From Cytophaga aurantiaca DSM 3654 (GTDB lineage Bacteria; Bacteroidota; Bacteroidia; Cytophagales; Cytophagaceae): a stretch of 64,000 nucleotides of DNA. Positions within the stretch are counted from its first letter, which is position 1. Each line of letters begins with the position of its first letter. The translations under genes and the position numbers were made by a program. Below the pieces are notes generated by a model, which had not been told where the DNA came from, searched no databases, and saw nothing but the letters and a program-made list of their open reading frames with translations. This document shows, piece by piece, positions 1-64,000 of the stretch. Location of the stretch: contig NZ_KB903654.1 of the NCBI RefSeq assembly GCF_000379725.1, positions 62,001-126,000 of the forward strand, given 5' to 3'.

Positions 1-362
1 AAAATGCTTTTATCTTTTTTTAAATGAGTAGTTTGAATAAATACCGTGTTTGAAAACTGTTCGGTTAAGCCATATCTATTCAATGCTGTCCAATAAGCTA
101 CTGCTCCTAATTGAACTACAAAAGTTCCTATTGCTAGTTCGTCTCTGAAATTGGCTCTACAATATTTACCTCGTTCTATTCTCGATAATATTTTTTTATG
201 GACGAGATTCTCTACTATTTCATTCACATCAGAGAATCTTTTTCCAACCAATTCTTCTATGTCGAGTAAGCTAAAAATGTCCAATTCTTCCTCATCCAGC
301 ATCAGAATGAAGTCTATTTGCTGTTGTGTTAGATTTTCAGATATATATGTACTTCTAGCCAT
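1..362 (-). CDS. AbiEi-family type IV antitoxin / transcriptional regulator, partial (C-terminus off window)
   Basis: The minus-strand frame is open from ATG at 362-360 to the window edge, about 120 residues. An N-terminal winged-helix-like region (about residues 1-70) is followed by GKYCRANFRDE, then AYWTALNRYGLTEQF and NTVFIQTTH, which is the recognisable arrangement of AbiEi-like antitoxin domains. In that family the protein represses its own promoter and neutralises an AbiEii nucleotidyltransferase toxin encoded downstream; the toxin would lie beyond position 1 and cannot be seen. It is separated from the metal-resistance genes by a terminator and a tRNA-like remnant, so it may belong to a different genetic unit. 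Confidence 0.8.
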   Translation of the reverse strand, partial: MARSTYISENLTQQQIDFILMLDEEELDIFSLLDIEELVGKRFSDVNEIVENLVHKKILSRIERGKYCRANFRDELAIGTFVVQLGAVAYWTALNRYGLTEQFSNTVFIQTTHLKKDKSI

Positions 363-733
363 TACCTTTTATTATATGATAAACCCTAAAAATTGGGGTT
401 TATCGTTTGTCAATAGGTAAATTTAATAATTATTTAGTTAAAATGACAAGTAATTGATTATAAAAATATTAATAGCCAAATTCAAGAAAATAATGGTACT
501 ATATAGATTTAACAACAAAATTGAAACATTCGTCTTTATTTACCCTCTTTTTCAAGTATTGAGATCTTTGATTTTTTGTCCAAAAAGCCGAAGATACCAT
601 GCAGATGAATGGTAGAAAATTTTCCCCTAAATGTAATTCAAGCTGGAAATACCGATAAAACTGACCACCTATTTTACGGGCGAAGAAGTTGAGCTCGTGG
701 TTTGTATTGGGTAGTTTTTCAAATGTATAAATT
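363..733. other. Intergenic stretch without a supported gene
   Basis: An 84-codon minus-strand open frame (499-753) starts inside the loop and arm of a perfect hairpin and shows no recognisable family, so I do not call it. The rest is AT-rich and probably holds the promoter of the AbiEi-like gene. Confidence 0.4.
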
Positions 734-765
734 AAAAGGTCTTGTGTTTGCACACAAGACCTTTT
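734..765. terminator. Perfect 14-bp hairpin terminator
   Basis: AAAAGGTCTTGTGT is followed by a 4-base loop and its exact reverse complement ending in TTTT. The A and T tracts let it work in either direction. On the minus strand it lies directly downstream of a tRNA 3'-end-like sequence, as tRNA/tmRNA terminators do. The same arrangement is seen after tRNA-Pro at 56779-56812. Confidence 0.7.
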
Positions 766-770
766 AATTC

Positions 771-803
771 GTAGACTGGAGGAGCCGAATTTCGAACCAA
801 TTA
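771..803 (-). other. tRNA/tmRNA 3'-end-like remnant, possible island attachment scar
   Basis: Read on the minus strand it contains GGTTCGAA, a T-loop-like core, then ATTCGGCTCCTCCA, like the 3' half of a T-arm plus acceptor stem. The upstream T-stem does not pair, and no D-arm or anticodon arm follows, so it is not a functional RNA. It sits next to a strong terminator and at the change into island genes. A duplicated tRNA or tmRNA end left by integration is the simplest reading, but the source RNA is not in the window. Confidence 0.3.
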
Positions 804-973
804 TTTAATAATTTATTGAAATTTAATCAATTACTACGAATCCCATTTTAAAAAGTGTTACAAAACTATAATCTTATCAAGCAACTATATCGACTATTGG
901 AAGCTGAATATCATTTCACAATGTCTTTAACAATTTTAAATAACTTTTTATCATCCAGTGCAGAACCACCTTT

Positions 974-1387
974 CTATTCATCGTTATCTTCTGGTTTAGG
1001 CTCAACATTAGTTTCAACTTTCGGAATTTTATGTTCTTTTTCATCCCATTCCTGAACCAACCTAACTTCATCTCTTCCTAGCTGCTCATAAAAATTATGA
1101 ACTTTGTCAACAATTTCTTTGGTCAAAGAAGGAGGCATTTCAGCTCCTGACTCAATCTTAGGCTCCTTTTTTTTCTCAGCTTTTGGTTCATCTTTGATTG
1201 CAGGTTTTTCTTCATCAGGTACTTCTTTTACGGATTCTACTTTATCTTCGTGACCAACTTCAGGCTGAGCTTCAACCTTAGTTTCAGGTTTAGAATCATC
1301 TTTTGTTTTAGATTTTATATCCTCCTTTGCTTCGGTTTTGGGTGCTTCTTTTGTTTCAGGTTCTGCTTCACCAATAACTAAAGGCTC
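974..1387 (-). pseudogene. K/E/P-rich open extension in frame with, and directly after, the copB stop codon
   Basis: The copper ATPase stop codon (TAA, 1390-1388) is followed without a shift of frame by 137 sense codons ending at TAG 976-974. The product would be very rich in Glu, Lys and Pro (EAEPETKEAPK; KAEKKKEPKIES) and end in a more ordinary, probably helical segment (KEIVDKVHNFYEQLGRDEV). There is no ATG near its 5' end; the first internal Met is at 1138. It could be a tail of the ATPase cut off by a nonsense change, the 3' end of a different gene whose start was lost, or a readthrough product. I do not recognise the family. Confidence 0.5.
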
Positions 1388-3454
1388 TTAATCATTTTTG
1401 ACCTTGTCACCTGTTCCATTTTTAACTTTTAATAAACTTGCGTTTATAGCAACTACAACAGTACTCAAAATCATTAATCCTGCTCCCATTGCCGGGGTGA
1501 GCATGATGTTCAACTTATAAAGAACACCTGCCGCCAAAGGCAATGCTACTATATTATAACCCGTAGCCCACATTAAATTCTGAATCATTTTTCGGTAAGT
1601 TGCTTTACCGAAAAGAATTAAACTCACAATATCTTTCGGGTTACTATTTACTAAAATTATCCCTGCGGTTTCAGCTGCAATATCACTTCCGCTTCCTACT
1701 GCAATACCAACATCAGCTTGTGCCAATGCAGGAGCATCATTAACTCCGTCACCGGTCATTGCTACAAACTCGCCCTTAGCTTGTAATTCCTTGATTTTCT
1801 CTAATTTTTGATTTGGCAATACCTCTGCAATAAAGCTGTCCATCCCTAATGTCTCACTTACACTCTTAGCAACTTTATTATTATCACCAGTAAGCAATAT
1901 TGATTTGATATGGTTTTCTTTCAAGGTTTTTATAGCTTCTGCTGATTCAGGACGAATTTTATCAGACAAAGCAACATATCCTATCAGTTCGTTGTCCATC
2001 AATACGAATACTATCGTTTCTGTATCATTAGCTGTAAAATCTTTAGGAAGTTCAATATTGTTTTCTTTTAAATAACCCGGACTAACAACCAGTATCTTTT
2101 TACTTTCTACAGTTGCTTCAACTCCTTTACCAGTGATGGCATTAAAATTTTCTATTGATGGAATAACAATTGACAGCTCCTTTGCCTTTTGTAGAATCCC
2201 AGTTGCAATAGGATGTTCGGATTGTTGTTCTAATGCTGATGCCAAACGTATGATTTCATTTTCATTCCGTTCGCTTTTCAATGAAATAATTTTTGACACT
2301 TCAAATTTTCCAACAGTTAGCGTACCTGTTTTATCAAACACTATTGTGGTAATTTTTCTTGAATTCTCAAATGCCGTTCTATTCTTTATCAATAAACCAT
2401 TTTTTGCCGATAAAGCAGTAGACTTAGCTACGACGAGGGGTACAGCTAATCCTAATGCATGTGGACAGCAAATTACGATTACCGTAACCATACGTTCCAT
2501 TGCAAATGCTAATGATTCACCTGTTAAGTACCAAAATAGAAATGTAGAAATACCAGAAACAATTGCAATGAGGGTTAACCATCTCGCAGCCGTATCTGCC
2601 ATCAATTGGGTTTTGGATTTTGATTTTTGTGCGTCCTCTACCAATTTAACTACCTGAGAAAGAAAAGAATCTTTTGCAGCATGAGAAACGGTAACCTTAA
2701 TAGAACCATTTCCATTAATTGATCCTGCAATTACTTTATCTCCTTTTATTTTTTTTACAGGAGTTGATTCTCCCGTGAGCATAGATTCATTTAAATAACT
2801 TTCCCCTTCCAGTATGATTCCATCCGCTGCAACTTTTTCGCCTGGTTTAACAAGGATTATATCATTCTCTTTCAAGGTATCCGTTTTTACATCATGAACC
2901 TTATCGGACATTACCATATGCGCATCGGCTGGCATGAGTTGAACCAATAGCTCTAATTCTCTTGATGCCCCGGCAATGGATTTCATTTCAATCCAATGTC
3001 CTAAAAGCATAATCAAGATAAGGGTTGCCAGTTCCCAAAAGAAATCCTCACCTTTCAATCCAAATACAATTGCAGTGCTATAGATATAAGCAACCGTAAT
3101 GGCAAAAGCAATCAAAACCATCATGCCCGGACTTTTTGTTTTTACTTCATTCACAAATCCTTTTAAGAATGGCCAACCACCATAAAAAAACACACCTGTT
3201 GATAGTCCAAATAAAATATATGGTGAACCTGTAAACTGCCAATCAACTCCCATAAATTTTTGTATCATGGTTGATAAGAGCATGATTGGAATGGTAAGTA
3301 TGAGCACTACCAGAAACCGTCTTTTGTAATCGGCAATCATTGCATGGTGGTCGTGTCCTTCATGTCCCATTGTCGGATTGCTACCTTGTTTCATATTGCT
3401 ATGGTTCATTTTTGAATGATCCATTTCTGGGTTCTTCATTTTTTGTTCTTCCAT
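1388..3454 (-). CDS. copB: Copper/silver-exporting P1B-type ATPase, CopB class (CPH motif)
   Basis: 688 residues. The first 40 residues are a His/Met-rich cytosolic metal-binding tail (MDHSKMNHSNMK, HEGHDHH) instead of an HMA domain. P-type ATPase landmarks occur in order: TGES about 226, intramembrane metal motif CPH about 330, phosphorylated Asp in DKTGTLT about 376, HP about 413, GDGVNDAP about 569. CPH in place of CPC marks the CopB subgroup, which exports Cu or Ag from the cytoplasm. It lies 3 bp downstream of the PPK2 gene on the same strand, so they are probably cotranscribed. Its stop codon is followed by a long in-frame open extension. Confidence 0.93.
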   Translation of the reverse strand: MEEQKMKNPEMDHSKMNHSNMKQGSNPTMGHEGHDHHAMIADYKRRFLVVLILTIPIMLLSTMIQKFMGVDWQFTGSPYILFGLSTGVFFYGGWPFLKGFVNEVKTKSPGMMVLIAFAITVAYIYSTAIVFGLKGEDFFWELATLILIMLLGHWIEMKSIAGASRELELLVQLMPADAHMVMSDKVHDVKTDTLKENDIILVKPGEKVAADGIILEGESYLNESMLTGESTPVKKIKGDKVIAGSINGNGSIKVTVSHAAKDSFLSQVVKLVEDAQKSKSKTQLMADTAARWLTLIAIVSGISTFLFWYLTGESLAFAMERMVTVIVICCPHALGLAVPLVVAKSTALSAKNGLLIKNRTAFENSRKITTIVFDKTGTLTVGKFEVSKIISLKSERNENEIIRLASALEQQSEHPIATGILQKAKELSIVIPSIENFNAITGKGVEATVESKKILVVSPGYLKENNIELPKDFTANDTETIVFVLMDNELIGYVALSDKIRPESAEAIKTLKENHIKSILLTGDNNKVAKSVSETLGMDSFIAEVLPNQKLEKIKELQAKGEFVAMTGDGVNDAPALAQADVGIAVGSGSDIAAETAGIILVNSNPKDIVSLILFGKATYRKMIQNLMWATGYNIVALPLAAGVLYKLNIMLTPAMGAGLMILSTVVVAINASLLKVKNGTGDKVKND

Positions 3455-3457
3455 GAT

Positions 3458-4189
3458 TTATAATTTTGGATATTTGAGTTTAAGTGATTCGAGGTGTTCG
3501 GTAATGATTTTTGCTACAGCGAAGTTGCGATACCAACGCTTATCTGCCGGAATTATGTGCCAAGGATGGTTATTACATTTTTTTATTAGCATATCATACA
3601 CCTGGATGTATTCATTCCATTTATCTGCTGCCTTCTTATCTTCTTTTGCATATTTCCATCGTTTATGTGGCTGGGTAAGCCGTTCCTGAATCCGTTTCTC
3701 TTGCTCTTCCTTTGAAATGTGTAGAAATAATTTCAGTACATGAATATTATTTAAAGCAAGATGCTGCTCAATGGTATTAAACAATTCACAGCGATGATGA
3801 AGATTTTCTTTTGTAAGTTTTTCCATAATAGATGGAACTAGAATATCTTCATAATATGAACGGTTAAAAACCTCTATCATTCCTTTGGCAGGAAAGTGTG
3901 AATAAATCCTCCAAAAAAAATCATGTTGCAACTCTTCTTCCGTTGGCTGCTTAAAAGATTTTACCTGTATGCCCATCGGATTCATGCTTGTCATTACATG
4001 GCGAATGGTTCCGTCTTTCCCTGCTGTATCAACACCTTGAATAATTATAAGGAGTGAAAAACGCGCATCTGCGTAAAAAATATTTTGAAGTTCAAAAAGC
4101 TTTTCATGAAAAGCTTTAAGTTTCTTTTTACATTCTTTCTTAGAATATTTATCGGTCGGTAAAGTAGGAATATTTCTGAGTGCTGTCAT
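3458..4189 (-). CDS. Polyphosphate kinase 2 (PPK2) family protein
   Basis: 243 residues. Walker A-like GVDTAGKDGTIRHV at about 51-64, lid-region residues and the NRSYYED motif near 109 identify a single-domain PPK2. Family members move phosphate between polyphosphate and nucleoside mono- or diphosphates. In this island it lies just before copB and could supply nucleotide triphosphate for the pump or link polyphosphate turnover to metal stress; that is inference. Length is typical of one-domain PPK2 enzymes. Class (ADP or AMP preference) cannot be told from sequence alone. Confidence 0.9.
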   Translation of the reverse strand: MTALRNIPTLPTDKYSKKECKKKLKAFHEKLFELQNIFYADARFSLLIIIQGVDTAGKDGTIRHVMTSMNPMGIQVKSFKQPTEEELQHDFFWRIYSHFPAKGMIEVFNRSYYEDILVPSIMEKLTKENLHHRCELFNTIEQHLALNNIHVLKLFLHISKEEQEKRIQERLTQPHKRWKYAKEDKKAADKWNEYIQVYDMLIKKCNNHPWHIIPADKRWYRNFAVAKIITEHLESLKLKYPKL

Positions 4190-4455
4190 TTTTATTTCGA
4201 TTTGAATAGGTTAAATACTGGTTTTTTATTCATATTTTTTTCAATTCTATTGTAAAATAACTCACGTATGATTTCCAGAATTGCTCTTTCAAAAAACCTT
4301 TTCAATCTTGTAAAAACGATTAACAGACTGATTTTATTTTTATATATTTTTTTTACCTACTTTAAATCCGCCTCAAATCTATACAGCAAATACTACCTAT
4401 TTAATGGCGAAATTAACAATCGTAAACCGATTTTTAGTTTAAGATACGGTACCAT
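4190..4455. other. Degraded intergenic stretch between PPK2 and GAPDH
   Basis: Apart from the PEP-synthase remnant at its right end I see no intact gene here. A 110-codon plus-strand open frame (4268-4600) runs into the GAPDH gene antisense and has no family resemblance. Confidence 0.35.
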
Positions 4456-4554
4456 ATCAAAGGGTGAGAAAATATCAGTTAGTAATTCTAAGTCTCTGTC
4501 GGCACCAAGAGTTTATTGCGTCAAATCATTGGAACCGATTGGGAATCTATCAAA
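4456..4554 (-). pseudogene. Remnant of phosphoenolpyruvate synthase (PEP-utilising enzyme C-terminal domain)
   Basis: Read on the minus strand this gives FDRFPIGSNDLTQ, a TAA stop, then TLGADRDLELLTDIFSPFD. The block GSNDLTQ-x-TLG-x-DRD is a hallmark of the TIM-barrel domain of PEP synthase and pyruvate phosphate dikinase. The stop replaces the usual Leu codon (TTA to TAA), and nothing on either side continues the protein, so only about 33 codons remain. It lies directly downstream of the type II GAPDH gene, suggesting that the original operon carried GAPDH plus PEP synthase. Confidence 0.6.
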
Positions 4555-4573
4555 TTTTCAACTGAATTCAATT

Positions 4574-5605
4574 TCAATAAAACGTTTGTCTAATACCTAA
4601 ACTTTCATTCGTTTTCGCTATAGAGTTCGCAGCTTTTTCTTCCAAGCCTGTTAATGCTCGGATGGCATCAATAGTCTCTGGTATTACTATTGCTTGGTTG
4701 TCCACTACATATGCATAAAATAATTCGTCATTTACTACAGTAAGCATATCTTTCCATATAACCACTTCATACATATCACCATAAGGGCGACCAATTGTAA
4801 GCATCAACTCTTTAATGGTATTATTAGCGGGCAGACCATCACCATATTCAATCATAGCAATGCGAGAAGAACGACTAAATGCATCAAAAACCTCTTCTTT
4901 TGATGCATTTCTAGTTAACTGAATATTCCAGTAATGTAGATGGCTTAATGTTTCCGGAACTTTAACAGCAGCAGTAATAACGTCTAGGGAAGGATCAACA
5001 CTATTGGCATCAGGTCCCTGATGGCTTGGGATTTCTTTTTCAGGAAGCAATGTATTCATGATACCACCCAAATGACTTTCCCAGGCATCGGTTGCCCTGC
5101 GTAATAATGTACCCCTTGCTCTTTTAAGTAAGCCAGCGGTTTTTAGAGCAGTAAGCGTGCGGACAATAGAAGTGGTATTACAGGAAACAACACGGGTGCA
5201 ATCAAGTCCCAAAGCTGTTTCGTAATTATTTTCTGCATTAAACGAATGTCCTGTTACTTCATGCTTTTCACCACCCTCAACAATAAACTTCAACTTTGCC
5301 TGCCGATATTTTTCTATGTTTTTTGCTGCAATACTTTTAGGCGTACAATCCACAATTATATCGCAATTAGCAATAAGGTCATTAAGATTTCCAAGCACTT
5401 TTATACCAGCTTCAACCATTTGTTTTTTGAAGTCATCATTAAAAGCATAAACAGGAATTTTTTTTTGCTCAGTCACTTTAATACGCCAATCTGAAACTAC
5501 ATCACAAATTCCAGCTAACTCCATGTCGTCCTGTAAGGATACAGCATCAGCTACCCGTTTGCCTATAACTCCATATCCATTTATTGCTACTCTTATTTTT
5601 TTCAT
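4574..5605 (-). CDS. Type II (archaeal-type) NAD(P)-dependent glyceraldehyde-3-phosphate dehydrogenase
   Basis: 343 residues. N-terminal Rossmann motif INGYGVIGKRVADAV at about 8-22; catalytic Cys in SCNTTS at about 140; conserved HHxxP-type region replaced here by AWESHLGGIMN and HQGPDA. The overall length and the GYGVIGKRVAD motif match the archaeal class of GAPDH, not the GapA type expected in Bacteroidota glycolysis. It oxidises glyceraldehyde-3-phosphate to 1,3-bisphosphoglycerate. It is probably horizontally acquired. Neighbours PPK2 and a ppsA remnant suggest a small carbon and phosphate metabolism cassette inside the copper island. Confidence 0.92.
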   Translation of the reverse strand: MKKIRVAINGYGVIGKRVADAVSLQDDMELAGICDVVSDWRIKVTEQKKIPVYAFNDDFKKQMVEAGIKVLGNLNDLIANCDIIVDCTPKSIAAKNIEKYRQAKLKFIVEGGEKHEVTGHSFNAENNYETALGLDCTRVVSCNTTSIVRTLTALKTAGLLKRARGTLLRRATDAWESHLGGIMNTLLPEKEIPSHQGPDANSVDPSLDVITAAVKVPETLSHLHYWNIQLTRNASKEEVFDAFSRSSRIAMIEYGDGLPANNTIKELMLTIGRPYGDMYEVVIWKDMLTVVNDELFYAYVVDNQAIVIPETIDAIRALTGLEEKAANSIAKTNESLGIRQTFY

Positions 5606-5720
5606 AATGTATTATCCTCATTTATGTCGTAATGCACATCTCTTTCAATTTTGTAAAATTAAAATCATTCACACATTCTTTATTTTGACATATTCGTTCT
5701 TAAGAATTATTGTAAATCAC

Positions 5721-5927
5721 TTACAAAAGATTTTTCTTCTCCTGGTATTCTTCATTCGTAATTTGCCCAGAAGCAAATCGTTTTTGCAAAATATCAAGTG
5801 GGGAATCTTTTCTCTTTCGCTGGCCTGGAACATCATAAGGCATTGCGAAAATCCAAATCATAAACATTATCCAAACGAACCACCAAACAAGGTGCATTCC
5901 CCAAACGTGATAACCATCGTACATCAT
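5721..5927 (-). CDS. Small membrane protein with C-terminal SHOCT domain
   Basis: 68 residues. One hydrophobic, Trp-rich segment (about 8-30, HLVWWFVWIMFMIWIF) is followed by a basic linker and DILQKRFASGQITNEEYQEK, the short C-terminal (SHOCT) helix pair seen in many small membrane proteins. The function of SHOCT proteins is not settled; they are frequent in bacterial copper-resistance clusters. It lies downstream of the HMA chaperone and the small Lys-rich gene on the same strand. Confidence 0.8.
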   Translation of the reverse strand: MMYDGYHVWGMHLVWWFVWIMFMIWIFAMPYDVPGQRKRKDSPLDILQKRFASGQITNEEYQEKKNLL

Positions 5928-5967
5928 AATTTTAGTTATTAAATAGTTAATTTATTTGTTTAAAAAT

Positions 5968-6141
5968 TTATATTGTAGCTACGGATTTGCTTTTTTTATC
6001 CGTTGTTTTTACAATTTTTTTAATGAATGTTTTAACATCCTTTTCATTTTTTGTGGAGAGTTCTGCTTTGTTAACCGTAATTACTTTTTTAATTGCTACA
6101 AGCAGTTTTTCCCTCAGGGCTTTCCTTTCAACTTTTTTCAT
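5968..6141 (-). CDS. Small Lys-rich protein translationally coupled to the HMA chaperone
   Basis: 57 codons from ATG 6141 to TAA 5968. The start overlaps the stop of the upstream HMA gene as ATGA, a typical coupling arrangement, and this is the main argument that it is real. About one third of the residues are Lys or Arg (MKKVERKALREKLLVAIKKV at the start), with no Cys, no His and no membrane segment, so it is probably a basic helical cytosolic protein. I do not recognise a family. It is too short for most gene finders. Confidence 0.6.
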   Translation of the reverse strand: MKKVERKALREKLLVAIKKVITVNKAELSTKNEKDVKTFIKKIVKTTDKKSKSVATI

Positions 6142-6365
6142 ATGGATATGTTTGAAACATTTTTTTTAATTGTATAATGTCCTGCTTTTTTTAGTTGGCT
6201 TTGTAATTCGTCAACATCAATATCTTTATCCATAGTGATAATTGCTCCTTGCGGATTCAGATGAACTTCAGCTTCTGTAACATCTGGTACTTGCAACAAT
6301 GCTTTTTTTACATTGCTCACACAACCACCACAACTCATTCCCTGTATTGTATATTCCTTTTTCAT
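6138..6365 (-). CDS. Heavy-metal-associated (HMA) domain copper chaperone, CopZ-like
   Basis: 75 residues covering one ferredoxin-like HMA domain. The metal site is GMSCGGC at residues 9-15 (CxxC), followed by the usual helix (VKKALLQVPDV) and the strand-loop-helix second half. No signal peptide, so it is cytosolic; the expected role is passing Cu(I) to the CopB ATPase or to the Csp-like storage protein nearby. It overlaps the next small gene by four bases. Confidence 0.9.
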   Translation of the reverse strand: MKKEYTIQGMSCGGCVSNVKKALLQVPDVTEAEVHLNPQGAIITMDKDIDVDELQSQLKKAGHYTIKKNVSNISI

Positions 6366-6412
6366 AATATTTGTTTTTTAGGTTTTTTTATTATTTCTGA
6401 TACAACGACAAT

Positions 6413-6856
6413 TTATTTCATTTTGCTCATGTCCATTCCTTTCATGTCGCACATACCCATATCATTCATTGATTGCATACTTTTCGGATGCTCTTTCATT
6501 GAACCAATCATCATATTACATTTTGATGTATCCATGTCGCACATTTCCATAGTTTTTCCCATCATGGTTTTGCACATAGCCGTATCGTCCATACACATAT
6601 CCATCATATTACCCATCATTTTTGTTCCAATGGATTTATCTTTTTTCATCATTTCGAATGAAGCTGAGGTAATTTCCTCACCATGTTTTGCTTTCATGGC
6701 AACCATAACTTCTTTCATGTAGGCATCGTTGTCCATAAGTTCTGTAATTACTTTTGCCCTAGTATCTGCATTGCTAATTTCATTTACAGAGTTGTTGCTG
6801 CATTGCGTAAACGAAAATATCGTTGCAACGGCAAATAAGATTGTTGTTGTTTTCAT
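6413..6856 (-). CDS. Met/Cys-rich secreted lipoprotein, probable periplasmic copper-binding protein
   Basis: 147 residues. A signal peptide ends in the lipobox-like FTQC at about 16-19. The mature protein has a conserved-looking helical part (ITELMDNDAYMKEVMVAMKAKHGE) and then a run of Met and Cys pairs (MMGNMMDMCMDDTAMCKTMM, MCDMDTSKCNMM). Met/Cys motifs of this type bind Cu(I) in periplasmic copper proteins. The role is inferred from composition and context. No named family is claimed. Confidence 0.75.
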   Translation of the reverse strand: MKTTTILFAVATIFSFTQCSNNSVNEISNADTRAKVITELMDNDAYMKEVMVAMKAKHGEEITSASFEMMKKDKSIGTKMMGNMMDMCMDDTAMCKTMMGKTMEMCDMDTSKCNMMIGSMKEHPKSMQSMNDMGMCDMKGMDMSKMK

Positions 6857-6874
6857 TTTTGTATATTTAGTTTA

Positions 6875-7150
6875 TTATTTTTTATGGAATGATGCATTGT
6901 ATATACCAGCGATGCAAGCACCGATGAGCCAGCAAAGAATAAATGTTTGCACAAGACCTAAGATTACTTCAATAGCTGAGATATTCATTCTGATTATTGA
7001 AGAAACATCTATGCCATGTAATAATGTATTGAAAAATTTCACTGAACTGTTGTGTCCTAATATAAGCATGACCAATGCACAGCCCAAGTATAACAATGCA
7101 CCTGTTAAACCGAATGCTAAACCGAATTTTCTAATGTTGATGTGATTCAT
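6875..7150 (-). CDS. Small integral membrane protein, DUF5676-like
   Basis: 91 residues. Two hydrophobic segments (about 10-32 and 60-85) with the pattern KFGLAFGLTGALLYLGCALVM and ending in CWLIGACIAGIYNASFHKK, like DUF5676 membrane proteins that recur in Bacteroidota metal islands. No function is known. Its start lies inside the 3' end of the upstream membrane gene (20-bp overlap), so translation is probably coupled. Confidence 0.7.
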   Translation of the reverse strand: MNHINIRKFGLAFGLTGALLYLGCALVMLILGHNSSVKFFNTLLHGIDVSSIIRMNISAIEVILGLVQTFILCWLIGACIAGIYNASFHKK

Positions 7151-7346
7151 GATTTTCTTTTTTAGTGCTTTCAGAATGTTCTTTGTGTTGTCCGTGATGC
7201 ATTGGCATTAATAAATGACATGCAAACATTCCAACTATAAAAATCAGAAAGGTCCAGTTTCCCGTTATACCCAATATTGGCAATAAGAAAATAAGTAACA
7301 GTGGGACTGTACAACCTATAATCATCCAAAAGATATGATTTTTCAT
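7131..7346 (-). CDS. Small two-TM protein with His-rich C-terminal tail (DUF2933-like)
   Basis: 71 residues. Two membrane helices (about 5-25 and 30-48), the second containing MFACHLLMPMHHG, are followed by a cytosolic or periplasmic tail rich in His and charged residues that ends in HESHQH. This is the layout of DUF2933-like proteins of copper clusters. Metal binding by the tail is inference. It overlaps the next gene by 20 bp in another frame. Confidence 0.65.
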   Translation of the reverse strand: MKNHIFWMIIGCTVPLLLIFLLPILGITGNWTFLIFIVGMFACHLLMPMHHGQHKEHSESTKKENHESHQH

Positions 7347-7451
7347 TTTTATGAAATTTTAATTGAAACAAGATGAATGAATCAGATTGTTTTAAAAATG
7401 ATGAAAACCATACTGTGGTATGATTTTCATCATAAATCATTATTAAAATTT

Positions 7452-7817
7452 TTAAGCGTTTTGCAGGTTGTTTGTTTTACTCATTTTGCTACATTCATCA
7501 GCACATTTTCGACATGCGTCCGCACATTTTTTACAATGTTCCAAATGTGTATGTTTTTCACATTCGGTAGCACAGGCAATACAAATCTCTGCACATAAAT
7601 CGCAAAACTTATTTACAAAATCGATTGTGTGTTTGTCTGACCTTGCCATAAAAGCAGCAGCCGTGCGGCACATGTCCGCACAATAGCGATCAAGCTCAAT
7701 ACATTCTGCTTGCTTTGCAGCATCTTTTTCGTTTGAACATGCAGTTGCACAATGTTCGCACTCTGATGCACAGTCGTTGCAGGCATCAATACATACTTTA
7801 AATTTTTCGTGACTCAT
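7452..7817 (-). CDS. Four-helix-bundle copper-storage protein, Csp-like (DUF326)
   Basis: 121 residues, no signal peptide. Many Cys residues occur in CxxC/CxxxC spacing along four predicted helices: CIDACNDCASECEHCATAC, CADMC, CDLCAEICIACATECEKH, CKKCADACRKCADEC. This is the signature of the Csp/DUF326 family, whose bundles hold many Cu(I) ions in the core. Without a leader it should be the cytosolic (Csp3-like) form, acting as a buffer with the HMA chaperone and CopB encoded in the same strand. Confidence 0.9.
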   Translation of the reverse strand: MSHEKFKVCIDACNDCASECEHCATACSNEKDAAKQAECIELDRYCADMCRTAAAFMARSDKHTIDFVNKFCDLCAEICIACATECEKHTHLEHCKKCADACRKCADECSKMSKTNNLQNA

Positions 7818-8095
7818 AATTCTTCTATTTAGCGTTATAAATAAATTTTCACAACAGCATCAAGGTAACCCCATTAATTAGAGCGAGCATTATATAACCA
7901 AGGATATAAGTTATACATTTCACACATTCAGAAGTTTATTTAAAACTGTTAAAAATTGTGTTATGATTTAAGAAGAAATAATTTGGTATAGTGACTAAAT
8001 ATAATTTGATACTAAAAAAATATTTTTTTGATTATACAATTTTTTATTTTCCAGTTATTGAGTTATTCGATAAGCTTTATTATGACAGAGTTCAT

Positions 8096-8317
8096 CTAAG
8101 CCATATTGGATTTAATTTTAGCAAAATCATGATTATCGCCTACATGCCTCATTGAAAGATTATGCCTATCAGACCTATGAGAGTTTTCATTCGCATTATC
8201 AACATGTTTAAATAAAACCAATGTCATCCCGCAAATAGGACAATTACCTGGTGTATCCTGCAATATCTGAGGATGCATTGAACAGGTATATTTAGGTGAT
8301 TCAGTGTGATGTTTCAT
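8096..8317 (-). CDS. Small heavy-metal-binding-domain (HMBD) protein
   Basis: 73 residues. Residues 9-35 carry YTCSMHPQI ... [11 protein letters not shown], the zinc-ribbon-like HMBD also seen at the N-terminus of CusB-type adaptors in this window (17601, 18912) and in the lipoprotein at 35050. There is no signal peptide. The His-rich rest of the protein looks disordered. The start overlaps the stop of the upstream membrane gene (ATGA), an overlap created by a 20-bp duplication there. Confidence 0.75.
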
Positions 8318-8769
8318 ATTATTATTTTATTTGTGAAGCTTGTAAAGAGTTTGTGAAGCTTGTAAAGAGTAAGTGCTATTGCCCAAGTAAGTGTAAAGAT
8401 CATTAACAACCATTTAAAGTCTGAACCAATTAAGAAATTCACTACGGTCATCAAACCAATTGAACTAATGCCTGCAAATAGTAAAATAATAAACACCCCC
8501 TTAATGCGGTCTTGGAAAGAAGTAAAAGAAATAAAAACAATCAATGTACCAGTCGTAAAAATGTAGCCGCCCATTACCCAGAAAACCTTTTGTGTCCAAT
8601 TCAAAAGTCCAGGAATAATATGTTCTATATTTTGCCTTGTAGAACCCATATAATTAAAATCTTCTGGGAGCAATGCAGGTCGCATAAAAACAAAGTACAA
8701 TCCCATCACAATAAGCTGAAGCCCACCTATTGCTAGTATTAGTGTAGCGTAATGTATTTTTTTAAACAT
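8314..8769 (-). CDS. Four-helix integral membrane protein of unknown function
   Basis: 151 residues with four hydrophobic segments (about 8-30, 62-82, 92-112, 118-138). I do not recognise the family. It is cotranscribed with the HMBD gene. The last codons are altered by a 20-bp direct duplication (8331-8350 and 8351-8370): one copy alone would end the frame at TAA right after LHK, whereas two copies add about ten residues and create the ATGA overlap with the next gene. Confidence 0.6.
8331..8370. repeat. 20-bp exact tandem duplication at a gene's 3' end
   Basis: The 20-mer TTGTGAAGCTTGTAAAGAGT occurs twice with no gap. Because 20 is not a multiple of three, it shifts the reading frame of the membrane protein's C-terminus and delays its stop codon to overlap the HMBD gene start. 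Confidence 0.9.
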
Positions 8770-8887
8770 AACGCTTTCTCATTATTAAGGAGATACAAAC
8801 TTGGAAATGTATTTATAAGTCTAAAAGTAAAGGCATCCTATAATTGACTGCCTTTACTTTAGACTTATAATTTTTTCAGAATTTAAA

Positions 8888-9325
8888 TTACTTCATTAAC
8901 ATATCCTTCTGCATGCAATGAGCAAGGCAGCCAGCCTGAGCCTTATAATTATTGTGAACATATGCAACTACCTTACCTGATTTATCATACACTTCACACT
9001 GATCACCCTTGGTAGGCTTTACTGTATATTCTACTTCTCCGTTGATATTATGAAAGTCACCATTTTTAGCAGCTTTGCCTAAAATTTTACCATCGGCATT
9101 AACTAAATTTCCTTGTTTGTCAATAAAAGCAACTTTTTCACCTTTATGATTTTTAATAATGCTGTCTATAGAAATAGTACCAAATGTTGTTCCTGATTTG
9201 TCTTTTATAACTCCAGAAGCATCTACTTTAACTGGAAATTGTGATTTGTAGTTTTGTGCAATTGCGCCACTTATTGAAAGTGAAAAAACAACCATGGTGA
9301 GTATTAATATTTTTAAATTTTTCAT
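8888..9325 (-). CDS. Secreted protein of unknown function with repeated D-x-x-G turns
   Basis: 145 residues. Signal peptide about 1-23 (cleavage after AIA-Q). The mature part has short strand-turn repeats (DASGVIKDKSGTTFGTI, DKQGNLVNADGKILGKA) and a C-terminal CEVYD ... CLAHCMQK with three Cys. Its mature start (QNYKSQF) and the C-V-Y and C-x-x-x-C features recur in the protein at 34151-34513, so the two look like distant paralogues. Role unknown; periplasmic metal binding is a guess from context. Confidence 0.6.
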   Translation of the reverse strand: MKNLKILILTMVVFSLSISGAIAQNYKSQFPVKVDASGVIKDKSGTTFGTISIDSIIKNHKGEKVAFIDKQGNLVNADGKILGKAAKNGDFHNINGEVEYTVKPTKGDQCEVYDKSGKVVAYVHNNYKAQAGCLAHCMQKDMLMK

Positions 9326-9756
9326 GATAAATTTGTTTTAGTTGAATAAAATGGTTTACGCTACAAACTTAATTGATTATTAAATTTCAGTAAATGAGAA
9401 ATATTTTCCAGTTCAATGACAGTTATCATTTTAAGAACATCATTTTATTCACATATAATGTTAAACCTTATACTTATTGCACTATCATATAGTCCTAATC
9501 TGTTATATTTTATCATTCTTGGTTAAGTTAAAATGAAGAACGACAACTATGGGGTTAAAAGATTTAGTTTAGAATTGTTTATTTTTACAAATAACATATA
9601 ATAATGCAAGCATATATTATAGGTAAACCATTATAAATTAGATTATTTCCACTATTATTAAATTTCGTTCTTTAAGGCTGATATCCAAAAGTTTTGTAAC
9701 TCTTTCCTATTAAAATATAACAATTATATATTTTATATTGTATTACTTTGTCATAG
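9326..9756. promoter_or_regulatory. Divergent intergenic region (431 bp) between minus- and plus-strand copper genes
   Basis: The region separates the minus-strand block ending its 5' side at 9325 from the plus-strand block beginning at 9757, so it should hold promoters in both directions. It is strongly AT-rich. TTACTTTG at 9744-9751 is close to the Bacteroidota -7 consensus TAnnTTTG but I see no matching -33 element. I find no gene. Confidence 0.35.
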
Positions 9757-10152
9757 ATGAAACGACTAATATCCATATTGCTTCTAATTATTTACTTCGC
9801 CTTTAATCTAGGCTTAGTATTGAATAAGCATTATTGCGGTGGAAAATTAATTTCGCTCTCTTTTTCTAATATTGAAAACAAAAGCTGTGGTATTTGTGGG
9901 TCTAAAAAAATGACCAAAAACTGTTGCAAAGACACACAAACGCAACTTTCAAGTGACGACAATCAGCTAAGTTCACAAACAAATTTTGATTTTCCCGGTA
10001 TATATTTTAATGCACTATTACCATCTTCATACTTCTTGTTAGAAGCGCCTGTTTATCCAAATAGCATTGATCACTCTGGTCAATTTTATGCATTTGAAAC
10101 AGGCCCTCCCAAAACACCTATTTACATTACGTTACATTCCCTTATAATTTAA
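9757..10152 (+). CDS. HYC_CC_PP family secreted protein
   Basis: 131 residues. A hydrophobic leader (about 3-20) is followed by KHYCGGK at 24-30, a Cys cluster CGICG ... KNCCKD at about 45-58, and ETGPPKTP near the C-terminus: the HYC, CC and PP motifs after which this Bacteroidota family is named. It is typically found next to copper-resistance genes; no biochemical function is established. A paralogue with the same layout is at 33578-33970. Confidence 0.8.
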   Translation: MKRLISILLLIIYFAFNLGLVLNKHYCGGKLISLSFSNIENKSCGICGSKKMTKNCCKDTQTQLSSDDNQLSSQTNFDFPGIYFNALLPSSYFLLEAPVYPNSIDHSGQFYAFETGPPKTPIYITLHSLII

Positions 10153-10249
10153 TTTTTAATTTTTTATCAGGTACATGGACGCTATTATTGTATAGTGATC
10201 ATTGTATATACTTTATTACTTTCTCAATCTCTTATCAAAGTCTAAAAAA

Positions 10250-11326
10250 ATGAAAAAGCTAGCTTTTGCTGTGCTTGGCATTTCCTTTTTGGTAATGTCA
10301 TGCAAAAAAAAGGCTGAAATGGATATGAATCCTTCTCAGTCTCTTAATATTAATTACTCCGTTGCTTACATAGTAAATGGAGGAAGTAATTCCATCTCAG
10401 TTATCAAATTATCTGATAATACAGTAAGTGCAACGCTGGATTTAACGACTATGCCTATGGCAGGAATGGGCAATATGTCCACAGGCATTACTTGGCCTCA
10501 CCATATTTATATAAATCCTTCAAAAACTCAATTAGCCGTTGGTGTACCAGGTATGGATATGAGCGGTGGACATGCTGGAAATATGATGAACATGGCAGGT
10601 AAGATTGCTATAGTGAATGCCCTTACCGGAACTATTTCTAAAATAATAGATTTGCCGGTTAGCAATCATAATGCGATATTTTCGCCAAATGGAACAGAAA
10701 TATGGACATCGCAAATGGAAGAGATGGGAAAAGTTCTTGTATATGATGCTAACAATTATTCTCTTAAAAATACAATCAATGTTAAGATGCAACCCGCTGA
10801 AGTCACCTTTTCTTCGGATGGCTCAATGGCATTTGTTGCTAATGGCGGATCGGATACAGTAACTGTTATCAACGTATCCGATAAGATGGTTATGGGACAG
10901 GTTAAAGTAGGTGGTGATCCTGTAGGCGCATGGACAGGCGCAGACGGCAATATGTATGTTGATAACGAAGCAGGCCAATCTATTACAGTTATCAAAGTTT
11001 CTGATATGTCTGTAGTAACTACTATATCACTTGGGTTTATGCCAGGTATGGCTGCTTATAATAATGCTATGAGCGAACTCTGGGTTACTGATCCTGACAA
11101 TGGTAAAACACATTGGTATACAAAATCAGGAACTACTTATACTCATGGTGGTGAATTCCCCACAGGTGCTGGAGCGCATGCTATTGCTTTTAGTGCTGAT
11201 GGAATGACTGCATATATAACAAATCAATCTGCAAACTCTGTTTCGGTTGCAGATGTAATGAACCATACTGAAACGAAAGAAATTCCTGTTGGTACTAAGC
11301 CAAACGGTATTACTATAAAATATTAA
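10250..11326 (+). CDS. YncE-like beta-propeller lipoprotein
   Basis: 358 residues from the ATG at 10250, chosen because it gives a lipoprotein signal (LGISFLVMSC, Cys at about 18); an upstream ATG at 10202 in the same frame adds a non-signal extension. Repeats of about 40 residues with AYIVNGGSNSISVIKLSD, AFVANGGSDTVTVINVSD, AYITNQSANSVSVADVMN are YVTN-type propeller blades. Met/His-rich loops (MPMAGMGNMS, MDMSGGHAGNMMNM) fit copper binding. Location is the periplasmic face; partner unknown. Confidence 0.85.
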   Translation: MKKLAFAVLGISFLVMSCKKKAEMDMNPSQSLNINYSVAYIVNGGSNSISVIKLSDNTVSATLDLTTMPMAGMGNMSTGITWPHHIYINPSKTQLAVGVPGMDMSGGHAGNMMNMAGKIAIVNALTGTISKIIDLPVSNHNAIFSPNGTEIWTSQMEEMGKVLVYDANNYSLKNTINVKMQPAEVTFSSDGSMAFVANGGSDTVTVINVSDKMVMGQVKVGGDPVGAWTGADGNMYVDNEAGQSITVIKVSDMSVVTTISLGFMPGMAAYNNAMSELWVTDPDNGKTHWYTKSGTTYTHGGEFPTGAGAHAIAFSADGMTAYITNQSANSVSVADVMNHTETKEIPVGTKPNGITIKY

Positions 11327-11328
11327 TT

Positions 11329-11466
11329 ATGAAATCTTGCTGCGAAAATGGAAGTCAGAATCCCAATAAAGGTAAAAGGGTTATAAATATGATTTTGTTG
11401 GTAATCATAGGGTGCATCTTCCTTTTCGTAGCTTATTTACAATTGTTTTATCCTAACTCTAAATAA
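11329..11466 (+). CDS. Small single-pass membrane protein with N-terminal Cys pair
   Basis: 45 codons, ATG 11329 to TAA 11466, only 2 bases after the propeller gene stop. MKSCCENGS precedes a basic stretch and one membrane helix (MILLVIIGCIFLFVAYLQL). The Cys pair suggests metal binding. Support for it being real comes from a recognisable but decayed homologue at the same place in the paralogous block (34531-34650). It is too short for most gene callers. Confidence 0.65.
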   Translation: MKSCCENGSQNPNKGKRVINMILLVIIGCIFLFVAYLQLFYPNSK

Positions 11467-11473
11467 TAAACCT

Positions 11474-11830
11474 ATGAAAACTAAAAAAGGAATTTTATCC
11501 ATCGTCTTTGCTCTTATTATTTCCGTGTTTGCATTTAATGTATCGGCAAAAGTAGTGCATAATGAAACATCAACATTTAAAGTATATGGTAATTGTGAGA
11601 TGTGCAAAAAACGCATTGAAACAGCATTGATGAAAAATAAAAACATCACTAAGGCAACATGGGATGTTAAAACAAAAATGCTTACAGTGGTTTATGATCC
11701 ACACATGGTAAGTCTGGATGCAATTCATAAAATTGTAGCTGATGCAGGTCATGACACCGATAAAGTTAGAGCCAGTGATGCCGCATATGATAAACTTCCG
11801 GGATGCTGCAAATACGAAAGAGCAAAATAA
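11474..11830 (+). CDS. Secreted HMA-domain protein
   Basis: 118 residues. Signal peptide about 1-25 (cleavage after VSA), then an HMA domain with metal site GNCEMCKKRIE at about 38-48 and the second half LTVVYDPHMVSLDAIHKIV. The C-terminus adds LPGCCKYERAK, giving two more Cys. Unlike the cytosolic chaperone at 6138 it is exported, so it would work in the periplasm, perhaps handing copper to the RND adaptors. The paralogue at 34666 is about 75-80% identical by eye. Confidence 0.88.
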   Translation: MKTKKGILSIVFALIISVFAFNVSAKVVHNETSTFKVYGNCEMCKKRIETALMKNKNITKATWDVKTKMLTVVYDPHMVSLDAIHKIVADAGHDTDKVRASDAAYDKLPGCCKYERAK

Positions 11831-11965
11831 CAATTCAATTTCAAAAGAGCTATCTATACTCAAAAGTCAAAACATTTATAAATATTTAAACTCATGTTAA
11901 TATGAATAAAGTATTTATCAATGGCTCATAAAAAAATAAAATATTCAATTATAAAAAGAAGAAAA

Positions 11966-12571
11966 ATGAAGAAAGTAATTCTAAGTATAACAATTGCAAC
12001 AATGATATTGACAATTGCTTGTAATGAAAATAAAGAAAAAGTATCTGCAGAATTAAATGAAGAGACCCACGACCATGCAAGTCATGATCACGAAAATACT
12101 GCAAAAACTGAAGATAGAGTGATAGAAGCTAGTGATATGAAAAATCCAGCATCTACAGAGATAATTAATGCTTATTTACAAATTAAAAATGCATTAGTTA
12201 CAGACAATAAAGATGGTGCTGCAAAAGAAGCAACAGCATTATTAACTGCATTTTCCAATTTCGATATGACACAATTGACAGGTAGTCAACATAAAGAATA
12301 TATGGAAATAATTGACGATGCAAAAGGACATGCAGAACATATTATAAAAAGCCCGATTGACCATCAAAGAGAACATTTTGAAGGTTTAAGTATCGATATC
12401 AATGATTTAATAGCGTTAGTTGGTACTGATAAGCAACTTTATCAAGATTTCTGTCCTATGGCAAACGGAGGGAAAGGTGCTATTTGGTTGAGTGAAATCA
12501 AAGATATTGAAAATCCATTTTTTGGCAATAAAATGCTTAAATGTGGAAGCGTTCAAAAACAAATTAATTAA
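11966..12571 (+). CDS. DUF3347-like lipoprotein
   Basis: 201 residues from ATG 11966, chosen because it places a lipobox (ILTIAC) at a proper distance; the frame is open upstream to 11921. A His/Asp-rich linker (HDHASHDHEN) is followed by a helical domain: INAYLQIKNALVTDNKDGA, then FCPMANGGKGAIWLSE and NPFFGNKMLKCG. That end is typical of DUF3347, a domain found with Cus-type adaptors (the motif YCPMA..W.S....NPYYG...C.). Probable periplasmic copper-binding partner of the efflux system. Its stop directly abuts the next start. Confidence 0.85.
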   Translation: MKKVILSITIATMILTIACNENKEKVSAELNEETHDHASHDHENTAKTEDRVIEASDMKNPASTEIINAYLQIKNALVTDNKDGAAKEATALLTAFSNFDMTQLTGSQHKEYMEIIDDAKGHAEHIIKSPIDHQREHFEGLSIDINDLIALVGTDKQLYQDFCPMANGGKGAIWLSEIKDIENPFFGNKMLKCGSVQKQIN

Positions 12572-13039
12572 ATGAAAAAGGTTTTTAAAAGAATTGGCAT
12601 ATTATTGCTTATCATTTTTGTAGGGATTCAATTTATTCCTACAACAAAAAACGAAAGTGATGCTGTATTGCCTTCCGACTTTATTAAAACTTTTAAACCT
12701 CCAGAAAATATTAAGAATTTACTTATAAATTCCTGTTATGATTGTCATAGTAATAACACTAAATATCCCTTGTATAATAAAATGCAACCTGTAAGTGGGT
12801 TTTTAGAAAGCCACATAAAAAGAGCTAAAACAGAACTTAATTTTAGTGAATTTGGAGACTATTCGAACCGAAAGAAAAAAAGTAAATTAAAATCCATATT
12901 AAGCCAAATTAAAGATGATAAAATGCCTCTTCCATCGTATATGTTGATGCATAAGGAATCTATCCTTTCAAAAAGCGATAAATTGGATATTGAAAAATGG
13001 TTGACTGAATTGGAACAGTCAACCATTAGTTACGAATGA
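12572..13039 (+). CDS. Membrane-anchored haem-binding domain protein
   Basis: 155 residues. One N-terminal membrane anchor (about 8-22) is followed by a periplasmic domain with a single CYDCHS (CxxCH) haem attachment motif at about 55-60, then the conserved P-L-Y-x-x-x-Q-P and MPLPSYMLMH segments of the haem_bd family. The start codon directly follows the stop of the DUF3347-like gene, so they are cotranscribed. It may serve electron transfer in the periplasm; the electron partner is unknown. Confidence 0.82.
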   Translation: MKKVFKRIGILLLIIFVGIQFIPTTKNESDAVLPSDFIKTFKPPENIKNLLINSCYDCHSNNTKYPLYNKMQPVSGFLESHIKRAKTELNFSEFGDYSNRKKKSKLKSILSQIKDDKMPLPSYMLMHKESILSKSDKLDIEKWLTELEQSTISYE

Positions 13040-13135
13040 AAGAACAAAGATATGATAAGTTAACGGTTCAATGACCCACAATCTGAAAGCTTTACACATA
13101 AAAACTTGGGCAATCCCAAGATTAACACTACACCT

Positions 13136-14416
13136 ATGGTTGAAAAACTTATATCCTTCTCGCTTAAAAACCGCTTGCTTATTTTGCTTATTTCAGCAGC
13201 ACTCTTTGCATGGGGGATTTATTCGATTCAAAAAAATCCGATTGATGCCATTCCTGATTTATCGGAGAATCAAGTAATCGTCTTTACCGAATGGATGGGT
13301 AGAAGTCCGCAGGTAATTGAAGACCAAGTGACTTATCCACTTGTAACAAACTTGCAAGGCATTCCAAAAGTAAAAAACATCAGAGGCACGTCTATGTTTG
13401 GGATGAGTTTTGTGTACATCATTTTCGAAGACAATACAGATATCTATTGGGCACGTACTCGAGTGTTAGAGCGGCTTAACTATGCGCAGAAATTATTGCC
13501 GCAAGATGTTTCTCCAACCCTCGGTCCAGATGGTACAGGTGTAGGGCATATTTTCTGGTATCATTTAGATGCACCAAATGTTGATTTGGGCGAACAACGT
13601 GCCTTACAAGATTGGTACATAAAATTTGCCTTACAAAATGTACCTGGCGTTGCTGAAGTAGCATCCTTTGGTGGATTTCAAAAGCAATATCAAATTGTTA
13701 TTGATCCACACAAGTTAACATACTACAATCTTACCTTAATGGATGTATTGAAAGCTGTAAAGGCTAACAACAATGATGTAGGAGGACGAAAATTTGAAAT
13801 GGCCGATATGGCGTATATCATACGTGGATTGGGCTACATAGAAAATATAGAAGACATTGAAAACATAACTGTCTCTACACGAAATTCTATCCCAATAAAA
13901 GTGAAAGATATCGGTAGCCTTCAAATGGGTGGCGACTTGCGATTGGGAATTTTTGATTACGATGGAACAGGCGAAGTAGTTGGTGGTATTGTTGTGATGC
14001 GTTATGCAGAAAATGCAGATCAGGTAATTAAGTCCATTAAAGAAAAAATCAAAGAAGTAGAAAAAGGTTTGCCTGAAGGTGTACACATAAAAGTATCCTA
14101 TGACCGAAGTACACTCATTGAAGAGGCTATTGAATCTGTAAAAGGAACCTTAATTGAAGAATTAATTGTGGTATCACTTGTTGTTATTTTATTCCTTTTC
14201 CATTGGCGCAGTGCATTAATCATTATTATACAATTACCAATTTCTGTAGCTGTTGGATTTATCTTACTGGAAGCATTTGGCATTTCATCCAATATCATGT
14301 CGCTTACTGGTATAGCTTTAGCGATAGGGGTTGTGGTAGATGATGGTATTGTGATGGTCGAAAATTCATACCGACATATTTCGGAAGAGCAAGAGAAAAA
14401 ATCAAACATTCTTTAA
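13136..14416 (+). CDS. cusA: CusA-type heavy-metal RND permease, N-terminal part (frameshifted gene)
   Basis: 426 residues from ATG 13136 (MVEKLISFSLKNR, the usual HME-RND start). It contains TM1, the first porter half and TM2-4, including IALAIGVVVDDGIVMVENSYRHI, the TM4 proton-relay region, and then ends at TAA 14416 a few codons later. The protein continues in the -1 frame in the next open frame. A run of six A at about 14396-14401 (GAG AAA AAA TC) is where the two frames join. The full permease would be about 1075 residues, the family's normal size. The pump would move Cu or Ag from periplasm to outside. Confidence 0.85.
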   Translation: MVEKLISFSLKNRLLILLISAALFAWGIYSIQKNPIDAIPDLSENQVIVFTEWMGRSPQVIEDQVTYPLVTNLQGIPKVKNIRGTSMFGMSFVYIIFEDNTDIYWARTRVLERLNYAQKLLPQDVSPTLGPDGTGVGHIFWYHLDAPNVDLGEQRALQDWYIKFALQNVPGVAEVASFGGFQKQYQIVIDPHKLTYYNLTLMDVLKAVKANNNDVGGRKFEMADMAYIIRGLGYIENIEDIENITVSTRNSIPIKVKDIGSLQMGGDLRLGIFDYDGTGEVVGGIVVMRYAENADQVIKSIKEKIKEVEKGLPEGVHIKVSYDRSTLIEEAIESVKGTLIEELIVVSLVVILFLFHWRSALIIIIQLPISVAVGFILLEAFGISSNIMSLTGIALAIGVVVDDGIVMVENSYRHISEEQEKKSNIL

Positions 14417-14427
14417 TCAGCCAAACA

Positions 14428-16362
14428 ATGAAAATTATAAAGAAAATATTCAGCAAAAGTGTTGATCCGCTTTCAGACGAAGAACGTTTGGATTTGATTG
14501 AAAAGTCATCCAGACAAGTGGGGCCGGGTGTATTTTATTCAACCATCATTGTGATTGCTTCTTTTCTTCCGGTGTTTTTATTAACAGGGATGGAAGGAAA
14601 ATTATTTCACCCATTAGCGTGGACGAAAACATTCATCTTGATTGTAGATGCATTTCTTGCAATCACCTTAACACCTGTATTAATTTCTTATTTATTAAAA
14701 GGGAAATTACAATCGGAAGATAAAAATCCAATTGCACGTGGATTAGAAAAAGTATATACACCTATTTTAGTTTTTTGTTTGAATTGGAGAAAAACAATCT
14801 TAGGTATAGTTCTAGGATTACTAGTCATAGGAGGGCTTATGCTTACAAAAATTGGAACGGAGTTTATGCCACCACTTGATGAAGGCTCTATCTTATTCAT
14901 GCCTGTAACCTTACCAGATGTTTCAAACTCAGAAGTAAAACGTATTCTTCAAATTCAGGATAAACTAATAAAATCTGTACCTGAAGTAGATCATGTATTG
15001 GGAAAAGCAGGAAGAGCATCCACAGCAACTGACAACTCTCCTATCAGCATGATTGAAACCATTATCTTATTAAAACCCCATTCAGAATGGCGCACAGGTA
15101 TTACGAAGAATGATATCATTAATGAATTGAATGGAAAACTTCAGATACCTGGTGTGACGAATGGTTGGACACAGCCCATCATCAACCGCATTAATATGCT
15201 TTCAACAGGCGTGCGCACCGATGTAGGCATTAAAGTATACGGACAAGAATTGGATTCCATTTATGTGTTGTCTGAAAAAATTAAAACTGCAATACAAAAT
15301 ATTGATGGAGTAAAAGATTTATATGTAGAACCCATTGTTGGAGGGAAATATTTAGACATTACAATCAATAAAGATGCTATCGGCAGATATGGTTTAACTG
15401 TAGACGATGTAAACATGATTGTTGAAAGTGCTATTGGTGGCATGAACATCACTACAACAATTGAAGGTAGACAACGCTTTGCAGTAAATGCACGATTTGC
15501 TCAAGCCTATAGAGAAAACATTGAAGAGCTGAAACGTTTACCTGTGCAGACCATGCAATTTGGAACCATCACACTTTCAAGCGTTGCCGACATAAACATT
15601 ACTGATGGACCACCAATGATTAACTCTGAAAATGCTTTGCTCCGTGGAACTGTACTGTTTAATGTACGCGAGAGAGATTTGGGAAGTACTGTAACAGAAG
15701 CACAAGCACAACTAAATAAAATGATTTCAAAAATGCCAAAAGGCTACTATGTTGAATGGAGCGGACAATGGGAAAATCAAATTCGTGCAAATAGAACACT
15801 GAAATTTATTTTACCTGTTGTTATACTCATTATTTTTATTGTGTTATATGTAACCTACAAATCAATGAAAGAAGCATTATCTACGATGATTACAGTGCCC
15901 TTTGCATTGGTTGGTGGTGTATTTATGGTTTACTTTTATGGTGTTAATCTTTCGGTTGCTGTTGCAGTCGGCTTTATTGCTTTGTTTGGTATGGCAGTAG
16001 AAACGGCCATGCTGATGGTAATATATTTGAACGAGGCCATGGAAAAATTGGTGCATGAGAAAGGAAACTCAAGAGAGACAATCACGGATCTTGATGTACG
16101 CAACTATGTAATTGATGGAGCAGCTAAACGTTTGCGTCCTAAATTAATGACTGTATCGGTTTCCTTATTTGGTTTAATACCCATCTTATGGTCTTCGGGA
16201 GTAGGTAGTGATGTGATGTTGCCCATTACCATCCCGTTAATTGGGGGCACCATAACATCTACTATTTATGTGCTATTGGTTACTCCTATTGTATTTGAAT
16301 TAATGAAAATTTATGAACTGAATAAACATGGAAAAATTGATGTGCTCGATGTTAAAGAATAA
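14428..16362 (+). CDS. cusA: CusA-type heavy-metal RND permease, C-terminal part (frameshifted gene)
   Basis: 644 residues, reading frame -1 relative to the upstream part. It starts in the linker after TM4 and carries TM5 to TM12 with the second porter half: SRQVGPGVFYSTIIVIASFLPVFLL, GTEFMPPLDEGSILFMPV and the C-terminal LRPKLMTVSVSLFGLIPILWSSG, all standard for HME-RND pumps. The ATG at 14428 may only be an internal Met of the original protein: the frame is open upstream as KIKHSLISQT. Whether the two halves assemble, are joined by -1 slippage, or the gene is dead cannot be told here. Confidence 0.85.
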   Translation: MKIIKKIFSKSVDPLSDEERLDLIEKSSRQVGPGVFYSTIIVIASFLPVFLLTGMEGKLFHPLAWTKTFILIVDAFLAITLTPVLISYLLKGKLQSEDKNPIARGLEKVYTPILVFCLNWRKTILGIVLGLLVIGGLMLTKIGTEFMPPLDEGSILFMPVTLPDVSNSEVKRILQIQDKLIKSVPEVDHVLGKAGRASTATDNSPISMIETIILLKPHSEWRTGITKNDIINELNGKLQIPGVTNGWTQPIINRINMLSTGVRTDVGIKVYGQELDSIYVLSEKIKTAIQNIDGVKDLYVEPIVGGKYLDITINKDAIGRYGLTVDDVNMIVESAIGGMNITTTIEGRQRFAVNARFAQAYRENIEELKRLPVQTMQFGTITLSSVADINITDGPPMINSENALLRGTVLFNVRERDLGSTVTEAQAQLNKMISKMPKGYYVEWSGQWENQIRANRTLKFILPVVILIIFIVLYVTYKSMKEALSTMITVPFALVGGVFMVYFYGVNLSVAVAVGFIALFGMAVETAMLMVIYLNEAMEKLVHEKGNSRETITDLDVRNYVIDGAAKRLRPKLMTVSVSLFGLIPILWSSGVGSDVMLPITIPLIGGTITSTIYVLLVTPIVFELMKIYELNKHGKIDVLDVKE

Positions 16363-17626
16363 ACTCGCTGGACTAGCGCTGCTTATTATGGTATCTGTTT
16401 CTTCCAATGCACAGGTGCTAACGTATGATACTATTAAATCTGCCATAATACAATCCAATCCGATGTTGGAAATGTATGCTAACCAAGCAAAATCGTTCGA
16501 TGCTATGGCAACGGGTGCAAAGGCTTGGGATGCACCCCAGATAGGATTTGGATTCTTTATGACGCCGTATCAAACTTCGTATTGGAAAACACAAACCCAA
16601 ACGGTAGATGGCATGAATTCAACAATGCCTGCCATGGGCAACTTGATGATTCAAGGAAAACAAATGATTCCGAATCCATCGAAGTTACGTGCAAACCAAA
16701 CGTATATGCAAGCAATGTCGTCTGTGGAATTAGAAACCCAACGTGCCCAAGCAAATATGTTGTTAGCTGATGCGAAAATGAATTACTATGACATTCAGAT
16801 TATCGATAAAAAATTGCAGGTATTAACAGAAGCTGAAAAGACGCTACAAGTAATGATCACGATGGGTGAAAAAAATATTGCTTACAATCAAGGATCCTTA
16901 GCAAGTATATACAAAGCAAAGTCTCAATTAGCATTGCTAAAAAAAGATCGCTCTATGTTGGAGAACGAACGCAATCAAAAAGTGTATATGATTAATACAC
17001 TTATGAATCGTGATAAAACTATTTCTTTTACTGTAGATACAACGATAACCATTCAGCAATACGAAACTCAGATTGTGGATACCAGCAACATCATCAGCAA
17101 TAGAAGCGACCTATTAGCGATTGACAAAAATATTCGTGTAACGCAACTAAAACAGAAAGCAGAATTATACAAAAGCAGACCCGACTTTGGAATTGAATAC
17201 GGCCATATGTTTTCCTTTGGTGGAAATCCTAACCTGTTTACGTTGATGGGTATGGTTACTGTACCGATTGCACCTTGGTCTTCGAAGATGTACAAATCAA
17301 ATGTTACTGCAGCGAATTATCAAATCAAAGCGATGCAAAATGAAAAAGCGGCAATCATCAATGAATCCACAGGAAAACTATATGGTTTACAAAACGAAAT
17401 AAAATCAACCAAATATCAATTGGAATTGTATGAAACTATTTTGTTACCTGCCATTAAAAAAACCTACGATGTTTCCATGATTGCCTATGCACAAAATACA
17501 GGTGAGTTATTTGAAACCTTAGATGCTCGTATGAATTTACAAATGACGCAAATGCAGTATTACGATATTTTATTAGAACTCTTAACCTTACAGGCAGAAT
17601 ATGAAAAACAACTTCAAATTTATTAA
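16349..17626 (+). CDS. TolC/CzcC-family outer-membrane efflux protein
   Basis: About 425 residues from ATG 16349, chosen because it gives a clean signal peptide (LAGLALLIMVSVSSNAQ); an in-frame ATG lies at 16328. It overlaps the end of the permease gene by 14 bp. Long heptad-like helices (LQVLTEAEKTLQVMITMGEKN, KSQLALLKKDRSMLENERNQ) alternate with barrel strands in the two-repeat TolC layout. It would form the outer-membrane channel for the Cus-like pump. Met-rich segments near the N-terminus (MNSTMPAMGNLMIQGKQM) fit copper substrate. Confidence 0.88.
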   Translation: MLKNKLAGLALLIMVSVSSNAQVLTYDTIKSAIIQSNPMLEMYANQAKSFDAMATGAKAWDAPQIGFGFFMTPYQTSYWKTQTQTVDGMNSTMPAMGNLMIQGKQMIPNPSKLRANQTYMQAMSSVELETQRAQANMLLADAKMNYYDIQIIDKKLQVLTEAEKTLQVMITMGEKNIAYNQGSLASIYKAKSQLALLKKDRSMLENERNQKVYMINTLMNRDKTISFTVDTTITIQQYETQIVDTSNIISNRSDLLAIDKNIRVTQLKQKAELYKSRPDFGIEYGHMFSFGGNPNLFTLMGMVTVPIAPWSSKMYKSNVTAANYQIKAMQNEKAAIINESTGKLYGLQNEIKSTKYQLELYETILLPAIKKTYDVSMIAYAQNTGELFETLDARMNLQMTQMQYYDILLELLTLQAEYEKQLQIY

Positions 17627-18908
17627 TCAGATGCTCCGCATACTGTTGATACTATTAGTGTTTGCATCCTGCAACAAGGGGAAACAAAACACCATGGATA
17701 AAATGGACAACATGGATCATGATATGCATGAACATAGTGCGATGTATTCTTGTCCAATGCACCCAGAAATAACTTCAGACAAACCTGGTACTTGTCCGAA
17801 GTGCGGTATGAATTTGGTATTAATTCCTCAAAAAAATAGCATCGATACATTGGCTACATTAATTCAGCCAACCAATCGGGTTGTACTTTCTGAGCTTACC
17901 GCTATTGTTCCTTCAACAGAAAATCATGGTGGACGAATTGGTGCATTGGGTTATCTTACCTACAATCCCAATTATGTAAACACCATCAGTGCAAGAGTTT
18001 CAGGCCGAGTTGAAAAGATGTATGTTAAATATAATTTTGAAGCCGTAAAAAAAGGACAAAAACTGTTAGACTTGTATAGTCCTGAATTATTAACGGCACA
18101 AAATGAATATCTATTCATCCTACAAACAAACGATGCTACAGATGAATTTTCAAAAGTAGCTCTTCGTTCAAAGATGATTAATCTAGGTATGAATGAAAAA
18201 GACATTGCAAATTTAGAAAAAACGAAACAAGCAAATGCTAGAGTTTCAATCTATGCAAATGCGAATGGACATATTCATTTTGTATCCGACAATACAGATA
18301 TGGAAGCACATGCACTCAGTTTCCCAAGTCAAGGAAACACAACAACAATGGGCGGCGGCACAAATACTGCTATGACTGAATTAATCCGTGAGGGCGACTA
18401 TGTAAAAAAAGGAGATGATCTTTTTACCATTGCAGATGAATCAAGCATCTGGGCATTGTTCAAAGTATTACCTTCTGATATTGGATCTATCCAAAAAGGA
18501 GATGCGGTAGATATTATTATCAACGCAACCACCTATTCAGGAAAAGTGGATTTTATTGAAAAGTCATTTAACAATGCCGAAGACTTTTATACCGTGCGTG
18601 TATATATGATATGTAACGACCACAGTCAACTAAAAATCGGCACGCTGATCCGAGGTTATATTTCAACAAAAAATAACAAAGAAAAAAACCTTTGGATACC
18701 AACTGCTTCGGTGGTTCAATTAGGCAAAGGAAATGCTGCGGTTTTTATTAAAAAACAATTGGCTTATGAAGCACATAAAATCCAAACAGGTAAACAATCA
18801 TTTGAATGGATTGAAGTATTATCTGGCTTAAATACTACGGATAGCATTGCACCTGTAGCTTCCTACTTAGTAGATAGCGAAGCATTTATTTCAACCGATA
18901 ATAATTAA
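17601..18908 (+). CDS. cusB: CusB-type RND periplasmic adaptor with N-terminal HMBD
   Basis: 435 residues. Lipoprotein signal (LLVFASC), a Met/His-rich stretch (MDKMDNMDHDMHEH), then HMBD with YSCPMHPEI ... GTCPKCGMNLV at about 50-76. The rest is the membrane-fusion-protein body: lipoyl halves around a short alpha-hairpin and beta-barrel domain. The gene starts before the TolC stop (26-bp overlap); an alternative ATG is at 17631. It links permease and outer-membrane channel and may load Cu(I)/Ag(I) onto the pump through the Met cluster. Confidence 0.88.
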   Translation: MKNNFKFINQMLRILLILLVFASCNKGKQNTMDKMDNMDHDMHEHSAMYSCPMHPEITSDKPGTCPKCGMNLVLIPQKNSIDTLATLIQPTNRVVLSELTAIVPSTENHGGRIGALGYLTYNPNYVNTISARVSGRVEKMYVKYNFEAVKKGQKLLDLYSPELLTAQNEYLFILQTNDATDEFSKVALRSKMINLGMNEKDIANLEKTKQANARVSIYANANGHIHFVSDNTDMEAHALSFPSQGNTTTMGGGTNTAMTELIREGDYVKKGDDLFTIADESSIWALFKVLPSDIGSIQKGDAVDIIINATTYSGKVDFIEKSFNNAEDFYTVRVYMICNDHSQLKIGTLIRGYISTKNNKEKNLWIPTASVVQLGKGNAAVFIKKQLAYEAHKIQTGKQSFEWIEVLSGLNTTDSIAPVASYLVDSEAFISTDNN

Positions 18909-18911
18909 ATT

Positions 18912-20123
18912 ATGAAATATCTAATCACTCTATTTATTCCATTGCTCCTATTTTTCTCTTGTACAAATCAAGAGGAAAAAGGCATGTCCCACGAGCACGA
19001 TGTAACAACGTATTATACCTGTTCCATGCATCCACAAATTATGGAAACCAAGCCAGGTAAGTGCCCCATTTGCTTCATGGATTTAACACCCATTTCTTCA
19101 GAACAGTTGCAAGGCAACACCATCAAATTAAGTACAGAACAAATTGCATTAGCAAATATTCAAACCAATGTTATTGGTTTTGACAACATAGAAAACCAAA
19201 TTTATGCTACAGGTGTTGTTAAAGAAAATGAACGTTCGATTCAGTATGTAAATGCGCGTCTAGATGGCAGAGTTGAAAAACTGTTTATTAAAACAACAGG
19301 TGTATCGGTTATGAAAGGTCAAATACTATATGAAATGTATTCTGAAATGTTGACTGCAACACAAAGTGAATTTATTACAAACTGGAAATTGCTGGAGCAG
19401 AATCCAAACGATGAATTGCTAAAACGTATTTATCAAAACGCACAAACAAAACTTTCACTTTGGGGACTTACAAATCATCAAATTGAACAATTAAAAGTTC
19501 GATCGAAACCTCTAATACCGTATCCAATTGTTAGTACTGCCTCTGGCGTGATTAAAAAAATAAATATCTCGGAAGGTGGAACTGTAATGGAAGGTGATAA
19601 TATATTTGAGTTGGTTGATTATACTACCTTGTGGATAGATGCGGAATTTTATGCAAATGAAATGAATACACATGATGCCATTGGTAAAATAGTTCAACTG
19701 CAATTTGATGGAAAAGCGAAAGGAAAAAGTAGTGGTCGTATCATCGAAATTCTTCCACAGGTATCCCCTTCTTCTACGGTAACAGTTGTTCGAATTGCTT
19801 TTGAAAATCCTTCATCCAATATACAACCAGGGATGCAAGCAAACATTATCTTTCAAAAAGAAAGCAGTAAAGCAATTCTTGTTCCTTCAAATGCAGTATT
19901 AAATGGTGCAAATGAAAATACAGTATGGATTAAAAATACCGATGGTTCTTATGAATCTAAAATGGTACAAGTTGGAGCAACCAATAGCAATTCTACAGAA
20001 GTATTACATGGATTAAAAGCAGGTGATGAAGTTGTAGTATCCGGTGCGTATTTACTTCAGAGTGAATTCATCTTTAAAAAAGGTGTAAATCCAATGGCAG
20101 GTCATGATATGAGTAAAATGTAA
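18912..20123 (+). CDS. Second CusB-type RND adaptor with variant HMBD
   Basis: 403 residues. Lipoprotein signal (LLLFFSC), then [14 protein letters not shown] ... GKCPICFMDL, in which the usual Gly of CxxCGM is Phe. The membrane-fusion body follows and the protein ends in MAGHDMSKM. It starts 3 bases after the previous adaptor gene. Two adaptors for one pump are common in Bacteroidota Cus clusters; whether they make a mixed hexamer is not known. Confidence 0.87.
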   Translation: MKYLITLFIPLLLFFSCTNQEEKGMSHEHDVTTYYTCSMHPQIMETKPGKCPICFMDLTPISSEQLQGNTIKLSTEQIALANIQTNVIGFDNIENQIYATGVVKENERSIQYVNARLDGRVEKLFIKTTGVSVMKGQILYEMYSEMLTATQSEFITNWKLLEQNPNDELLKRIYQNAQTKLSLWGLTNHQIEQLKVRSKPLIPYPIVSTASGVIKKINISEGGTVMEGDNIFELVDYTTLWIDAEFYANEMNTHDAIGKIVQLQFDGKAKGKSSGRIIEILPQVSPSSTVTVVRIAFENPSSNIQPGMQANIIFQKESSKAILVPSNAVLNGANENTVWIKNTDGSYESKMVQVGATNSNSTEVLHGLKAGDEVVVSGAYLLQSEFIFKKGVNPMAGHDMSKM

Positions 20124-20394
20124 GAAACGATTTTTGCCGCTGTGTCTCCTCCGCGGCGGATCGATCAACCACTTATCGATATACGCTTAAATTATAATAT
20201 TTGTAGAAACACAATATAAAAAGTATATTGAAATAGTATGTATAATTAATAAAGTACTAACCGTAAAAAATTTATTAAGGCTATAAATTATAGCGCTTAA
20301 CAAGCTGGTTTAATAAAAACTTCTTTCTGATTAGAACTATAAGAATACGTATTCCATTTGCACTAGAAAAATTAAATTATTGCTGAGCACAATT

Positions 20395-20838
20395 ATGATT
20401 AAAAATATTTTCTTTATTGTTTTTTTTACTATAAACATAAATTACAGCTATAGTCAAAATTCTATACACAAAGGTACTGTAAAAAAGGCTGGTGATTATT
20501 ATGTGGAATTACTTAAAGGCGATGGAATACTAAACTTTTACGTAACCTCTGCCCTATCAGATTCTATTGATATAAAAACCTTAAAAGGTGAAGTCGATTT
20601 AAAATACGATCAACAGGAAACAAAGGAATCATTCGATTTAAAAAATGTAACATCCTTCTCTATTTCCATGAAAAAGTCATACTTCAAATCAGGAGAATTA
20701 TTGATTATTATCAACGACAACAAATATTTAGTAAAATTCAAACGTTCAGACATTATAGATATTGAAAAAAATCAATACAAATCTTCCAAGCCATCCTATA
20801 CACAACCGTCCCCTTCTCATCAAGGGCATACTCATTAA
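20395..20838 (+). CDS. Small secreted protein of unknown function ending in a His tail
   Basis: 147 residues from ATG 20395, chosen for the signal peptide (IKNIFFIVFFTININYSYSQ). The mature part is mostly predicted beta strand (HKGTVKKAGDYYVELLKGDG ... KYLVKFKRSD) and ends with a low-complexity, Pro/Ser/His tail HQGHTH. I do not recognise a family. The terminal His residues fit periplasmic metal binding. It is separated from the adaptor gene by 270 bp, so it probably has its own promoter. Confidence 0.6.
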   Translation: MIKNIFFIVFFTININYSYSQNSIHKGTVKKAGDYYVELLKGDGILNFYVTSALSDSIDIKTLKGEVDLKYDQQETKESFDLKNVTSFSISMKKSYFKSGELLIIINDNKYLVKFKRSDIIDIEKNQYKSSKPSYTQPSPSHQGHTH

Positions 20839-20866
20839 ATTAATAATGAGTCAAATATAATTAGTA

Positions 20867-22123
20867 ATGATACAGACTAATCTAGAAAATATACTTAAAG
20901 AATATAAGGCAGATAATGAATCTGTATACAATACATGGTTTATTAATAACGATGAACGGTTAAAAGCTTTTAGATCTATCAGAAGAGGTGTAATACAGGT
21001 AGTACAAGCAATTAAAGAAAATAGATTTGGCAATGATTTTAAAGGATCTCCGTTGGAATTTATTTTGACATGTATCACCGAACAAAAACAAATATTTGAA
21101 GGTGCGGCACACCCCTTCTATTGGAAACCCAAGTTACGTATTCCAGATATTTATGAAAATGAAATAAATAAAACTTTTTTCGGACAATTTCTGGAAAATT
21201 GTTTATTAGCTACTACAGAAGACCAAATCCTTAACGAAATTATAAAATTAGATCAACTTAAAATAAAAGGATTAGGGCCAGCAGTAGCGAATATAATATA
21301 CTTTCTACATCCAACTATTATCCCTCCCTTTAACACAGCAATTGTTAAAGGATTTAATTATTTGTTTCAGGACAATAAAAAATTAGGATCATGGTCGGAA
21401 TATTTAGCAATGCGTGTACACATTTTAAAAACAAATGAAGCAAATAAATCAATGTTGTCAAATGATCTTGGTGCAATAGCCGGAATGCTGTTTGAAATAG
21501 GATCAAAAAATATAATTATAAACGAACAGCAGATTATTTCTTTAGAAGAGAAAGAAAAGGTTAAGAGACAAATTAGAAAACGTCATTCTACTATTCTTGA
21601 GGAAGAAAAAGAAGAAAACTTTCATACAGAAATGCAATATCATCTTTTAAAAATTGGTGTTGCCTTAGGATACGATGTAATCAGTGCATCCAATGATAGA
21701 GGAAGATGTCATGATGGAAAGAATTTTTCTTTTATAAGCTTAGATTCTTTTCCTGATATAAATGTTGAAAAAGATATATACAATACTATTAAGCTTATTG
21801 ATATAGTTTGGTTTGAAAAAGGTACAAATAAAATTGTTTGTGCTTTTGAAGTTGAAAAAAGCACCTCTATTTATTCAGGGATATTAAGATTGTGTGACCT
21901 ATCATGTTCAATAATAAATAATGATTTGACATTATATCTTATTTCTCCTGATTCAAGAGAAAAGGAAGTACTGATGCAATTAAATAGACCTTCCATCAAA
22001 TCTAATAATATACCAGTGTATTATATCCTTTTCTCAGATTTAAGAAACCATTGTGAGGCACTTTGTAAATTTGGAGACAGTAAGCAAATACTCAATAAAA
22101 TCTCCAAAACTATAACCGTTTAG
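20867..22123 (+). CDS. Two-domain protein: HhH glycosylase-like half plus nuclease-like half
   Basis: 418 residues. The N-terminal half is helical with a helix-hairpin-helix-like [18 protein letters not shown] at about 133-150 followed by [11 protein letters not shown], reminiscent of HhH DNA-glycosylase folds. The C-terminal half has [10 protein letters not shown] ... [20 protein letters not shown], resembling the core of variant PD-(D/E)XK restriction-like nucleases (Asp, then E-V-E-K). No methyltransferase gene is nearby, so it is not a plain restriction system. It is followed 5 bp later by the AraC-like regulator. A role in DNA protection or defence is inference. Confidence 0.55.
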
Positions 22124-22128
22124 ATAAT

Positions 22129-22710
22129 ATGAACTTTGATAATAATGTATTACATATCAAAAATATGGTTTGCCCCCGGTGCATTAGTGTAGTCGAGGAT
22201 ATTTTGCATGAACTAAATTTTTCATTTGAAAAAGTTAAATTAGGCGAAGTAATTTTAAATAATTTTTTTTCTAACAATCAAGTTTATACATTAAAAGAAA
22301 AATTAAAAAGTCACGGCTTTGAATTATTAGAAGATAAAAAAGGCAAAATCGTAGAAGCTTTAAAGACACATATCATTCAGCTTGTAAAAAATCCTAACTT
22401 TAACCATTCAACAAAATTGTCTAGTTTTTTATCTAAAGAAATAGGATACGATTATTCTTACATTAGTTCTTTGTTTACAGCTAATGAAAGAGTAACGATT
22501 GAAAAATATGTGATACTGCAAAAAATAGAATACGTAAAAGAACTTTTATCTTATGATGAATTAACACTTTCGGAAATCGCAGACAAATTGAATTATAGTA
22601 GCCTTGCGGCTTTATCTACTCAATTTAAAAGCATTACAGGAACGACGCCTTCACATTTCAAACTATTAACCTTTCATGGAAGAAAATCATTAGATAATCT
22701 CATTCCATAA
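22129..22710 (+). CDS. AraC-family regulator with N-terminal HMA-like metal-sensing domain
   Basis: 193 residues. Residues 1-65 look like a degenerate HMA domain with NMVCPRCI (CxxC) at about 12-19; residues 95-185 are an AraC HTH with two helix-turn-helix units (LSSFLSKEIGYDYSYISSLF; LTLSEIADKLNYSSLAALSTQF). This arrangement suggests a one-component copper sensor in which metal binding at CPRC alters DNA binding. It lies 126 bp upstream of the multicopper oxidase gene, the most likely target. No CueR- or CsoR-type regulator is seen in the window. Confidence 0.82.
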   Translation: MNFDNNVLHIKNMVCPRCISVVEDILHELNFSFEKVKLGEVILNNFFSNNQVYTLKEKLKSHGFELLEDKKGKIVEALKTHIIQLVKNPNFNHSTKLSSFLSKEIGYDYSYISSLFTANERVTIEKYVILQKIEYVKELLSYDELTLSEIADKLNYSSLAALSTQFKSITGTTPSHFKLLTFHGRKSLDNLIP

Positions 22711-22757
22711 TTATGTAACATTTAATTTATATTATATAATGCATTTTTTTTATTCAA

Positions 22758-22785
22758 TTGTAAATTTAAGAAGAGAGTTGATTTG
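22758..22785 (+). promoter_or_regulatory. Possible Bacteroidota-type promoter of the multicopper oxidase gene
   Basis: TTG at 22758-22760 and TTGATTTG at 22778-22785 are separated by 17 bp, close to the TTTG/TAnnTTTG pattern of Bacteroidota sigma-ABfr promoters. One base of the -7 box differs and the spacing is slightly short. It lies about 50 bp before the ATG. Confidence 0.3.
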
Positions 22786-22836
22786 TAACTTAATCTTCTA
22801 AAATAATTTATTGAATAACATTTAATACTTATAATT

Positions 22837-25143
22837 ATGATTTCGATTAAAAATATATTTTTAATAGGTAATTTTTTTTGCCTATTTTCGATAACATTAA
22901 CGCCGCAATTTTCTTACGCGCAAAATGAATCACGTTCAATAAAAGAATATACGCTTACCATAAAAAATGAAATGGTTAATTTAGCTGGAAAAGATATGCC
23001 TGCGATGACCATAAATGGAGGCATTCCAGGACCTACCCTTCGATTTACAGAAGGAGACTCTGCAGTGATTCATGTTATCAATGAAATGGATGTAGAAACT
23101 TCCATACACTGGCACGGAATCTTGATTCCAAATTTTTATGATGGTGTCCCTTACCTTACTACACCACCAATTAAAGCAGGAGAAACATTTACTTATAAAT
23201 TCCCCATCAGACAAAATGGCACATACTGGTATCACTCGCATACAGCTTTACAAGAACAAAGTGGTGTATATGGATCTTTCGTAATTGAGCCTAAAGAAAA
23301 AACGCACCAGTACAATAAAGAGCTTGTGTTGGTGCTTTCCGATTGGACGAATCAAGAGCCAAAATACGTTTTAAAAAATTTAAAGCGAGGCAATGAATGG
23401 TATAATATAAAAAAACAAACCATTGCTCCATTAAACCGAGTTATCAAGCAAGGTGCATTAGGAGCACAATTAAAATTCTGGAGACAACGTATGGAGAGCG
23501 CTGATATTGCAGATGTATATTATAATGCTTTTTTATCAAATGGTTTGAAAAGTCATGAATATCCAGAATTTATTCCAGGAGATAAAATACGTGTTCGCAT
23601 AATAAATGCTTCTGCTTCTTCTCAATATTGGCTGACGTTTGGAGGAAATGATCCCATATTAATTTCAGCAGATGGTATGGATGTGGTGCCTGTAAAACAC
23701 AATAAAACATTTATTGCCATTGCAGAAACGTATGACTTTATAGTTGATATTCCTGCCTCAGGAAAAATTGAAATACGCGCCATGGCCCAAGATGGCTCTG
23801 GTACGACTTCTACATTTTTAGGTACAGGTAAAATACTAGCAGCAGCTGTTGTGCCTAAGCCAGATAAAATTGGAATGATGAAAAAAATGGGTGAAATGAA
23901 AATGCGCATGGGCGCACCGTCCATTAAATTAAATCCAGCAAATGAAAACGCAAAAAAAATCATGCATAATTGGGGTATGAAAATGAAAACAGACATGGGT
24001 CATGCTGATATGGATAAAAAAATGATGGATACAACATCTATGAAACATATGGGTGACATGGATATGAAAATGGATGATACCACAAAAATGAAAAAGAAAA
24101 TGCCAATGAAGGGCATGAACATGTTTGCGGAATACAATTATGATTATTTAAAATCTCCTGTAAAAACTTCTTATACGAGTGAAAAACCTGTTGAAGAAAT
24201 GATATTAAATTTAACAGGTAACATGTCTCGTTATATCTGGAGTATAAATGGTGTACCCTTATCGGAATCTGATAAAATTAAAATTGAACAAGGAAAAGTT
24301 GTTCGAATAACGATTAATAATTTAACCATGATGCATCACCCAATGCATTTCCATGGTCATTTCTTCAGAGTCATTAATAACAACGGTGCATACTCACCGT
24401 TAAAGCATACGGTAAATATTCCGCCGATGCAAAAAATAACAATTGAATTGAACCCAGATGAATACGGAGATTGGTTTTTTCATTGCCATGTGTTGTATCA
24501 CTTGTCTACCGGTATGGCGAGAGTATTTAGTTATGATACGCCACGCGATCCAAGAATGAATGGTTATCCATTAAGAAAATTAATGAAAGAAGGAAATAAA
24601 TTATATTTCTGGGGCATGACAGATGTTGCTTCGCATATGACAGGTACAAATCTTGTAGTATCTAATCTCAGAAACCAATTAACATTTGAGGGAGAATATG
24701 GTTGGAATAAAAATTTTGAAACAGAATTAACTTATGAGCGTTACTTGTATGATTACTTCAGAGTGTTTGCAGGGGTAAATATTGAAAATAAATATCCTAA
24801 AAATATCGAAAGCGCCTCCACAACTGCGATTGCAGGGATACGATTTTTTACACCCTATATGTTTAATCTAGATGTACGCATCGATAGTAAACTTAGACCG
24901 CAAATTAGCTTAAGCAGGTATCTTATGATTTTCCCAAGAACCATGCTTTATGGGAAATATGAATATCAAGTTGACGTTGGACTGTTAAATAAAGAAGATA
25001 TAAATACCAATGCAGGAAAAAACTATTCCTCTCAAACTACTTGGTCTGTTGGTTTAAAATATTTTGTATCTAGAAATATTTCTCTAATGGCGAGTTATGA
25101 CAACCGATTTGGCGGTGGTGGCGGTTTATCTATTCGATATTAA
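22837..25143 (+). CDS. copA: Multicopper oxidase (CopA/PcoA type) fused to a CopB-like outer-membrane barrel
   Basis: 768 residues. Signal peptide about 1-29, then three cupredoxin domains with all copper ligands: HWHG about 90, WYHSH about 130, HHPMHFHGH about 500, HCHVLYHLSTGM about 549-560. A Met/Lys/His-rich insert lies at about 345-430. Residues about 588-768 are not cupredoxin: YFWGMTDVASHMTGTNLV, alternating aromatic strands and a final SIRY resemble CopB/PcoB outer-membrane proteins, normally a separate gene. The oxidase would convert Cu(I) to Cu(II) at the outer membrane. Regulation by the upstream HMA-AraC protein is likely. Confidence 0.9.
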   Translation: MISIKNIFLIGNFFCLFSITLTPQFSYAQNESRSIKEYTLTIKNEMVNLAGKDMPAMTINGGIPGPTLRFTEGDSAVIHVINEMDVETSIHWHGILIPNFYDGVPYLTTPPIKAGETFTYKFPIRQNGTYWYHSHTALQEQSGVYGSFVIEPKEKTHQYNKELVLVLSDWTNQEPKYVLKNLKRGNEWYNIKKQTIAPLNRVIKQGALGAQLKFWRQRMESADIADVYYNAFLSNGLKSHEYPEFIPGDKIRVRIINASASSQYWLTFGGNDPILISADGMDVVPVKHNKTFIAIAETYDFIVDIPASGKIEIRAMAQDGSGTTSTFLGTGKILAAAVVPKPDKIGMMKKMGEMKMRMGAPSIKLNPANENAKKIMHNWGMKMKTDMGHADMDKKMMDTTSMKHMGDMDMKMDDTTKMKKKMPMKGMNMFAEYNYDYLKSPVKTSYTSEKPVEEMILNLTGNMSRYIWSINGVPLSESDKIKIEQGKVVRITINNLTMMHHPMHFHGHFFRVINNNGAYSPLKHTVNIPPMQKITIELNPDEYGDWFFHCHVLYHLSTGMARVFSYDTPRDPRMNGYPLRKLMKEGNKLYFWGMTDVASHMTGTNLVVSNLRNQLTFEGEYGWNKNFETELTYERYLYDYFRVFAGVNIENKYPKNIESASTTAIAGIRFFTPYMFNLDVRIDSKLRPQISLSRYLMIFPRTMLYGKYEYQVDVGLLNKEDINTNAGKNYSSQTTWSVGLKYFVSRNISLMASYDNRFGGGGGLSIRY

Positions 25144-25250
25144 TTACTCGTTTCTATGTTCAATGATTCTATAAACCTTAATTTCAGTTTTATAAGATAT
25201 TCTGATCTGTCAAGTTGTATCTTTATTAAGAAATTAACTGTCAAAGCAAT

Positions 25251-25460
25251 ATAAAAACTCTTCAATTCAAAACCAATATTAATTGCGGTGGCTGTGTAGC
25301 CCAAGTGACTCCAATCTTAAATGCATTAGAAGGAATAGATAAATGGGATGTAGATACTAATGATCCGAATAAAGTTTTAACCTTCAATACTTCAATTCTG
25401 ACTAGTGAAGAAATTAAGATTGCGCTAAATAAAGTAGGCTTTAAAGGAGATGCTTTATGA
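25251..25460 (+). pseudogene. HMA-domain copper chaperone lacking an ATG start (ATA at the start position)
   Basis: 69 sense codons then TGA 25458-25460. The product, beginning KTLQFKTNINCGGCVAQV, is a complete HMA domain with CxxC site NCGGC and ends ALNKVGFKGDAL as small chaperones do. The codon where ATG is expected is ATA (25251-25253), and the frame is closed by TAA 27 bp upstream with only ATT as another near-cognate start. Either the start was lost by one change or ATA/ATT is used weakly. It follows the multicopper oxidase gene by about 105 bp. Confidence 0.65.
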
Positions 25461-25547
25461 CTTACAAATAATTACACCAAATACATTGCTTAAAAATAAA
25501 AAGCTTATGTACTTCGGAGACGATATGACACCATTATATGCAAGTAC

Positions 25548-25773
25548 TTTAAGGTCAGGCCACCTTTAGTGATGATCCATTAGAGGTGGTCCTGATCGAC
25601 AAAGCATTATGTCCTTTTTTGCTGAATTACTTGAAGCACATTATCAGGTTATTTTCTCAGACATTCGAGGATATGCGCAATCCATTTGCTACGACCAATC
25701 AAAACACACCTAGACACAATATGCTAAAGCTGTCATTTCATTGTCCTCGATAAACTTTCCAATCAAATGTTGA
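25548..25773 (+). pseudogene. Fragment of an alpha/beta-hydrolase gene with frameshift and stop
   Basis: In one frame the sequence reads SGPPLVMIH; after a 1-base shift it continues RGGPDRQSIMSFFAELLEAH, then YQVIFSDIRGYAQS, the strand-nucleophile-elbow approach of alpha/beta hydrolases (GPPLV-x-x-H-GGPD ... D-x-RGYGQS). A TAG and a TGA follow. The nucleophile elbow and His are missing, so it cannot work. It is debris between the copper genes and the mobile-element module. Confidence 0.55.
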
Positions 25774-25840
25774 TTTTTGTCTTTTAGATTTAATGCTTTT
25801 AAAAATCCCATTGTAGCTGCGATATGGATTGAAATAAATA

Positions 25841-26641
25841 CTATTTCCTTTTATCCTTACAGTCCATAGAGAATGAGATTAAATTAAACATCTCCCTCAT
25901 TCTGCTCCTTACTCTGCTGCCATACATACTTTCTATTTCTGAAGCAGAAAGATTAGTTGTGATATGAGTAATCATTTTCTTTTGTACAAAGAGATCGTAA
26001 CGGCTTAAAAGAATCTCTGCCATGACGTTGCATTCATTGCCATAGTATTTGAGGTTGTTTTCTGTACCAAGATCATCAAAGCAGTATGTGCGTGGCCAGG
26101 TATTCTCGCCTTTACGACTGAAGGCATTTTTACTGTATTTGTGAATGGTTTCATATCCGTCCTGAATAAACTCAAAGCTTACTTCTCTACACGATCTCAT
26201 CACATGCCTATTGGACTGATTGATGAAATTATTTAATAAGGTCATTAAAGCTGTTTTTCCGCAACCTACAGGACCTGATAACAGAATCCCTTTGCTTAGG
26301 CTTATATTAAACCTTGCTGCGTTAGCACTGTCTTTAATTGCATAAACAAGCAGTTTGAAAATAATTTCATAGTCAGCGGGATTGATTGCAAAGTTTTCTC
26401 CGAATTGCTCCTTGCCTTTTTTATTCAAGAACGTAATACATTCCTCAAAGTCATATCCCTTCGCCTGCTTCTTGCCTTTTTCGATTGAAGGACTGATGGC
26501 TTTTGCTTTTAGGTCCTTTTCTTTTGGAACCATTTCTTCTATGCTTTTGCTGTTACAGAGGCTCTGAATAGTCTTTATCATTTCCGGTATGGAGGTTTCC
26601 TGCTTTGAGCTGTTGCTGACTTGATTGCTTGGTTCTGTCAT
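25841..26641 (-). CDS. DnaC-like AAA+ ATPase of a mobile element
   Basis: 266 residues. Walker A SGPVGCGKTALM at about 122-133, Walker B-like CFDDLGTE at about 188-195 and a C-terminal THITTNLSASEIESMYGSRVRSRMREM with sensor and Arg-finger-like residues, as in DnaC/IstB helicase loaders. Bacteroidota integrative elements carry such an ATPase just after a replication-like protein; here it overlaps that gene by 89 bp. It probably helps load helicase during element replication. Not an IS21 helper, since no IstA is next to it. Confidence 0.78.
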   Translation of the reverse strand: MTEPSNQVSNSSKQETSIPEMIKTIQSLCNSKSIEEMVPKEKDLKAKAISPSIEKGKKQAKGYDFEECITFLNKKGKEQFGENFAINPADYEIIFKLLVYAIKDSANAARFNISLSKGILLSGPVGCGKTALMTLLNNFINQSNRHVMRSCREVSFEFIQDGYETIHKYSKNAFSRKGENTWPRTYCFDDLGTENNLKYYGNECNVMAEILLSRYDLFVQKKMITHITTNLSASEIESMYGSRVRSRMREMFNLISFSMDCKDKRK

Positions 26642-27239
26642 GTGAATTGAATTTGGCGGTGTTTAACATCCAGTTGCGGGCTGCAGCCTGCCAGTCTTTC
26701 ATTGGTGCTTTACCTCCTACTTTCCATCCGTTGGATTGGAAATAGTTGTAAAACTTTTCGGCTTCCAGTTCCGGAAATTCTTTTTCTTTAAAAAAAATAA
26801 AAACTTCTTCAAGGGTTGGTGGGTGCACTGTTTCACTCTCTTTATTTTTATTTGAATTGTTTATATAAGGTAGTTTTACAGTTGGTTTTACAATTTCTGT
26901 ACGAGTAGCTGTACACTTAGTTGTACAATCAGTTGTACAGAAATTGTAAAAGTTGATGCGTGTTCCATGCATAGGATTATGAGAAGGTATGTACTCCAAA
27001 TACTGCCATTCATGCAATTCCCGAAGACATTTAGTATAGGTAGAAAATGAATTGATCTTGGCCGCTTTCATAATCTCTGTCCTGTTTATGGAAGTTGGAT
27101 TCAAAAAACGGTTTGCATTCCACACCTGAAATAAGGCCATATACATGCTTATGTGAGAAGACAACAACCTGTTGTCTTCATAAAACAATTCCATGATTCT
27201 GTTAAGGTGCTTGATGTAGTTCATTGCCATATCTTTCAA
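26553..27239 (-). CDS. Replication-like HTH protein of a mobile element
   Basis: 228 residues. The N-terminal half looks like a winged-helix domain (NPTSINRTEIMKAAKINSFS, TYTKCLRELHEWQYLEYIPS), the C-terminal half has NGWKVGGKAPMKDWQAAARNW, a segment that recurs in DnaD-like or primosomal proteins of Bacteroidota elements. It is placed between the excisionase-like gene and the ATPase, the usual order in these modules. In the middle a 12-bp DNA period encodes CTTDCTTKCTAT. Role in element replication is inferred. Confidence 0.65.
   Translation of the reverse strand: MKDMAMNYIKHLNRIMELFYEDNRLLSSHISMYMALFQVWNANRFLNPTSINRTEIMKAAKINSFSTYTKCLRELHEWQYLEYIPSHNPMHGTRINFYNFCTTDCTTKCTATRTEIVKPTVKLPYINNSNKNKESETVHPPTLEEVFIFFKEKEFPELEAEKFYNYFQSNGWKVGGKAPMKDWQAAARNWMLNTAKFNSHDRTKQSSQQQLKAGNLHTGNDKDYSEPL
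26899..26938. repeat. Four GTAC motifs at an exact 12-bp period
   Basis: GTAC occurs at 26899, 26911, 26923 and 26935; the later units share CAGTTGTACA-like half-palindromes (AGTTGTAC). They lie inside the replication-like gene, where iterons of plasmids and integrative elements often lie, and encode a Cys-Thr-Thr tetrapeptide repeat. Confidence 0.6.
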
Positions 27240-27254
27240 TATGATTTGGCTCTA

Positions 27255-27524
27255 CTACTTACGCTTCTTATTTTTCTCCAGCATTTGGATTACATCTTCA
27301 TGTTTATAATAAAGCGTGCCTCCAATTTTGGTATAAGGAAGCGTACCGATAATTCTTAGGTGTTGGAGCGTGCCGGGTGAGATTGCTAAGAGCTTTCGCA
27401 CTTCCTGAGATTTTAACCAGGGTTTCTGTTGGTTGGATGTGATGGAAAAAAGTTCTTTTAATTCATTTAAAAGTTCGGTTTTGAAGTTTTTAAGATCTTC
27501 TTTAGTAATAATTTCTACTGCCAT
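27255..27524 (-). CDS. Excisionase-like HTH DNA-binding protein
   Basis: 89 residues. A helical N-terminal half is followed by WLKSQEVRKLLAISPGTLQHLRIIGTLPYTKIGGTLYYKHEDV, the MerR-like winged HTH (HTH_17) of Bacteroidota excisionases and accessory proteins. It is the first gene of the three-gene element module and lies 15 bp upstream of the replication-like gene. Directional control of excision is the expected role but has not been shown for this protein. Confidence 0.82.
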   Translation of the reverse strand: MAVEIITKEDLKNFKTELLNELKELFSITSNQQKPWLKSQEVRKLLAISPGTLQHLRIIGTLPYTKIGGTLYYKHEDVIQMLEKNKKRK

Positions 27525-27772
27525 ATTTGTATGTTTAAAATGTATGGCTCAAAAAGAGATAAAAATACTCAAGTAAAACAGTTACAGGGGTTCTACAACC
27601 CTTTGCAATCTTGATTGATTTACAGGCAGATACATGTAAACATTTTTGCAATTATTTTATTTGAGGTAAAAAAAATGGATATTTGTATATAATTAAAATT
27701 AATGGAATGAATTAAAGAAAAAAGAGATATATAAATATTGTTGGCTATAAGCTAATTAACTGTACTTAGAAA

Positions 27773-27925
27773 ACGACCAATTTTAATAAGCATCACAGGA
27801 GAATTAGACTGAAGCTCACGCTATGCGTGGGCATTGGTTGTTCTTGTGATGCGGGTGCTTGGTCGTACCTCTAAGACGGAATGTATCGATGTCCCGCGCT
27901 ATTTTTTTTAAAACAATGCCGGGAC
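27773..27925 (+). ncRNA. Strongly structured intergenic element, function unknown
   Basis: Nested complementarity is visible: ACGACCAA (27773-27780) with TTGGTCGT (27859-27866); GCATCACAGGAG (27790-27801) with TTCTTGTGATGC (27841-27852); GCTCACGC (27814-27821) with GCGTGGGC (27825-27832, 3-base loop); and a separate GTCCCG (27891-27896) with CGGGAC (27920-27925) around a T8-A4 loop. It lies between the divergent excisionase-like gene and the alpha-CTD-like gene. Candidates are a regulatory RNA, a single-strand origin or a transfer origin. Strand is a guess, set by the gene that follows. Confidence 0.45.
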
Positions 27926-27947
27926 GCAAACCGTTAAATTATTTACA

Positions 27948-28175
27948 ATGGACGTACCGACTGAAATCTTACACATACCCTATAAAGAATTACCGATAAG
28001 TAGCGGTATGAAACGCTTTTTTACGTTTCACAATATCCCTATTCTTGAAAAATTATTACAGATTCCACCCAAAGAGTTATTGGAGATGAAATGGTTTAAT
28101 GCAAAGCTATACTACGAGCTTACATGCTTGCTTGAAGAGCATGGATTGATGAAGGATTGGAATAAATTAGAATAA
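27948..28175 (+). CDS. Stand-alone protein resembling the RNA polymerase alpha C-terminal domain
   Basis: 75 residues. LPISSGMKRFFTFHNIPILEKLLQIPPKELLEMKWFNAKLYYELTCLLEEHGL has the pattern of alpha-CTD: an I-x-x-L-x-IS start, two helix-hairpin-helix units, and the terminal helix. No alpha N-terminal domain is present. Such small proteins occur in Bacteroidota mobile elements. It could contact DNA or compete with the host alpha subunit; this is inference. Its start lies 22 bp after the last hairpin of the structured element. Confidence 0.55.
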   Translation: MDVPTEILHIPYKELPISSGMKRFFTFHNIPILEKLLQIPPKELLEMKWFNAKLYYELTCLLEEHGLMKDWNKLE

Positions 28176-28179
28176 CAAC

Positions 28180-29217
28180 TTATTCAATACTTTTAATAAC
28201 ATTCTCTAAAAGTTCCCTCACTGATTCCTTGGTCCTATCTTCAACATTATAATATTTGTTATGAAGGCTGTCAAAAGATATCTGATCTGTCTTTTTTGAA
28301 CAAAATTTTTCACTCAATACATGGAGAATATCCATCTGTACTTTGTTCGTGACAATTCCTGATTTGTTCAATAACTTAAATAGGTAAGCGGTTTGAGCAA
28401 CCGACATGGATGTTTCTATTTTGTGCACTCCTTTTGAAAGAATGGATTGTTGTTCGGGATTGTATTTCTTTTGCTTTTTACGGCATTGCTTAATTTCTAT
28501 ATTGATCCATTCATCCAATATTGGTTTTATATTAGGATATTCTGGACTAAACGGATTACCGATTTTTATTGGAATGGAACTAAAACGTTTGGTATAACTT
28601 AATAATACCTGCTCTTGGACGTATGGATTATCTTCCTGATGCAACTCTCCTATTATTTCGCTTACAATATATTTGAAAAAAGTTGGCGAATTGAAATTTT
28701 GTGAAATAAGAAAACTTATTACTACATCTTCTTTTAGAGAATTAATTGATAAAGAACAATCGCTTAGCCAGTTTTTCCAGAACTGGGAAACATAACTTAC
28801 AAAATGAATTGTGCAGTATTTGCATTTCTCTGGTTCAATTAATGGTGCTATATGTTTAAACAACCGTTCATTAAAATTCGTTTTTATTGCATGTTTTATT
28901 TCTTCTATAAAATCAGCAAATTGATTAAATAGACTATGTTTTCCAAGGTCAGAAATAACAAGCATTTCATTCGTAAACCTTTGAAAATTGGTTTCTAAAA
29001 AATATAGAACCTTATCGCATTCTTTACATATTGAATCATTTTTTTTATATTCAATAAGTGCGAACTGATGATTCTGAATATACAGCTTAATCTCTTCTTC
29101 TGTTCGTAGTTTAAAAGCTGTTTCTCTAATCTCCTCAATAATAGTATTTACTTCGTCTTTGATTTCGTCACTATTATTCTCGATTAGGTTGTCGAAAAAT
29201 TCCAAATTGTATTTCAA
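28180..29217 (-). CDS. Conserved-looking helical protein of Bacteroidota mobile elements, RteC-like tail
   Basis: 345 residues, no signal peptide or membrane helix. Two CxxC-like pairs occur (SICKECDK about 63-68; EKCKYCTIH about 129-137). The C-terminal 80 residues (SMSVAQTAYLFKLLNKSGIVT ... NKYYNVEDRTKESVRELLENV) resemble the C-terminus of RteC-type and similar transposon proteins. It is convergent with the alpha-CTD-like gene (4-bp gap). I cannot name a function; element regulation is possible. Confidence 0.55.
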   Translation of the reverse strand: MKYNLEFFDNLIENNSDEIKDEVNTIIEEIRETAFKLRTEEEIKLYIQNHQFALIEYKKNDSICKECDKVLYFLETNFQRFTNEMLVISDLGKHSLFNQFADFIEEIKHAIKTNFNERLFKHIAPLIEPEKCKYCTIHFVSYVSQFWKNWLSDCSLSINSLKEDVVISFLISQNFNSPTFFKYIVSEIIGELHQEDNPYVQEQVLLSYTKRFSSIPIKIGNPFSPEYPNIKPILDEWINIEIKQCRKKQKKYNPEQQSILSKGVHKIETSMSVAQTAYLFKLLNKSGIVTNKVQMDILHVLSEKFCSKKTDQISFDSLHNKYYNVEDRTKESVRELLENVIKSIE

Positions 29218-29466
29218 TTAAAAATATATTTAAATAGCCTGGTTGTATTTCTACCTCATTCTAAAAGTCACTTCATTAACCCTTTATCAAAAAAAACAAT
29301 AAAAAGTAACTCAAATCATGTAAAATAGTTTGTATTGTTAACGTATGGGATCATCGTATTATTTTTTTATCATTCAAAAATATTTTAATAAATATCACTA
29401 TTCTTTATAGCTTAATTGAGCTTTTGATCACAAGGTTAAAATTGAATTCATCATACGTAATGTATC

Positions 29467-29508
29467 AAAAAAAGAACTTTAAATAGTTATTATTCAAGTT
29501 CTTTTTTT
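29467..29508. terminator. Perfect 13-bp hairpin with A and T tracts
   Basis: AAAAAAAGAACTT pairs exactly with AAGTTCTTTTTTT across a 16-base loop. Useful as a terminator in either direction; on the left the nearest gene end is that of no visible gene, so it may be a relic. Confidence 0.6.
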
Positions 29509-29776
29509 GATTATCTAATCCGAAAATTAATTAAAAATCAAATACTACTATATCCGTAAAAATACGTAATCTAAATACTTTAAAGACTTAATATAATAGT
29601 ACTGATGATTATATCTTTATACTTCCTGTAGCTTCTTTATTAATCTGATTACTGATTTGACAAAGTCTAAAACAATAACATTTAAAAACCGATAGAACTT
29701 ATGTGTGTTAATCTTTTATATAATCAATTATTTGAAATTTGTATTGATACCTATGAATATACTGTTATACTTTTTT

Positions 29777-29872
29777 GACCGAAATGTAAACAACTACTGT
29801 GCGCATCACCAACCCTATCAGGACTTGATTACTTTTAACATTGATTTTACCAATACTGACATAAGTGCTCCA
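29777..29872 (-). pseudogene. Fragment of an EamA-family transporter gene
   Basis: The 96 bp align by eye with 44475-44572, inside the intact EamA gene of this window: both read AACAACT-x-CTGTGCG and AA(C/T)ACTGAC at the same spacing. The minus-strand product NVKSNQVLIGLVMRTVVVYISV corresponds to KGISSDLGLAIRTAVVFILV. Flanking sequence does not continue the protein on either side. Confidence 0.6.
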
Positions 29873-30190
29873 AGTAGGACGATACCGGCACACCCTCCAT
29901 GGTAATAATTCTTCATTATTAAATATATGTTGAATACGATGTCCCTTAGGCTTTCCAAGCTGTTTACCGTAGTTTGAATAACGGTCATCCATTGGGTGCA
30001 TAGCTTCTCTTTCCCGAAATCTGATGATTAAATAATTATAAGAATATATATACTTGGGATAGTTTATCAAGACTTAATTTAATCCTTACAACAATTCAAT
30101 GGTTTAAATTTAAAATTCTGTTAAAGGAATTTCAATTGTTAACATTTTTTTATCTATCTATGCACTCAGTCATTTTAATTAGAGTTTTAA

Positions 30191-31441
30191 ATGTTTCCCA
30201 AGAAAGCAAGAAAAGTTTTTATAAGTTCCTTCGCATCTCTTCACAATAAGACCTTTGCAACCTTATATTTCGCTGAAACAATCAGCCTTTTAGGAGATGC
30301 TTTTACATGGGTAGGCCTAGCTTTGCTGTCATATCAATTTGGCATAGAAAAATCGGCTGTTATACTTTCTATTGCTTTAACGTTACGAGTTTCTGCCTTT
30401 ATTTTATTCGCTCCATTTGCAGGAGTAGTAGCAGATAAAATTGATCGAAAAAAGATTTTATATATTACTCATTTTATCCGAATGGGTATTGTGTGCTTCT
30501 TCCCTTTTGTTGATGCTGAATGGCAAATTTATGTATTAGTATTTTTATTGAACATATTCAATGCTTTCTTTACTCCAACCTATAAGTCCATTATTCCGCA
30601 TATAATAGATAAAGAGAATTACAGGCAAGCTATCGGCCTTTCTACAGCAACCTTTCAGCTCTTAGGTGTATTGGGGCCAGGTTTGGCTGGAATTGTCAGT
30701 GTATGGTTAGGTGCAAGATATATATTCTTTTTAGATGCTGCATCCTTTATCATAGCAGGCATTCTTATTCTAAAGCTTCCTGCTGATTCACTTAACAAAA
30801 CCAAAGATGTTACAGTAAATGAACAAACACATTCCATATGGAGTGACGTTTTTAAAGGTACTCAACTTTTATTTTCTAATAAATTAATCCGCTTTGCACT
30901 CATCATTGAATTCATTTCAGCTATAGCAGGAGCTGAGATTCTAGTCAATACAATAGGCCATATAAAAAATGACTTTCATTTAACAGACAATTATTATGGT
31001 TGGGTTATGGCAGCCTTCGGAGTAGGTGCTGCTATAGCAGCTTTTGTTGCGGGCAATATTGACAAATCTAAAGGGCGTACAAAGTCTTTAATAATCGGAG
31101 TGTTAGTATTAGGGTTTTCTATCATTGCTGCTAATTATGTAGATTATTATATTTTATTATTTCTATGGCTGATTGCAGGACTGGGACAAAGTCTTGCAGA
31201 AATGCCTTCCGAAACATTAATTGGCGAAAATATTGAAGAGCAGCAACAAGGAAAGGTATATGGTGCACATTTTGCATTTTCTCATCTATGGTGGGCAATC
31301 GCCTACCCTATTGCTGGATTATTGGGAAATATATTTCCGCATGAAGATTTTCTCTATGCAGGTATATTATCCTTAGCTTTGTTATTAATTATAGTAGTGA
31401 TTTATTCTTTTAAAAAATGGTTTACTAATTCTATGAGTTAA
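30191..31441 (+). CDS. MFS transporter (MFS_3/EntS-like exporter)
   Basis: 416 residues with twelve hydrophobic segments. The loop between TM2 and TM3 carries GVVADKIDRKKILYITHFIRMG, the MFS motif A variant (G-x-x-x-D-x-x-x-R-x-x) and NAFFTPTYKSIIPHII is typical of the MFS_3 group with enterobactin or macrolide exporters. Substrate is unknown. The IS element starts 14 bp after its stop, so transcription into the methyltransferase gene, if it once existed, is now interrupted. Confidence 0.85.
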   Translation: MFPKKARKVFISSFASLHNKTFATLYFAETISLLGDAFTWVGLALLSYQFGIEKSAVILSIALTLRVSAFILFAPFAGVVADKIDRKKILYITHFIRMGIVCFFPFVDAEWQIYVLVFLLNIFNAFFTPTYKSIIPHIIDKENYRQAIGLSTATFQLLGVLGPGLAGIVSVWLGARYIFFLDAASFIIAGILILKLPADSLNKTKDVTVNEQTHSIWSDVFKGTQLLFSNKLIRFALIIEFISAIAGAEILVNTIGHIKNDFHLTDNYYGWVMAAFGVGAAIAAFVAGNIDKSKGRTKSLIIGVLVLGFSIIAANYVDYYILLFLWLIAGLGQSLAEMPSETLIGENIEEQQQGKVYGAHFAFSHLWWAIAYPIAGLLGNIFPHEDFLYAGILSLALLLIIVVIYSFKKWFTNSMS

Positions 31442-31446
31442 TATTT

Positions 31447-31455
31447 GTGTAGATA
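31447..31455. repeat. Left target-site duplication of the IS4-family element
   Basis: GTGTAGATA directly outside the left inverted repeat; the same 9 bp follow the right inverted repeat at 32778-32786. Confidence 0.9.
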
Positions 31456-32777
31456 CACTAGCGTTTTGATATTACTCAAAGATACTCAATTGATTATCTA
31501 AATCCATGTTGTTTTTCTGTATTTCATACTTCTCAAACATAGCATTGATAGGCTTTTTCTCAAATATGCTCATACTTAATATTTGTAGAATTTCGTAAAG
31601 GCTATTTTGAATGCAAAATTTCTTCTTTGCTATTGCAACTAATACATAAGTGGCTATAGCAATCCATACTTGAGTTTTAACTGCATTTTCGCTTTGACCC
31701 CAAAAGGATTTTATTTTTAGATGTTGTTTAATCCATTTAAAAAATAATTCTACCTTCCATCTATTCTTGTATAACAAAGCAATCTCTGTTGCTTTAACTT
31801 CTAAGTTATTGGTAAGAAATATCAGTGTCTTAGAGCTCTCTGGATCAATATATTTTATTCGACTTAATTTAATTGGATAATATTTTAATGGGTAGTGACT
31901 TGAAAGTCGTATGATTTGATCGCACATAATTCCTTTCGATTTGTCACATTCATTAGAATAAATTCTATTGAAATTACAATTGTCTTTACTCCGAATGACA
32001 AAAAAAGCATCGCTAAGGTGTATTTTATATAATCGTTTAAAATCAAGATATCCACGATCTAATAAATAGATATTGTCTTTAGCGAAAACAATTTTGTCTA
32101 GAATATTTACTTCATGAATACTTGCATTAGTAATATGAATAAATTCAGGAATTGAAGTTTTAATGTCGAGTTGAACATGAACTTTTATTGCAGCTTTTGT
32201 TTGTTTAAATGTTGCCCAACAAAAAGTATTTAAACATAAATCAATTGTAGTTGCATCAATGGCAAATATATTATTTGTTAAAGTAAGGTCGGAAAAATTA
32301 TCATTGACATAAAGTTCTTTAGCTTGACGAATCAATACCATAGCGTAGTCAGCAAATATTCTCCAATCTCGATTTTCATTTGCTTTGGAAAGAGTACTCT
32401 TAGAAATCAATTTACCTATGCCAAGATGATATAATTTATCTTCATTGGCACCTAAACAAATTATCGTATCACTTAAACTTTCTCTTTGTGTAATCTGACC
32501 GAAAATCATGCATAAAAACTGTTTCCAACAAGTAAATTCTTTTACTTTATAATTTCCATTATATCTATTTACACAGGTACGAAAGCTGGTTGTAGATAAT
32601 AACGCAATTAATTGAGAAAAAGCATATTGACCTGAATTCATAACTTATTTGTTTATAATAAGTTAAATAGAATTAAAGTCTTTAAATTTTCAAATCGTGT
32701 TAGGTAATAATATTCTTGGAGGCCTTGTAAAATATAGAATGCAGAATTATTATATTGCTAACATCAAAACGCTAGTG
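31456..32777 (-). mobile_element. Complete IS4-family insertion sequence, 1322 bp
   Basis: Terminal inverted repeats start CACTAGCGTTTTGAT at the left end and are matched exactly for 15 bp at the right end, with partial match continuing (A/G then TTA). The element is bounded by perfect 9-bp direct repeats GTGTAGATA. It encodes one transposase on the minus strand. Intact ends, identical target duplications and an open transposase suggest a recent insertion. Confidence 0.93.
31472..32641 (-). CDS. IS4-family transposase
   Basis: 389 residues with an N-terminal DUF4372-like part (FSQLIALLSTTSFRTCV). DDE residues lie in NIFAIDATTIDLCL (D about 159), YLLDRGYLDFKRL (D about 204) and YKNRWKVELFFKWIKQHL, whose Y-x2-R-x3-E-x6-K spacing is the YREK signature of the IS4 family. 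It cuts and pastes the surrounding element. Full length with no stop or frameshift, so probably active. Confidence 0.92.
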   Translation of the reverse strand: MNSGQYAFSQLIALLSTTSFRTCVNRYNGNYKVKEFTCWKQFLCMIFGQITQRESLSDTIICLGANEDKLYHLGIGKLISKSTLSKANENRDWRIFADYAMVLIRQAKELYVNDNFSDLTLTNNIFAIDATTIDLCLNTFCWATFKQTKAAIKVHVQLDIKTSIPEFIHITNASIHEVNILDKIVFAKDNIYLLDRGYLDFKRLYKIHLSDAFFVIRSKDNCNFNRIYSNECDKSKGIMCDQIIRLSSHYPLKYYPIKLSRIKYIDPESSKTLIFLTNNLEVKATEIALLYKNRWKVELFFKWIKQHLKIKSFWGQSENAVKTQVWIAIATYVLVAIAKKKFCIQNSLYEILQILSMSIFEKKPINAMFEKYEIQKNNMDLDNQLSIFE

Positions 32778-32786
32778 GTGTAGATA
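32778..32786. repeat. Right target-site duplication of the IS4-family element
   Basis: GTGTAGATA directly after the right inverted repeat, identical to 31447-31455. Confidence 0.9.
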
Positions 32787-32850
32787 TTTATATAATTTGA
32801 GGAACCATTTATACCAATAATGGATTAGCTATTAAAATTAAAGTCATTCG

Positions 32851-33462
32851 ATGAACACAGAAGAAAAATCACATTGGGATCATGTATATTCCACAAAAGG
32901 CGCTCAGGAAGTTAGTTGGACACAAGAAGTACCTAAAACTTCATTGGATTTTATTAAAAACTTTCAGTTGCCCAAATCAGCGTCCATTATTGATATTGGT
33001 GGTGGTGATTCTAAACTTGTTGATTTTTTATTAGAAGAAGGCTATACAGATATCACCGTCTTAGACATTTCTGTGAAAGCCCTTGAACGTGCAAAAGCAA
33101 GACTAGGTGATAAAGCTATACAAGTACAATGGATTGTTTCTGACATTACAGCGTTCAAGCCTGAAAGACAATACAACGTATGGCATGATCGGGCAACCTT
33201 TCATTTCCTTACTACAGCTAATCAAATAAAATCGTATTTGGAAGTTGCCAGACAAGCCATCAATGGATACATAACCATCGGAACATTCTCAGAGAACGGC
33301 CCTCTCAAATGCAGCGGATTAGATATTAAACAATATTCTGAACAAGAATTGGAAACATCTTTTGCAAATGGATTCAAGAAATTAAACTGTATTCAGGAAA
33401 ACCATGTAACACCATTCAATACGATACAGAACTTCACGTTTTGTGCATTTAAAAGCAATTAA
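32851..33462 (+). CDS. Class I SAM-dependent methyltransferase
   Basis: 203 residues. Motif I SIIDIGGGDSKLVDFL at about 45-60, acidic loop VLDIS about 72-76, and VWHDRATFHFLTT about 110-122 identify a small class I Rossmann methyltransferase of the TPMT-like group. Such enzymes sit in many bacterial metal and metalloid islands; substrate is unknown and could be a metalloid, a thiol or a small molecule. It was probably in one operon with the MFS exporter before the IS inserted. Confidence 0.85.
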   Translation: MNTEEKSHWDHVYSTKGAQEVSWTQEVPKTSLDFIKNFQLPKSASIIDIGGGDSKLVDFLLEEGYTDITVLDISVKALERAKARLGDKAIQVQWIVSDITAFKPERQYNVWHDRATFHFLTTANQIKSYLEVARQAINGYITIGTFSENGPLKCSGLDIKQYSEQELETSFANGFKKLNCIQENHVTPFNTIQNFTFCAFKSN

Positions 33463-33577
33463 TATAAATCTGGTACTAATGCGTGACTCTAATTTCAATG
33501 CTTCCCAAAATTTTATAATTCTTTGCAATCATTTTATAATAACTAATTCCCTTCTAATACGTTAGTTTGTATATACA

Positions 33578-33970
33578 ATGAAAAGACTTCTCTGCATATC
33601 GCTTTTGTTCCTTTACATCACCTTTAATATAGGGCTGGTGGTAAATACATATTATTGCATGGGCAAAGTCGAATCCGTATCCTTATTTGACACATCAGCT
33701 AAAAAATGTGATAGCTGTGGTGAAATAATTGTATCTAAAAACTGTTGTCAGAATTCTACGGTATATTTTTCTATAGGTGATGATCAGGTATCTTCGCAAA
33801 CAACGATTTGCATACCCGATTTTTCAGCATGTTCCGAAATAACACCTTTATATAGCATTCATGTAGTTGGCCATGCTGATGTAAACATACATGATGGTCA
33901 ATTTTATGTGTTTGAAACAGGGCCTCCCAAAACGCCCTTATACATTCAAATACGCTCCCTTATTATCTGA
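33578..33970 (+). CDS. HYC_CC_PP family secreted protein (second copy)
   Basis: 130 residues, colinear with the protein at 9757: hydrophobic leader, YYCMGK replacing HYC, CDSCGE ... KNCCQN, and ETGPPKTPLYI at the end. The first motif has Tyr instead of His, a change at the residue that names the family. It opens the second paralogous copper block (33578-35298). Function unknown; exported. Confidence 0.78.
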   Translation: MKRLLCISLLFLYITFNIGLVVNTYYCMGKVESVSLFDTSAKKCDSCGEIIVSKNCCQNSTVYFSIGDDQVSSQTTICIPDFSACSEITPLYSIHVVGHADVNIHDGQFYVFETGPPKTPLYIQIRSLII

Positions 33971-34150
33971 TTTTTCAATTGTAAATGTATGTTGGAATAC
34001 TTTTGTATTCAACTTACACACTTCTTTATTTCCTTTCATTTCCCCCTTTAAATCGAACGCATATAACAATATAGTTTTTGTTATAATGCCAAGGGTGTGA
34101 ATCGAAAAAAGGCATCATATCATTTATCCCACTATTTAAAAATCAAATTT

Positions 34151-34513
34151 ATGAAACTTATAAAATTAATATCCGCAATTATATTCATGTTCTTTACAAT
34201 CCATCTTCAGGCTCAGGTAAGTGGCAATTATAAGAACCAATTTGAGGCATCTTCTAAAAAGAATCAATCGTTTGTTCAAACAAATAATGTTGATGTAAAA
34301 GCAATCGCTCAGATAAGTTATAAAAATCAAAGTCATACGATTAAACACTTAGCTCAAATAAGCTCGTCAGAAGTATGCTCTATTTATAATGAAAAATGTG
34401 CCGCAATATCTCATATCGGAGATTATAAACATCCAAACTCCAACATCGTAAGCCAACATTGCACATTAGAGTACTGTGCACATGAAATACCACTTAAATG
34501 CTGTAAAATATAA
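34151..34513 (+). CDS. Small secreted Cys-rich protein, distant paralogue of 8888-9325
   Basis: 120 residues from ATG 34151, chosen because it starts the signal peptide (LIKLISAIIFMFFTIHLQAQ); the frame is open to 34097. The mature protein begins GNYKNQFEAS, comparable to QNYKSQFPVK at 8888-9325, and the C-terminal third holds Cys in CSIYNEKC and CTLEYCAH ... CC. Function unknown. Confidence 0.6.
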   Translation: MKLIKLISAIIFMFFTIHLQAQVSGNYKNQFEASSKKNQSFVQTNNVDVKAIAQISYKNQSHTIKHLAQISSSEVCSIYNEKCAAISHIGDYKHPNSNIVSQHCTLEYCAHEIPLKCCKI

Positions 34514-34530
34514 TTCTTGCTAATTGAATA

Positions 34531-34650
34531 AGCTGCGAAAATGGAAGCAATGCGCCTAATAAAGATAAAAGGGTTGTCAATATAAATATGAGGTAATTTG
34601 TACTCATTGGGAGTATCTTCCTTTCGTAGCTTATTTAAACTATTCACCAC
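34531..34650 (+). pseudogene. Decayed copy of the 45-residue Cys-pair membrane protein
   Basis: It aligns with 11335-11460: GCTGCGAAAATGGAAG and TAGCTTATTTA blocks are shared. The copy has lost its ATG, has a TAA in frame after NINMR, and lacks one T in the segment encoding FLFVAY, which shifts the frame. So the duplicate is dead although its neighbours on both sides are open. Confidence 0.75.
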
Positions 34651-34665
34651 TAACTAATAAACAAC

Positions 34666-35019
34666 ATGAAAACTAAAAAAGGAATTCTATCAATTGTCTT
34701 TGCCTTGGTTGTATCACTATTTGCATTGCAGGTATCCGCAGCGATACAAGATGAAACATCTACGTTTAAAGTATATGGAAACTGCGATATGTGTAAGAAA
34801 CGGATTGAAACAGCACTATTAAAAAATCCGAATGTTAAAAAAGCAACATGGGATACAAAAAGCAAAATGCTTACAGTAGTCTATGATCCTAAAATGATAA
34901 GTCTTGATGCTATTCATAAAATCGTAGCTGATGCAGGACATGACACCGATAAAGTAAAGGCTACCGATGCTTCGTATAAAAGTCTTATGGGCTGTTGCCA
35001 ATACCAACGAAAAAGTTAA
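34666..35019 (+). CDS. Secreted HMA-domain protein (second copy)
   Basis: 117 residues, paralogue of 11474-11830: same signal peptide start MKTKKGILSIVFAL, same metal site GNCDMCKKRIE, same SLDAIHKIVADAGHDTDKV, and CC near the end (MGCCQYQRKS). Exported. Both copies are open and similarly well kept, so both may be in use, perhaps with different expression. Confidence 0.87.
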   Translation: MKTKKGILSIVFALVVSLFALQVSAAIQDETSTFKVYGNCDMCKKRIETALLKNPNVKKATWDTKSKMLTVVYDPKMISLDAIHKIVADAGHDTDKVKATDASYKSLMGCCQYQRKS

Positions 35020-35049
35020 TCCTTAACTATGAAAACTATATAATATACT

Positions 35050-35298
35050 ATGAAAAAGATTTATCTGCCAATAATTACGATTTTCATGTTATCATTCGTA
35101 ATTACATCTTGTCAAAGTAACGACACAAAAGTAAAATCGCCTGAAAACATGGATATGAACACAGAATCATCTGTGCAGTATACTTGCCCAATGCATCCCG
35201 AAGTTCTATCAGATAAGCCTGGCACTTGTCCTAAATGCGGCATGGATCTGGTAAAAAAGGAAGCTGCTATTAAAGCCGACAGTTCAATGAAAATGTAA
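35050..35298 (+). CDS. HMBD lipoprotein
   Basis: 82 residues. Lipobox SFVITSC at about 15-21, then an HMBD with QYTCPMHPEV ... GTCPKCGMDLV at about 44-70, ending DSSMKM. It is a free-standing version of the N-terminal domain of the CusB-like adaptors, anchored to the outer or inner membrane. It may deliver or buffer Cu or Ag in the periplasm. Followed by a good terminator. Confidence 0.82.
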   Translation: MKKIYLPIITIFMLSFVITSCQSNDTKVKSPENMDMNTESSVQYTCPMHPEVLSDKPGTCPKCGMDLVKKEAAIKADSSMKM

Positions 35299-35311
35299 AT
35301 CAACAACTAAT

Positions 35312-35353
35312 AAAGCTGTATATACTTGTTTAATGATAAGTGTATACAGCTTT
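35312..35353 (+). terminator. Hairpin terminator after the second copper block
   Basis: AAAGCTGTATATACTT pairs with AAGTGTATACAGCTTT (one G-T pair) around a 10-base loop, directly after the HMBD lipoprotein gene. Confidence 0.65.
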
Positions 35354-35450
35354 ATCCTTATAATAATCATAAAGACTATAGACTCCAAGGGCTGTAAAAG
35401 CCTTATATATTTTTATTTTAAACAAGTTAGTTAATCAAATTTGCCTCCGA

Positions 35451-35795
35451 TTGATAAAATACTATATTTGTACAGTGAGATTCTGGATATCTATATTTAG
35501 CGTTTATATAATGATATTGGCTATGATGCCATGCTCAGATGCTATAACATGCAAAGAAGAAATATCCAATACTCAAAATAACGTTGAAAAACACGATCAC
35601 AGCGAAGATGAAAGTGATTTATGTTCTCCCTTTTGTGTTTGTTCCTGCTGTGGCAACTATGTTTTTATGTTTATATCTAAAACAGTAAACATTGAAAAAA
35701 TTGAAAAGGTAAACACGCCTATTTTTGTTTCTTTTTACCATATAGATTTCATTTCCTCTTATTACTATTCTTTCTGGCAACCGCCTAAAATTTAA
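35451..35795 (+). CDS. DUF6660-like secreted protein
   Basis: 114 residues. Hydrophobic leader (about 12-28) ending MMPCSDAITC, a His/Asp/Glu-rich stretch (KHDHSEDESD), then LCSPFCVCSCCGN and the C-terminal FWQPPKI. Cys cluster plus W-Q-P-P ending is the DUF6660 layout, a family regularly encoded just upstream of CzcA-TolC fusions in Bacteroidota. The exact function is unknown; metal binding is likely from the Cys and His content. Confidence 0.78.
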   Translation: MIKYYICTVRFWISIFSVYIMILAMMPCSDAITCKEEISNTQNNVEKHDHSEDESDLCSPFCVCSCCGNYVFMFISKTVNIEKIEKVNTPIFVSFYHIDFISSYYYSFWQPPKI

Positions 35796-35882
35796 GTATC
35801 TCCCCTATTTAACATTTCAAATTCATCAAATCATTTGTATTAAAACACAGATGCGTTTGTAACTATTCGTGTAATAATTTCT

Positions 35883-36023
35883 ATGACTAAGAAAAAGTCT
35901 AAGAATAAACCTATAACTTTTTTTAGGGTAATTAAAGTTATAACTATTGTATTACTATGCTCAATTCTATTATTGGCAATAGTTCTACATACTTGTGTTT
36001 TCTTCCATATACATTTTAAATAA
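35883..36023 (+). CDS. Small basic single-pass membrane protein
   Basis: 46 codons, ATG 35883 to TAA 36023. The N-terminus is basic (MTKKKSKNKPITFFRVIKV), followed by one membrane helix (ITIVLLCSILLLAIVLHTC) and a short FFHIHFK tail. It ends 7 bp before the RND gene start, so it may be the first gene translated in that operon. No family recognised; support is position plus plausible composition only. Confidence 0.4.
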   Translation: MTKKKSKNKPITFFRVIKVITIVLLCSILLLAIVLHTCVFFHIHFK

Positions 36024-36029
36024 AATCTC

Positions 36030-39000
36030 ATGTTGGATAAAATCATTCATTTCTCAATAAAAAATAAACTTATAATCGGTGTGTTTACAATCGCACTGAT
36101 TATATGGGGATGCTGGTCAGCAACCAAACTCCCTATAGATGCCGTACCAGATATTACAAACAATCAGGTAATGGTTATTACCACAAGTCCCTCACTTGCT
36201 GCCCAAGAGGTTGAACGACTTATTACATTTCCTGTAGAAGTCAATATGGCCAACATTCCTGGCTTAATAGAGGTACGTTCTATATCCCGTTTTGGACTGT
36301 CAGTTGTTACCATCGTGTTTAACGATGAAACAGATATTTACTGGGCAAGGCAGCAAGTATCCGAAAGGCTTAAATCTGCTACTGATCAAATCCCAAAAGG
36401 TCTCGGTGTTCCATCCATGGGGCCTGTAAGCTCGGGCTTAGGTGAAATATATCAATATGTCATCCACCCTAAAAAAGGATATGAAAACAAATACACACCA
36501 ATGGAGCTACGCACCATTCAAGACTGGATTGTACGCAGACAATTATTAGGCACTAAGGGTGTAGCAGATGTAAGCAGCTTGGGCGGATATGTTAAACAAT
36601 ACGAAATAGGTATTGATCCAGACAAATTGCGAAGCATGAACATCACTATGGGTGAAGTTTTTTCAGCATTGGAAACAAACAATCAAAATGCAGGAGGTGC
36701 TTACATTGATAAACGACCGAATGCTTACTTTATCCGAACAGAAGGATTGGCAACAAATATTGAGGATATAAAAAAGATTGTTGTTAAAAACACGAGTAAT
36801 GGAACACCTATTCTTATAAGAGATGTAGCCACAGTAGATTATGGACATGCTGTACGCTATGGTGCTATGACACGGAATGACAACGGCGAAGTAGTTGGCG
36901 GTATTGTAATGATGCTTAAAGGAGAGAACTCAAATGAGGTAATAAAAAATGTAAAGGATCGTATAGAGCAAATACGAAAAACATTACCTGAAGGTCTCGA
37001 ACTTGAAGCATTTCTTGACCGAACAAATCTTGTTAACAGAGCCATTCACACGGTATCTAAAAATCTTATTGAAGGAGCTCTTATTGTCATTTTCGTGCTT
37101 GTATTGTTCCTTGGAAATTTCCGTGCAGGATTAGTTGTAGCATCGGTAATACCCTTAGCCATGTTGTTTGCATTGTCTATGATGAACCTTTTCGGAGTGT
37201 CAGGCAATCTTATGTCACTTGGAGCAATAGATTTCGGATTAATTGTTGATGGGGCAGTAATTATTGTGGAGGCAACCTTACATCATATTGCAGGAAAAGG
37301 ATACACACACAAGCTATCGCAAAATGAGTTAGATGAAGAAGTATTTGAATCCGCTTCTAAAATCAGAAACTCTGCGGCGTTCGGAGAAATCATTATTCTC
37401 ATTGTATACCTTCCAATTCTTGCACTTGTTGGTATTGAAGGTAAAATGTTCAAACCAATGGCACAAACAGTTGCATTTGCAATATTAGGAGCGTTCATAT
37501 TATCACTTACATATGTACCCATGGTTTCTGCATTATTTTTAAGTAAAAAACCTATGCATAAAAGAAATATCTCAGACAAGATTATGGATTTCTTTTACAG
37601 GATTTATTCTCCTGCTATTCATTTTGCGCTTAGAAGAAAATTCGTTGTACTCGTAACGTCGATCGCATTTTTCTGTGTCAGCATTTTCATATTCATAAAT
37701 ATGGGCGGTGAATTTATTCCAACATTGGATGAAGGAGATTTCGCCGTTGAAACACGTGTTCTTACAGGTAGTTCACTGATGGAGACTGTTGATGCTTCTT
37801 TTAAAGCAGGTGAAATATTAACAAAGAAATTCCCGAATGAAGTAAAAGAAGTTGTAGGTAAAATCGGCTCAGGTGAAATCCCCACAGATCCTATGCCGAT
37901 AGAAGCATGCGATTTGATGGTTATTTTAAAAGATAAAAGTGAATGGACTGCTGCATCTGATAGAGAAGAATTAGCAAACAAAATGCAGGAAGCATTAGAA
38001 GAAATTGCAGGTGTGAATTTTGGTTTTCAGCAACCCATACAAATGCGCTTCAATGAACTTATGACAGGTGCAAAACAAGATGTAGCTATTAAAATTTATG
38101 GCGAAGACTTGGATATACTCACGGATCAGGCAAATAAACTTGGTAAGCTTATTCAGCCGATTCAAGGAGCAAAAGATTTGTATATCGAAGAAGTAACGGG
38201 TTTACCACAAATCGTTGTAAAGTTCGACAGAGATAAAGTAGCACAGTTTGGATTAAATATTCAAGAAATGAATCGAGTTGTAAGTGCAGCTTTTGCAGGT
38301 GAAACAGCAGGACTTATCTACGAAGGTGAAAAAAGATTTGATTTAGTAATACGGATGAACAAGGAAAATCGTCAAAGTTTAGAAGATGTACAAAATTTAT
38401 TTGTAACAACAGCGAGCGGTCAACAGATCCCATTGAGTCAGGTTGCCGAAATTGATTTCAAAATCGGGCCAAATCAGATTCAAAGAGACGATACCAAGCG
38501 CAGGATTACCGTTGCATTTAATGTGCGGGGACGTGATGTAGAAAGCATCGTTAAAGAAATTCAGGATAAAGTGCAAGGAGAGTTAAAACTTGCACCAGGT
38601 TATTATCTTACTTACGGAGGACAGTTTAAAAACTTAGTGGAAGCAAAAACACGTTTATCAGTAGCCGTACCAATTGCAATGGCACTCATATTTATATTGC
38701 TTTACTTCACCTTTAATTCCTTCAAGCAAAGCGTATTAATTTTTACTGCTATTCCCCTTTCTGCAATAGGTGGTGTCTTTGCATTATGGCTGCGGGATAT
38801 GCCTTTCAGTATTTCAGCAGGTGTTGGATTTATTGCCTTGTTTGGAGTTGCAGTGTTAAACGGTATTGTTTTGATAGGCGAATTTAACACACTTAAAAAG
38901 AGTGGGCTTACAGATCTAAAAGATATCATCCTTAAAGGAACACAGACAAGACTTCGCCCTGTACTTATGACAGCAACTGTAGCATCATTAGGATTTCTCC

Positions 39001-40397
39001 CTATGGCACTCTCTCATGGTTCGGGGGCTGAAGTACAGAAGCCTTTAGCAACAGTAGTAATCGGGGGGTTGTTATCTGCTACCCTACTTACACTATTAGT
39101 ATTGCCAATATTATACATTCTTTCTGAAAATGGTTTCAAATTAAAAATGCCGAAAGAAGCATTGATTGTAATTACATTGTTAGTGCTCATTTGTCCTGCT
39201 ATTTCTTCTAAAGCACAAGCCCCTCAAATGATAACATTAGAACAAGCAATGAATACAGCGGTACAAAACAGTTATGGTATGAAGGCTGCTCAATATGGCA
39301 TTGATTACAATAAGGCATTAAAAGGTACTGCAACGGATATAGGAAAAACAAGTGCGACACTCATGTATGGGCAATACAACAGTTATTATAACGATAATAA
39401 CTTTATGATTTCGCAAACCATACCATTTCCTACTACCATGCAGAGGCAGGCACAGTATTATAATGCCACAACCAAAAGTGCTGAATACAATCAACAGGTA
39501 ACTCAAAATCAGCTATTGTTAAATGTTAAAACGGCTTACTATTCACTTCAATATGCAAAAGCAAAACAGGCATTTTTACAAAGACAAGACAGCATATTCG
39601 TTCTCTTCCTTAAATCTGCCGATCTGCGTTTGAAAACAGGTGAAAGCAATATATTGGAAAAAGCAACAGCGGAAAGTCAACTTTTTGAAGTAAGAACGCT
39701 TATTGCTCAGAACAATGCAGACATTCTTATTTATCAAAATCAACTACAAACATTGTTAAACAGCAACGATGTAGTTACATCGACTGGAAATATACTCGAG
39801 AAAAGAGTACTAACGATTTCCGCAGATTCGAATTCAATAACGGACAATCCTGCTTTACGTTATTTCTACCAACAGATAAGGGTTGCAGAAGCTGGCAAAA
39901 ACGTTGAAAAGTCAAAATTGATGCCTGATCTAACAATCGGATATTTTAATCAATCCCTTTATGGAACTGTCAATTATCAGGATCTCAGAGAAATCTCCAA
40001 TAGCTCTACCCGTTTTCAGGGAATAACTGTAGGCGTATCTTTTCCACTATGGGCAAAACCTCAGTTGGCACGAATAAAAGCTACTGAAACATTCAAGAGT
40101 GTAGCACAAGCTAATTTTGATCTGTATCAAAAAAATCTGCAAGGACAATATGCGCAAGCATTTCAAGAGTATCAGAAATTCGCTACCAGTTTAGAATATT
40201 ATGAACAGAATGCTTTGCCAACCGCTCAGATTATCTCTCAAAATGCGTTACGAAATTATCAAAGCGGCAATATCGGCTACATAGAATTTTCTCAAGGCTT
40301 AAGTAGAGTGTTAAGTATTCAAACCAATTACTTAGCAATTCTGAATCAATACAATCAATCTATCATCAACATTGAATTTCTTATTGGAAATAAATAA
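36030..40397 (+). CDS. czcA: CzcA-type heavy-metal RND permease fused to a TolC-like outer-membrane protein
   Basis: 1455 residues. Residues about 1-1040 are a full HME-RND permease: start MLDKIIHFSIKNK, TM4 motif DFGLIVDGAVIIVEA at about 400-414 (the D-F-G-x-x-V-D-G-A-V form typical of divalent-cation CzcA/CnrA pumps), GGEFIPTLDEGDFAVETRV, and LRPVLMTATVASLGFLPMA near the end. After a short hydrophobic stretch (VITLLVLICPAISSKAQA) residues about 1065-1455 form a TolC/CzcC-like channel domain. The two parts belong on opposite membranes, so the hydrophobic stretch may act as an internal signal. The fusion is known in Bacteroidota. Zn, Co or Cd is the likely substrate. Confidence 0.92.
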   Translation: MLDKIIHFSIKNKLIIGVFTIALIIWGCWSATKLPIDAVPDITNNQVMVITTSPSLAAQEVERLITFPVEVNMANIPGLIEVRSISRFGLSVVTIVFNDETDIYWARQQVSERLKSATDQIPKGLGVPSMGPVSSGLGEIYQYVIHPKKGYENKYTPMELRTIQDWIVRRQLLGTKGVADVSSLGGYVKQYEIGIDPDKLRSMNITMGEVFSALETNNQNAGGAYIDKRPNAYFIRTEGLATNIEDIKKIVVKNTSNGTPILIRDVATVDYGHAVRYGAMTRNDNGEVVGGIVMMLKGENSNEVIKNVKDRIEQIRKTLPEGLELEAFLDRTNLVNRAIHTVSKNLIEGALIVIFVLVLFLGNFRAGLVVASVIPLAMLFALSMMNLFGVSGNLMSLGAIDFGLIVDGAVIIVEATLHHIAGKGYTHKLSQNELDEEVFESASKIRNSAAFGEIIILIVYLPILALVGIEGKMFKPMAQTVAFAILGAFILSLTYVPMVSALFLSKKPMHKRNISDKIMDFFYRIYSPAIHFALRRKFVVLVTSIAFFCVSIFIFINMGGEFIPTLDEGDFAVETRVLTGSSLMETVDASFKAGEILTKKFPNEVKEVVGKIGSGEIPTDPMPIEACDLMVILKDKSEWTAASDREELANKMQEALEEIAGVNFGFQQPIQMRFNELMTGAKQDVAIKIYGEDLDILTDQANKLGKLIQPIQGAKDLYIEEVTGLPQIVVKFDRDKVAQFGLNIQEMNRVVSAAFAGETAGLIYEGEKRFDLVIRMNKENRQSLEDVQNLFVTTASGQQIPLSQVAEIDFKIGPNQIQRDDTKRRITVAFNVRGRDVESIVKEIQDKVQGELKLAPGYYLTYGGQFKNLVEAKTRLSVAVPIAMALIFILLYFTFNSFKQSVLIFTAIPLSAIGGVFALWLRDMPFSISAGVGFIALFGVAVLNGIVLIGEFNTLKKSGLTDLKDIILKGTQTRLRPVLMTATVASLGFLPMALSHGSGAEVQKPLATVVIGGLLSATLLTLLVLPILYILSENGFKLKMPKEALIVITLLVLICPAISSKAQAPQMITLEQAMNTAVQNSYGMKAAQYGIDYNKALKGTATDIGKTSATLMYGQYNSYYNDNNFMISQTIPFPTTMQRQAQYYNATTKSAEYNQQVTQNQLLLNVKTAYYSLQYAKAKQAFLQRQDSIFVLFLKSADLRLKTGESNILEKATAESQLFEVRTLIAQNNADILIYQNQLQTLLNSNDVVTSTGNILEKRVLTISADSNSITDNPALRYFYQQIRVAEAGKNVEKSKLMPDLTIGYFNQSLYGTVNYQDLREISNSSTRFQGITVGVSFPLWAKPQLARIKATETFKSVAQANFDLYQKNLQGQYAQAFQEYQKFATSLEYYEQNALPTAQIISQNALRNYQSGNIGYIEFSQGLSRVLSIQTNYLAILNQYNQSIINIEFLIGNK

Positions 40398-40405
40398 TTA
40401 AAGAC

Positions 40406-41632
40406 ATGAAAGCAATCATTTTAAAAACAATACTATTTATTACAGCATGCTGCATGCTTATTGCCTGCGGTACGAAGGAAAACGAAGCTACTGCACATGA
40501 AGAACATCACGATGAAGAAGGCAGTGTTGAATTGTCTCAAGTACAATTTACACGGGCGGGTATTGAATTAGGCAAAATAGAAATGAAAAATCTTAGTTCT
40601 ACCATTTCTGTAAATGGTGTACTTGATGCGCCTCCACAAAACATGGTTTCCGTTTCTGCACTCATGGGAGGTTTTATAAAATCTACCGATTTGTTGCAAG
40701 GTATGAGGGTTAAGAAAGGACAAGTTATTGCCACGCTTCAGAATACGGATTTCATTGAAATTCAAACACAGTATTTGGAAAGCATTCAAAAATTGAAATT
40801 TCTGGAATTGGAATACAAAAGGCAGGAAGAACTTTCCAAAGAAAATGTGGCTTCTGCTAAAACATTTCAACAGGTAAGTTCAGACTATAATAGTTTACAA
40901 GCTACTATTGGCGGACTAGAAGAGAAATTGAAAGTTTTAAATATTGACCCTTCAACTTTAACTAAATCTACTATTCGAAGTATTGTAAATATTTATTCGC
41001 CTATAAACGGATATGTAACAACTGTGAATGTAAACATTGGAAGATTCGTAAATCCACAGGATGTAATCTGTGAAATTGTTGATACAGAACATTTACATGC
41101 AGAACTAACCGTGTTTGAAAAAGATATTTCAAAATTAAAGATTGGACAAAAACTTAGATTCGTTCTTGTTAATGAAAGTGGCAAAGAACGCACTGCATCC
41201 ATTTATTTAATTAATCATCAGATCTCACCTGAAAGAACCATACGTGTGCATGCACATATAGACAAGGAAGACCCAAATCTAATGCCCAACATGTATCTGA
41301 AAGCACTTATTGAAGTTGGCGAAAACAATAAAACAACTGCCCTACCTGAGCAAGCTATTGTAAACGCTGGCGGAAAAAGCTACATCTTTATTAAAGACGA
41401 TGGACATGGCCATGAACACACGGAAGAAAAACATGCTGAAGGAGAAGCTCCACATGCAGAGGGCTTTGCTTTCAGAGCTATTGAAGTTACAAAGGGTATA
41501 ACAGAAAATGGATTTACGGAAGTGTTATTACCTGAAGGTTTTGAAATAGATCATGCTGAAGTTGTAATCAAGGGGGCGTACGACTTGCTTGCAAAAATGA
41601 ATAATTCCGAAGAAGAAGGTCACTCTCATTAA
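40406..41632 (+). CDS. czcB: CzcB-type RND periplasmic adaptor
   Basis: 408 residues. Lipoprotein signal (CMLIACG), His-rich start of the mature protein (AHEEHHDEEG), then lipoyl, alpha-hairpin and beta-barrel domains. A His/Glu-rich insert (HGHEHTEEKHAEGEAPHAEG at about 332-351) and a His tail (EEGHSH) fit zinc or cobalt rather than copper. No HMBD, unlike the Cus-type adaptors at 17601 and 18912. It starts 8 bp after the CzcA-TolC fusion gene and works with it. Confidence 0.9.
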   Translation: MKAIILKTILFITACCMLIACGTKENEATAHEEHHDEEGSVELSQVQFTRAGIELGKIEMKNLSSTISVNGVLDAPPQNMVSVSALMGGFIKSTDLLQGMRVKKGQVIATLQNTDFIEIQTQYLESIQKLKFLELEYKRQEELSKENVASAKTFQQVSSDYNSLQATIGGLEEKLKVLNIDPSTLTKSTIRSIVNIYSPINGYVTTVNVNIGRFVNPQDVICEIVDTEHLHAELTVFEKDISKLKIGQKLRFVLVNESGKERTASIYLINHQISPERTIRVHAHIDKEDPNLMPNMYLKALIEVGENNKTTALPEQAIVNAGGKSYIFIKDDGHGHEHTEEKHAEGEAPHAEGFAFRAIEVTKGITENGFTEVLLPEGFEIDHAEVVIKGAYDLLAKMNNSEEEGHSH

Positions 41633-41662
41633 TTAAAATCATTTACATTAAATTCTACTACA

Positions 41663-43663
41663 ATGAATAAAGATAATTGCAAGAATTGTGATGATGAATC
41701 TGACAACAAAAAAGAAGTCGAGCAAGCTACCGATAAACACGATCACGAAGAAGGTGATGGACACGACCATGATGCCATGGACTCAGAAGAAGAACCTCAA
41801 AGCTGGAAGAATTATCTTCCAGCTATAATTTCTTTTCTATTACTAATAGGAGGAATCATTGTCGATCATCAAGTAACTAAATTTCACAGATTGGATTTCT
41901 TTCAGGGCTATGTCCGATTAGCATATTATCTTATCCCCTATCTGCTCATTGGTTGGCCTGTGCTAAAAAAAGCATACCGCTCTATTCTGCGTCGAGACTT
42001 CTTCAATGAGTTCATGCTGATGAGTATTGCGACACTTGGTGCATTCTACATAAAGGAATATCCTGAAGGTGTTGCGGTGATGCTATTTTATCAGATAGGC
42101 GAACTATTTCAGGATAGTGCGGTGGAAAAAGCAAAACGATCCATCAAAGCATTGTTAGACATACGTCCCGATGAAGTAAATGTGCTTCGTAATGGGAAAG
42201 CAGAAAAAGTAAATCCTTCTGAAGTGGCTATTGGTGAAACCATTCAAATTAAGTCAGGAGAAAAAATAGCATTAGATGGAGAACTGCTTTCTGAAAAAGC
42301 ATCCTTCAATACCGCTGCACTTACAGGAGAAAGCAAGCCTGACAATAAGTATAAGGGGGAACCTGTATTAGCAGGAATGATAAACCTAGACACAGTATCT
42401 GAGGTAAAAGTTACTGCCCTTTTCAAAGACAGCAAATTATCCAAGATATTGGAGCTTGTACAGGATGCAACAGCAAAAAAAGCAAAGACTCAATTATTTA
42501 TTTCCAAGTTTGCACGAAGGTATACGCCCGTAATGGTATTCCTTGCTATTGCGATTACTGTTGTACCATCTTTCTTTGTAGATAATTATGTTTTTAATGA
42601 CTGGCTGTATAGAGCGTTGGTATTTCTTGTCATTTCCTGCCCTTGTGCGCTGGTTGTATCCATCCCATTGGGCTACTTTGGTGGCATTGGATTAGCTTCC
42701 CGAAATGGTATCTTATTTAAAGGTTCTAATTATTTAGATGTCATGACTGAAATTGACACGGTTGTGATGGACAAAACAGGAACGCTGACAAAGGGTGTTT
42801 TCAAGGTACAGCAAGTAGAACCTACAGGCATAGATAAAGACAGTCTTTTAAAATTTACCGCTGCATTAGAAACACATTCAACCCATCCGATTGCAAAAGC
42901 AGTAGTTGCTTATGCTGCTATTAAGGAATTACCTGATGCTGAAAACGTAGAGGAAATTGCAGGTCATGGATTGAAAGGAACAATTGAAGGCAAACAAGTA
43001 TTAGTAGGCAATCTTAAATTATTAAGTAAGTTCAACATTTCCTTTGACGAACAGATTAAGAACATCACTGACACTATTGTTGTAACGGCCATAGACGGCA
43101 AATATGCAGGCTACCTTACTATTGCCGATGAAATTAAAGAAGATGCCTTAGAAGCGATTAAAGCATTGCATGGACTAGGAATTAAGACTATTATGCTTTC
43201 AGGCGATAAGCAGGCTGTAGTGGATGCTGTAGCAAAGACTTTAGGTATTGATGCTGCTTACGGAGATTTGCTTCCTGAAGGTAAAGTAGAAAAAGTACAG
43301 GCTCTTAAAAACGAAGGTAAGAAAATAGCATTTGTTGGTGATGGTGTAAACGATGCTCCTGTCGTAGCCCTAGCAGATGCAGGTATTGCAATGGGTGGAT
43401 TAGGCTCGGATGCAACAATTGAAACTGCAGATATCGTTATTCAAAATGATCAGCCTTATAAAATTTTCTCTGCCATCAAAATCGGGAAGCTTACCAAACG
43501 CATTGTTTGGCAGAATATATCGCTGGCATTTGCTGTAAAAGCTATTGTTTTAATTTTAGGCGCAGGAGGTTTAGCAACCTTATGGGAGGCTGTATTTGCA
43601 GATGTTGGCGTGGCACTACTCGCAATTTTAAATGCGGTACGGATTCAAAAAATTAAGTTATAA
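41663..43663 (+). CDS. Zn/Cd/Pb/Co-exporting P1B-type ATPase (ZntA/CadA class)
   Basis: 666 residues. Cytosolic N-terminus is a His/Asp/Glu tail (KHDHEEGDGHDHDAMD) instead of an HMA domain. Landmarks: TGES about 221, SCPCALVVSIPLG with CPC about 328, DKTGTLT about 370, HP about 409, GDGVNDAP about 560, and a final DVGVALLAILNAVR with the Asp of TM8 that ligates divalent metals in ZntA-type pumps. It follows the Czc genes by 30 bp and completes export from cytosol to periplasm for the RND pump. Confidence 0.92.
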   Translation: MNKDNCKNCDDESDNKKEVEQATDKHDHEEGDGHDHDAMDSEEEPQSWKNYLPAIISFLLLIGGIIVDHQVTKFHRLDFFQGYVRLAYYLIPYLLIGWPVLKKAYRSILRRDFFNEFMLMSIATLGAFYIKEYPEGVAVMLFYQIGELFQDSAVEKAKRSIKALLDIRPDEVNVLRNGKAEKVNPSEVAIGETIQIKSGEKIALDGELLSEKASFNTAALTGESKPDNKYKGEPVLAGMINLDTVSEVKVTALFKDSKLSKILELVQDATAKKAKTQLFISKFARRYTPVMVFLAIAITVVPSFFVDNYVFNDWLYRALVFLVISCPCALVVSIPLGYFGGIGLASRNGILFKGSNYLDVMTEIDTVVMDKTGTLTKGVFKVQQVEPTGIDKDSLLKFTAALETHSTHPIAKAVVAYAAIKELPDAENVEEIAGHGLKGTIEGKQVLVGNLKLLSKFNISFDEQIKNITDTIVVTAIDGKYAGYLTIADEIKEDALEAIKALHGLGIKTIMLSGDKQAVVDAVAKTLGIDAAYGDLLPEGKVEKVQALKNEGKKIAFVGDGVNDAPVVALADAGIAMGGLGSDATIETADIVIQNDQPYKIFSAIKIGKLTKRIVWQNISLAFAVKAIVLILGAGGLATLWEAVFADVGVALLAILNAVRIQKIKL

Positions 43664-44190
43664 TAGAGATCTAAATAAAAAAGCTTTTGTATATCGTAAG
43701 TTTTTTTATAAAATTATCAAGAATTATTTTTTATACATTTTCAAAATGTCTTAACTGTGAAATGGTAATTTTAAAAAAAATGTAAAATCAAATATATTGA
43801 CGATAAAAAAAACACACTCTAATGTAGATTGCGATGATAATGCTGCCCCCCTTGAAGGATTAATATAAATAAGAGCCATTTACCTCAATAAAATAACGAA
43901 ACGAATCCTTGAAGGGTTTGTTTCGTTATTTTATTGAAAATCGCCATAATTTAAATTAGGCAAAAACTTTAATACCTATTGCTACACATGATGTAACGGC
44001 TTGTAAGACTTTTAGTAGAATCACTTGAGGAGGTAAAGATGTTCGGTTTTGACAATATCTGATACATATAAACTTTTCGTTTAAATTATCAGGAATCATC
44101 AGAACCGATTTATAAAAAAACCGGAGCGGTTCGAGGTGGAAACACATCACCTTAAACTGAAATCTAATCAATACGATTTAAGAGGTATGA
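43664..44190. other. 527-bp non-coding stretch with a terminator
   Basis: Apart from the strong hairpin at 43886-43936 I see no gene. A 71-codon minus-strand frame (43956-44171) has Arg/Phe-rich, non-family-like sequence and is not called. Confidence 0.45.
43886..43936. terminator. Perfect 17-bp hairpin terminator between convergent operons
   Basis: CAATAAAATAACGAAAC pairs exactly with GTTTCGTTATTTTATTG across a 17-base loop. It lies between the plus-strand Czc/ATPase operon and the minus-strand EamA operon and can end transcription from both. Confidence 0.8.
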
Positions 44191-44613
44191 TTATTTCCAA
44201 ATTAAAATCATCATACCCACTAAAATAAAGACACCACCTACCAAAAGCTTTGCGGTCATCGGTTCTTTCAATATAAGAAACGATAAAAGAATGGTGACTA
44301 CAATACTTGCCTTATCGATAGAAGCCACCATGGATACTTCGCCCTCCTTCATCGCACGGTAATAAAATATCCACGACAGCGATGTTGTAAGACCTGAAAG
44401 CGCCAGAAAAATCAGATTATTCTTCGTAAGATTAGAAAAATCTTTTACTCCGGTAAGTACAGTAACATTTAAGGTAACCAAAATAAAAACAACTGCTGTG
44501 CGTATCGCCAAACCCAGATCAGAACTGATTCCTTTAAGCCCAGATTTTGCCAACACTGACGTAAGGCCTGCAAACAGCATGGATACTATTGCATATATAA
44601 CCCATCTTTCCAT
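44191..44613 (-). CDS. Single-domain EamA/DMT-family transporter
   Basis: 140 residues with five hydrophobic segments, one EamA domain (MERWVIYAIVSMLFAGLTSVLAKSG ... FILKEPMTAKLLVGGVFILVGM). Single-domain members work as dimers in antiparallel or parallel pairs. Substrate unknown. It follows the COG4705-like gene by 44 bp and a fragment of a close relative is at 29777-29872. Confidence 0.85.
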   Translation of the reverse strand: MERWVIYAIVSMLFAGLTSVLAKSGLKGISSDLGLAIRTAVVFILVTLNVTVLTGVKDFSNLTKNNLIFLALSGLTTSLSWIFYYRAMKEGEVSMVASIDKASIVVTILLSFLILKEPMTAKLLVGGVFILVGMMILIWK

Positions 44614-44657
44614 TTTATTATCTAATTAATTCGATTTTAAATTAAAGCTATTAAATA

Positions 44658-45419
44658 TTATTCAACAGTATTAAAACTTTTGTTTTTTTTAATGGTTTCA
44701 TAAACAATAAAACCGATAAGTATAACAAACAGAATAAATGATGTTCCTGTTGTTCCAAAGCCAAACCCTCCTTGTTGTTGTGTCTTGGTCAGTAAATCGC
44801 CAAATGTTGCACCAAAGGGGCGGGTTAAAACAAATGCTATCCAAAATAACACAACGGGGGAAATTTTGGAGAAATAATGCAGTAATACAATTATAGATAA
44901 TATAGAACTTATAAATATTGCACCGCCAGAAAAACCAAGCCCAGAATCATCTGCTAAAAAATCGCCTAGAGCGGTACCTAATGTATTTGAAAATAATATT
45001 GCTGCCCAATAAAACAACTCTCCTTTTAATGTTTTAATATTTGTAACTGACAATGATTTTTCAGTGAAATACCATATACATAAAATTAATATAAGAATTG
45101 TTACTAATATAAGTGAACCTGTTGCATAACCCAAACCAAGGGTACGATCCATATAATCTGACATTGTTGTACCAGCTGTACTTGTTGCCAATATGACTGA
45201 CCAATATAAGATAGGAATATAGCGTTTTGAAAAGAGCTGTCCAATCAGTATCAACACAAAGGCACTTAATAATATAAGTGTGCTAATGGCATAGCCAACA
45301 TTTAGTGTCATGGACAAAAGATCGCCTGCAGTCTCACCAAGTGTTGTAGCGCAAATTTTCATTAACCAAAATAAAAGAGTAATCTCTGCTATTTTAGATG
45401 CTTCAATTTTCTTAATCAT
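44658..45419 (-). CDS. COG4705-like integral membrane protein with four internal repeats
   Basis: 253 residues, about eight membrane helices. The same motif occurs four times: ATTLGETAGDLLSMTLNVGYA (about 24), AGTTMSDYMDRTLGLGYATG (about 82), NTLGTALGDFLADDSGLGFSG (about 147), RPFGATFGDLLTKTQQQGGFG (about 203). Each puts an Asp in a T-x-G-x-x-x-x-D-x-x-x-x-x-x-G-x-G helix. That suggests a fourfold pseudo-symmetric pore or transporter with acidic residues inside. The COG is uncharacterised; position between an RND system and EamA suggests transport. Confidence 0.72.
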   Translation of the reverse strand: MIKKIEASKIAEITLLFWLMKICATTLGETAGDLLSMTLNVGYAISTLILLSAFVLILIGQLFSKRYIPILYWSVILATSTAGTTMSDYMDRTLGLGYATGSLILVTILILILCIWYFTEKSLSVTNIKTLKGELFYWAAILFSNTLGTALGDFLADDSGLGFSGGAIFISSILSIIVLLHYFSKISPVVLFWIAFVLTRPFGATFGDLLTKTQQQGGFGFGTTGTSFILFVILIGFIVYETIKKNKSFNTVE

Positions 45420-45502
45420 AATTGTTAATCTATCTAATTTATAATAATATTTACAGATATGAGCCAGAAAGCAAGATCTGATCTCTACTATAAATGAATC
45501 AT

Positions 45503-48500
45503 TTATTCATGTACTTTTTTGTTCTTTCTATAATAAATAACTCGCATCATTGTTGGAAACACAAACAACAATAAAGGCATGGCTACTACAAATCCACCGA
45601 TTACCGATACTGCTAGTGGCTGCTGCATCTGAGCTCCTAAACCAATACCTAATGCAAGTGGCATTAAGGCAAGTATCGCTCCTATTGCAGTCATAAGCTT
45701 GGGGCGAATTCTCAAAGCTATGGCATAATTAATCGACCGATCTACATCTCCTGTTTCCTTTAGATTAAAGAAAAACTGATTGACTGTAAAGATTGCATTC
45801 TCTGCTATAATACCCACGATCATAATAATACCTGTATAACTGCTTACATTGAGCGGGATGCCAGTATAGTAAAGCGCAAGAATACAGCCAGTAATACCTC
45901 CTACAGAAATAAATAATATCAGGATTGAAATAAGCCACTCCTTGAACAAAAATACCAGAACAGCAAACACTAATAAAATAGCCCCAATGAGTATAAGCAT
46001 TAATTCATGGAAAGATGCCTGCTGTTCTGCATAAGCCCCGCCGTACACAATTGAATAACCGGTTGGAAGTGCTAGTTTTGCCTTAAACTTTTCCTGTATT
46101 TCACTAATGGTACTACCTAAATCGCGTCCGTTAAGTCGGGCTGTTAATATAGCGTCCGATTTTAAATTCTCTCTTTTTAATTCAATATCACCAGGTATTA
46201 TTTTTATTTCGCAGAAAAACGAGAGCGGTTTTACTGTACCGTCGGGCAGGAAAATAAGCTGACTTTTAATTTTTTCCAGGCTATTATCACTGAAGTTTGT
46301 AAAGCGCAAAAGTATCCTTCGCATTTGCTCTCCGTCTTGTATCTGCCCTACCTGAATACCTCCGGCCATGGCCATTTGGGCGGGAGACAGCATAGGCACG
46401 TTAGCATTGAGCCCTAAAGGAATACCACCTGTATATGCCGAAAGTTGGTTCTGAAAATCTACTAGGCTTATTTTAAACTGTGCAAGTTTTTGTTGATCGG
46501 GTATGAATACAACAGATGGCCCTGCCACTACTAAGCCATTATTTATATCTTCTACTCCAGGTATTTCTTTCAATATTGCTTCAGCCTGTACAGAAAGTTT
46601 TTCCAGTATTTTTTGATCATTACCAAATATTTTTATTTCAATAGGATTTGAAGAACTCATCAAATCGCCCAACAAGTCAGCTATTCGTTGACCAAAGGAT
46701 ACTGCTAAAGAAGGCTGCGAAACTTCTATTTTCTTGCGCAATTCATCTATCACTTCGGGAGTAGTATGTGTTCTGTCCTTTTTTAACTGTATGGAATAAT
46801 CTCCAAAATTAGCAGGCACTGTCTTGAAGGCCATGCGAATTCCAGTACGCCTGGAATAACTTTCTACATCAGGGTTTGTAATAATTATTTTTTCTACTTC
46901 CCGAAGTATTCTATCCGTTTCCTCCAATGAAGTTCCCGAAGGAGTATAATAATCCAAAACAATGGTCCCTTCATCTAGATCAGGCAGAAAACCTGTTTCA
47001 AGTTTTCCAAAGACTGTAAATGCCCAGAAGCCTATGATTGCGATAAATATACTTGCAAAAGCGGGCTTGTTAAAGAACCATGTCAGCCAGGCTAATTTAT
47101 GTGTGTCTCCAGTATTACTATGATGCGCTTTTTTAGGAGCTTTATATCCAATCATCAGGTGCAATACAGGTAGTAAAAGCCATGTTACCAAGAAAGAACA
47201 GATCATGGTGATTTGCATTGTGTCGGATAATTCTTTAAAAAAACTTCCTGCAAGACCACTCATCAAACGGAATGGGAAATGAATCACTATCGTTGCAAGC
47301 GAGGATCCAATCATAGCAGGAAACAAATCTTTAATTGCTTCTCTGACAACAGTGTATTTACTCTTCTCGGGATGTTCTTCGTGTCCACGGTATATCTGTT
47401 CTATAATCACAATGGCATCATCAATAATCAACCCAATAGAGGCCGCAATTGCACCAAGCGACATAATATTGATAGAAATTCCAGTTAGATATAGTATAAG
47501 TATGGTAAACGCTACAGTAACTGGAATGGTAAGTGTAACAACAAGACTGGCTCTGAAAGAACGCAGGAAAATAATCATAACAACAATCGCCAAGAACAGT
47601 CCTTCGTAAATTGTTTTTAGTACACTGTGGATACTATCACCTACAAAGGCAGACTGATTGTAATACGATTTCAATTCGATACCCGGAGGGAGCAATTTTC
47701 GAACTTCTTCAGCTTTAACTTCTATATTGTCTGCAAAATCAATAAGATTTACACCTTGTTGTTTTACAAGGTCTATTACTACAGCATCGTTTCCATTTGC
47801 ATTAATGACTATAAACTCCTGTTGTTCCTGAATATCAATAGTTGCAATATCTTTCAGCGTTACTGTTCTGCTTCCATCATTTTTAACTACCACATTTTTT
47901 AAATCATCGACATCCATTACCCTAATGTCTGTAAGAGTTAGGTATAACCTCCTGTAATCAGACAGATAGCCATTGGATTGAACAAAATTATTATTATTAA
48001 ATACAGTGATCAATGCAAGAGGTGTAATGCCAAGGCTAGACATTTTTACAGCATCTGGAATAACAACCAATTCTTTTGACTTACCCCCTCTGACTACAAC
48101 ATTTGAAATGCCATCGACCTGTGCAAATACTGGTCTTACTACCAAATTTGCATTGTCTTTCAAAGCAATAAGACTATGATTTTTACTTTCTAATGTATAT
48201 CCATACACAGGAAACAACGACTGATTCATGGCTTCCACAGAAATATTTACACCCGGTGGCAGCATATTTTTAATTTCGTTGATCCGGCTTTCCATTTGAA
48301 GCTTGGCCGTATAGATATCTACTTCATCCCATTTAAAATAGACTTCAATCACACAGCTTCCTCTGCTCGTACTACTTTTTACAACGCTCACGCCTTTTAC
48401 TCTCCGCACGGCACTTTCAAGCGGCTTCGTAACAGTAATCATCATTCTGTCAATAGGCTGTTGACCATTATCCACAATAAGAGTAATCTTAGGAAAGCTT

Positions 48501-48619
48501 ACTTCAGGAAATAATGCTGTTTGCATACGGGTATAAGAAAATATACCACCTATCAAAAGCATAACACCAACCAACAGAATCGGTTTTGATAAAATCTGAA
48601 AATAGCTTTTTGATTCCAT
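45503..48619 (-). CDS. RND efflux permease (HME-like subgroup)
   Basis: 1038 residues, full twelve-TM RND layout. TM4 has GAIAASIGLIIDDAIVIIEQIYRGH with paired Asp, and the porter contains LETGFLPDLDEGTIVLDYYTPSG, an HME-like mark. The TM10-11 region is LRIRPKLMTAIGAILALMPLALG. The residue set is neither the Czc nor the Cus consensus, so the substrate is unclear; metal or organic compounds are both possible. Downstream of its own adaptor, TolC and PepSY genes on the same strand, 1 bp after the DUF2490-like gene. Confidence 0.9.
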   Translation of the reverse strand: MESKSYFQILSKPILLVGVMLLIGGIFSYTRMQTALFPEVSFPKITLIVDNGQQPIDRMMITVTKPLESAVRRVKGVSVVKSSTSRGSCVIEVYFKWDEVDIYTAKLQMESRINEIKNMLPPGVNISVEAMNQSLFPVYGYTLESKNHSLIALKDNANLVVRPVFAQVDGISNVVVRGGKSKELVVIPDAVKMSSLGITPLALITVFNNNNFVQSNGYLSDYRRLYLTLTDIRVMDVDDLKNVVVKNDGSRTVTLKDIATIDIQEQQEFIVINANGNDAVVIDLVKQQGVNLIDFADNIEVKAEEVRKLLPPGIELKSYYNQSAFVGDSIHSVLKTIYEGLFLAIVVMIIFLRSFRASLVVTLTIPVTVAFTILILYLTGISINIMSLGAIAASIGLIIDDAIVIIEQIYRGHEEHPEKSKYTVVREAIKDLFPAMIGSSLATIVIHFPFRLMSGLAGSFFKELSDTMQITMICSFLVTWLLLPVLHLMIGYKAPKKAHHSNTGDTHKLAWLTWFFNKPAFASIFIAIIGFWAFTVFGKLETGFLPDLDEGTIVLDYYTPSGTSLEETDRILREVEKIIITNPDVESYSRRTGIRMAFKTVPANFGDYSIQLKKDRTHTTPEVIDELRKKIEVSQPSLAVSFGQRIADLLGDLMSSSNPIEIKIFGNDQKILEKLSVQAEAILKEIPGVEDINNGLVVAGPSVVFIPDQQKLAQFKISLVDFQNQLSAYTGGIPLGLNANVPMLSPAQMAMAGGIQVGQIQDGEQMRRILLRFTNFSDNSLEKIKSQLIFLPDGTVKPLSFFCEIKIIPGDIELKRENLKSDAILTARLNGRDLGSTISEIQEKFKAKLALPTGYSIVYGGAYAEQQASFHELMLILIGAILLVFAVLVFLFKEWLISILILFISVGGITGCILALYYTGIPLNVSSYTGIIMIVGIIAENAIFTVNQFFFNLKETGDVDRSINYAIALRIRPKLMTAIGAILALMPLALGIGLGAQMQQPLAVSVIGGFVVAMPLLLFVFPTMMRVIYYRKNKKVHE

Positions 48620-48620
48620 A

Positions 48621-49340
48621 TTATTTTTTACGTTTATGAATTGTATAATCTGTTAACCAAAGAATCTGCAATAGGAACAATGTACTATGGTTATTATTAG
48701 AATTGAATATTGTTTGTACCAAAGGTCCGACTTCAATCCTACCGGCATTCGGTGTTTTATATCCTATTCCAATGAAAGCCCAATCGGCTGTATAAAATTT
48801 TGTTTGAAATGACGATACATTCAAAAATGCTTCGTTAAAAAAAGAAAAATAAAATTCTTTTACATCTAAAACCCTACCTTGCAAAGGCTTCTCGAATGCG
48901 ATTTGATAATTCAATAAAATAGAAGGCTTATTATTAATATTTTCAATGAGGCGAAATCTATGTAACATATACCCTTTGAATATGCGATGTTCGACAATAG
49001 CCTGTTGCCATATCTGATGCTGCGTTTCCACTTTTTCACTGAAACTATTTCCTGCAATATATGTGTAACCAAGAGCAAAATTCACATCTTTTGAATACTT
49101 ATAAATAATACTTGATTGAAGAAAAACTTCAGAAAATCTTGTCGTGTATTGCTTACCTTGCTCCACAGACTTTACCGGAATAAAGGTACATGAAGTAAAT
49201 ATATTGTAATCAAAACGCTTGTTAACTTTTCCTTTATAAAAAAAGGATGGAATAATACCCGGCAAGTTGTTAGTTTGACTAAATGTAATTAAGCAATTAC
49301 AAAACAATAAAATAAATATTATTACCAACTTGTTTTTCAT
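48621..49340 (-). CDS. DUF2490-like outer-membrane protein
   Basis: 239 residues. Signal peptide about 1-21 (LLFCNCLITFSQ), then alternating amphipathic strands with aromatic girdles (IIYKYSKDVNFALGYTYIAGN, TKFYTADWAFIGIGYKTPNAG) and a C-terminal LQILWLTDYTIHKRKK. It looks like an 8- to 12-strand barrel of the DUF2490 type. Its place inside an RND operon suggests an accessory outer-membrane component. Function unknown. Confidence 0.7.
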   Translation of the reverse strand: MKNKLVIIFILLFCNCLITFSQTNNLPGIIPSFFYKGKVNKRFDYNIFTSCTFIPVKSVEQGKQYTTRFSEVFLQSSIIYKYSKDVNFALGYTYIAGNSFSEKVETQHQIWQQAIVEHRIFKGYMLHRFRLIENINNKPSILLNYQIAFEKPLQGRVLDVKEFYFSFFNEAFLNVSSFQTKFYTADWAFIGIGYKTPNAGRIEVGPLVQTIFNSNNNHSTLFLLQILWLTDYTIHKRKK

Positions 49341-49342
49341 GC

Positions 49343-49864
49343 TTAAAAAACTGAGTCGATGGAATTTAGTACTTCTTGTTCCATTTTCAGTAACCGACCA
49401 TCCTGATCAAACAGCAATGTATAAACTCCATTTTCAAAATTATTTTTTTTACCCTTATGCTTCACCTTTGCTGTAACCTCATATCTCTTTATACCTATTG
49501 GATCAACCTCCTGCACCTTTTCGATTTTACTTTTTCGAAAGTTATCCTTCATTACAATCAATATTTTTTCTTTCAGAATAGGACTTAATTCATCGAAATC
49601 TATTTCCTTTTCTGTTTCCAATAATTCACCTTCTACTGAAAATTTCAGATTATAATCTGCATTTGACAATTCAAACTCAACCTCGTAAAAAGTGCTGTCT
49701 TTCTCTTTCTTATGATAATACTCTATATCTTCGGCTGCCGGATATTGTTGCATTAGATAGCTGCTTATCTGAGATGGAACTTCTCCCGATTTTAGTTTTC
49801 TTTCTTGTGCAACAGCGTTGAAGAACGTACAAACAACAAACATGAATAGAATACTATATTTCAT
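49343..49864 (-). CDS. PepSY-like secreted protein
   Basis: 173 residues. Signal peptide (about 1-19, FNAVAQ). Two PepSY-like beta repeats: VPSQISSYLMQQYPAAEDIEYYHKKE ... FYEVEFELSNADYNLKFSVEGELLETEK, and a second from IKRYEVTAKVKHKG to LLFDQDGRLLKMEQEV. PepSY-like proteins of this type in Bacteroidota lie beside two-component systems and are thought to modulate periplasmic sensing or proteolysis. It is one of three such genes here (49343, 52168, 52685). Confidence 0.75.
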   Translation of the reverse strand: MKYSILFMFVVCTFFNAVAQERKLKSGEVPSQISSYLMQQYPAAEDIEYYHKKEKDSTFYEVEFELSNADYNLKFSVEGELLETEKEIDFDELSPILKEKILIVMKDNFRKSKIEKVQEVDPIGIKRYEVTAKVKHKGKKNNFENGVYTLLFDQDGRLLKMEQEVLNSIDSVF

Positions 49865-49881
49865 TTAAGTATATTTTACAA

Positions 49882-50829
49882 TTAATCTTTCTGAATTTTA
49901 ACCAGTGTAGTATCAGCTAATCCATAATTTCCTTCAGATAAAATGCGTTCCCCTGTAATAAATTGAGGAGAAACAATTTCTGTATATTTGTCGTTTTTAA
50001 TTCCTGGCTGCACAACTACTTTTACGGCTATACTATCATTGATAAGTTTCATCACCCAAAAATTCTTCATTACTTCGTCGCTCAATAAACAGGCATTAGG
50101 TAATAACTGAGCGCCCTTCTTCTCCCGTGTAGTAAGCTTTACAGAAGCGATCAGATTTTCAGGAAGAAAGAGTGTCTCTATTGGTTTGGCAAGATACGTC
50201 TGCGTTTGTGCCAATACATTCATACTGGTCAAAGGAGCTACAATACGTGCTTTCAGCTCTTTATTGTCGGGAAGAAGAATGCTGCAATAGCTATCTTTTT
50301 TGAGCAAATGAACATATTCGTAAGGAACATTAATCTGGAATGCTAAATTCCGGCTTTCGGCTATCGTGCAAAGCGGATTTCCTTCCAATACATAATCACC
50401 AATTTGTTGTTTGTCAAGAGTGCTTATAATACCATCTGAAGGAGCTTTTATCACAATCCTTCCAAAATCCCTCAATGTGCTGTCTGTGCCAATATAATTA
50501 CCACCAAAAGCTCTTGCTTCTTTAGTTTCCAATACATACAGTACATCATTCTTATTCACTTTATCTCCAAGCTTTATCCTTACATCAATTATAAATGAAG
50601 GAACAGGTGCTGTAAGAAGATTGCGCTTCAGATAAATTGAAGTAGCCATCAACGTTACCTCCTCTCCAATATTGCCTTTAGAAACAGCAACAACATTCAC
50701 AGGAACTCCGGGTGTAGATTTCTCTACAGTGCTATCCACTTCGTGTTTACAAGATATTATGGTCATTCCACACCACAAAAAACTCATATATAAAACACCT
50801 TTTTTGATACTATCCATATTATAATTCAT
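49882..50829 (-). CDS. RND/HlyD-type periplasmic adaptor
   Basis: About 315 residues from the ATG at 50829, which overlaps the TolC stop as TAATG; the frame is open four codons further upstream. A lipobox-like TIISC precedes the mature protein; the body has a lipoyl-like domain (VAVSKGNIGEEVTLMATS ... VNKNDVLYVLETKEA), then DGIISTLDKQQIGDYV and the beta-barrel part. No His-rich insert or HMBD is present, so a metal substrate is not obvious. Shorter than most metal adaptors: the alpha-hairpin is missing or very short. Confidence 0.82.
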   Translation of the reverse strand: MNYNMDSIKKGVLYMSFLWCGMTIISCKHEVDSTVEKSTPGVPVNVVAVSKGNIGEEVTLMATSIYLKRNLLTAPVPSFIIDVRIKLGDKVNKNDVLYVLETKEARAFGGNYIGTDSTLRDFGRIVIKAPSDGIISTLDKQQIGDYVLEGNPLCTIAESRNLAFQINVPYEYVHLLKKDSYCSILLPDNKELKARIVAPLTSMNVLAQTQTYLAKPIETLFLPENLIASVKLTTREKKGAQLLPNACLLSDEVMKNFWVMKLINDSIAVKVVVQPGIKNDKYTEIVSPQFITGERILSEGNYGLADTTLVKIQKD

Positions 50830-52118
50830 TACCAGTTCCAATAATTATATGTATTGATTAAAAGTTGTTTGTTAGCCTGCATGAGTACATAATCACGTTG
50901 CAGTAATGCCAGACTCTTCAAAACATTTATATAAATAACAACTGAAAGCTGGCCGTTGCGAACTTCCTGCCTATAATAATCCATCAGCTTTTTATATTCT
51001 TCTAACTGAGCTTCGGTGATTGTCATTCTTTCTTCCAGCATCCGTATTTCTGTAAGTGCTTTACTTTTCCTAACGGTATTCTGGATAATGAAAATATTCT
51101 TATAGGATTCTGTAGAACGAATAAGTATTTCTGTTCTTTTATTATTAATTGTTCGTTGTTTACCATCATACAAAAACATAGTAAAACTTACGCCAGCACT
51201 TGCACCAAAGCGATTGGGAGCAGAAGGGATATACACTCCGTTTAAACCAGTATTTGCATACAGGTTTAGTTGAGGCTTATATTTCAAGTCAAACATTTTT
51301 TGTGTTGCTCTCAGGTTGAGGCTATCCAATCTGAACCTTTCTGTAAAAGCGGAAGACGCAATTTCTTCTTGTTTCAAACTCAGGTTTATTTCAGGCAGAA
51401 TTACATAAGAAGTATCGTTGATGCCACAGAGTATATTCAAATCCATTAAATCCCTGCGGTAAGTAGCATTGAATGTATTCCATGCATTGAACTGGGTTTG
51501 GTATTCAATTGTAATTAAGCTTAGATCAGATTGTTTTGCTATACCATTAGCAGCCAACTTTGAGATCATATTTTTTTGGTCTTCCACTATTGCTATTAAA
51601 CTTTTCAAATAATTCATTTGCTTCAAATCTTGTATGCAAAGAATATATTGATCGGTTACAAATTTTTCTATATCGTGTGCAGTAAGCCGTATAGCATTTT
51701 CGTTTATCTTTGAAGTAACTAATATCTGCTCGGAAGCTGTACGTCCCCTTATACCATTTAAAACTGGCTGATTGACGTTGAGTAATCCCTGATACGCCCC
51801 ACCATTACTGGCTGCCATATCGTAACCATTATATTTTACCGGATCGCTAGGATTCAAAATCAATTCATTCTTACCATTGTCAGATGAAATAACAGGAGCA
51901 AACAAATAATTTGCAGTTAGAGTAATCTGTGGTTTGGTATAAAATGCCTTTAGCCTTTCAGCTTCTGCCTTAGCTGCATCACTAAGGTTTTGATTATCCT
52001 GTATTAATGGACTATTTAATACAGCTTGATTTATATAATAGCTCAAATCATTTTGTGCCATACATGCTAGTGTAGACATCCATAAAATACAGCTAAGGAC
52101 AGTTTGTTTTAAAAGCAT
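50829..52118 (-). CDS. TolC-family outer-membrane channel protein
   Basis: 429 residues. Signal peptide about 1-21 (LSCILWMSTLACMAQ). The mature sequence shows the TolC duplication: YINQAVLNSPLIQDNQNLSDAAKAEAERLKAFYTKPQ opens repeat one, and SLNLRATQKMFDLKYKPQL with long helices opens repeat two. It starts the RND structural operon on the minus strand. A degenerate PepSY gene lies just upstream. Confidence 0.88.
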   Translation of the reverse strand: MLLKQTVLSCILWMSTLACMAQNDLSYYINQAVLNSPLIQDNQNLSDAAKAEAERLKAFYTKPQITLTANYLFAPVISSDNGKNELILNPSDPVKYNGYDMAASNGGAYQGLLNVNQPVLNGIRGRTASEQILVTSKINENAIRLTAHDIEKFVTDQYILCIQDLKQMNYLKSLIAIVEDQKNMISKLAANGIAKQSDLSLITIEYQTQFNAWNTFNATYRRDLMDLNILCGINDTSYVILPEINLSLKQEEIASSAFTERFRLDSLNLRATQKMFDLKYKPQLNLYANTGLNGVYIPSAPNRFGASAGVSFTMFLYDGKQRTINNKRTEILIRSTESYKNIFIIQNTVRKSKALTEIRMLEERMTITEAQLEEYKKLMDYYRQEVRNGQLSVVIYINVLKSLALLQRDYVLMQANKQLLINTYNYWNW

Positions 52119-52167
52119 AATACTACTTTGTAACTAAAAACGACTACTAATAAACAACTTGTAATTA

Positions 52168-52551
52168 TTATTCTTCTTTACTTATAAAATTTTCGTTCGG
52201 ATCGTAAGTGATCTCATTTTCTTTACCGTCTTTCAACATATTTAATTCATATAGTATCTTATGCTGAACATTTTCTACTTGTTCAATTTCCGTTACTTTC
52301 CAATCTTTAAATTCATCTGTTTTAAGAGAATCTTTTATTGGCTGTGGTAAATCTTTATGCGTTATTTCTATTTCTGTGGCAAGCCAGTTTTCAGCTTTGT
52401 AATTACCCTTATCCAGCTTCCATTTAACATCTGAGTTTTTTACTTGAGGATATAATTTTGAAAAGGTGGCAACTATGGATTTGGGAATATCTTTATTTTA
52501 TATGCTTTGGGCTTGTACAATACTTATCATTGTTAAATGATAAAATAACAT
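52168..52551 (-). pseudogene. PepSY-like gene interrupted by an in-frame stop
   Basis: ATG at 52551 starts a truncated signal peptide (MLFYHLTMISIVQAQSI), TAA at 52500-52498 stops it, and the same frame is then open for 109 codons: NKDIPKSIVATFSKLYPQVKN, then VKWKLDKGNYKAEN, ending NFISKEE. That part is clearly related to the intact neighbour at 52685 (VTQSFNKLFPDVVSVKWELEEDNYEAKY). The promoter-like repeat upstream is kept at 52605. One base change would restore the gene. Confidence 0.8.
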
Positions 52552-52604
52552 TTTTTATTTTTAATCTTTTTAGCTTAACATACATGCAATCTTTATTCAG
52601 ATTC

Positions 52605-52622
52605 TGTAATATTTCTGGAATA
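52605..52622 (-). promoter_or_regulatory. Repeated putative operator, copy upstream of the broken PepSY gene
   Basis: TGTAATATTTCTGGAATA, 54 bp before the ATG at 52551. Same motif at 53201-53218 and 55219-55236. Confidence 0.55.
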
Positions 52623-52626
52623 ACAG

Positions 52627-52670
52627 AATAAAATGTGGAGTTAACGTAACTTTTAGCTCCACATTTTATT
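52627..52670 (-). terminator. 14-bp perfect hairpin terminator after the PepSY gene
   Basis: AATAAAATGTGGAG pairs exactly with CTCCACATTTTATT around a 16-base loop, just downstream of the stop at 52685 on the minus strand. It separates the intact PepSY gene from the broken one and the RND operon. Confidence 0.75.
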
Positions 52671-52684
52671 TATCCTGCTATTTA

Positions 52685-53152
52685 TCATTTGTTTTTCTTC
52701 CCATTCTCTTCAATAGATTCTTTCTTTACAATATTGCCATTGGCATCATACAACAGTTCATAAGTAATAGAAGCATTTTCCGCTTCTACCTCATAAAGTA
52801 CTTCACCATCTGCGGCAGTTACCATTTCAGCATCTTTGTATGTAAATCCAGAAAAATTTTTCTTCAATGCATTCAACACAGGTAAAGGAAGGTCATTCGG
52901 AGAACTTAAACTTTTTTCTGTTTGAATGAGTGTTCCAGTACTTGAAAAAATAGCTTCAAATTTAATATCATTCTTCTTGTACTTCGCTTCATAATTGTCT
53001 TCTTCCAGCTCCCATTTTACACTTACCACATCCGGAAAAAGTTTATTAAAACTTTGGGTTACCGATGCAGGGACATTTTGCGGTTCAATCTTTTGCGCTT
53101 GTACTGACCATACTGATATTAATAAAGCAGTTATTAATGTGATCTTTTTCAT
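52685..53152 (-). CDS. PepSY-like secreted protein
   Basis: 155 residues. Signal peptide (LITALLISVWSVQAQ), then VPASVTQSFNKLFPDVVSVKWELEEDNYEAKYKKNDIKFEAIFSSTGTLIQTEKS and a second copy of the fold. The motif F-P-x-V-x-x-V-x-W-E-x-E-x-x-x-Y-E-A is the PepSY_like pattern. It has its own promoter region with the shared operator at 53201-53218 and its own terminator, so it is a single-gene unit under the same control as the two-component genes. Confidence 0.82.
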   Translation of the reverse strand: MKKITLITALLISVWSVQAQKIEPQNVPASVTQSFNKLFPDVVSVKWELEEDNYEAKYKKNDIKFEAIFSSTGTLIQTEKSLSSPNDLPLPVLNALKKNFSGFTYKDAEMVTAADGEVLYEVEAENASITYELLYDANGNIVKKESIEENGKKNK

Positions 53153-53200
53153 AATTATAACATTTTAAGTGAATTGATACACAAGAATAAACCGTAATGT

Positions 53201-53218
53201 TGTAAGATTTCTGGAATT
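53201..53218 (-). promoter_or_regulatory. Repeated putative operator, copy upstream of the intact PepSY gene
   Basis: TGTAAGATTTCTGGAATT, 49 bp before the ATG at 53152. It differs from the other copies in two bases. Confidence 0.55.
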
Positions 53219-53219
53219 T

Positions 53220-54500
53220 CTAAAAAAATATTATAAGTGAATGTGTACTTTCTTTATAGGAATATGAAATATGAAAACCGTATAACTGACAAATAGTTTT
53301 AACAATAGCCAAACCTAGACCCGTAGAATGTGAATTATCTGTCCTCTTATTAAAGCGTTCAAAAAGTGTTTCCGGATTTACAGATAATTCTTTACCACTG
53401 TTTGCTATTGTCACTTGATTTACCTCAATAGATATGGTAATAAATCCATTATTAATATTGTGGTTAATAGCATTTTTAATGATGTTAGAAAATAGAATTC
53501 TTGCAAGGTCGACATTCATTATTATTACTGGGGAAGCATACTTTTCGAGTTTTAAATCAAGTTTTTTAAATTCAATCAGATCTGAAAAATCTTCGCAACA
53601 GGATTCAATCAATTGAGTAATTTGTATGGGTTCATTTTCTGCGAATTGTTTGTTCTCAATCTTGGATAATAACAGCAATGTTTTATTCAATCTAGACAAC
53701 CTTTCTACATGCTCGGTTATATCATCAATAATGGTTGCCTGACTATTAGTAAGTGTAGGCTCTTCCATCAGCATATAAACTTTATTTTGAATGATACCTA
53801 GAGGTGTTTGCATTTCATGGGAAGCATTTTCAATGAAATGCTTCTGGCTCATATATACCTTACGGTTGTTTTGAATGAGTTCTTCCACCGAATTATTTAA
53901 TTCCTTAAACTCAATGATATTGGTAGGTGCCAATTCCAACCGACTGTCGTTGTCTAATTTATATTGTTTTACTTTCGAGATGGTTTCATAAAACGGATTC
54001 CAAAGCTTGCGAAGCAATACTCTGTTGAGAATAAAAACTAATCCAAACAGTAGAATAGAAAAAATAAGAATGTCTACTAAAATAGTTGCCAGTAATTCTT
54101 CCGAATTTAGAAGAGAAGCAATAATAGTGAGCTTATAATACTTACCATTACTTGTAAAAACAGATTCCATTTTACGAAAAGGTTCTTCTTCATCTTCCAG
54201 TTCATCATGCATTCCTGTATCTTTAAACTTTCCAAATTCATATTTATGTAAAAATTTCTCATACTCTTTTTCAGATATCGCCTTTACTTTAAAATCTGTG
54301 TGATATAAAGTTTTATCTGTAATAAGTCTAGGGTTCTTGCTAAACGATTTATTTATTTCATGTTGCCTGTGAGTAAGGTATTCATCAACGTCCTTGTATA
54401 TAGTCCAGCGCAGAGAAAAGTAAAAAACGGCACACCAGATCAGAAGCATTGTCAAAATCAGAATCAAAAAATACTTTGTGGTAATATTTAATAGTTTCAT
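53220..54500 (-). CDS. Two-component sensor histidine kinase
   Basis: 426 residues. TM1 about 10-30, a periplasmic domain of about 110 residues rich in acid residues (GMHDELEDEEEPFRKME), TM2 about 135-160. The H-box ENASHEMQTPLGII puts the phosphorylated His at about 227; the N-box NIIKNAINHN and G2 box STGLGLAIV follow. The G1 region is atypical (ANSGKELS in place of D-x-G-x-G). It overlaps the response regulator by four bases. The three shared operators suggest it controls its own, the PepSY and the RND genes. Confidence 0.9.
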   Translation of the reverse strand: MKLLNITTKYFLILILTMLLIWCAVFYFSLRWTIYKDVDEYLTHRQHEINKSFSKNPRLITDKTLYHTDFKVKAISEKEYEKFLHKYEFGKFKDTGMHDELEDEEEPFRKMESVFTSNGKYYKLTIIASLLNSEELLATILVDILIFSILLFGLVFILNRVLLRKLWNPFYETISKVKQYKLDNDSRLELAPTNIIEFKELNNSVEELIQNNRKVYMSQKHFIENASHEMQTPLGIIQNKVYMLMEEPTLTNSQATIIDDITEHVERLSRLNKTLLLLSKIENKQFAENEPIQITQLIESCCEDFSDLIEFKKLDLKLEKYASPVIIMNVDLARILFSNIIKNAINHNINNGFITISIEVNQVTIANSGKELSVNPETLFERFNKRTDNSHSTGLGLAIVKTICQLYGFHISYSYKESTHSLIIFF

Positions 54501-55174
54501 ACGTTTACAAATTTATATCCAATACCGTAAATGGCTTCGATATTATAGTTGGCTTTATATTCCAGTAGCCTTTTGCGAAGGTTTTTAATTTGTGAATACA
54601 AAAAATCAAAGGAATCTGCCCTATCTGCGTTATCTCCCCAGATGTGTTCTGCCAATGATGTTTTACTTATGATGCGTGTTTTATTCGAAATAAAAAAAAG
54701 TAACAGTTCGTATTCTTTCTTTTTCAGAATCAATTCTTCTTTATCAACGTAAACTTTTTTGGTATCAAGGTTAAGAATTATATTCCCAATAGTTACTTCA
54801 TTGCTACCATCAAACTTCAGTCGTCTTAGAATAGCGACAACTCTTGCATTCAGCTCTGTAAGATGAAAGGGCTTAGGTAAATAATCATCGGCTCCCAGCG
54901 TTAGCCCTTTTACCCTATCATCTAGCGAATTTTTAGCAGACAGAATAATGATGCCAGCCTGTGATTTTCTCTTTTTAAGCTGTTCCAGAATATCAAGGCC
55001 ATTCCCATCCGGTAACGTAATGTCAAGAATAACACAATCGTATTCATACAGATGAATTTTTTCTTCTGCTTCTGCAAACGTAGTTGCTACTTCACATACA
55101 TAGCCGGACTTAGCAAAATATGCTGTAATGCTATGAAGCATTCCTGCTTCGTCTTCTATAACAAGTATCTTCAT
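54497..55174 (-). CDS. OmpR/PhoB-family response regulator
   Basis: 225 residues. Receiver domain 1-115 with Asp pair EDE at 7-9, phosphoacceptor in CVILDITLPDGNGLD (D about 51), Thr/Ser switch SAK about 79-81 and Lys in PKPF about 101. Winged-helix output domain from about 125 with KEYELLLFFISNKTRIISK and SFDFLYSQIKNLRKRLLEY. It forms an operon with the sensor kinase and has the operator-like repeat 45 bp upstream of its start, which suggests autoregulation. Confidence 0.93.
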   Translation of the reverse strand: MKILVIEDEAGMLHSITAYFAKSGYVCEVATTFAEAEEKIHLYEYDCVILDITLPDGNGLDILEQLKKRKSQAGIIILSAKNSLDDRVKGLTLGADDYLPKPFHLTELNARVVAILRRLKFDGSNEVTIGNIILNLDTKKVYVDKEELILKKKEYELLLFFISNKTRIISKTSLAEHIWGDNADRADSFDFLYSQIKNLRKRLLEYKANYNIEAIYGIGYKFVNV

Positions 55175-55218
55175 AATGTATTTATGCCAAAATCAGGTAC
55201 AATATATTAAACCAATTT

Positions 55219-55236
55219 TGTAATATTTCTGGAATA
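55219..55236 (-). promoter_or_regulatory. Repeated putative operator, copy upstream of the two-component operon
   Basis: TGTAATATTTCTGGAATA, identical to the copy at 52605-52622, 45 bp before the ATG at 55174. The core TTCTGGAA is nearly palindromic. Confidence 0.6.
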
Positions 55237-55345
55237 ATTTCTGAATTGCTATTTTTATTATAGTTGCTGTTCCAATAAGTAATATCGAATAAAAAATCCA
55301 TTTATAAACATTCTAAATGCTTACCTTGACATTGACATTCGAAGA

Positions 55346-56566
55346 CTACCCCAATTTTTGTTTCAACATATTCATATCGTCGCGCACTTTCTTCTCTACT
55401 ACTTTAGCATATATTTGAGTAGTACGTATGCTGCTATGGCCTAATAATTTACTGACTGTCTCCATAGGCACTCCATTTGTTAATGTTATAGTAGTAGCAA
55501 ATGTATGGCGGGCTAGATGAAAAGTTAGATTTTTACCAATGCTACACAGGTCTGCTATTTCTTTCAAATAACTATTTAATCGTTGATTAGAAATATTCGG
55601 AAACAACTTTCCTTCAGCCAATGCTTTGGGATGTAACTCATATTTTTCAATTAAAGCCAAAGCTTTCGGTAAAACAGGAATACGAACAGAATTGTCTGTT
55701 TTCTGTCTATTTGTATACAGCCATAATTCACCATCTATTCCAAGGCTTATATTTTCATTACTGAGATTCATTACGTCAATATAACTTAGCCCTGTATAAC
55801 AACTAAAAACAAATAGATCTTTAACTTGCTGAAGTCTTTGAATGGAAAATTCCTTATTTTCAATTTTCATTAGTTCTTCAGCTGTCAAAAATTCTCTCGT
55901 TGTCTTAACAAAGGTAGGTTTGAATTTTGCAAATGGGTCTCTTAAAAGCCATTCGTTGCGGATAGCCAGGTTTATCATTTTGCGTAATCTTTCAATATGT
56001 TTCATTACAGTATTTTGTCCGCATGGCTTATGATGGTCCACCGGTTGATACCCTTTAACAAACATTTCAAAGTCAAAAATAAATTTATAATTGAGCTGTG
56101 ATAGAAAAATGTCCGAGGTGTGTAACTTCTCTTTAAGGAAGAGACTAACATACTTTTGGGTCGTATGATAGTTTTTCATTGTTCCCCACTCCAGTGTCTC
56201 TTTTAACTCTGTATTATGGTAATGTATTAATGACATCAATGAATGCTCTCTTTCATCTTTCCCCTGATACATGTTTTTTATTGCTTCTGCAGTTACTAGT
56301 CTTTTATCTGCCATTAACTGTTGCTGACAATTTAAAATCTGCAGACGAACCTGGTCTATATAATTATTGAGTGTCCGCATTTCTTCTTTTGTTCCCTTTG
56401 CCTGTCCTTTCTCTGAATTCCAATTCTCCGGATTAATACTTCTTTTGATAGAAATTTCTACTCTTGCTCCATCAACTGTAAGTCTTGCCCAGATTGGGGC
56501 TTCGCCATTTTTAACTTTTGATTTGTTAATCCAAAACAGAATTGAGAATGTGTTTTTTACTTGCAT
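55346..56566 (-). CDS. CTnDOT-like tyrosine recombinase (island integrase)
   Basis: 406 residues. N-terminal arm-binding part (SILFWINKSKVKNGEAPIWARL), SAM-like core-binding part (about 105-205), catalytic part from about 215. Catalytic residues: HLARHTFAT (H/R, about 347-351), LGHSSIRTTQIYAKV (His and Tyr about 370-381). The first catalytic Arg is replaced by Ser in CYTGLSYIDV (about 258), the substitution known from the CTnDOT integrase. It points away from the tRNA cluster, whose nearest 3' end is 270 bp from its start, and the gap holds repeated arm-type sites. Confidence 0.92.
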   Translation of the reverse strand: MQVKNTFSILFWINKSKVKNGEAPIWARLTVDGARVEISIKRSINPENWNSEKGQAKGTKEEMRTLNNYIDQVRLQILNCQQQLMADKRLVTAEAIKNMYQGKDEREHSLMSLIHYHNTELKETLEWGTMKNYHTTQKYVSLFLKEKLHTSDIFLSQLNYKFIFDFEMFVKGYQPVDHHKPCGQNTVMKHIERLRKMINLAIRNEWLLRDPFAKFKPTFVKTTREFLTAEELMKIENKEFSIQRLQQVKDLFVFSCYTGLSYIDVMNLSNENISLGIDGELWLYTNRQKTDNSVRIPVLPKALALIEKYELHPKALAEGKLFPNISNQRLNSYLKEIADLCSIGKNLTFHLARHTFATTITLTNGVPMETVSKLLGHSSIRTTQIYAKVVEKKVRDDMNMLKQKLG

Positions 56567-56600
56567 GATATTATTTGTTTTGATTTTGTTTGGTGATTTT

Positions 56601-56733
56601 TAGGTCACTAAACAGTCATAAACAGGTAACCGAATTAAGGTAAACAGAACTAAATAATATGTTGTATATCAAATGGTTAACTGTTATTCGGTTACCTAAC
56701 TGCAAGTATAATAAAGGTAACCGAATAGGTCAC
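56601..56733. promoter_or_regulatory. Probable integrase arm-type binding sites
   Basis: AGGTAACCGAAT occurs at 56624-56635 and 56715-56726 in direct orientation and inverted at 56686-56697. TAGGTCAC occurs at 56601-56608 and 56726-56733. They lie between the integrase start and tRNA-Pro, where arm-type sites and the core of an attachment site are expected. Confidence 0.6.
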
Positions 56734-56778
56734 ATTTTTTCTGAAAAATAATGATTTAATATGCTGTGGATAAAAACA

Positions 56779-56812
56779 AAAAGCCTTTGAATCATACGAT
56801 TCAAAGGCTTTT
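56779..56812 (-). terminator. Terminator of the tRNA operon
   Basis: AAAAGCCTTTGAATC and its exact reverse complement (15 bp) around a 4-base loop, 24 bp downstream of the tRNA-Pro 3' end on the minus strand. Confidence 0.85.
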
Positions 56813-56835
56813 GAAGAGAATTGCTTCTCTCAATG

Positions 56836-56910
56836 TCGGGGTGGCAAGATTCGAACTTGCGACCTCCTGGTCCCAAACCAGGCGCGATGACCGGACTACG
56901 CTACACCCCG
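56836..56910 (-). tRNA. tRNA-Pro(TGG), copy 1
   Basis: Acceptor CGGGGTG pairs with CACCCCG, T-arm GCAAG-TTCGAAT-CTTGC, anticodon stem CCTGG-TTTGGGA-CCAGG with anticodon TGG. No 3' CCA is encoded; the discriminator base is A. It is the tRNA nearest the integrase and its 3' end faces the island. Identical to copy 2 at 57533-57607 over the whole gene. Confidence 0.95.
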
Positions 56911-56969
56911 AACAATAAAAACAACAACACAAACAAGACAAAAAAAGGAACAACACTGTTCCTTACATG

Positions 56970-57043
56970 TGACCCCGAAGCGATTCGAACGCTTGACCTA
57001 CTGCTTAGAAGGCAGTTGCTCTATCCAGCTGAGCTACGGAGTC
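56970..57043 (-). tRNA. tRNA-Arg(TCT)
   Basis: Acceptor GACTCCG pairs with CGGGGTC (one G-T), D-arm GCTCAGCTGGATAGAGC, anticodon arm ACTGC-CTTCTAA-GCAGT with anticodon TCT, T-arm AAGCG-TTCGAAT-CGCTT, discriminator A. It has a full tRNA structure, in contrast with the four T-loop-truncated units directly upstream (57074-57420), which share its 5' leader and D-arm. Confidence 0.95.
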
Positions 57044-57463
57044 AATACTTTTTATTCTTTCTAAACGTTCTTCATTCGAACGCTTGACCTTCCCGTCTTA
57101 AACGGGATGCTCAACATTCCAGCTGAGCTACGGAGTCAATACTTTTTATTCTTTCTAAACGTTCTTCATTCGAACGCTTGACCTTCCCGTCTTAAACGGG
57201 ATGCTCAACATTCCAGCTGAGCTACGGAGTCAATACTTTTTATTCTTTCTAAACGTTCTTCATTCGAACGCTTGACCTTCCCGTCTTAAAACGGGATGCT
57301 CAACATTCCAGCTGAGCTACGGAGTCAATACTTTTTATTCTTTCTAAACGTTCTTCATTCGAACGCTTGACCTTCCCGTCTTAAACGGGATGCTCAACAT
57401 TCCAGCTGAGCTACGGAGTCATTATGTACTTTCTAGCTGAACTACAGAGTCAATACTTTATTT
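57044..57463 (-). repeat. 94-bp tandem array of T-loop-truncated tRNA-like units
   Basis: Four units: 57074-57137, 57168-57231, 57262-57326 (one extra A) and 57357-57420, each preceded on the minus strand by the same 30-bp leader, which also precedes tRNA-Arg. A fifth, degenerate half lies at 57421-57463. Each unit has acceptor 5' strand GACTCCG, D-arm, an anticodon arm TCCCG-TTTAAGA-CGGGA and T-arm 5' half through TTCGAAT, then jumps to the leader of the next unit; the 3' T-stem and acceptor are missing. The anticodon (TAA) differs from tRNA-Arg. Confidence 0.85.
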
Positions 57464-57499
57464 ATCAACCTACTACCATTCTGTAGGTTATTTAAACAA

Positions 57500-57526
57500 A
57501 AAAAGTTTCAAGTGAACCTGAAACTT
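57500..57526 (-). terminator. Hairpin terminator after tRNA-Pro copy 2
   Basis: Read on the minus strand, AAAGTTTCAGG and its complement around TTCA are followed by a run of T. It lies 7 bp past the 3' end of tRNA-Pro copy 2 and should separate it from the tandem array downstream. Confidence 0.65.
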
Positions 57527-57532
57527 TAAAAG

Positions 57533-57607
57533 TCGGGGTGGCAAGATTCGAACTTGCGACCTCCTGGTCCCAAACCAGGCGCGATGACCGGACTACGCTA
57601 CACCCCG
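57533..57607 (-). tRNA. tRNA-Pro(TGG), copy 2
   Basis: Same sequence as copy 1 (56836-56910) over all 75 bases including the discriminator; anticodon TGG. The pair brackets tRNA-Arg and the tandem array, suggesting that a duplication of the Pro gene accompanied the growth of the cluster. Confidence 0.95.
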
Positions 57608-57686
57608 AACGAGAAGGAAACCTTCACTTATTTAAAGAACGTGTACTACTTTCGTAGAATTTCAACAACTATTTTAAGCTGCTCTG

Positions 57687-57773
57687 TAGAGAGGGAGGGA
57701 TTCGAACCCTCGGTACGGTCGCCCGTACGGCAGTTTAGCAAACGGCTACTTTCGGCCTCTCAGTCACCTCTCC
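57687..57773 (-). tRNA. tRNA-Ser(GCT)
   Basis: Acceptor GGAGAGG pairs with CCTCTCT (one G-T), long variable arm with GTACGG/CCGTAC pairing, T-arm GAGGG-TTCGAAT-CCCTC, anticodon loop with GCT (GTTTGCTAAAC). 87 bases without CCA. It is the first tRNA of the cluster in transcription order. Confidence 0.95.
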
Positions 57774-57899
57774 CTTAAAAGTTTCACAAAGGTAATATTT
57801 TGTTTCTAATAAACCATAGTATAGTGCAAAAGATTTCCACAAATATTTAATTTTTGAATTGTAAAGGGCAATTCGTAGCTTAGAATCTCATTGTAAGAC

Positions 57900-58859
57900 A
57901 TGCACTTCCACTCTCCCATCTCTTGGTTTATTTATATATCTGTAGGACTTTTTCTACTGATAAATGGGATATTTTTTCTGCGGATCAACAACATCGCAAA
58001 AAAAACACGTGCCAATATCCGATTCCGGATCTACATGAAGTTCATGCTCAGATGTATCGTTCTCGCATGTATTGTACTTGCCTTAATGGGCCCCTCTTTT
58101 GGTAAAAATAAATCCAATATTGTTGTTGAATCCAAAAACATACTATTCTTACTGGATGTTTCCCTTTCTATGGATACCCGGGATGTTTCACCCAGCAGAC
58201 TGGAGAAAGCTCATACCATCATTCACAACATTGTAAATCAAAATCCCACGGATCAATTTGGCATCATTGCCTATACAACAGGAGCATCTATTGTTTGTCC
58301 GCTTACCTACGACCACGAAACTTTTTTAGTATTCGAACGCACTGCCACAACAGATATGTTCGATAATACAGGCACAAATACCTACGATGCGATACGATTG
58401 AGCAATACGTATTTAAACACGTACAACAAAGAAGGCAACACGAAGCCTACAGTGGTTGTTCTGTTAACTGATGGAGAAGGCATAGACACGGATGTGCAGC
58501 CAAACAAAACGGATGCCTTTTCAGCATTTAATATTGTAGGTATCGGCACAGAGATGGGCAGTCGTATACCGTTTCAAAAAACATATAAAAAAGATAAGAA
58601 CAATGAAGATGTGGTATCCATTCTTCATAAGGAAGCATTGATAAAGTTATGTTCTGTAACCAAAGCAACGTACTATGAAGTAAGCAGCAAGCAAAATAAT
58701 GAGCCTGCATTGTATTCTAAGATTCGAAACTACAAAGGCGAAAGCAGCGGTTTATCAAAAATTGATGTAACAGGAAATAAATATTATTACTTTTTATATA
58801 TCGCTCTTGGTTTAATTATTTTAGATGTTTTAATTACAGTTAAAACGGTTGAAATATGA
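57900..58859 (+). CDS. VWA-domain membrane protein, BatA/BatB-like
   Basis: 319 residues. Two N-terminal membrane helices (about 9-28, 50-66), a von Willebrand A domain with MIDAS DVSLSMDTRDVS (about 86-97), later T and D positions in DNTGTNTYDAI and LLTDGEG, and a C-terminal membrane helix (YYFLYIALGLIILDVLITV). This is the BatA/BatB architecture of Bacteroidota aerotolerance operons. A TPR protein gene overlaps its end by four bases. Neither a MoxR ATPase nor BatD is in view. From here on the DNA looks like ordinary chromosome. Confidence 0.87.
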   Translation: MHFHSPISWFIYISVGLFLLINGIFFLRINNIAKKTRANIRFRIYMKFMLRCIVLACIVLALMGPSFGKNKSNIVVESKNILFLLDVSLSMDTRDVSPSRLEKAHTIIHNIVNQNPTDQFGIIAYTTGASIVCPLTYDHETFLVFERTATTDMFDNTGTNTYDAIRLSNTYLNTYNKEGNTKPTVVVLLTDGEGIDTDVQPNKTDAFSAFNIVGIGTEMGSRIPFQKTYKKDKNNEDVVSILHKEALIKLCSVTKATYYEVSSKQNNEPALYSKIRNYKGESSGLSKIDVTGNKYYYFLYIALGLIILDVLITVKTVEI

Positions 58860-59566
58860 TGCTGAAACTTTTTCTATTCATTCAGTTTTTTACAAACTTC
58901 TGGTTTTATTTTAATAAGATCGAAGATTCCAATACGTTAAAAATAAAAGCAGCTGAAGCATACAAAACACATTACTACAGCGAAGCCATAAACTACTACG
59001 ATAAACTTCTTACTGCATACGAACCCAATTCGGATCCGATAAAATTAAATCTGGCACACGCGCATTACAAAGCACAAAGTTATGACGCTGCAGCCAAGCT
59101 GTATACAGAACTTTCTCTCAGTCCGGATCAATTGATACGTTCTACAGCGCTTTGTCAGTTGGGTGTTATACAGCATCGCACGAAACGCTATAAATTAGCT
59201 ATCTATTATTTCAAAGAAGCGCTGCGTGTAAATCCTACTAATACACATGCAGCGTACAACTATGAATTATTAAAATTAACATTGCAAAAACAAACGAATC
59301 CTGGTTCTTCAGGTGGTGGCAAAGGTGAAGGTAATTCTCAGGATTCTCAAAATAATCCAGATAGTAAAAATAAAAAAACAGATAATACCTTTAACCCGGA
59401 TGGTTCAAGTCAATCCGATATGTACTTCCGCATGTTGTACGAACAAAAACGCTTAAGCAAACAACACGCAGAAAAAATATTAGAATACATTCAGGAACAG
59501 GAATCTCAATATTATCAAAAAGTAAAAAAACACGTTCCGAAAAACATGAATCAACCGGACTGGTAG
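58856..59566 (+). CDS. TPR protein, BatC-like
   Basis: 236 residues. Signal-like hydrophobic start, then TPR-type helices: AAEAYKTHYYSEAINYYDKLLTAYEPNS, KLNLAHAHYKAQSYDAAAKLYTELS, ALCQLGVIQHRTKRYKLAIYYFKEALRVNPTN. A Gly/Asn/Ser-rich linker follows (about 150-185) and a helical C-terminus. Overlap with the VWA gene (ATGA) indicates cotranslation, as with batB and batC. Confidence 0.82.
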   Translation: MMLKLFLFIQFFTNFWFYFNKIEDSNTLKIKAAEAYKTHYYSEAINYYDKLLTAYEPNSDPIKLNLAHAHYKAQSYDAAAKLYTELSLSPDQLIRSTALCQLGVIQHRTKRYKLAIYYFKEALRVNPTNTHAAYNYELLKLTLQKQTNPGSSGGGKGEGNSQDSQNNPDSKNKKTDNTFNPDGSSQSDMYFRMLYEQKRLSKQHAEKILEYIQEQESQYYQKVKKHVPKNMNQPDW

Positions 59567-59706
59567 TTTAGGTAATAAGTTCTAAGTAATATGTTTTAAG
59601 AAAAACAATACACAATCATTTGCGTAAAATTTAAACGCCTTTATTTAAAACGAATCTGATAATAATTGCGTTCTTAAAACGTAACACATCTAACGTAAAA
59701 CATTTT

Positions 59707-60888
59707 ATGAAACCTGTATACATTGTCGCTGCAAGCCGCACTCCTATTGGAAGCTTAGCTGGTAGTCTTTCGTCTTTAAGTGCTTCACAACTTGGAGCAG
59801 CAGCTATTTCAGGCTGTTTAAATTCGATTCAGTTTCCCAAAGAAGCTGTTCAAAATGTATATATGGGAAATGTATTGAGCGCAGGTCTTGGACAATCTCC
59901 GGCCCGACAGGCATCTAAGTTTGCAGGATTACCTGACGCAACAGAAGCTACAACAATAAATAAAGTATGTGCATCCGGATTGAAAGCCATTATACTGGCT
60001 GCACAGCAGATTATGTGCGGTGATGCGGATGTCGTAATTGCCGGTGGTATGGAAAGTATGTCGAATGTGCCGTACTACTTAGATAAAGCCAGACAAGGTT
60101 ATAAACTAGGCAATGGAATACTTACAGACGGCATTATCAAAGACGGTTTGTGGGATGTATACAATAATTGTCACATGGGCAACGCCGCAGAAAATACTGC
60201 AGCAGTATTAAAGATCAGCCGTGAACAACAAGATGCATACGCAATCGAATCGTATACACGTTCAGCTGCTGCGTGGCAAAATGGTGTATTCAAAAAGGAA
60301 GTTACTCCAGTTACAATCCCTGGTAAACCCGGACAGGAAACGGTTGTGGATACCGATGAAGAATTCACGAAAGTAAATTTTGATAAGATTCCGCAATTAA
60401 AACCAGTGTTCGATAAAGAAGGTACAGTAACCGCTGCAAACGCTTCATCGATCAATGATGGCGCAGCAGCAGTACTTTTGGTGAGCGAAGAAGCATTGAA
60501 GCAATACAATCTGAAACCGTTAGCGCGAATTATATCTTATGCGGATGCAGCACAGGACCCGATGTGGTTTACAACCGCACCGGAGTTATCGGTTAACAAA
60601 GCGCTTACGAAGGCTGGTCTTACTATAAAAGACATTGATTATTTTGAATTGAACGAAGCCTTTGCAGTTGTTTGTCTTGCCCTGAATCAAAAGTTAGGAC
60701 TAGATGCTAACAAAACAAATATATGGGGTGGTGCTGTATCTCTTGGTCACCCGATCGGTTGCTCGGGTGCACGCATCGTAGTGACGTTATTGAATATACT
60801 AAAAACACACAATGCTCGTTTGGGTGTTGCCGGAATCTGCAATGGCGGCGGCGGTTCAAGCGCATTGGTTATCGAAAATCTAAGTTAA
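59707..60888 (+). CDS. Acetyl-CoA C-acetyltransferase (thiolase)
   Basis: 393 residues, the full thiolase length. Nucleophilic Cys in NKVCASGLKAI (C about 88), ELNEAFAVV about 318, GHPIGCSGAR about 349-358 with the His, and CNGGGGSSAL near the C-terminus with the second Cys (about 380). It condenses two acetyl-CoA or cleaves acetoacetyl-CoA, or works in beta-oxidation. Two bases separate its stop from the next gene. Confidence 0.93.
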   Translation: MKPVYIVAASRTPIGSLAGSLSSLSASQLGAAAISGCLNSIQFPKEAVQNVYMGNVLSAGLGQSPARQASKFAGLPDATEATTINKVCASGLKAIILAAQQIMCGDADVVIAGGMESMSNVPYYLDKARQGYKLGNGILTDGIIKDGLWDVYNNCHMGNAAENTAAVLKISREQQDAYAIESYTRSAAAWQNGVFKKEVTPVTIPGKPGQETVVDTDEEFTKVNFDKIPQLKPVFDKEGTVTAANASSINDGAAAVLLVSEEALKQYNLKPLARIISYADAAQDPMWFTTAPELSVNKALTKAGLTIKDIDYFELNEAFAVVCLALNQKLGLDANKTNIWGGAVSLGHPIGCSGARIVVTLLNILKTHNARLGVAGICNGGGGSSALVIENLS

Positions 60889-60890
60889 TT

Positions 60891-62483
60891 ATGTCAGTTC
60901 GTTTCTTCGTCGTATTTTTCCTTTTATCACTTTCCGCTGCTGCGCAAAAAGTGGTGTACACACATTATGATGCCTATGATTCCATTGGCATCAGTACACC
61001 TGTACGCGAAGAATACCAAGTGCTGCCAACCGATTCAACAATCAAAAATGGTTACTACTACTCCTTCTCACAAAACAGAGATACACTGATACATTGTTTT
61101 TATGTGAACAATAAAAAACAAGGTCCATACACTTTGTACTACGGTCATGGATTGGTAAAATATAAAGTAACGTATAAAAACAATGTTAAGATGGACACGG
61201 CATATTACTATACCGAATCCGGAACAGTAATTGCAAAAGAAGTCTACACTCCAGTAAAAGGAAAGTATACAACCGAGGTGCCTTATACAGCTTATAAATA
61301 CTACAGCAGCAACGGACAATTAATTAAAACATGCTTTTTATTGAACGATATTCCGGACAGTACTTATAAGGAATATTACAACAGTGGCAAATTAAAAATT
61401 GAGTCTGAATTTTCTAAAGGTGTTCGTAATGGTTCATTTATAAGCTATTTTGAAAACGGAACACTTTCTCAAAAAGGAAATTATGCAAACGATGAATTAG
61501 ATGGCATCATTACTTCTTATTTTCCAGAAGGAGAAAAGCGTGTAGACGCCAGTTATAAAAACGGCATTCTGGATGGTGCTGTAAAACAATATTTCAGAAA
61601 TGGTAAATTGTTTTCTGAGTCGAATTATCTGGACAATACACAGCATGGTGTAACAAAAACGTATTACCCTTCGGGCAGCATTCGTACGGAAGAAAATTAT
61701 GCCTATGGAGTATTAAACGGTGCCTTTAAAACCTATTATGAAAACGGTCAGCTTGAAACCGAATCGATCTTACAGAAAGGTAAAAAGCAAGGTACATTCA
61801 AGAGTTACAGCAGTAACGGCCAGCTGATACTTGAAGGGGCATTTTTGAATGGAGAACTTAACGGAGAGAACCGCGGATGGTACGATACAGGAACACCTAA
61901 ACATGTATATCATTATAAAAACGGAATCAAAACAGGCGATAATACAAGCTATTTTGAAAATGGAAAAATAAGTAAAACTGAAAAATATTCGAACGAAGGT
62001 ACGGAAGTTGTTCAGAAGAAATTTTATGAAACAGGTGAGCTAAAAGAACAAGGTACATACCTTGTAAAACAGCAGGCAACGGGCAGTACGTTTGTTCCGA
62101 ATGGTTTGGTAAAACTCTTTTATAAAAACGGTCAACTGAATAAGCAAACTCCCTACACAGACGGTAAGACCTTAGGTGAAGTACTTTCCTATTATGAAAA
62201 TGGTGTATTATCTTCCAAAGAATATTATTCGTACAACATCCGCACAGGTACGTTTTTATATTATCATCCTAATGCAGCCCTTGCTGAATCGATCATCTAC
62301 AAAAACAATAAAAAATACGGCGTATACAAACAGTTTTATGACACCGGAGTTTTACAAACTTCGGGCAATTACATCAACGACAACAAGCATGGGGAATGGA
62401 AGTTTTTTTCTGCTGCAGGGAAATTAGTAAAAAAAGAACTTTATAAGAATAACTTTATGGTTTCGGAAAAAGTATTCGAATAA
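60891..62483 (+). CDS. Secreted YwqK/MORN-type repeat protein
   Basis: 530 residues from ATG 60891, which gives a signal peptide (FFVVFFLLSLSAAAQ); the frame upstream is open but lies over the thiolase gene. About 18 repeats of roughly 20-23 residues with Y-x-x-G-x-L-x-x-E-x-x-Y-x-x-G-x-x-x-G (e.g. YYENGQLETESILQKGKKQG; YFRNGKLFSESNYLDNTQHG). These are YwqK-like (MORN_2) repeats. Periplasmic or outer-membrane; role unknown. Confidence 0.85.
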   Translation: MSVRFFVVFFLLSLSAAAQKVVYTHYDAYDSIGISTPVREEYQVLPTDSTIKNGYYYSFSQNRDTLIHCFYVNNKKQGPYTLYYGHGLVKYKVTYKNNVKMDTAYYYTESGTVIAKEVYTPVKGKYTTEVPYTAYKYYSSNGQLIKTCFLLNDIPDSTYKEYYNSGKLKIESEFSKGVRNGSFISYFENGTLSQKGNYANDELDGIITSYFPEGEKRVDASYKNGILDGAVKQYFRNGKLFSESNYLDNTQHGVTKTYYPSGSIRTEENYAYGVLNGAFKTYYENGQLETESILQKGKKQGTFKSYSSNGQLILEGAFLNGELNGENRGWYDTGTPKHVYHYKNGIKTGDNTSYFENGKISKTEKYSNEGTEVVQKKFYETGELKEQGTYLVKQQATGSTFVPNGLVKLFYKNGQLNKQTPYTDGKTLGEVLSYYENGVLSSKEYYSYNIRTGTFLYYHPNAALAESIIYKNNKKYGVYKQFYDTGVLQTSGNYINDNKHGEWKFFSAAGKLVKKELYKNNFMVSEKVFE

Positions 62484-62609
62484 AGGCTGATTTTTCTAAA
62501 ATGTGGTTAAAAAATCGTACGGAATAGCTATAAATTAACCATTTCCATTTTTATTCGCTTTTAAAGCTCATTTTTTGAAACTATCTTTGAAAGATTATAG
62601 TACGCTTGT

Positions 62610-63542
62610 ATGAATGCAATAAAAGAAACACATTTTGAATTACCAGGACAAACTGGGTTTTATAAAGGTAAAGTACGTGATGTATATCACTTCGCAGATA
62701 AATTGGTTGTTGTAGCTAGCGATCGCATTTCGGCTTTTGATGTTGTATTGCCAAAAGCAATTCCATACAAAGGTCAAGTGTTAAATCAGATTGCGGCGAA
62801 GATGCTTGCGCAAACTTCAGACATCGTTCCGAACTGGATCCTGTCTACTCCGGATCCATCTGTAAGCATAGGTGTTAAATGCGAACCCTTCAAAGTTGAA
62901 ATGGTAATCCGCGGATATTTAGCAGGCCATGCAGCAAGAGAATACAAAGCAGGCAAACGTATCTTATGCGGTGTTGCATTGCCTGAAGGATTAAAAGAAA
63001 ACGATAAGCTTCCCGCTCCGATCATCACTCCTACTACAAAGGCAGATGAAGGACATGATGAAGATATTTCAAGAGAAGACCTGTTAGCGCGCGGTGTTGT
63101 AAGCGAAGCAGATTATGTTCAGCTTGAAAAATATACACAGGCTTTATTTCAACGTGGTACAGAGCTTGCGGCTAAACAAGGTTTGATTCTGGTTGATACA
63201 AAATATGAATTCGGTAAGGTTGGGGATAAAATTTATCTGATCGATGAAATCCACACACCCGATTCATCTCGTTACTTCTACATTGAGGGGTATGCGGAAC
63301 GCCAGAAATCAGGCGAAGCACAAAAACAATTGTCTAAAGAGTTTGTGCGTCAATGGTTGATCGAAAATGGTTTCCAGGGAAAAGACGGACAAAAAGTTCC
63401 TGAAATGACAGATGCAATCGTTGCAAGTATTTCAGATCGTTACATAGAATTATATGAAAAAGTGATTGGCGAAAAGTTTATAAAACCAACTGAAGCAAAT
63501 CCTGAACAACGTATTTTGAAAAATATTTTAACAGCTTTATAA
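62610..63542 (+). CDS. purC: Phosphoribosylaminoimidazole-succinocarboxamide synthase
   Basis: 310 residues, the long form of SAICAR synthase. Landmarks: [68 protein letters not shown] and [14 protein letters not shown] with the Asp/Glu for Mg-ATP. It adds aspartate to CAIR in purine synthesis. A single, well-conserved housekeeping gene. Confidence 0.95.
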
Positions 63543-63573
63543 ATAATCACATTTCGATTTTACATCCGAACTT

Positions 63574-63957
63574 ATGAAATTTACAATAGAAAAAACAGAG
63601 AAATACGTTCTGTTCCAATTACACGAAGAGAAGTTAACTTCGATCACTGCACCCGATTTAAAAACTGAATTGGTTACGTTAAATGCTGAAGGTTTTAACA
63701 ACATCATTTTAAACATGAGTGATGTAAAATATGCGGATTCATCCGGATTGAGTTCAATCTTAATCGGTAATCGCGTGTGCGCTAATAGCGGCGGGTTATT
63801 TGTAATGTGTAATGTAAATGATCACGTAATGAAATTATTGAAGATTTCTCAACTTGATACGATCTTGACATTATTGAATACAGTTGAAGAAGGTATCGAT
63901 GCGGTATTTCTTCATGAAATTGAAAATGGTTTAGAAGACGAAGAGTCTGCAGAATAA
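63574..63957 (+). CDS. STAS-domain protein (anti-sigma factor antagonist-like)
   Basis: 127 residues covering one STAS domain: EKYVLFQLHEEKLTSITAPDLKTEL, then NIILNMSDVKYADSSGLSSILIGNR with the conserved D-S-S-G-L at about 50-54 where Ser is phosphorylated in SpoIIAA-like proteins. No kinase gene is next to it. It sits between purC and the ribonuclease-like gene. Confidence 0.88.
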   Translation: MKFTIEKTEKYVLFQLHEEKLTSITAPDLKTELVTLNAEGFNNIILNMSDVKYADSSGLSSILIGNRVCANSGGLFVMCNVNDHVMKLLKISQLDTILTLLNTVEEGIDAVFLHEIENGLEDEESAE

Positions 63958-63963
63958 TATACG

Positions 63964-64000
63964 ATGGACTTTGAACTAACCGTACTGGGTTCAAGTTCGG
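63964..64000 (+). CDS. Ribonuclease Z-like protein, partial (start only)
   Basis: Only 12 codons are visible: MDFELTVLGSSS, like the first strand of ribonuclease Z and related metallo-beta-lactamase-fold enzymes (M-x-F-x-L-T-x-L-G-x-x-S). The start is 6 bp after the STAS gene stop, so it is likely cotranscribed. The rest lies beyond the window, so the call is tentative. Confidence 0.5.
   Translation, partial: MDFELTVLGSSS

Follow-up and report, generated by a model that had tools for sequence, protein, structure and literature searches.

A structured RNA with two competing predicted folds, a probable transcription attenuator ahead of diverse genes in Bacteroidota

Results and Discussion

The window analyzed here, a 64,000-nt stretch of the Cytophaga aurantiaca DSM 3654 genome, carries at 27738-27928 one copy of an element that the pattern of base changes among its relatives marks as a structured RNA on the + strand. 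The element probably acts in cis as a 5' leader RNA that attenuates transcription. Its two folds, their conservation and the U-run can be read directly from the sequence, as can, for the family as a whole, a promoter-like box and the gene order; from these we infer transcription of the element, actual termination, the default state, and a choice between the folds made by a shared ligand or protein via conserved loops of the rod described below.

Fold and Extent of the Element

A first-pass annotation of this DNA had placed a multi-stem element at 27773-27925 (153 nt). On the + strand this segment folded at -55.8 kcal/mol (z = -5.6), a value equaled by none of 200 shuffles, and the - strand fold was weaker (z = -4.6). 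The longer span 27736-27930 reached -72.1 kcal/mol (z = -6.4), and the covariance model matched 27738-27928, although the window copy was one of the three founders of the model and its own match is thus by construction. The fold reported earlier was therefore real, but the element proved to be larger. Its GC content, said to exceed that of the surroundings, indeed did so, with 0.458 for 27773-27925 and 0.429 for 27738-27928, compared with 0.246 and 0.340 in the 191-nt segments flanking the element on its 5' and 3' sides, respectively. The four stems first described, three of them nested, were all present: P1b, P2 and P3a plus P3b are nested, and the fourth is a separate 3' stem (P4). The outer stem of the rod, the 5' hairpin and an alternative pairing by the U-run had been missed. 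The features of the region are as follows.

27255-27524, - strand: divergent HTH_17 (excisionase-like) gene (PF12728, E = 1.3e-9)
27738-27928, + strand: whole structured RNA
27740-27756, + strand: P0, a 7-bp hairpin on the 5' side (in 47 copies, all 7 pairs show two-sided changes and 75% of cells are paired)
27760-27879, + strand: rod P1-P2-P3, the proposed antiterminator state
27760-27770/27870-27879, + strand: P1a, outer stem of the rod
27773-27780/27859-27866, + strand: P1b, 8 bp
27790-27800/27842-27852, + strand: P2, 11 bp with one G-U pair
27807-27812/27834-27839, + strand: P3a, 6 bp
27814-27821/27825-27832, + strand: P3b, 8 bp
27825-27844, + strand: X'ext, the P3 3' strand, which doubles as the predicted terminator 5' arm (pairing with 27878-27899 at -24.1 kcal/mol)
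27878-27899, + strand: linker plus X (X = 27893-27899), the predicted terminator 3' arm
27902-27909, + strand: U8 run, two nt past the predicted terminator stem
27890-27899/27918-27926, + strand: P4, spanning the U-run and formable only after read-through (82-85% of cells paired and 9 of 9 pairs two-sided in 47 copies)
27948-28175, + strand: alpha-CTD-like gene, 75 aa, itself without a Pfam match

Covariation Supports an RNA

The covariance search that had been proposed as a check was run, and the compensatory changes found in the relatives support an RNA. In an alignment of 47 copies, drawn from 62 by omitting 15 partial or weak matches (L045, L048, L051, L052, L055, L075, L077, L082, L086 and L088-L093), two-sided changes occurred in 55 of the 58 base pairs. 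The alignment contained 562 two-sided cells compared with 165 ± 12 in shuffles, and 89.0% of its cells were paired compared with 35-44% for slid partners; fitting it to the model favors structure, yet both values remained far from those of the controls. Within the rod, helices 2, 3, 4 and 6 were 92-98% paired and helix 5 (P3a) 74%, with two-sided changes in 39 of the 42 pairs. A 30-copy set displayed such changes in 52 of the 58 pairs. Among 81 copies selected with a DNA pattern in which parts of the rod are fixed, a set thereby biased for those parts, 84.1% of cells were paired and 40 of the 58 pairs carried two-sided changes. L102 (at the place of L061), L024 and L097, whose places were already represented, were not counted twice in the later set.

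G-U pairs were numerous on the + strand across the copies. Conservation also extended to unpaired positions, namely the loop between P1a and P1b (AA of GAAA on one side and CC of nCCUC on the other) and an AUUU stretch together with the GG of GGGU opposite it.

A Predicted Terminator Competes with the Rod

The first-pass annotation had recognized no tRNA, riboswitch or terminator layout. The first two statements hold, ARAGORN and Rfam giving no tRNA or tmRNA at the element and Rfam no family; the third was wrong in part, because the 3' half can adopt a terminator fold in competition with the noted stems. The P3b 3' strand, GCGUGGG, is complementary to CCCACGC directly before the U-run. Across the 47 copies, 93.6% of cells were paired in the columns of this helix, X'/X. 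Two-sided cells numbered 13, compared with 2.3 ± 1.7 in shuffles (reached by none of 500), two-sided pairs numbered 4, compared with 1.5 (reached by 10 of 500), and the covariation score was reached by none of 500. Paired variants were exemplified by GCGUAGG with CCUACGC in L065 and GCGCGGG with CCCGCGC in L053. When the strands were slid by +2, 72.4% of the cells were paired, without two-sided changes, and other slides gave 27-55%; in the 81 pattern-selected copies the +2 slide gave 83.4%, such high pairing being due to the GC-repetitive nature of the strands. The latter set held only 2 two-sided X'/X pairs (reached by 197 of 500 shuffles), partly because the selection pattern fixed this region, and its cell count and score were reached by none of 500.

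The alternative pairing extends through the P3a 3' strand and the linker, so that 20 nt pair with 22 nt, in 15-20 bp in the examples. With kinship ignored, the alternative stem averaged -22.5 kcal/mol in the 47 copies versus -16.0 ± 0.45 when arms were exchanged between copies, and -20.4 versus -17.65 ± 0.25 in the 79 distinct members of the 81; its outer part alone likewise surpassed exchanged arms. A run of five or more U occurred within 14 nt past X in 43 of the 47 copies and in 64 of the 81, and the linker before X held not even four U in a row in any copy. Folded alone, the segment from X' to X closed with at least 5 X'X pairs in 46 of the 47 copies and in 78 of the 81. Since the P3 3' strand, which is common to both folds, also pairs before the U-run, nearly every copy possesses a predicted intrinsic terminator that excludes the rod; the rod and the predicted terminator stem are, as modeled, mutually exclusive. 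At equilibrium the rod was favored by 10 kcal/mol in the window and by 16 and 9 kcal/mol on average, so termination would need a factor or kinetics.

RNAalifold, run on columns aligned to the rod, yielded no structure for the 5' half; for the 3' half it yielded none with the 47-copy columns and only 5 X'X pairs with the 81-copy columns. Pairing of the P0 5' strand with X was discarded, as its longest helix (3.48 against 3.31 ± 0.10 in shuffles) gave no clear support. A further pairing linked the P2 5' strand to the strand just before P1a (its longest helix measured 4.89, compared with 3.81 ± 0.16, in the 47 copies and 5.21, compared with 4.11 ± 0.12, in the 81 copies), and this pairing may represent a pseudoknot or a 5' hairpin of the terminator state.

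Promoter-Like Box and Gene Order

The sequence TAnnTTTG, which we take to be the -7 box of Bacteroidota promoters, occurred upstream on the + strand in 126 of 167 regions (17 on the - strand; about 24 expected from single-base shuffles), and 82 sites fell into one 10-nt bin, 21-30 nt before the RNA. For the window copy, no exact TAnnTTTG was present in 27525-27745, where only one-mismatch forms such as GATATTTG at 27678 were seen. Gene order was counted at 170 loci with ORFs called by a simple script rather than a gene finder; 12 loci lacked a next gene of at least 80 aa, and in the remaining 158 this gene was co-directional in 132 and opposed in 26. The window itself was counted as opposed because its 75-aa gene lies below the 80-aa floor. 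In the 42 co-directional loci of the 62-copy set, the next gene was a median of 25.5 nt away.

These counts bear on an alternative in which the element is an independent small RNA, terminated at the U-run and acting in trans, with the adjoining genes as mere neighbors. Such an RNA would account for the promoter-like box of its own, the terminator-like stem with a U-run, the 1-9 copies per genome in five genomes, and the gene starts lying about 150-920 nt off in SusC-like loci. We nevertheless regard it as unlikely. P4 is conserved with two-sided changes even though its 3' strand lies beyond the U-run, which argues that the read-through RNA matters, and the predominantly co-directional and close next gene is at odds with mere neighborhood. 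Furthermore, promoter boxes were not in excess between the RNA and distant ORFs: at 60 loci with the next ORF 100-520 nt away, 6 TAnnTTTG sites lay between RNA and ORF (9.2 expected), compared with 105 upstream of the RNA (9.0 expected).

Distribution in Bacteroidota and on Mobile Elements

When 390 genomes of the order to which the window belongs were queried with the alpha-CTD-like protein, four relatives were identified in addition to the window's own copy. Those at L003 (58% identity) and L004 (38%) had the same RNA upstream (z = -6.4 and -8.6, respectively). At L005 and L006 the RNA was absent from the stretch read, and both genomes (G368 and G204) were not among the model matches; there, the alpha-CTD-like genes have further small conserved genes and one for a large conserved protein as neighbors. 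The same protein query against genome contigs and viral contigs returned 67 and 8 pattern stretches, respectively, none of which was a relative.

With six candidates scored per genome in each search, a covariance model built on three sequences matched in 41 of the 390 genomes of the order, and the model rebuilt on the 47 copies matched in 70 of 395 Bacteroidota genomes. A deep search of five genomes revealed 1, 6, 7, 7 and 9 copies, the single copy being that of the window's genome. Scanning named genomes with an exact DNA pattern, the one search that covered genomes outside the phylum, gave at least 119 stretches. Among the matches listed, 80 loci all bore Bacteroidota names, as judged from their titles, and included Flavobacterium, Chryseobacterium, Muricauda, Mucilaginibacter, Pedobacter, Dyadobacter, Marinoscillum, Bacteroidales and others. 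One copy resides on a mobilizable plasmid of Rhizosphaericola mali, typed MOBP, between a replication gene and a hypothetical gene starting 46 nt later. Querying plasmids with the window stretch led nowhere, as did a search of solved structures.

A single-strand or transfer origin had been suggested at first. More generally, the element might be DNA acting as a single strand, as a transfer origin, a single-strand origin or a recombination site of a mobile element; the AAA (DnaC-like) and HTH_17 genes adjoining the window copy, the integrase about 27 kb from it, and the copy next to a replication gene on a mobilizable plasmid would be in keeping with this. However, many of the + strand pairs are G-U and become C-A mismatches on the other strand, many copies precede TonB, sigma or secreted-protein genes, and neither the exact pattern in viral contigs nor one copy queried against phages gave a match; the U-run and the promoter-like box also fit an RNA. 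The compensatory pairs rich in + strand G-U, the co-directional gene in 132 of 158 loci and the box common upstream leave an origin unsupported, and we consider any such DNA function highly improbable.

Genes Flanking the RNA

In the window, the RNA ends 19 nt before the start codon of the alpha-CTD-like gene (27948). This arrangement recurs elsewhere, and homologues of the RNA precede other genes, which fits the first-pass proposal of a regulatory RNA acting on the alpha-CTD-like gene. Six of eight aligned small relatives of the encoded protein match RNA_pol_A_CTD (E up to 0.1, best 8.8e-6), whereas the window protein does not. The order HTH_17-type gene, RNA, alpha-CTD-like gene was found in the window, L096 (on the same contig as L003), L004, L037 (which holds the place of L010) and L179, whose HTH protein has its closest relatives in L037, L096 and the window; at L093, too, the RNA occurs with an alpha-CTD-like gene. 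A fixed tie of the RNA to this gene was rejected, since it holds in a minority of copies only.

A small divergent HTH gene upstream of the RNA recurs: among the 87 genes scanned of 110 divergent upstream ones (those at most 400 nt away and no longer than 900 bases), 44 had an HTH_3 match and 5 an HTH_17 match, the latter being the type seen in the window. Downstream, 106 of 120 listed stretches were scanned, and a TonB plug domain was found in 33, thioredoxin-like domains in 5 and sigma-70 region 4 in 4; the remaining genes were diverse (laminin-G, collagen, RHS, DNA methylase and others).

Several minor features of these neighborhoods were also observed. Just past the alpha-CTD-like gene, a protein family of about 345-403 aa is encoded in the window (28180-29217, - strand), L096, L004 and L037; its members in the window and L004 matched nothing in Pfam or NCBIfam above cut-off. 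The idea that the 345-aa neighbor is RteC was discarded, as neither Pfam nor NCBIfam supported it, nor did they for two relatives. In L059, L060, L062, L063, L066, L067, L068, L074 and L079, the RNA stands before a highly conserved protein of 85-86 aa (METN/METT start, then KRVAVxLxEDT-like), present in several copies per genome; L081 has a shortened version. A second conserved hairpin-like motif, approximately GGCCCTC(T/A)...GCGACCAAACTAG or CGTCGCCAAACTAG...AGAG(G/A)ACC, was seen between the RNA and the SusC-like start codon, a few tens of nt before the latter, in L122, L163, L200, L128, L133 and L134.

Proposed Mechanism

In the proposed attenuation, the nascent RNA would adopt one of two exclusive folds. 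In the rod state, the 5' half would hold the P3 3' strand, no terminator would form and RNA polymerase would continue; P4 would then close over the U-run after read-through and would mark or hold the read-through state. In the stop state, the P3 3' strand and the linker/X would form a stem of about 15-20 bp before the U-run, and transcription would end ahead of the gene. The attenuator would in this way set the level of the alpha-CTD-like protein in the window, and elsewhere the same switch would stand before SusC-like transporters, sigma factors, secreted proteins and others. Leader-peptide attenuation was rejected in view of the rarity of short AUG-started ORFs, those of at least 6 codons starting in the first 70 nt being found in 4 of 47 and 5 of 81 copies.

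The choice between the states would be made by a shared ligand or protein recognized via the conserved internal loops of the rod. The conservation of these loops in copies that precede unrelated genes makes a phylum-wide ligand or protein appear more likely than gene-specific regulators, while the diversity of the downstream genes makes a single signal not obvious. We put forward only tentatively, as somewhat short of an even chance, that the family is a phylum-wide class of RNA sensors, in which the rod would read a common Bacteroidota signal (a small molecule or a general transcription factor) and strand exchange would gate transcription into nutrient-uptake, sigma-factor, surface-protein and mobile-element genes. 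A translational switch, in which the fold governs ribosome access rather than termination, is very hard to credit, for although the start codon lies about 10-40 nt past P4 in many copies, no tested helix reaches it, it is about 150-920 nt away in SusC-like loci, and nearly every copy has a U-run after the alternative stem.

Relation to Known Systems

Terminator/antiterminator riboswitches and protein-controlled attenuators have two exclusive folds, one of which is an intrinsic terminator before a gene, and conserved internal loops. The present element resembles them in its two exclusive folds, predicted terminator and conserved internal loops, but differs in having no Rfam family match and in placing one RNA class before very diverse genes. 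For this element Rfam 15 gave no match, with only chance-level hits, in the window at the gathering threshold and, under permissive settings, in 27500-28200 and the loci of 40 relatives (20 from an initial 30 RNA loci and 20 from 28 added later).

Candidate structured RNAs from Bacteroidetes have been described before. According to the available parts of Weinberg (2010; PMC2864571), the orphan motifs Flavo-1, Bacteroidales-1 and GUCCY-hairpin are candidates without a given function; the first two carry Rfam numbers, whereas our element matches no Rfam model, and GUCCY-hairpin, which carries none, is likewise a Bacteroidetes candidate, known here by description only. Fremin and Bhatt (2021; PMC8040213) report Bacteroidetes candidates from human microbiomes, among them HMP2_1032 (106 bp), most often near TonB, and give 508 candidates located directly upstream of genes; by its description alone, HMP2_1032 is set apart as palindromic and shorter than the element of about 190 nt, although their candidates may overlap with the present family. 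In Flavobacterium psychrophilum, 64 structured 5' transcribed regions, some of them kept in other genera and lacking Rfam hits, are reported (PMC9723704), and a copy of the present family may be among them. RteR, a 90-nt trans RNA of a Bacteroides conjugative transposon, and DonS, one of a family of 78-128-nt antisense RNAs at susC loci (PMC7366714), share the phylum and the mobile-element or susC setting, but the window-type element is on the sense strand, about 190 nt long and capable of two folds. In the literature searched, including PMC6429828, nothing was recognized as this RNA family, the candidates of PMC8040213, PMC9723704 and PMC2864571 being compared by description only, and none of six group names was found in the available text of PMC11109978; this literature negative is weak evidence of novelty.

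The family is without an Rfam 15 match, yet at least one copy occurs in 70 of 395 sampled Bacteroidota genomes. If it acts as proposed, it would put a shared control by premature termination over SusC-like uptake systems and other Bacteroidota genes, and its conserved loops, predicted terminator and clear read-out would make it a target for orphan-switch studies. The window and plasmid copies indicate that mobile-type elements carry the same RNA, in the window before the alpha-CTD-like gene. Also in the window, a tyrosine integrase with an arm-binding domain is encoded at 55346-56566 (- strand) beside four tRNA genes (56835-57773), two of which are tRNA-Pro(tgg) with equal Rfam scores; the integrase and the tRNA cluster perhaps form one end of an integrated island.
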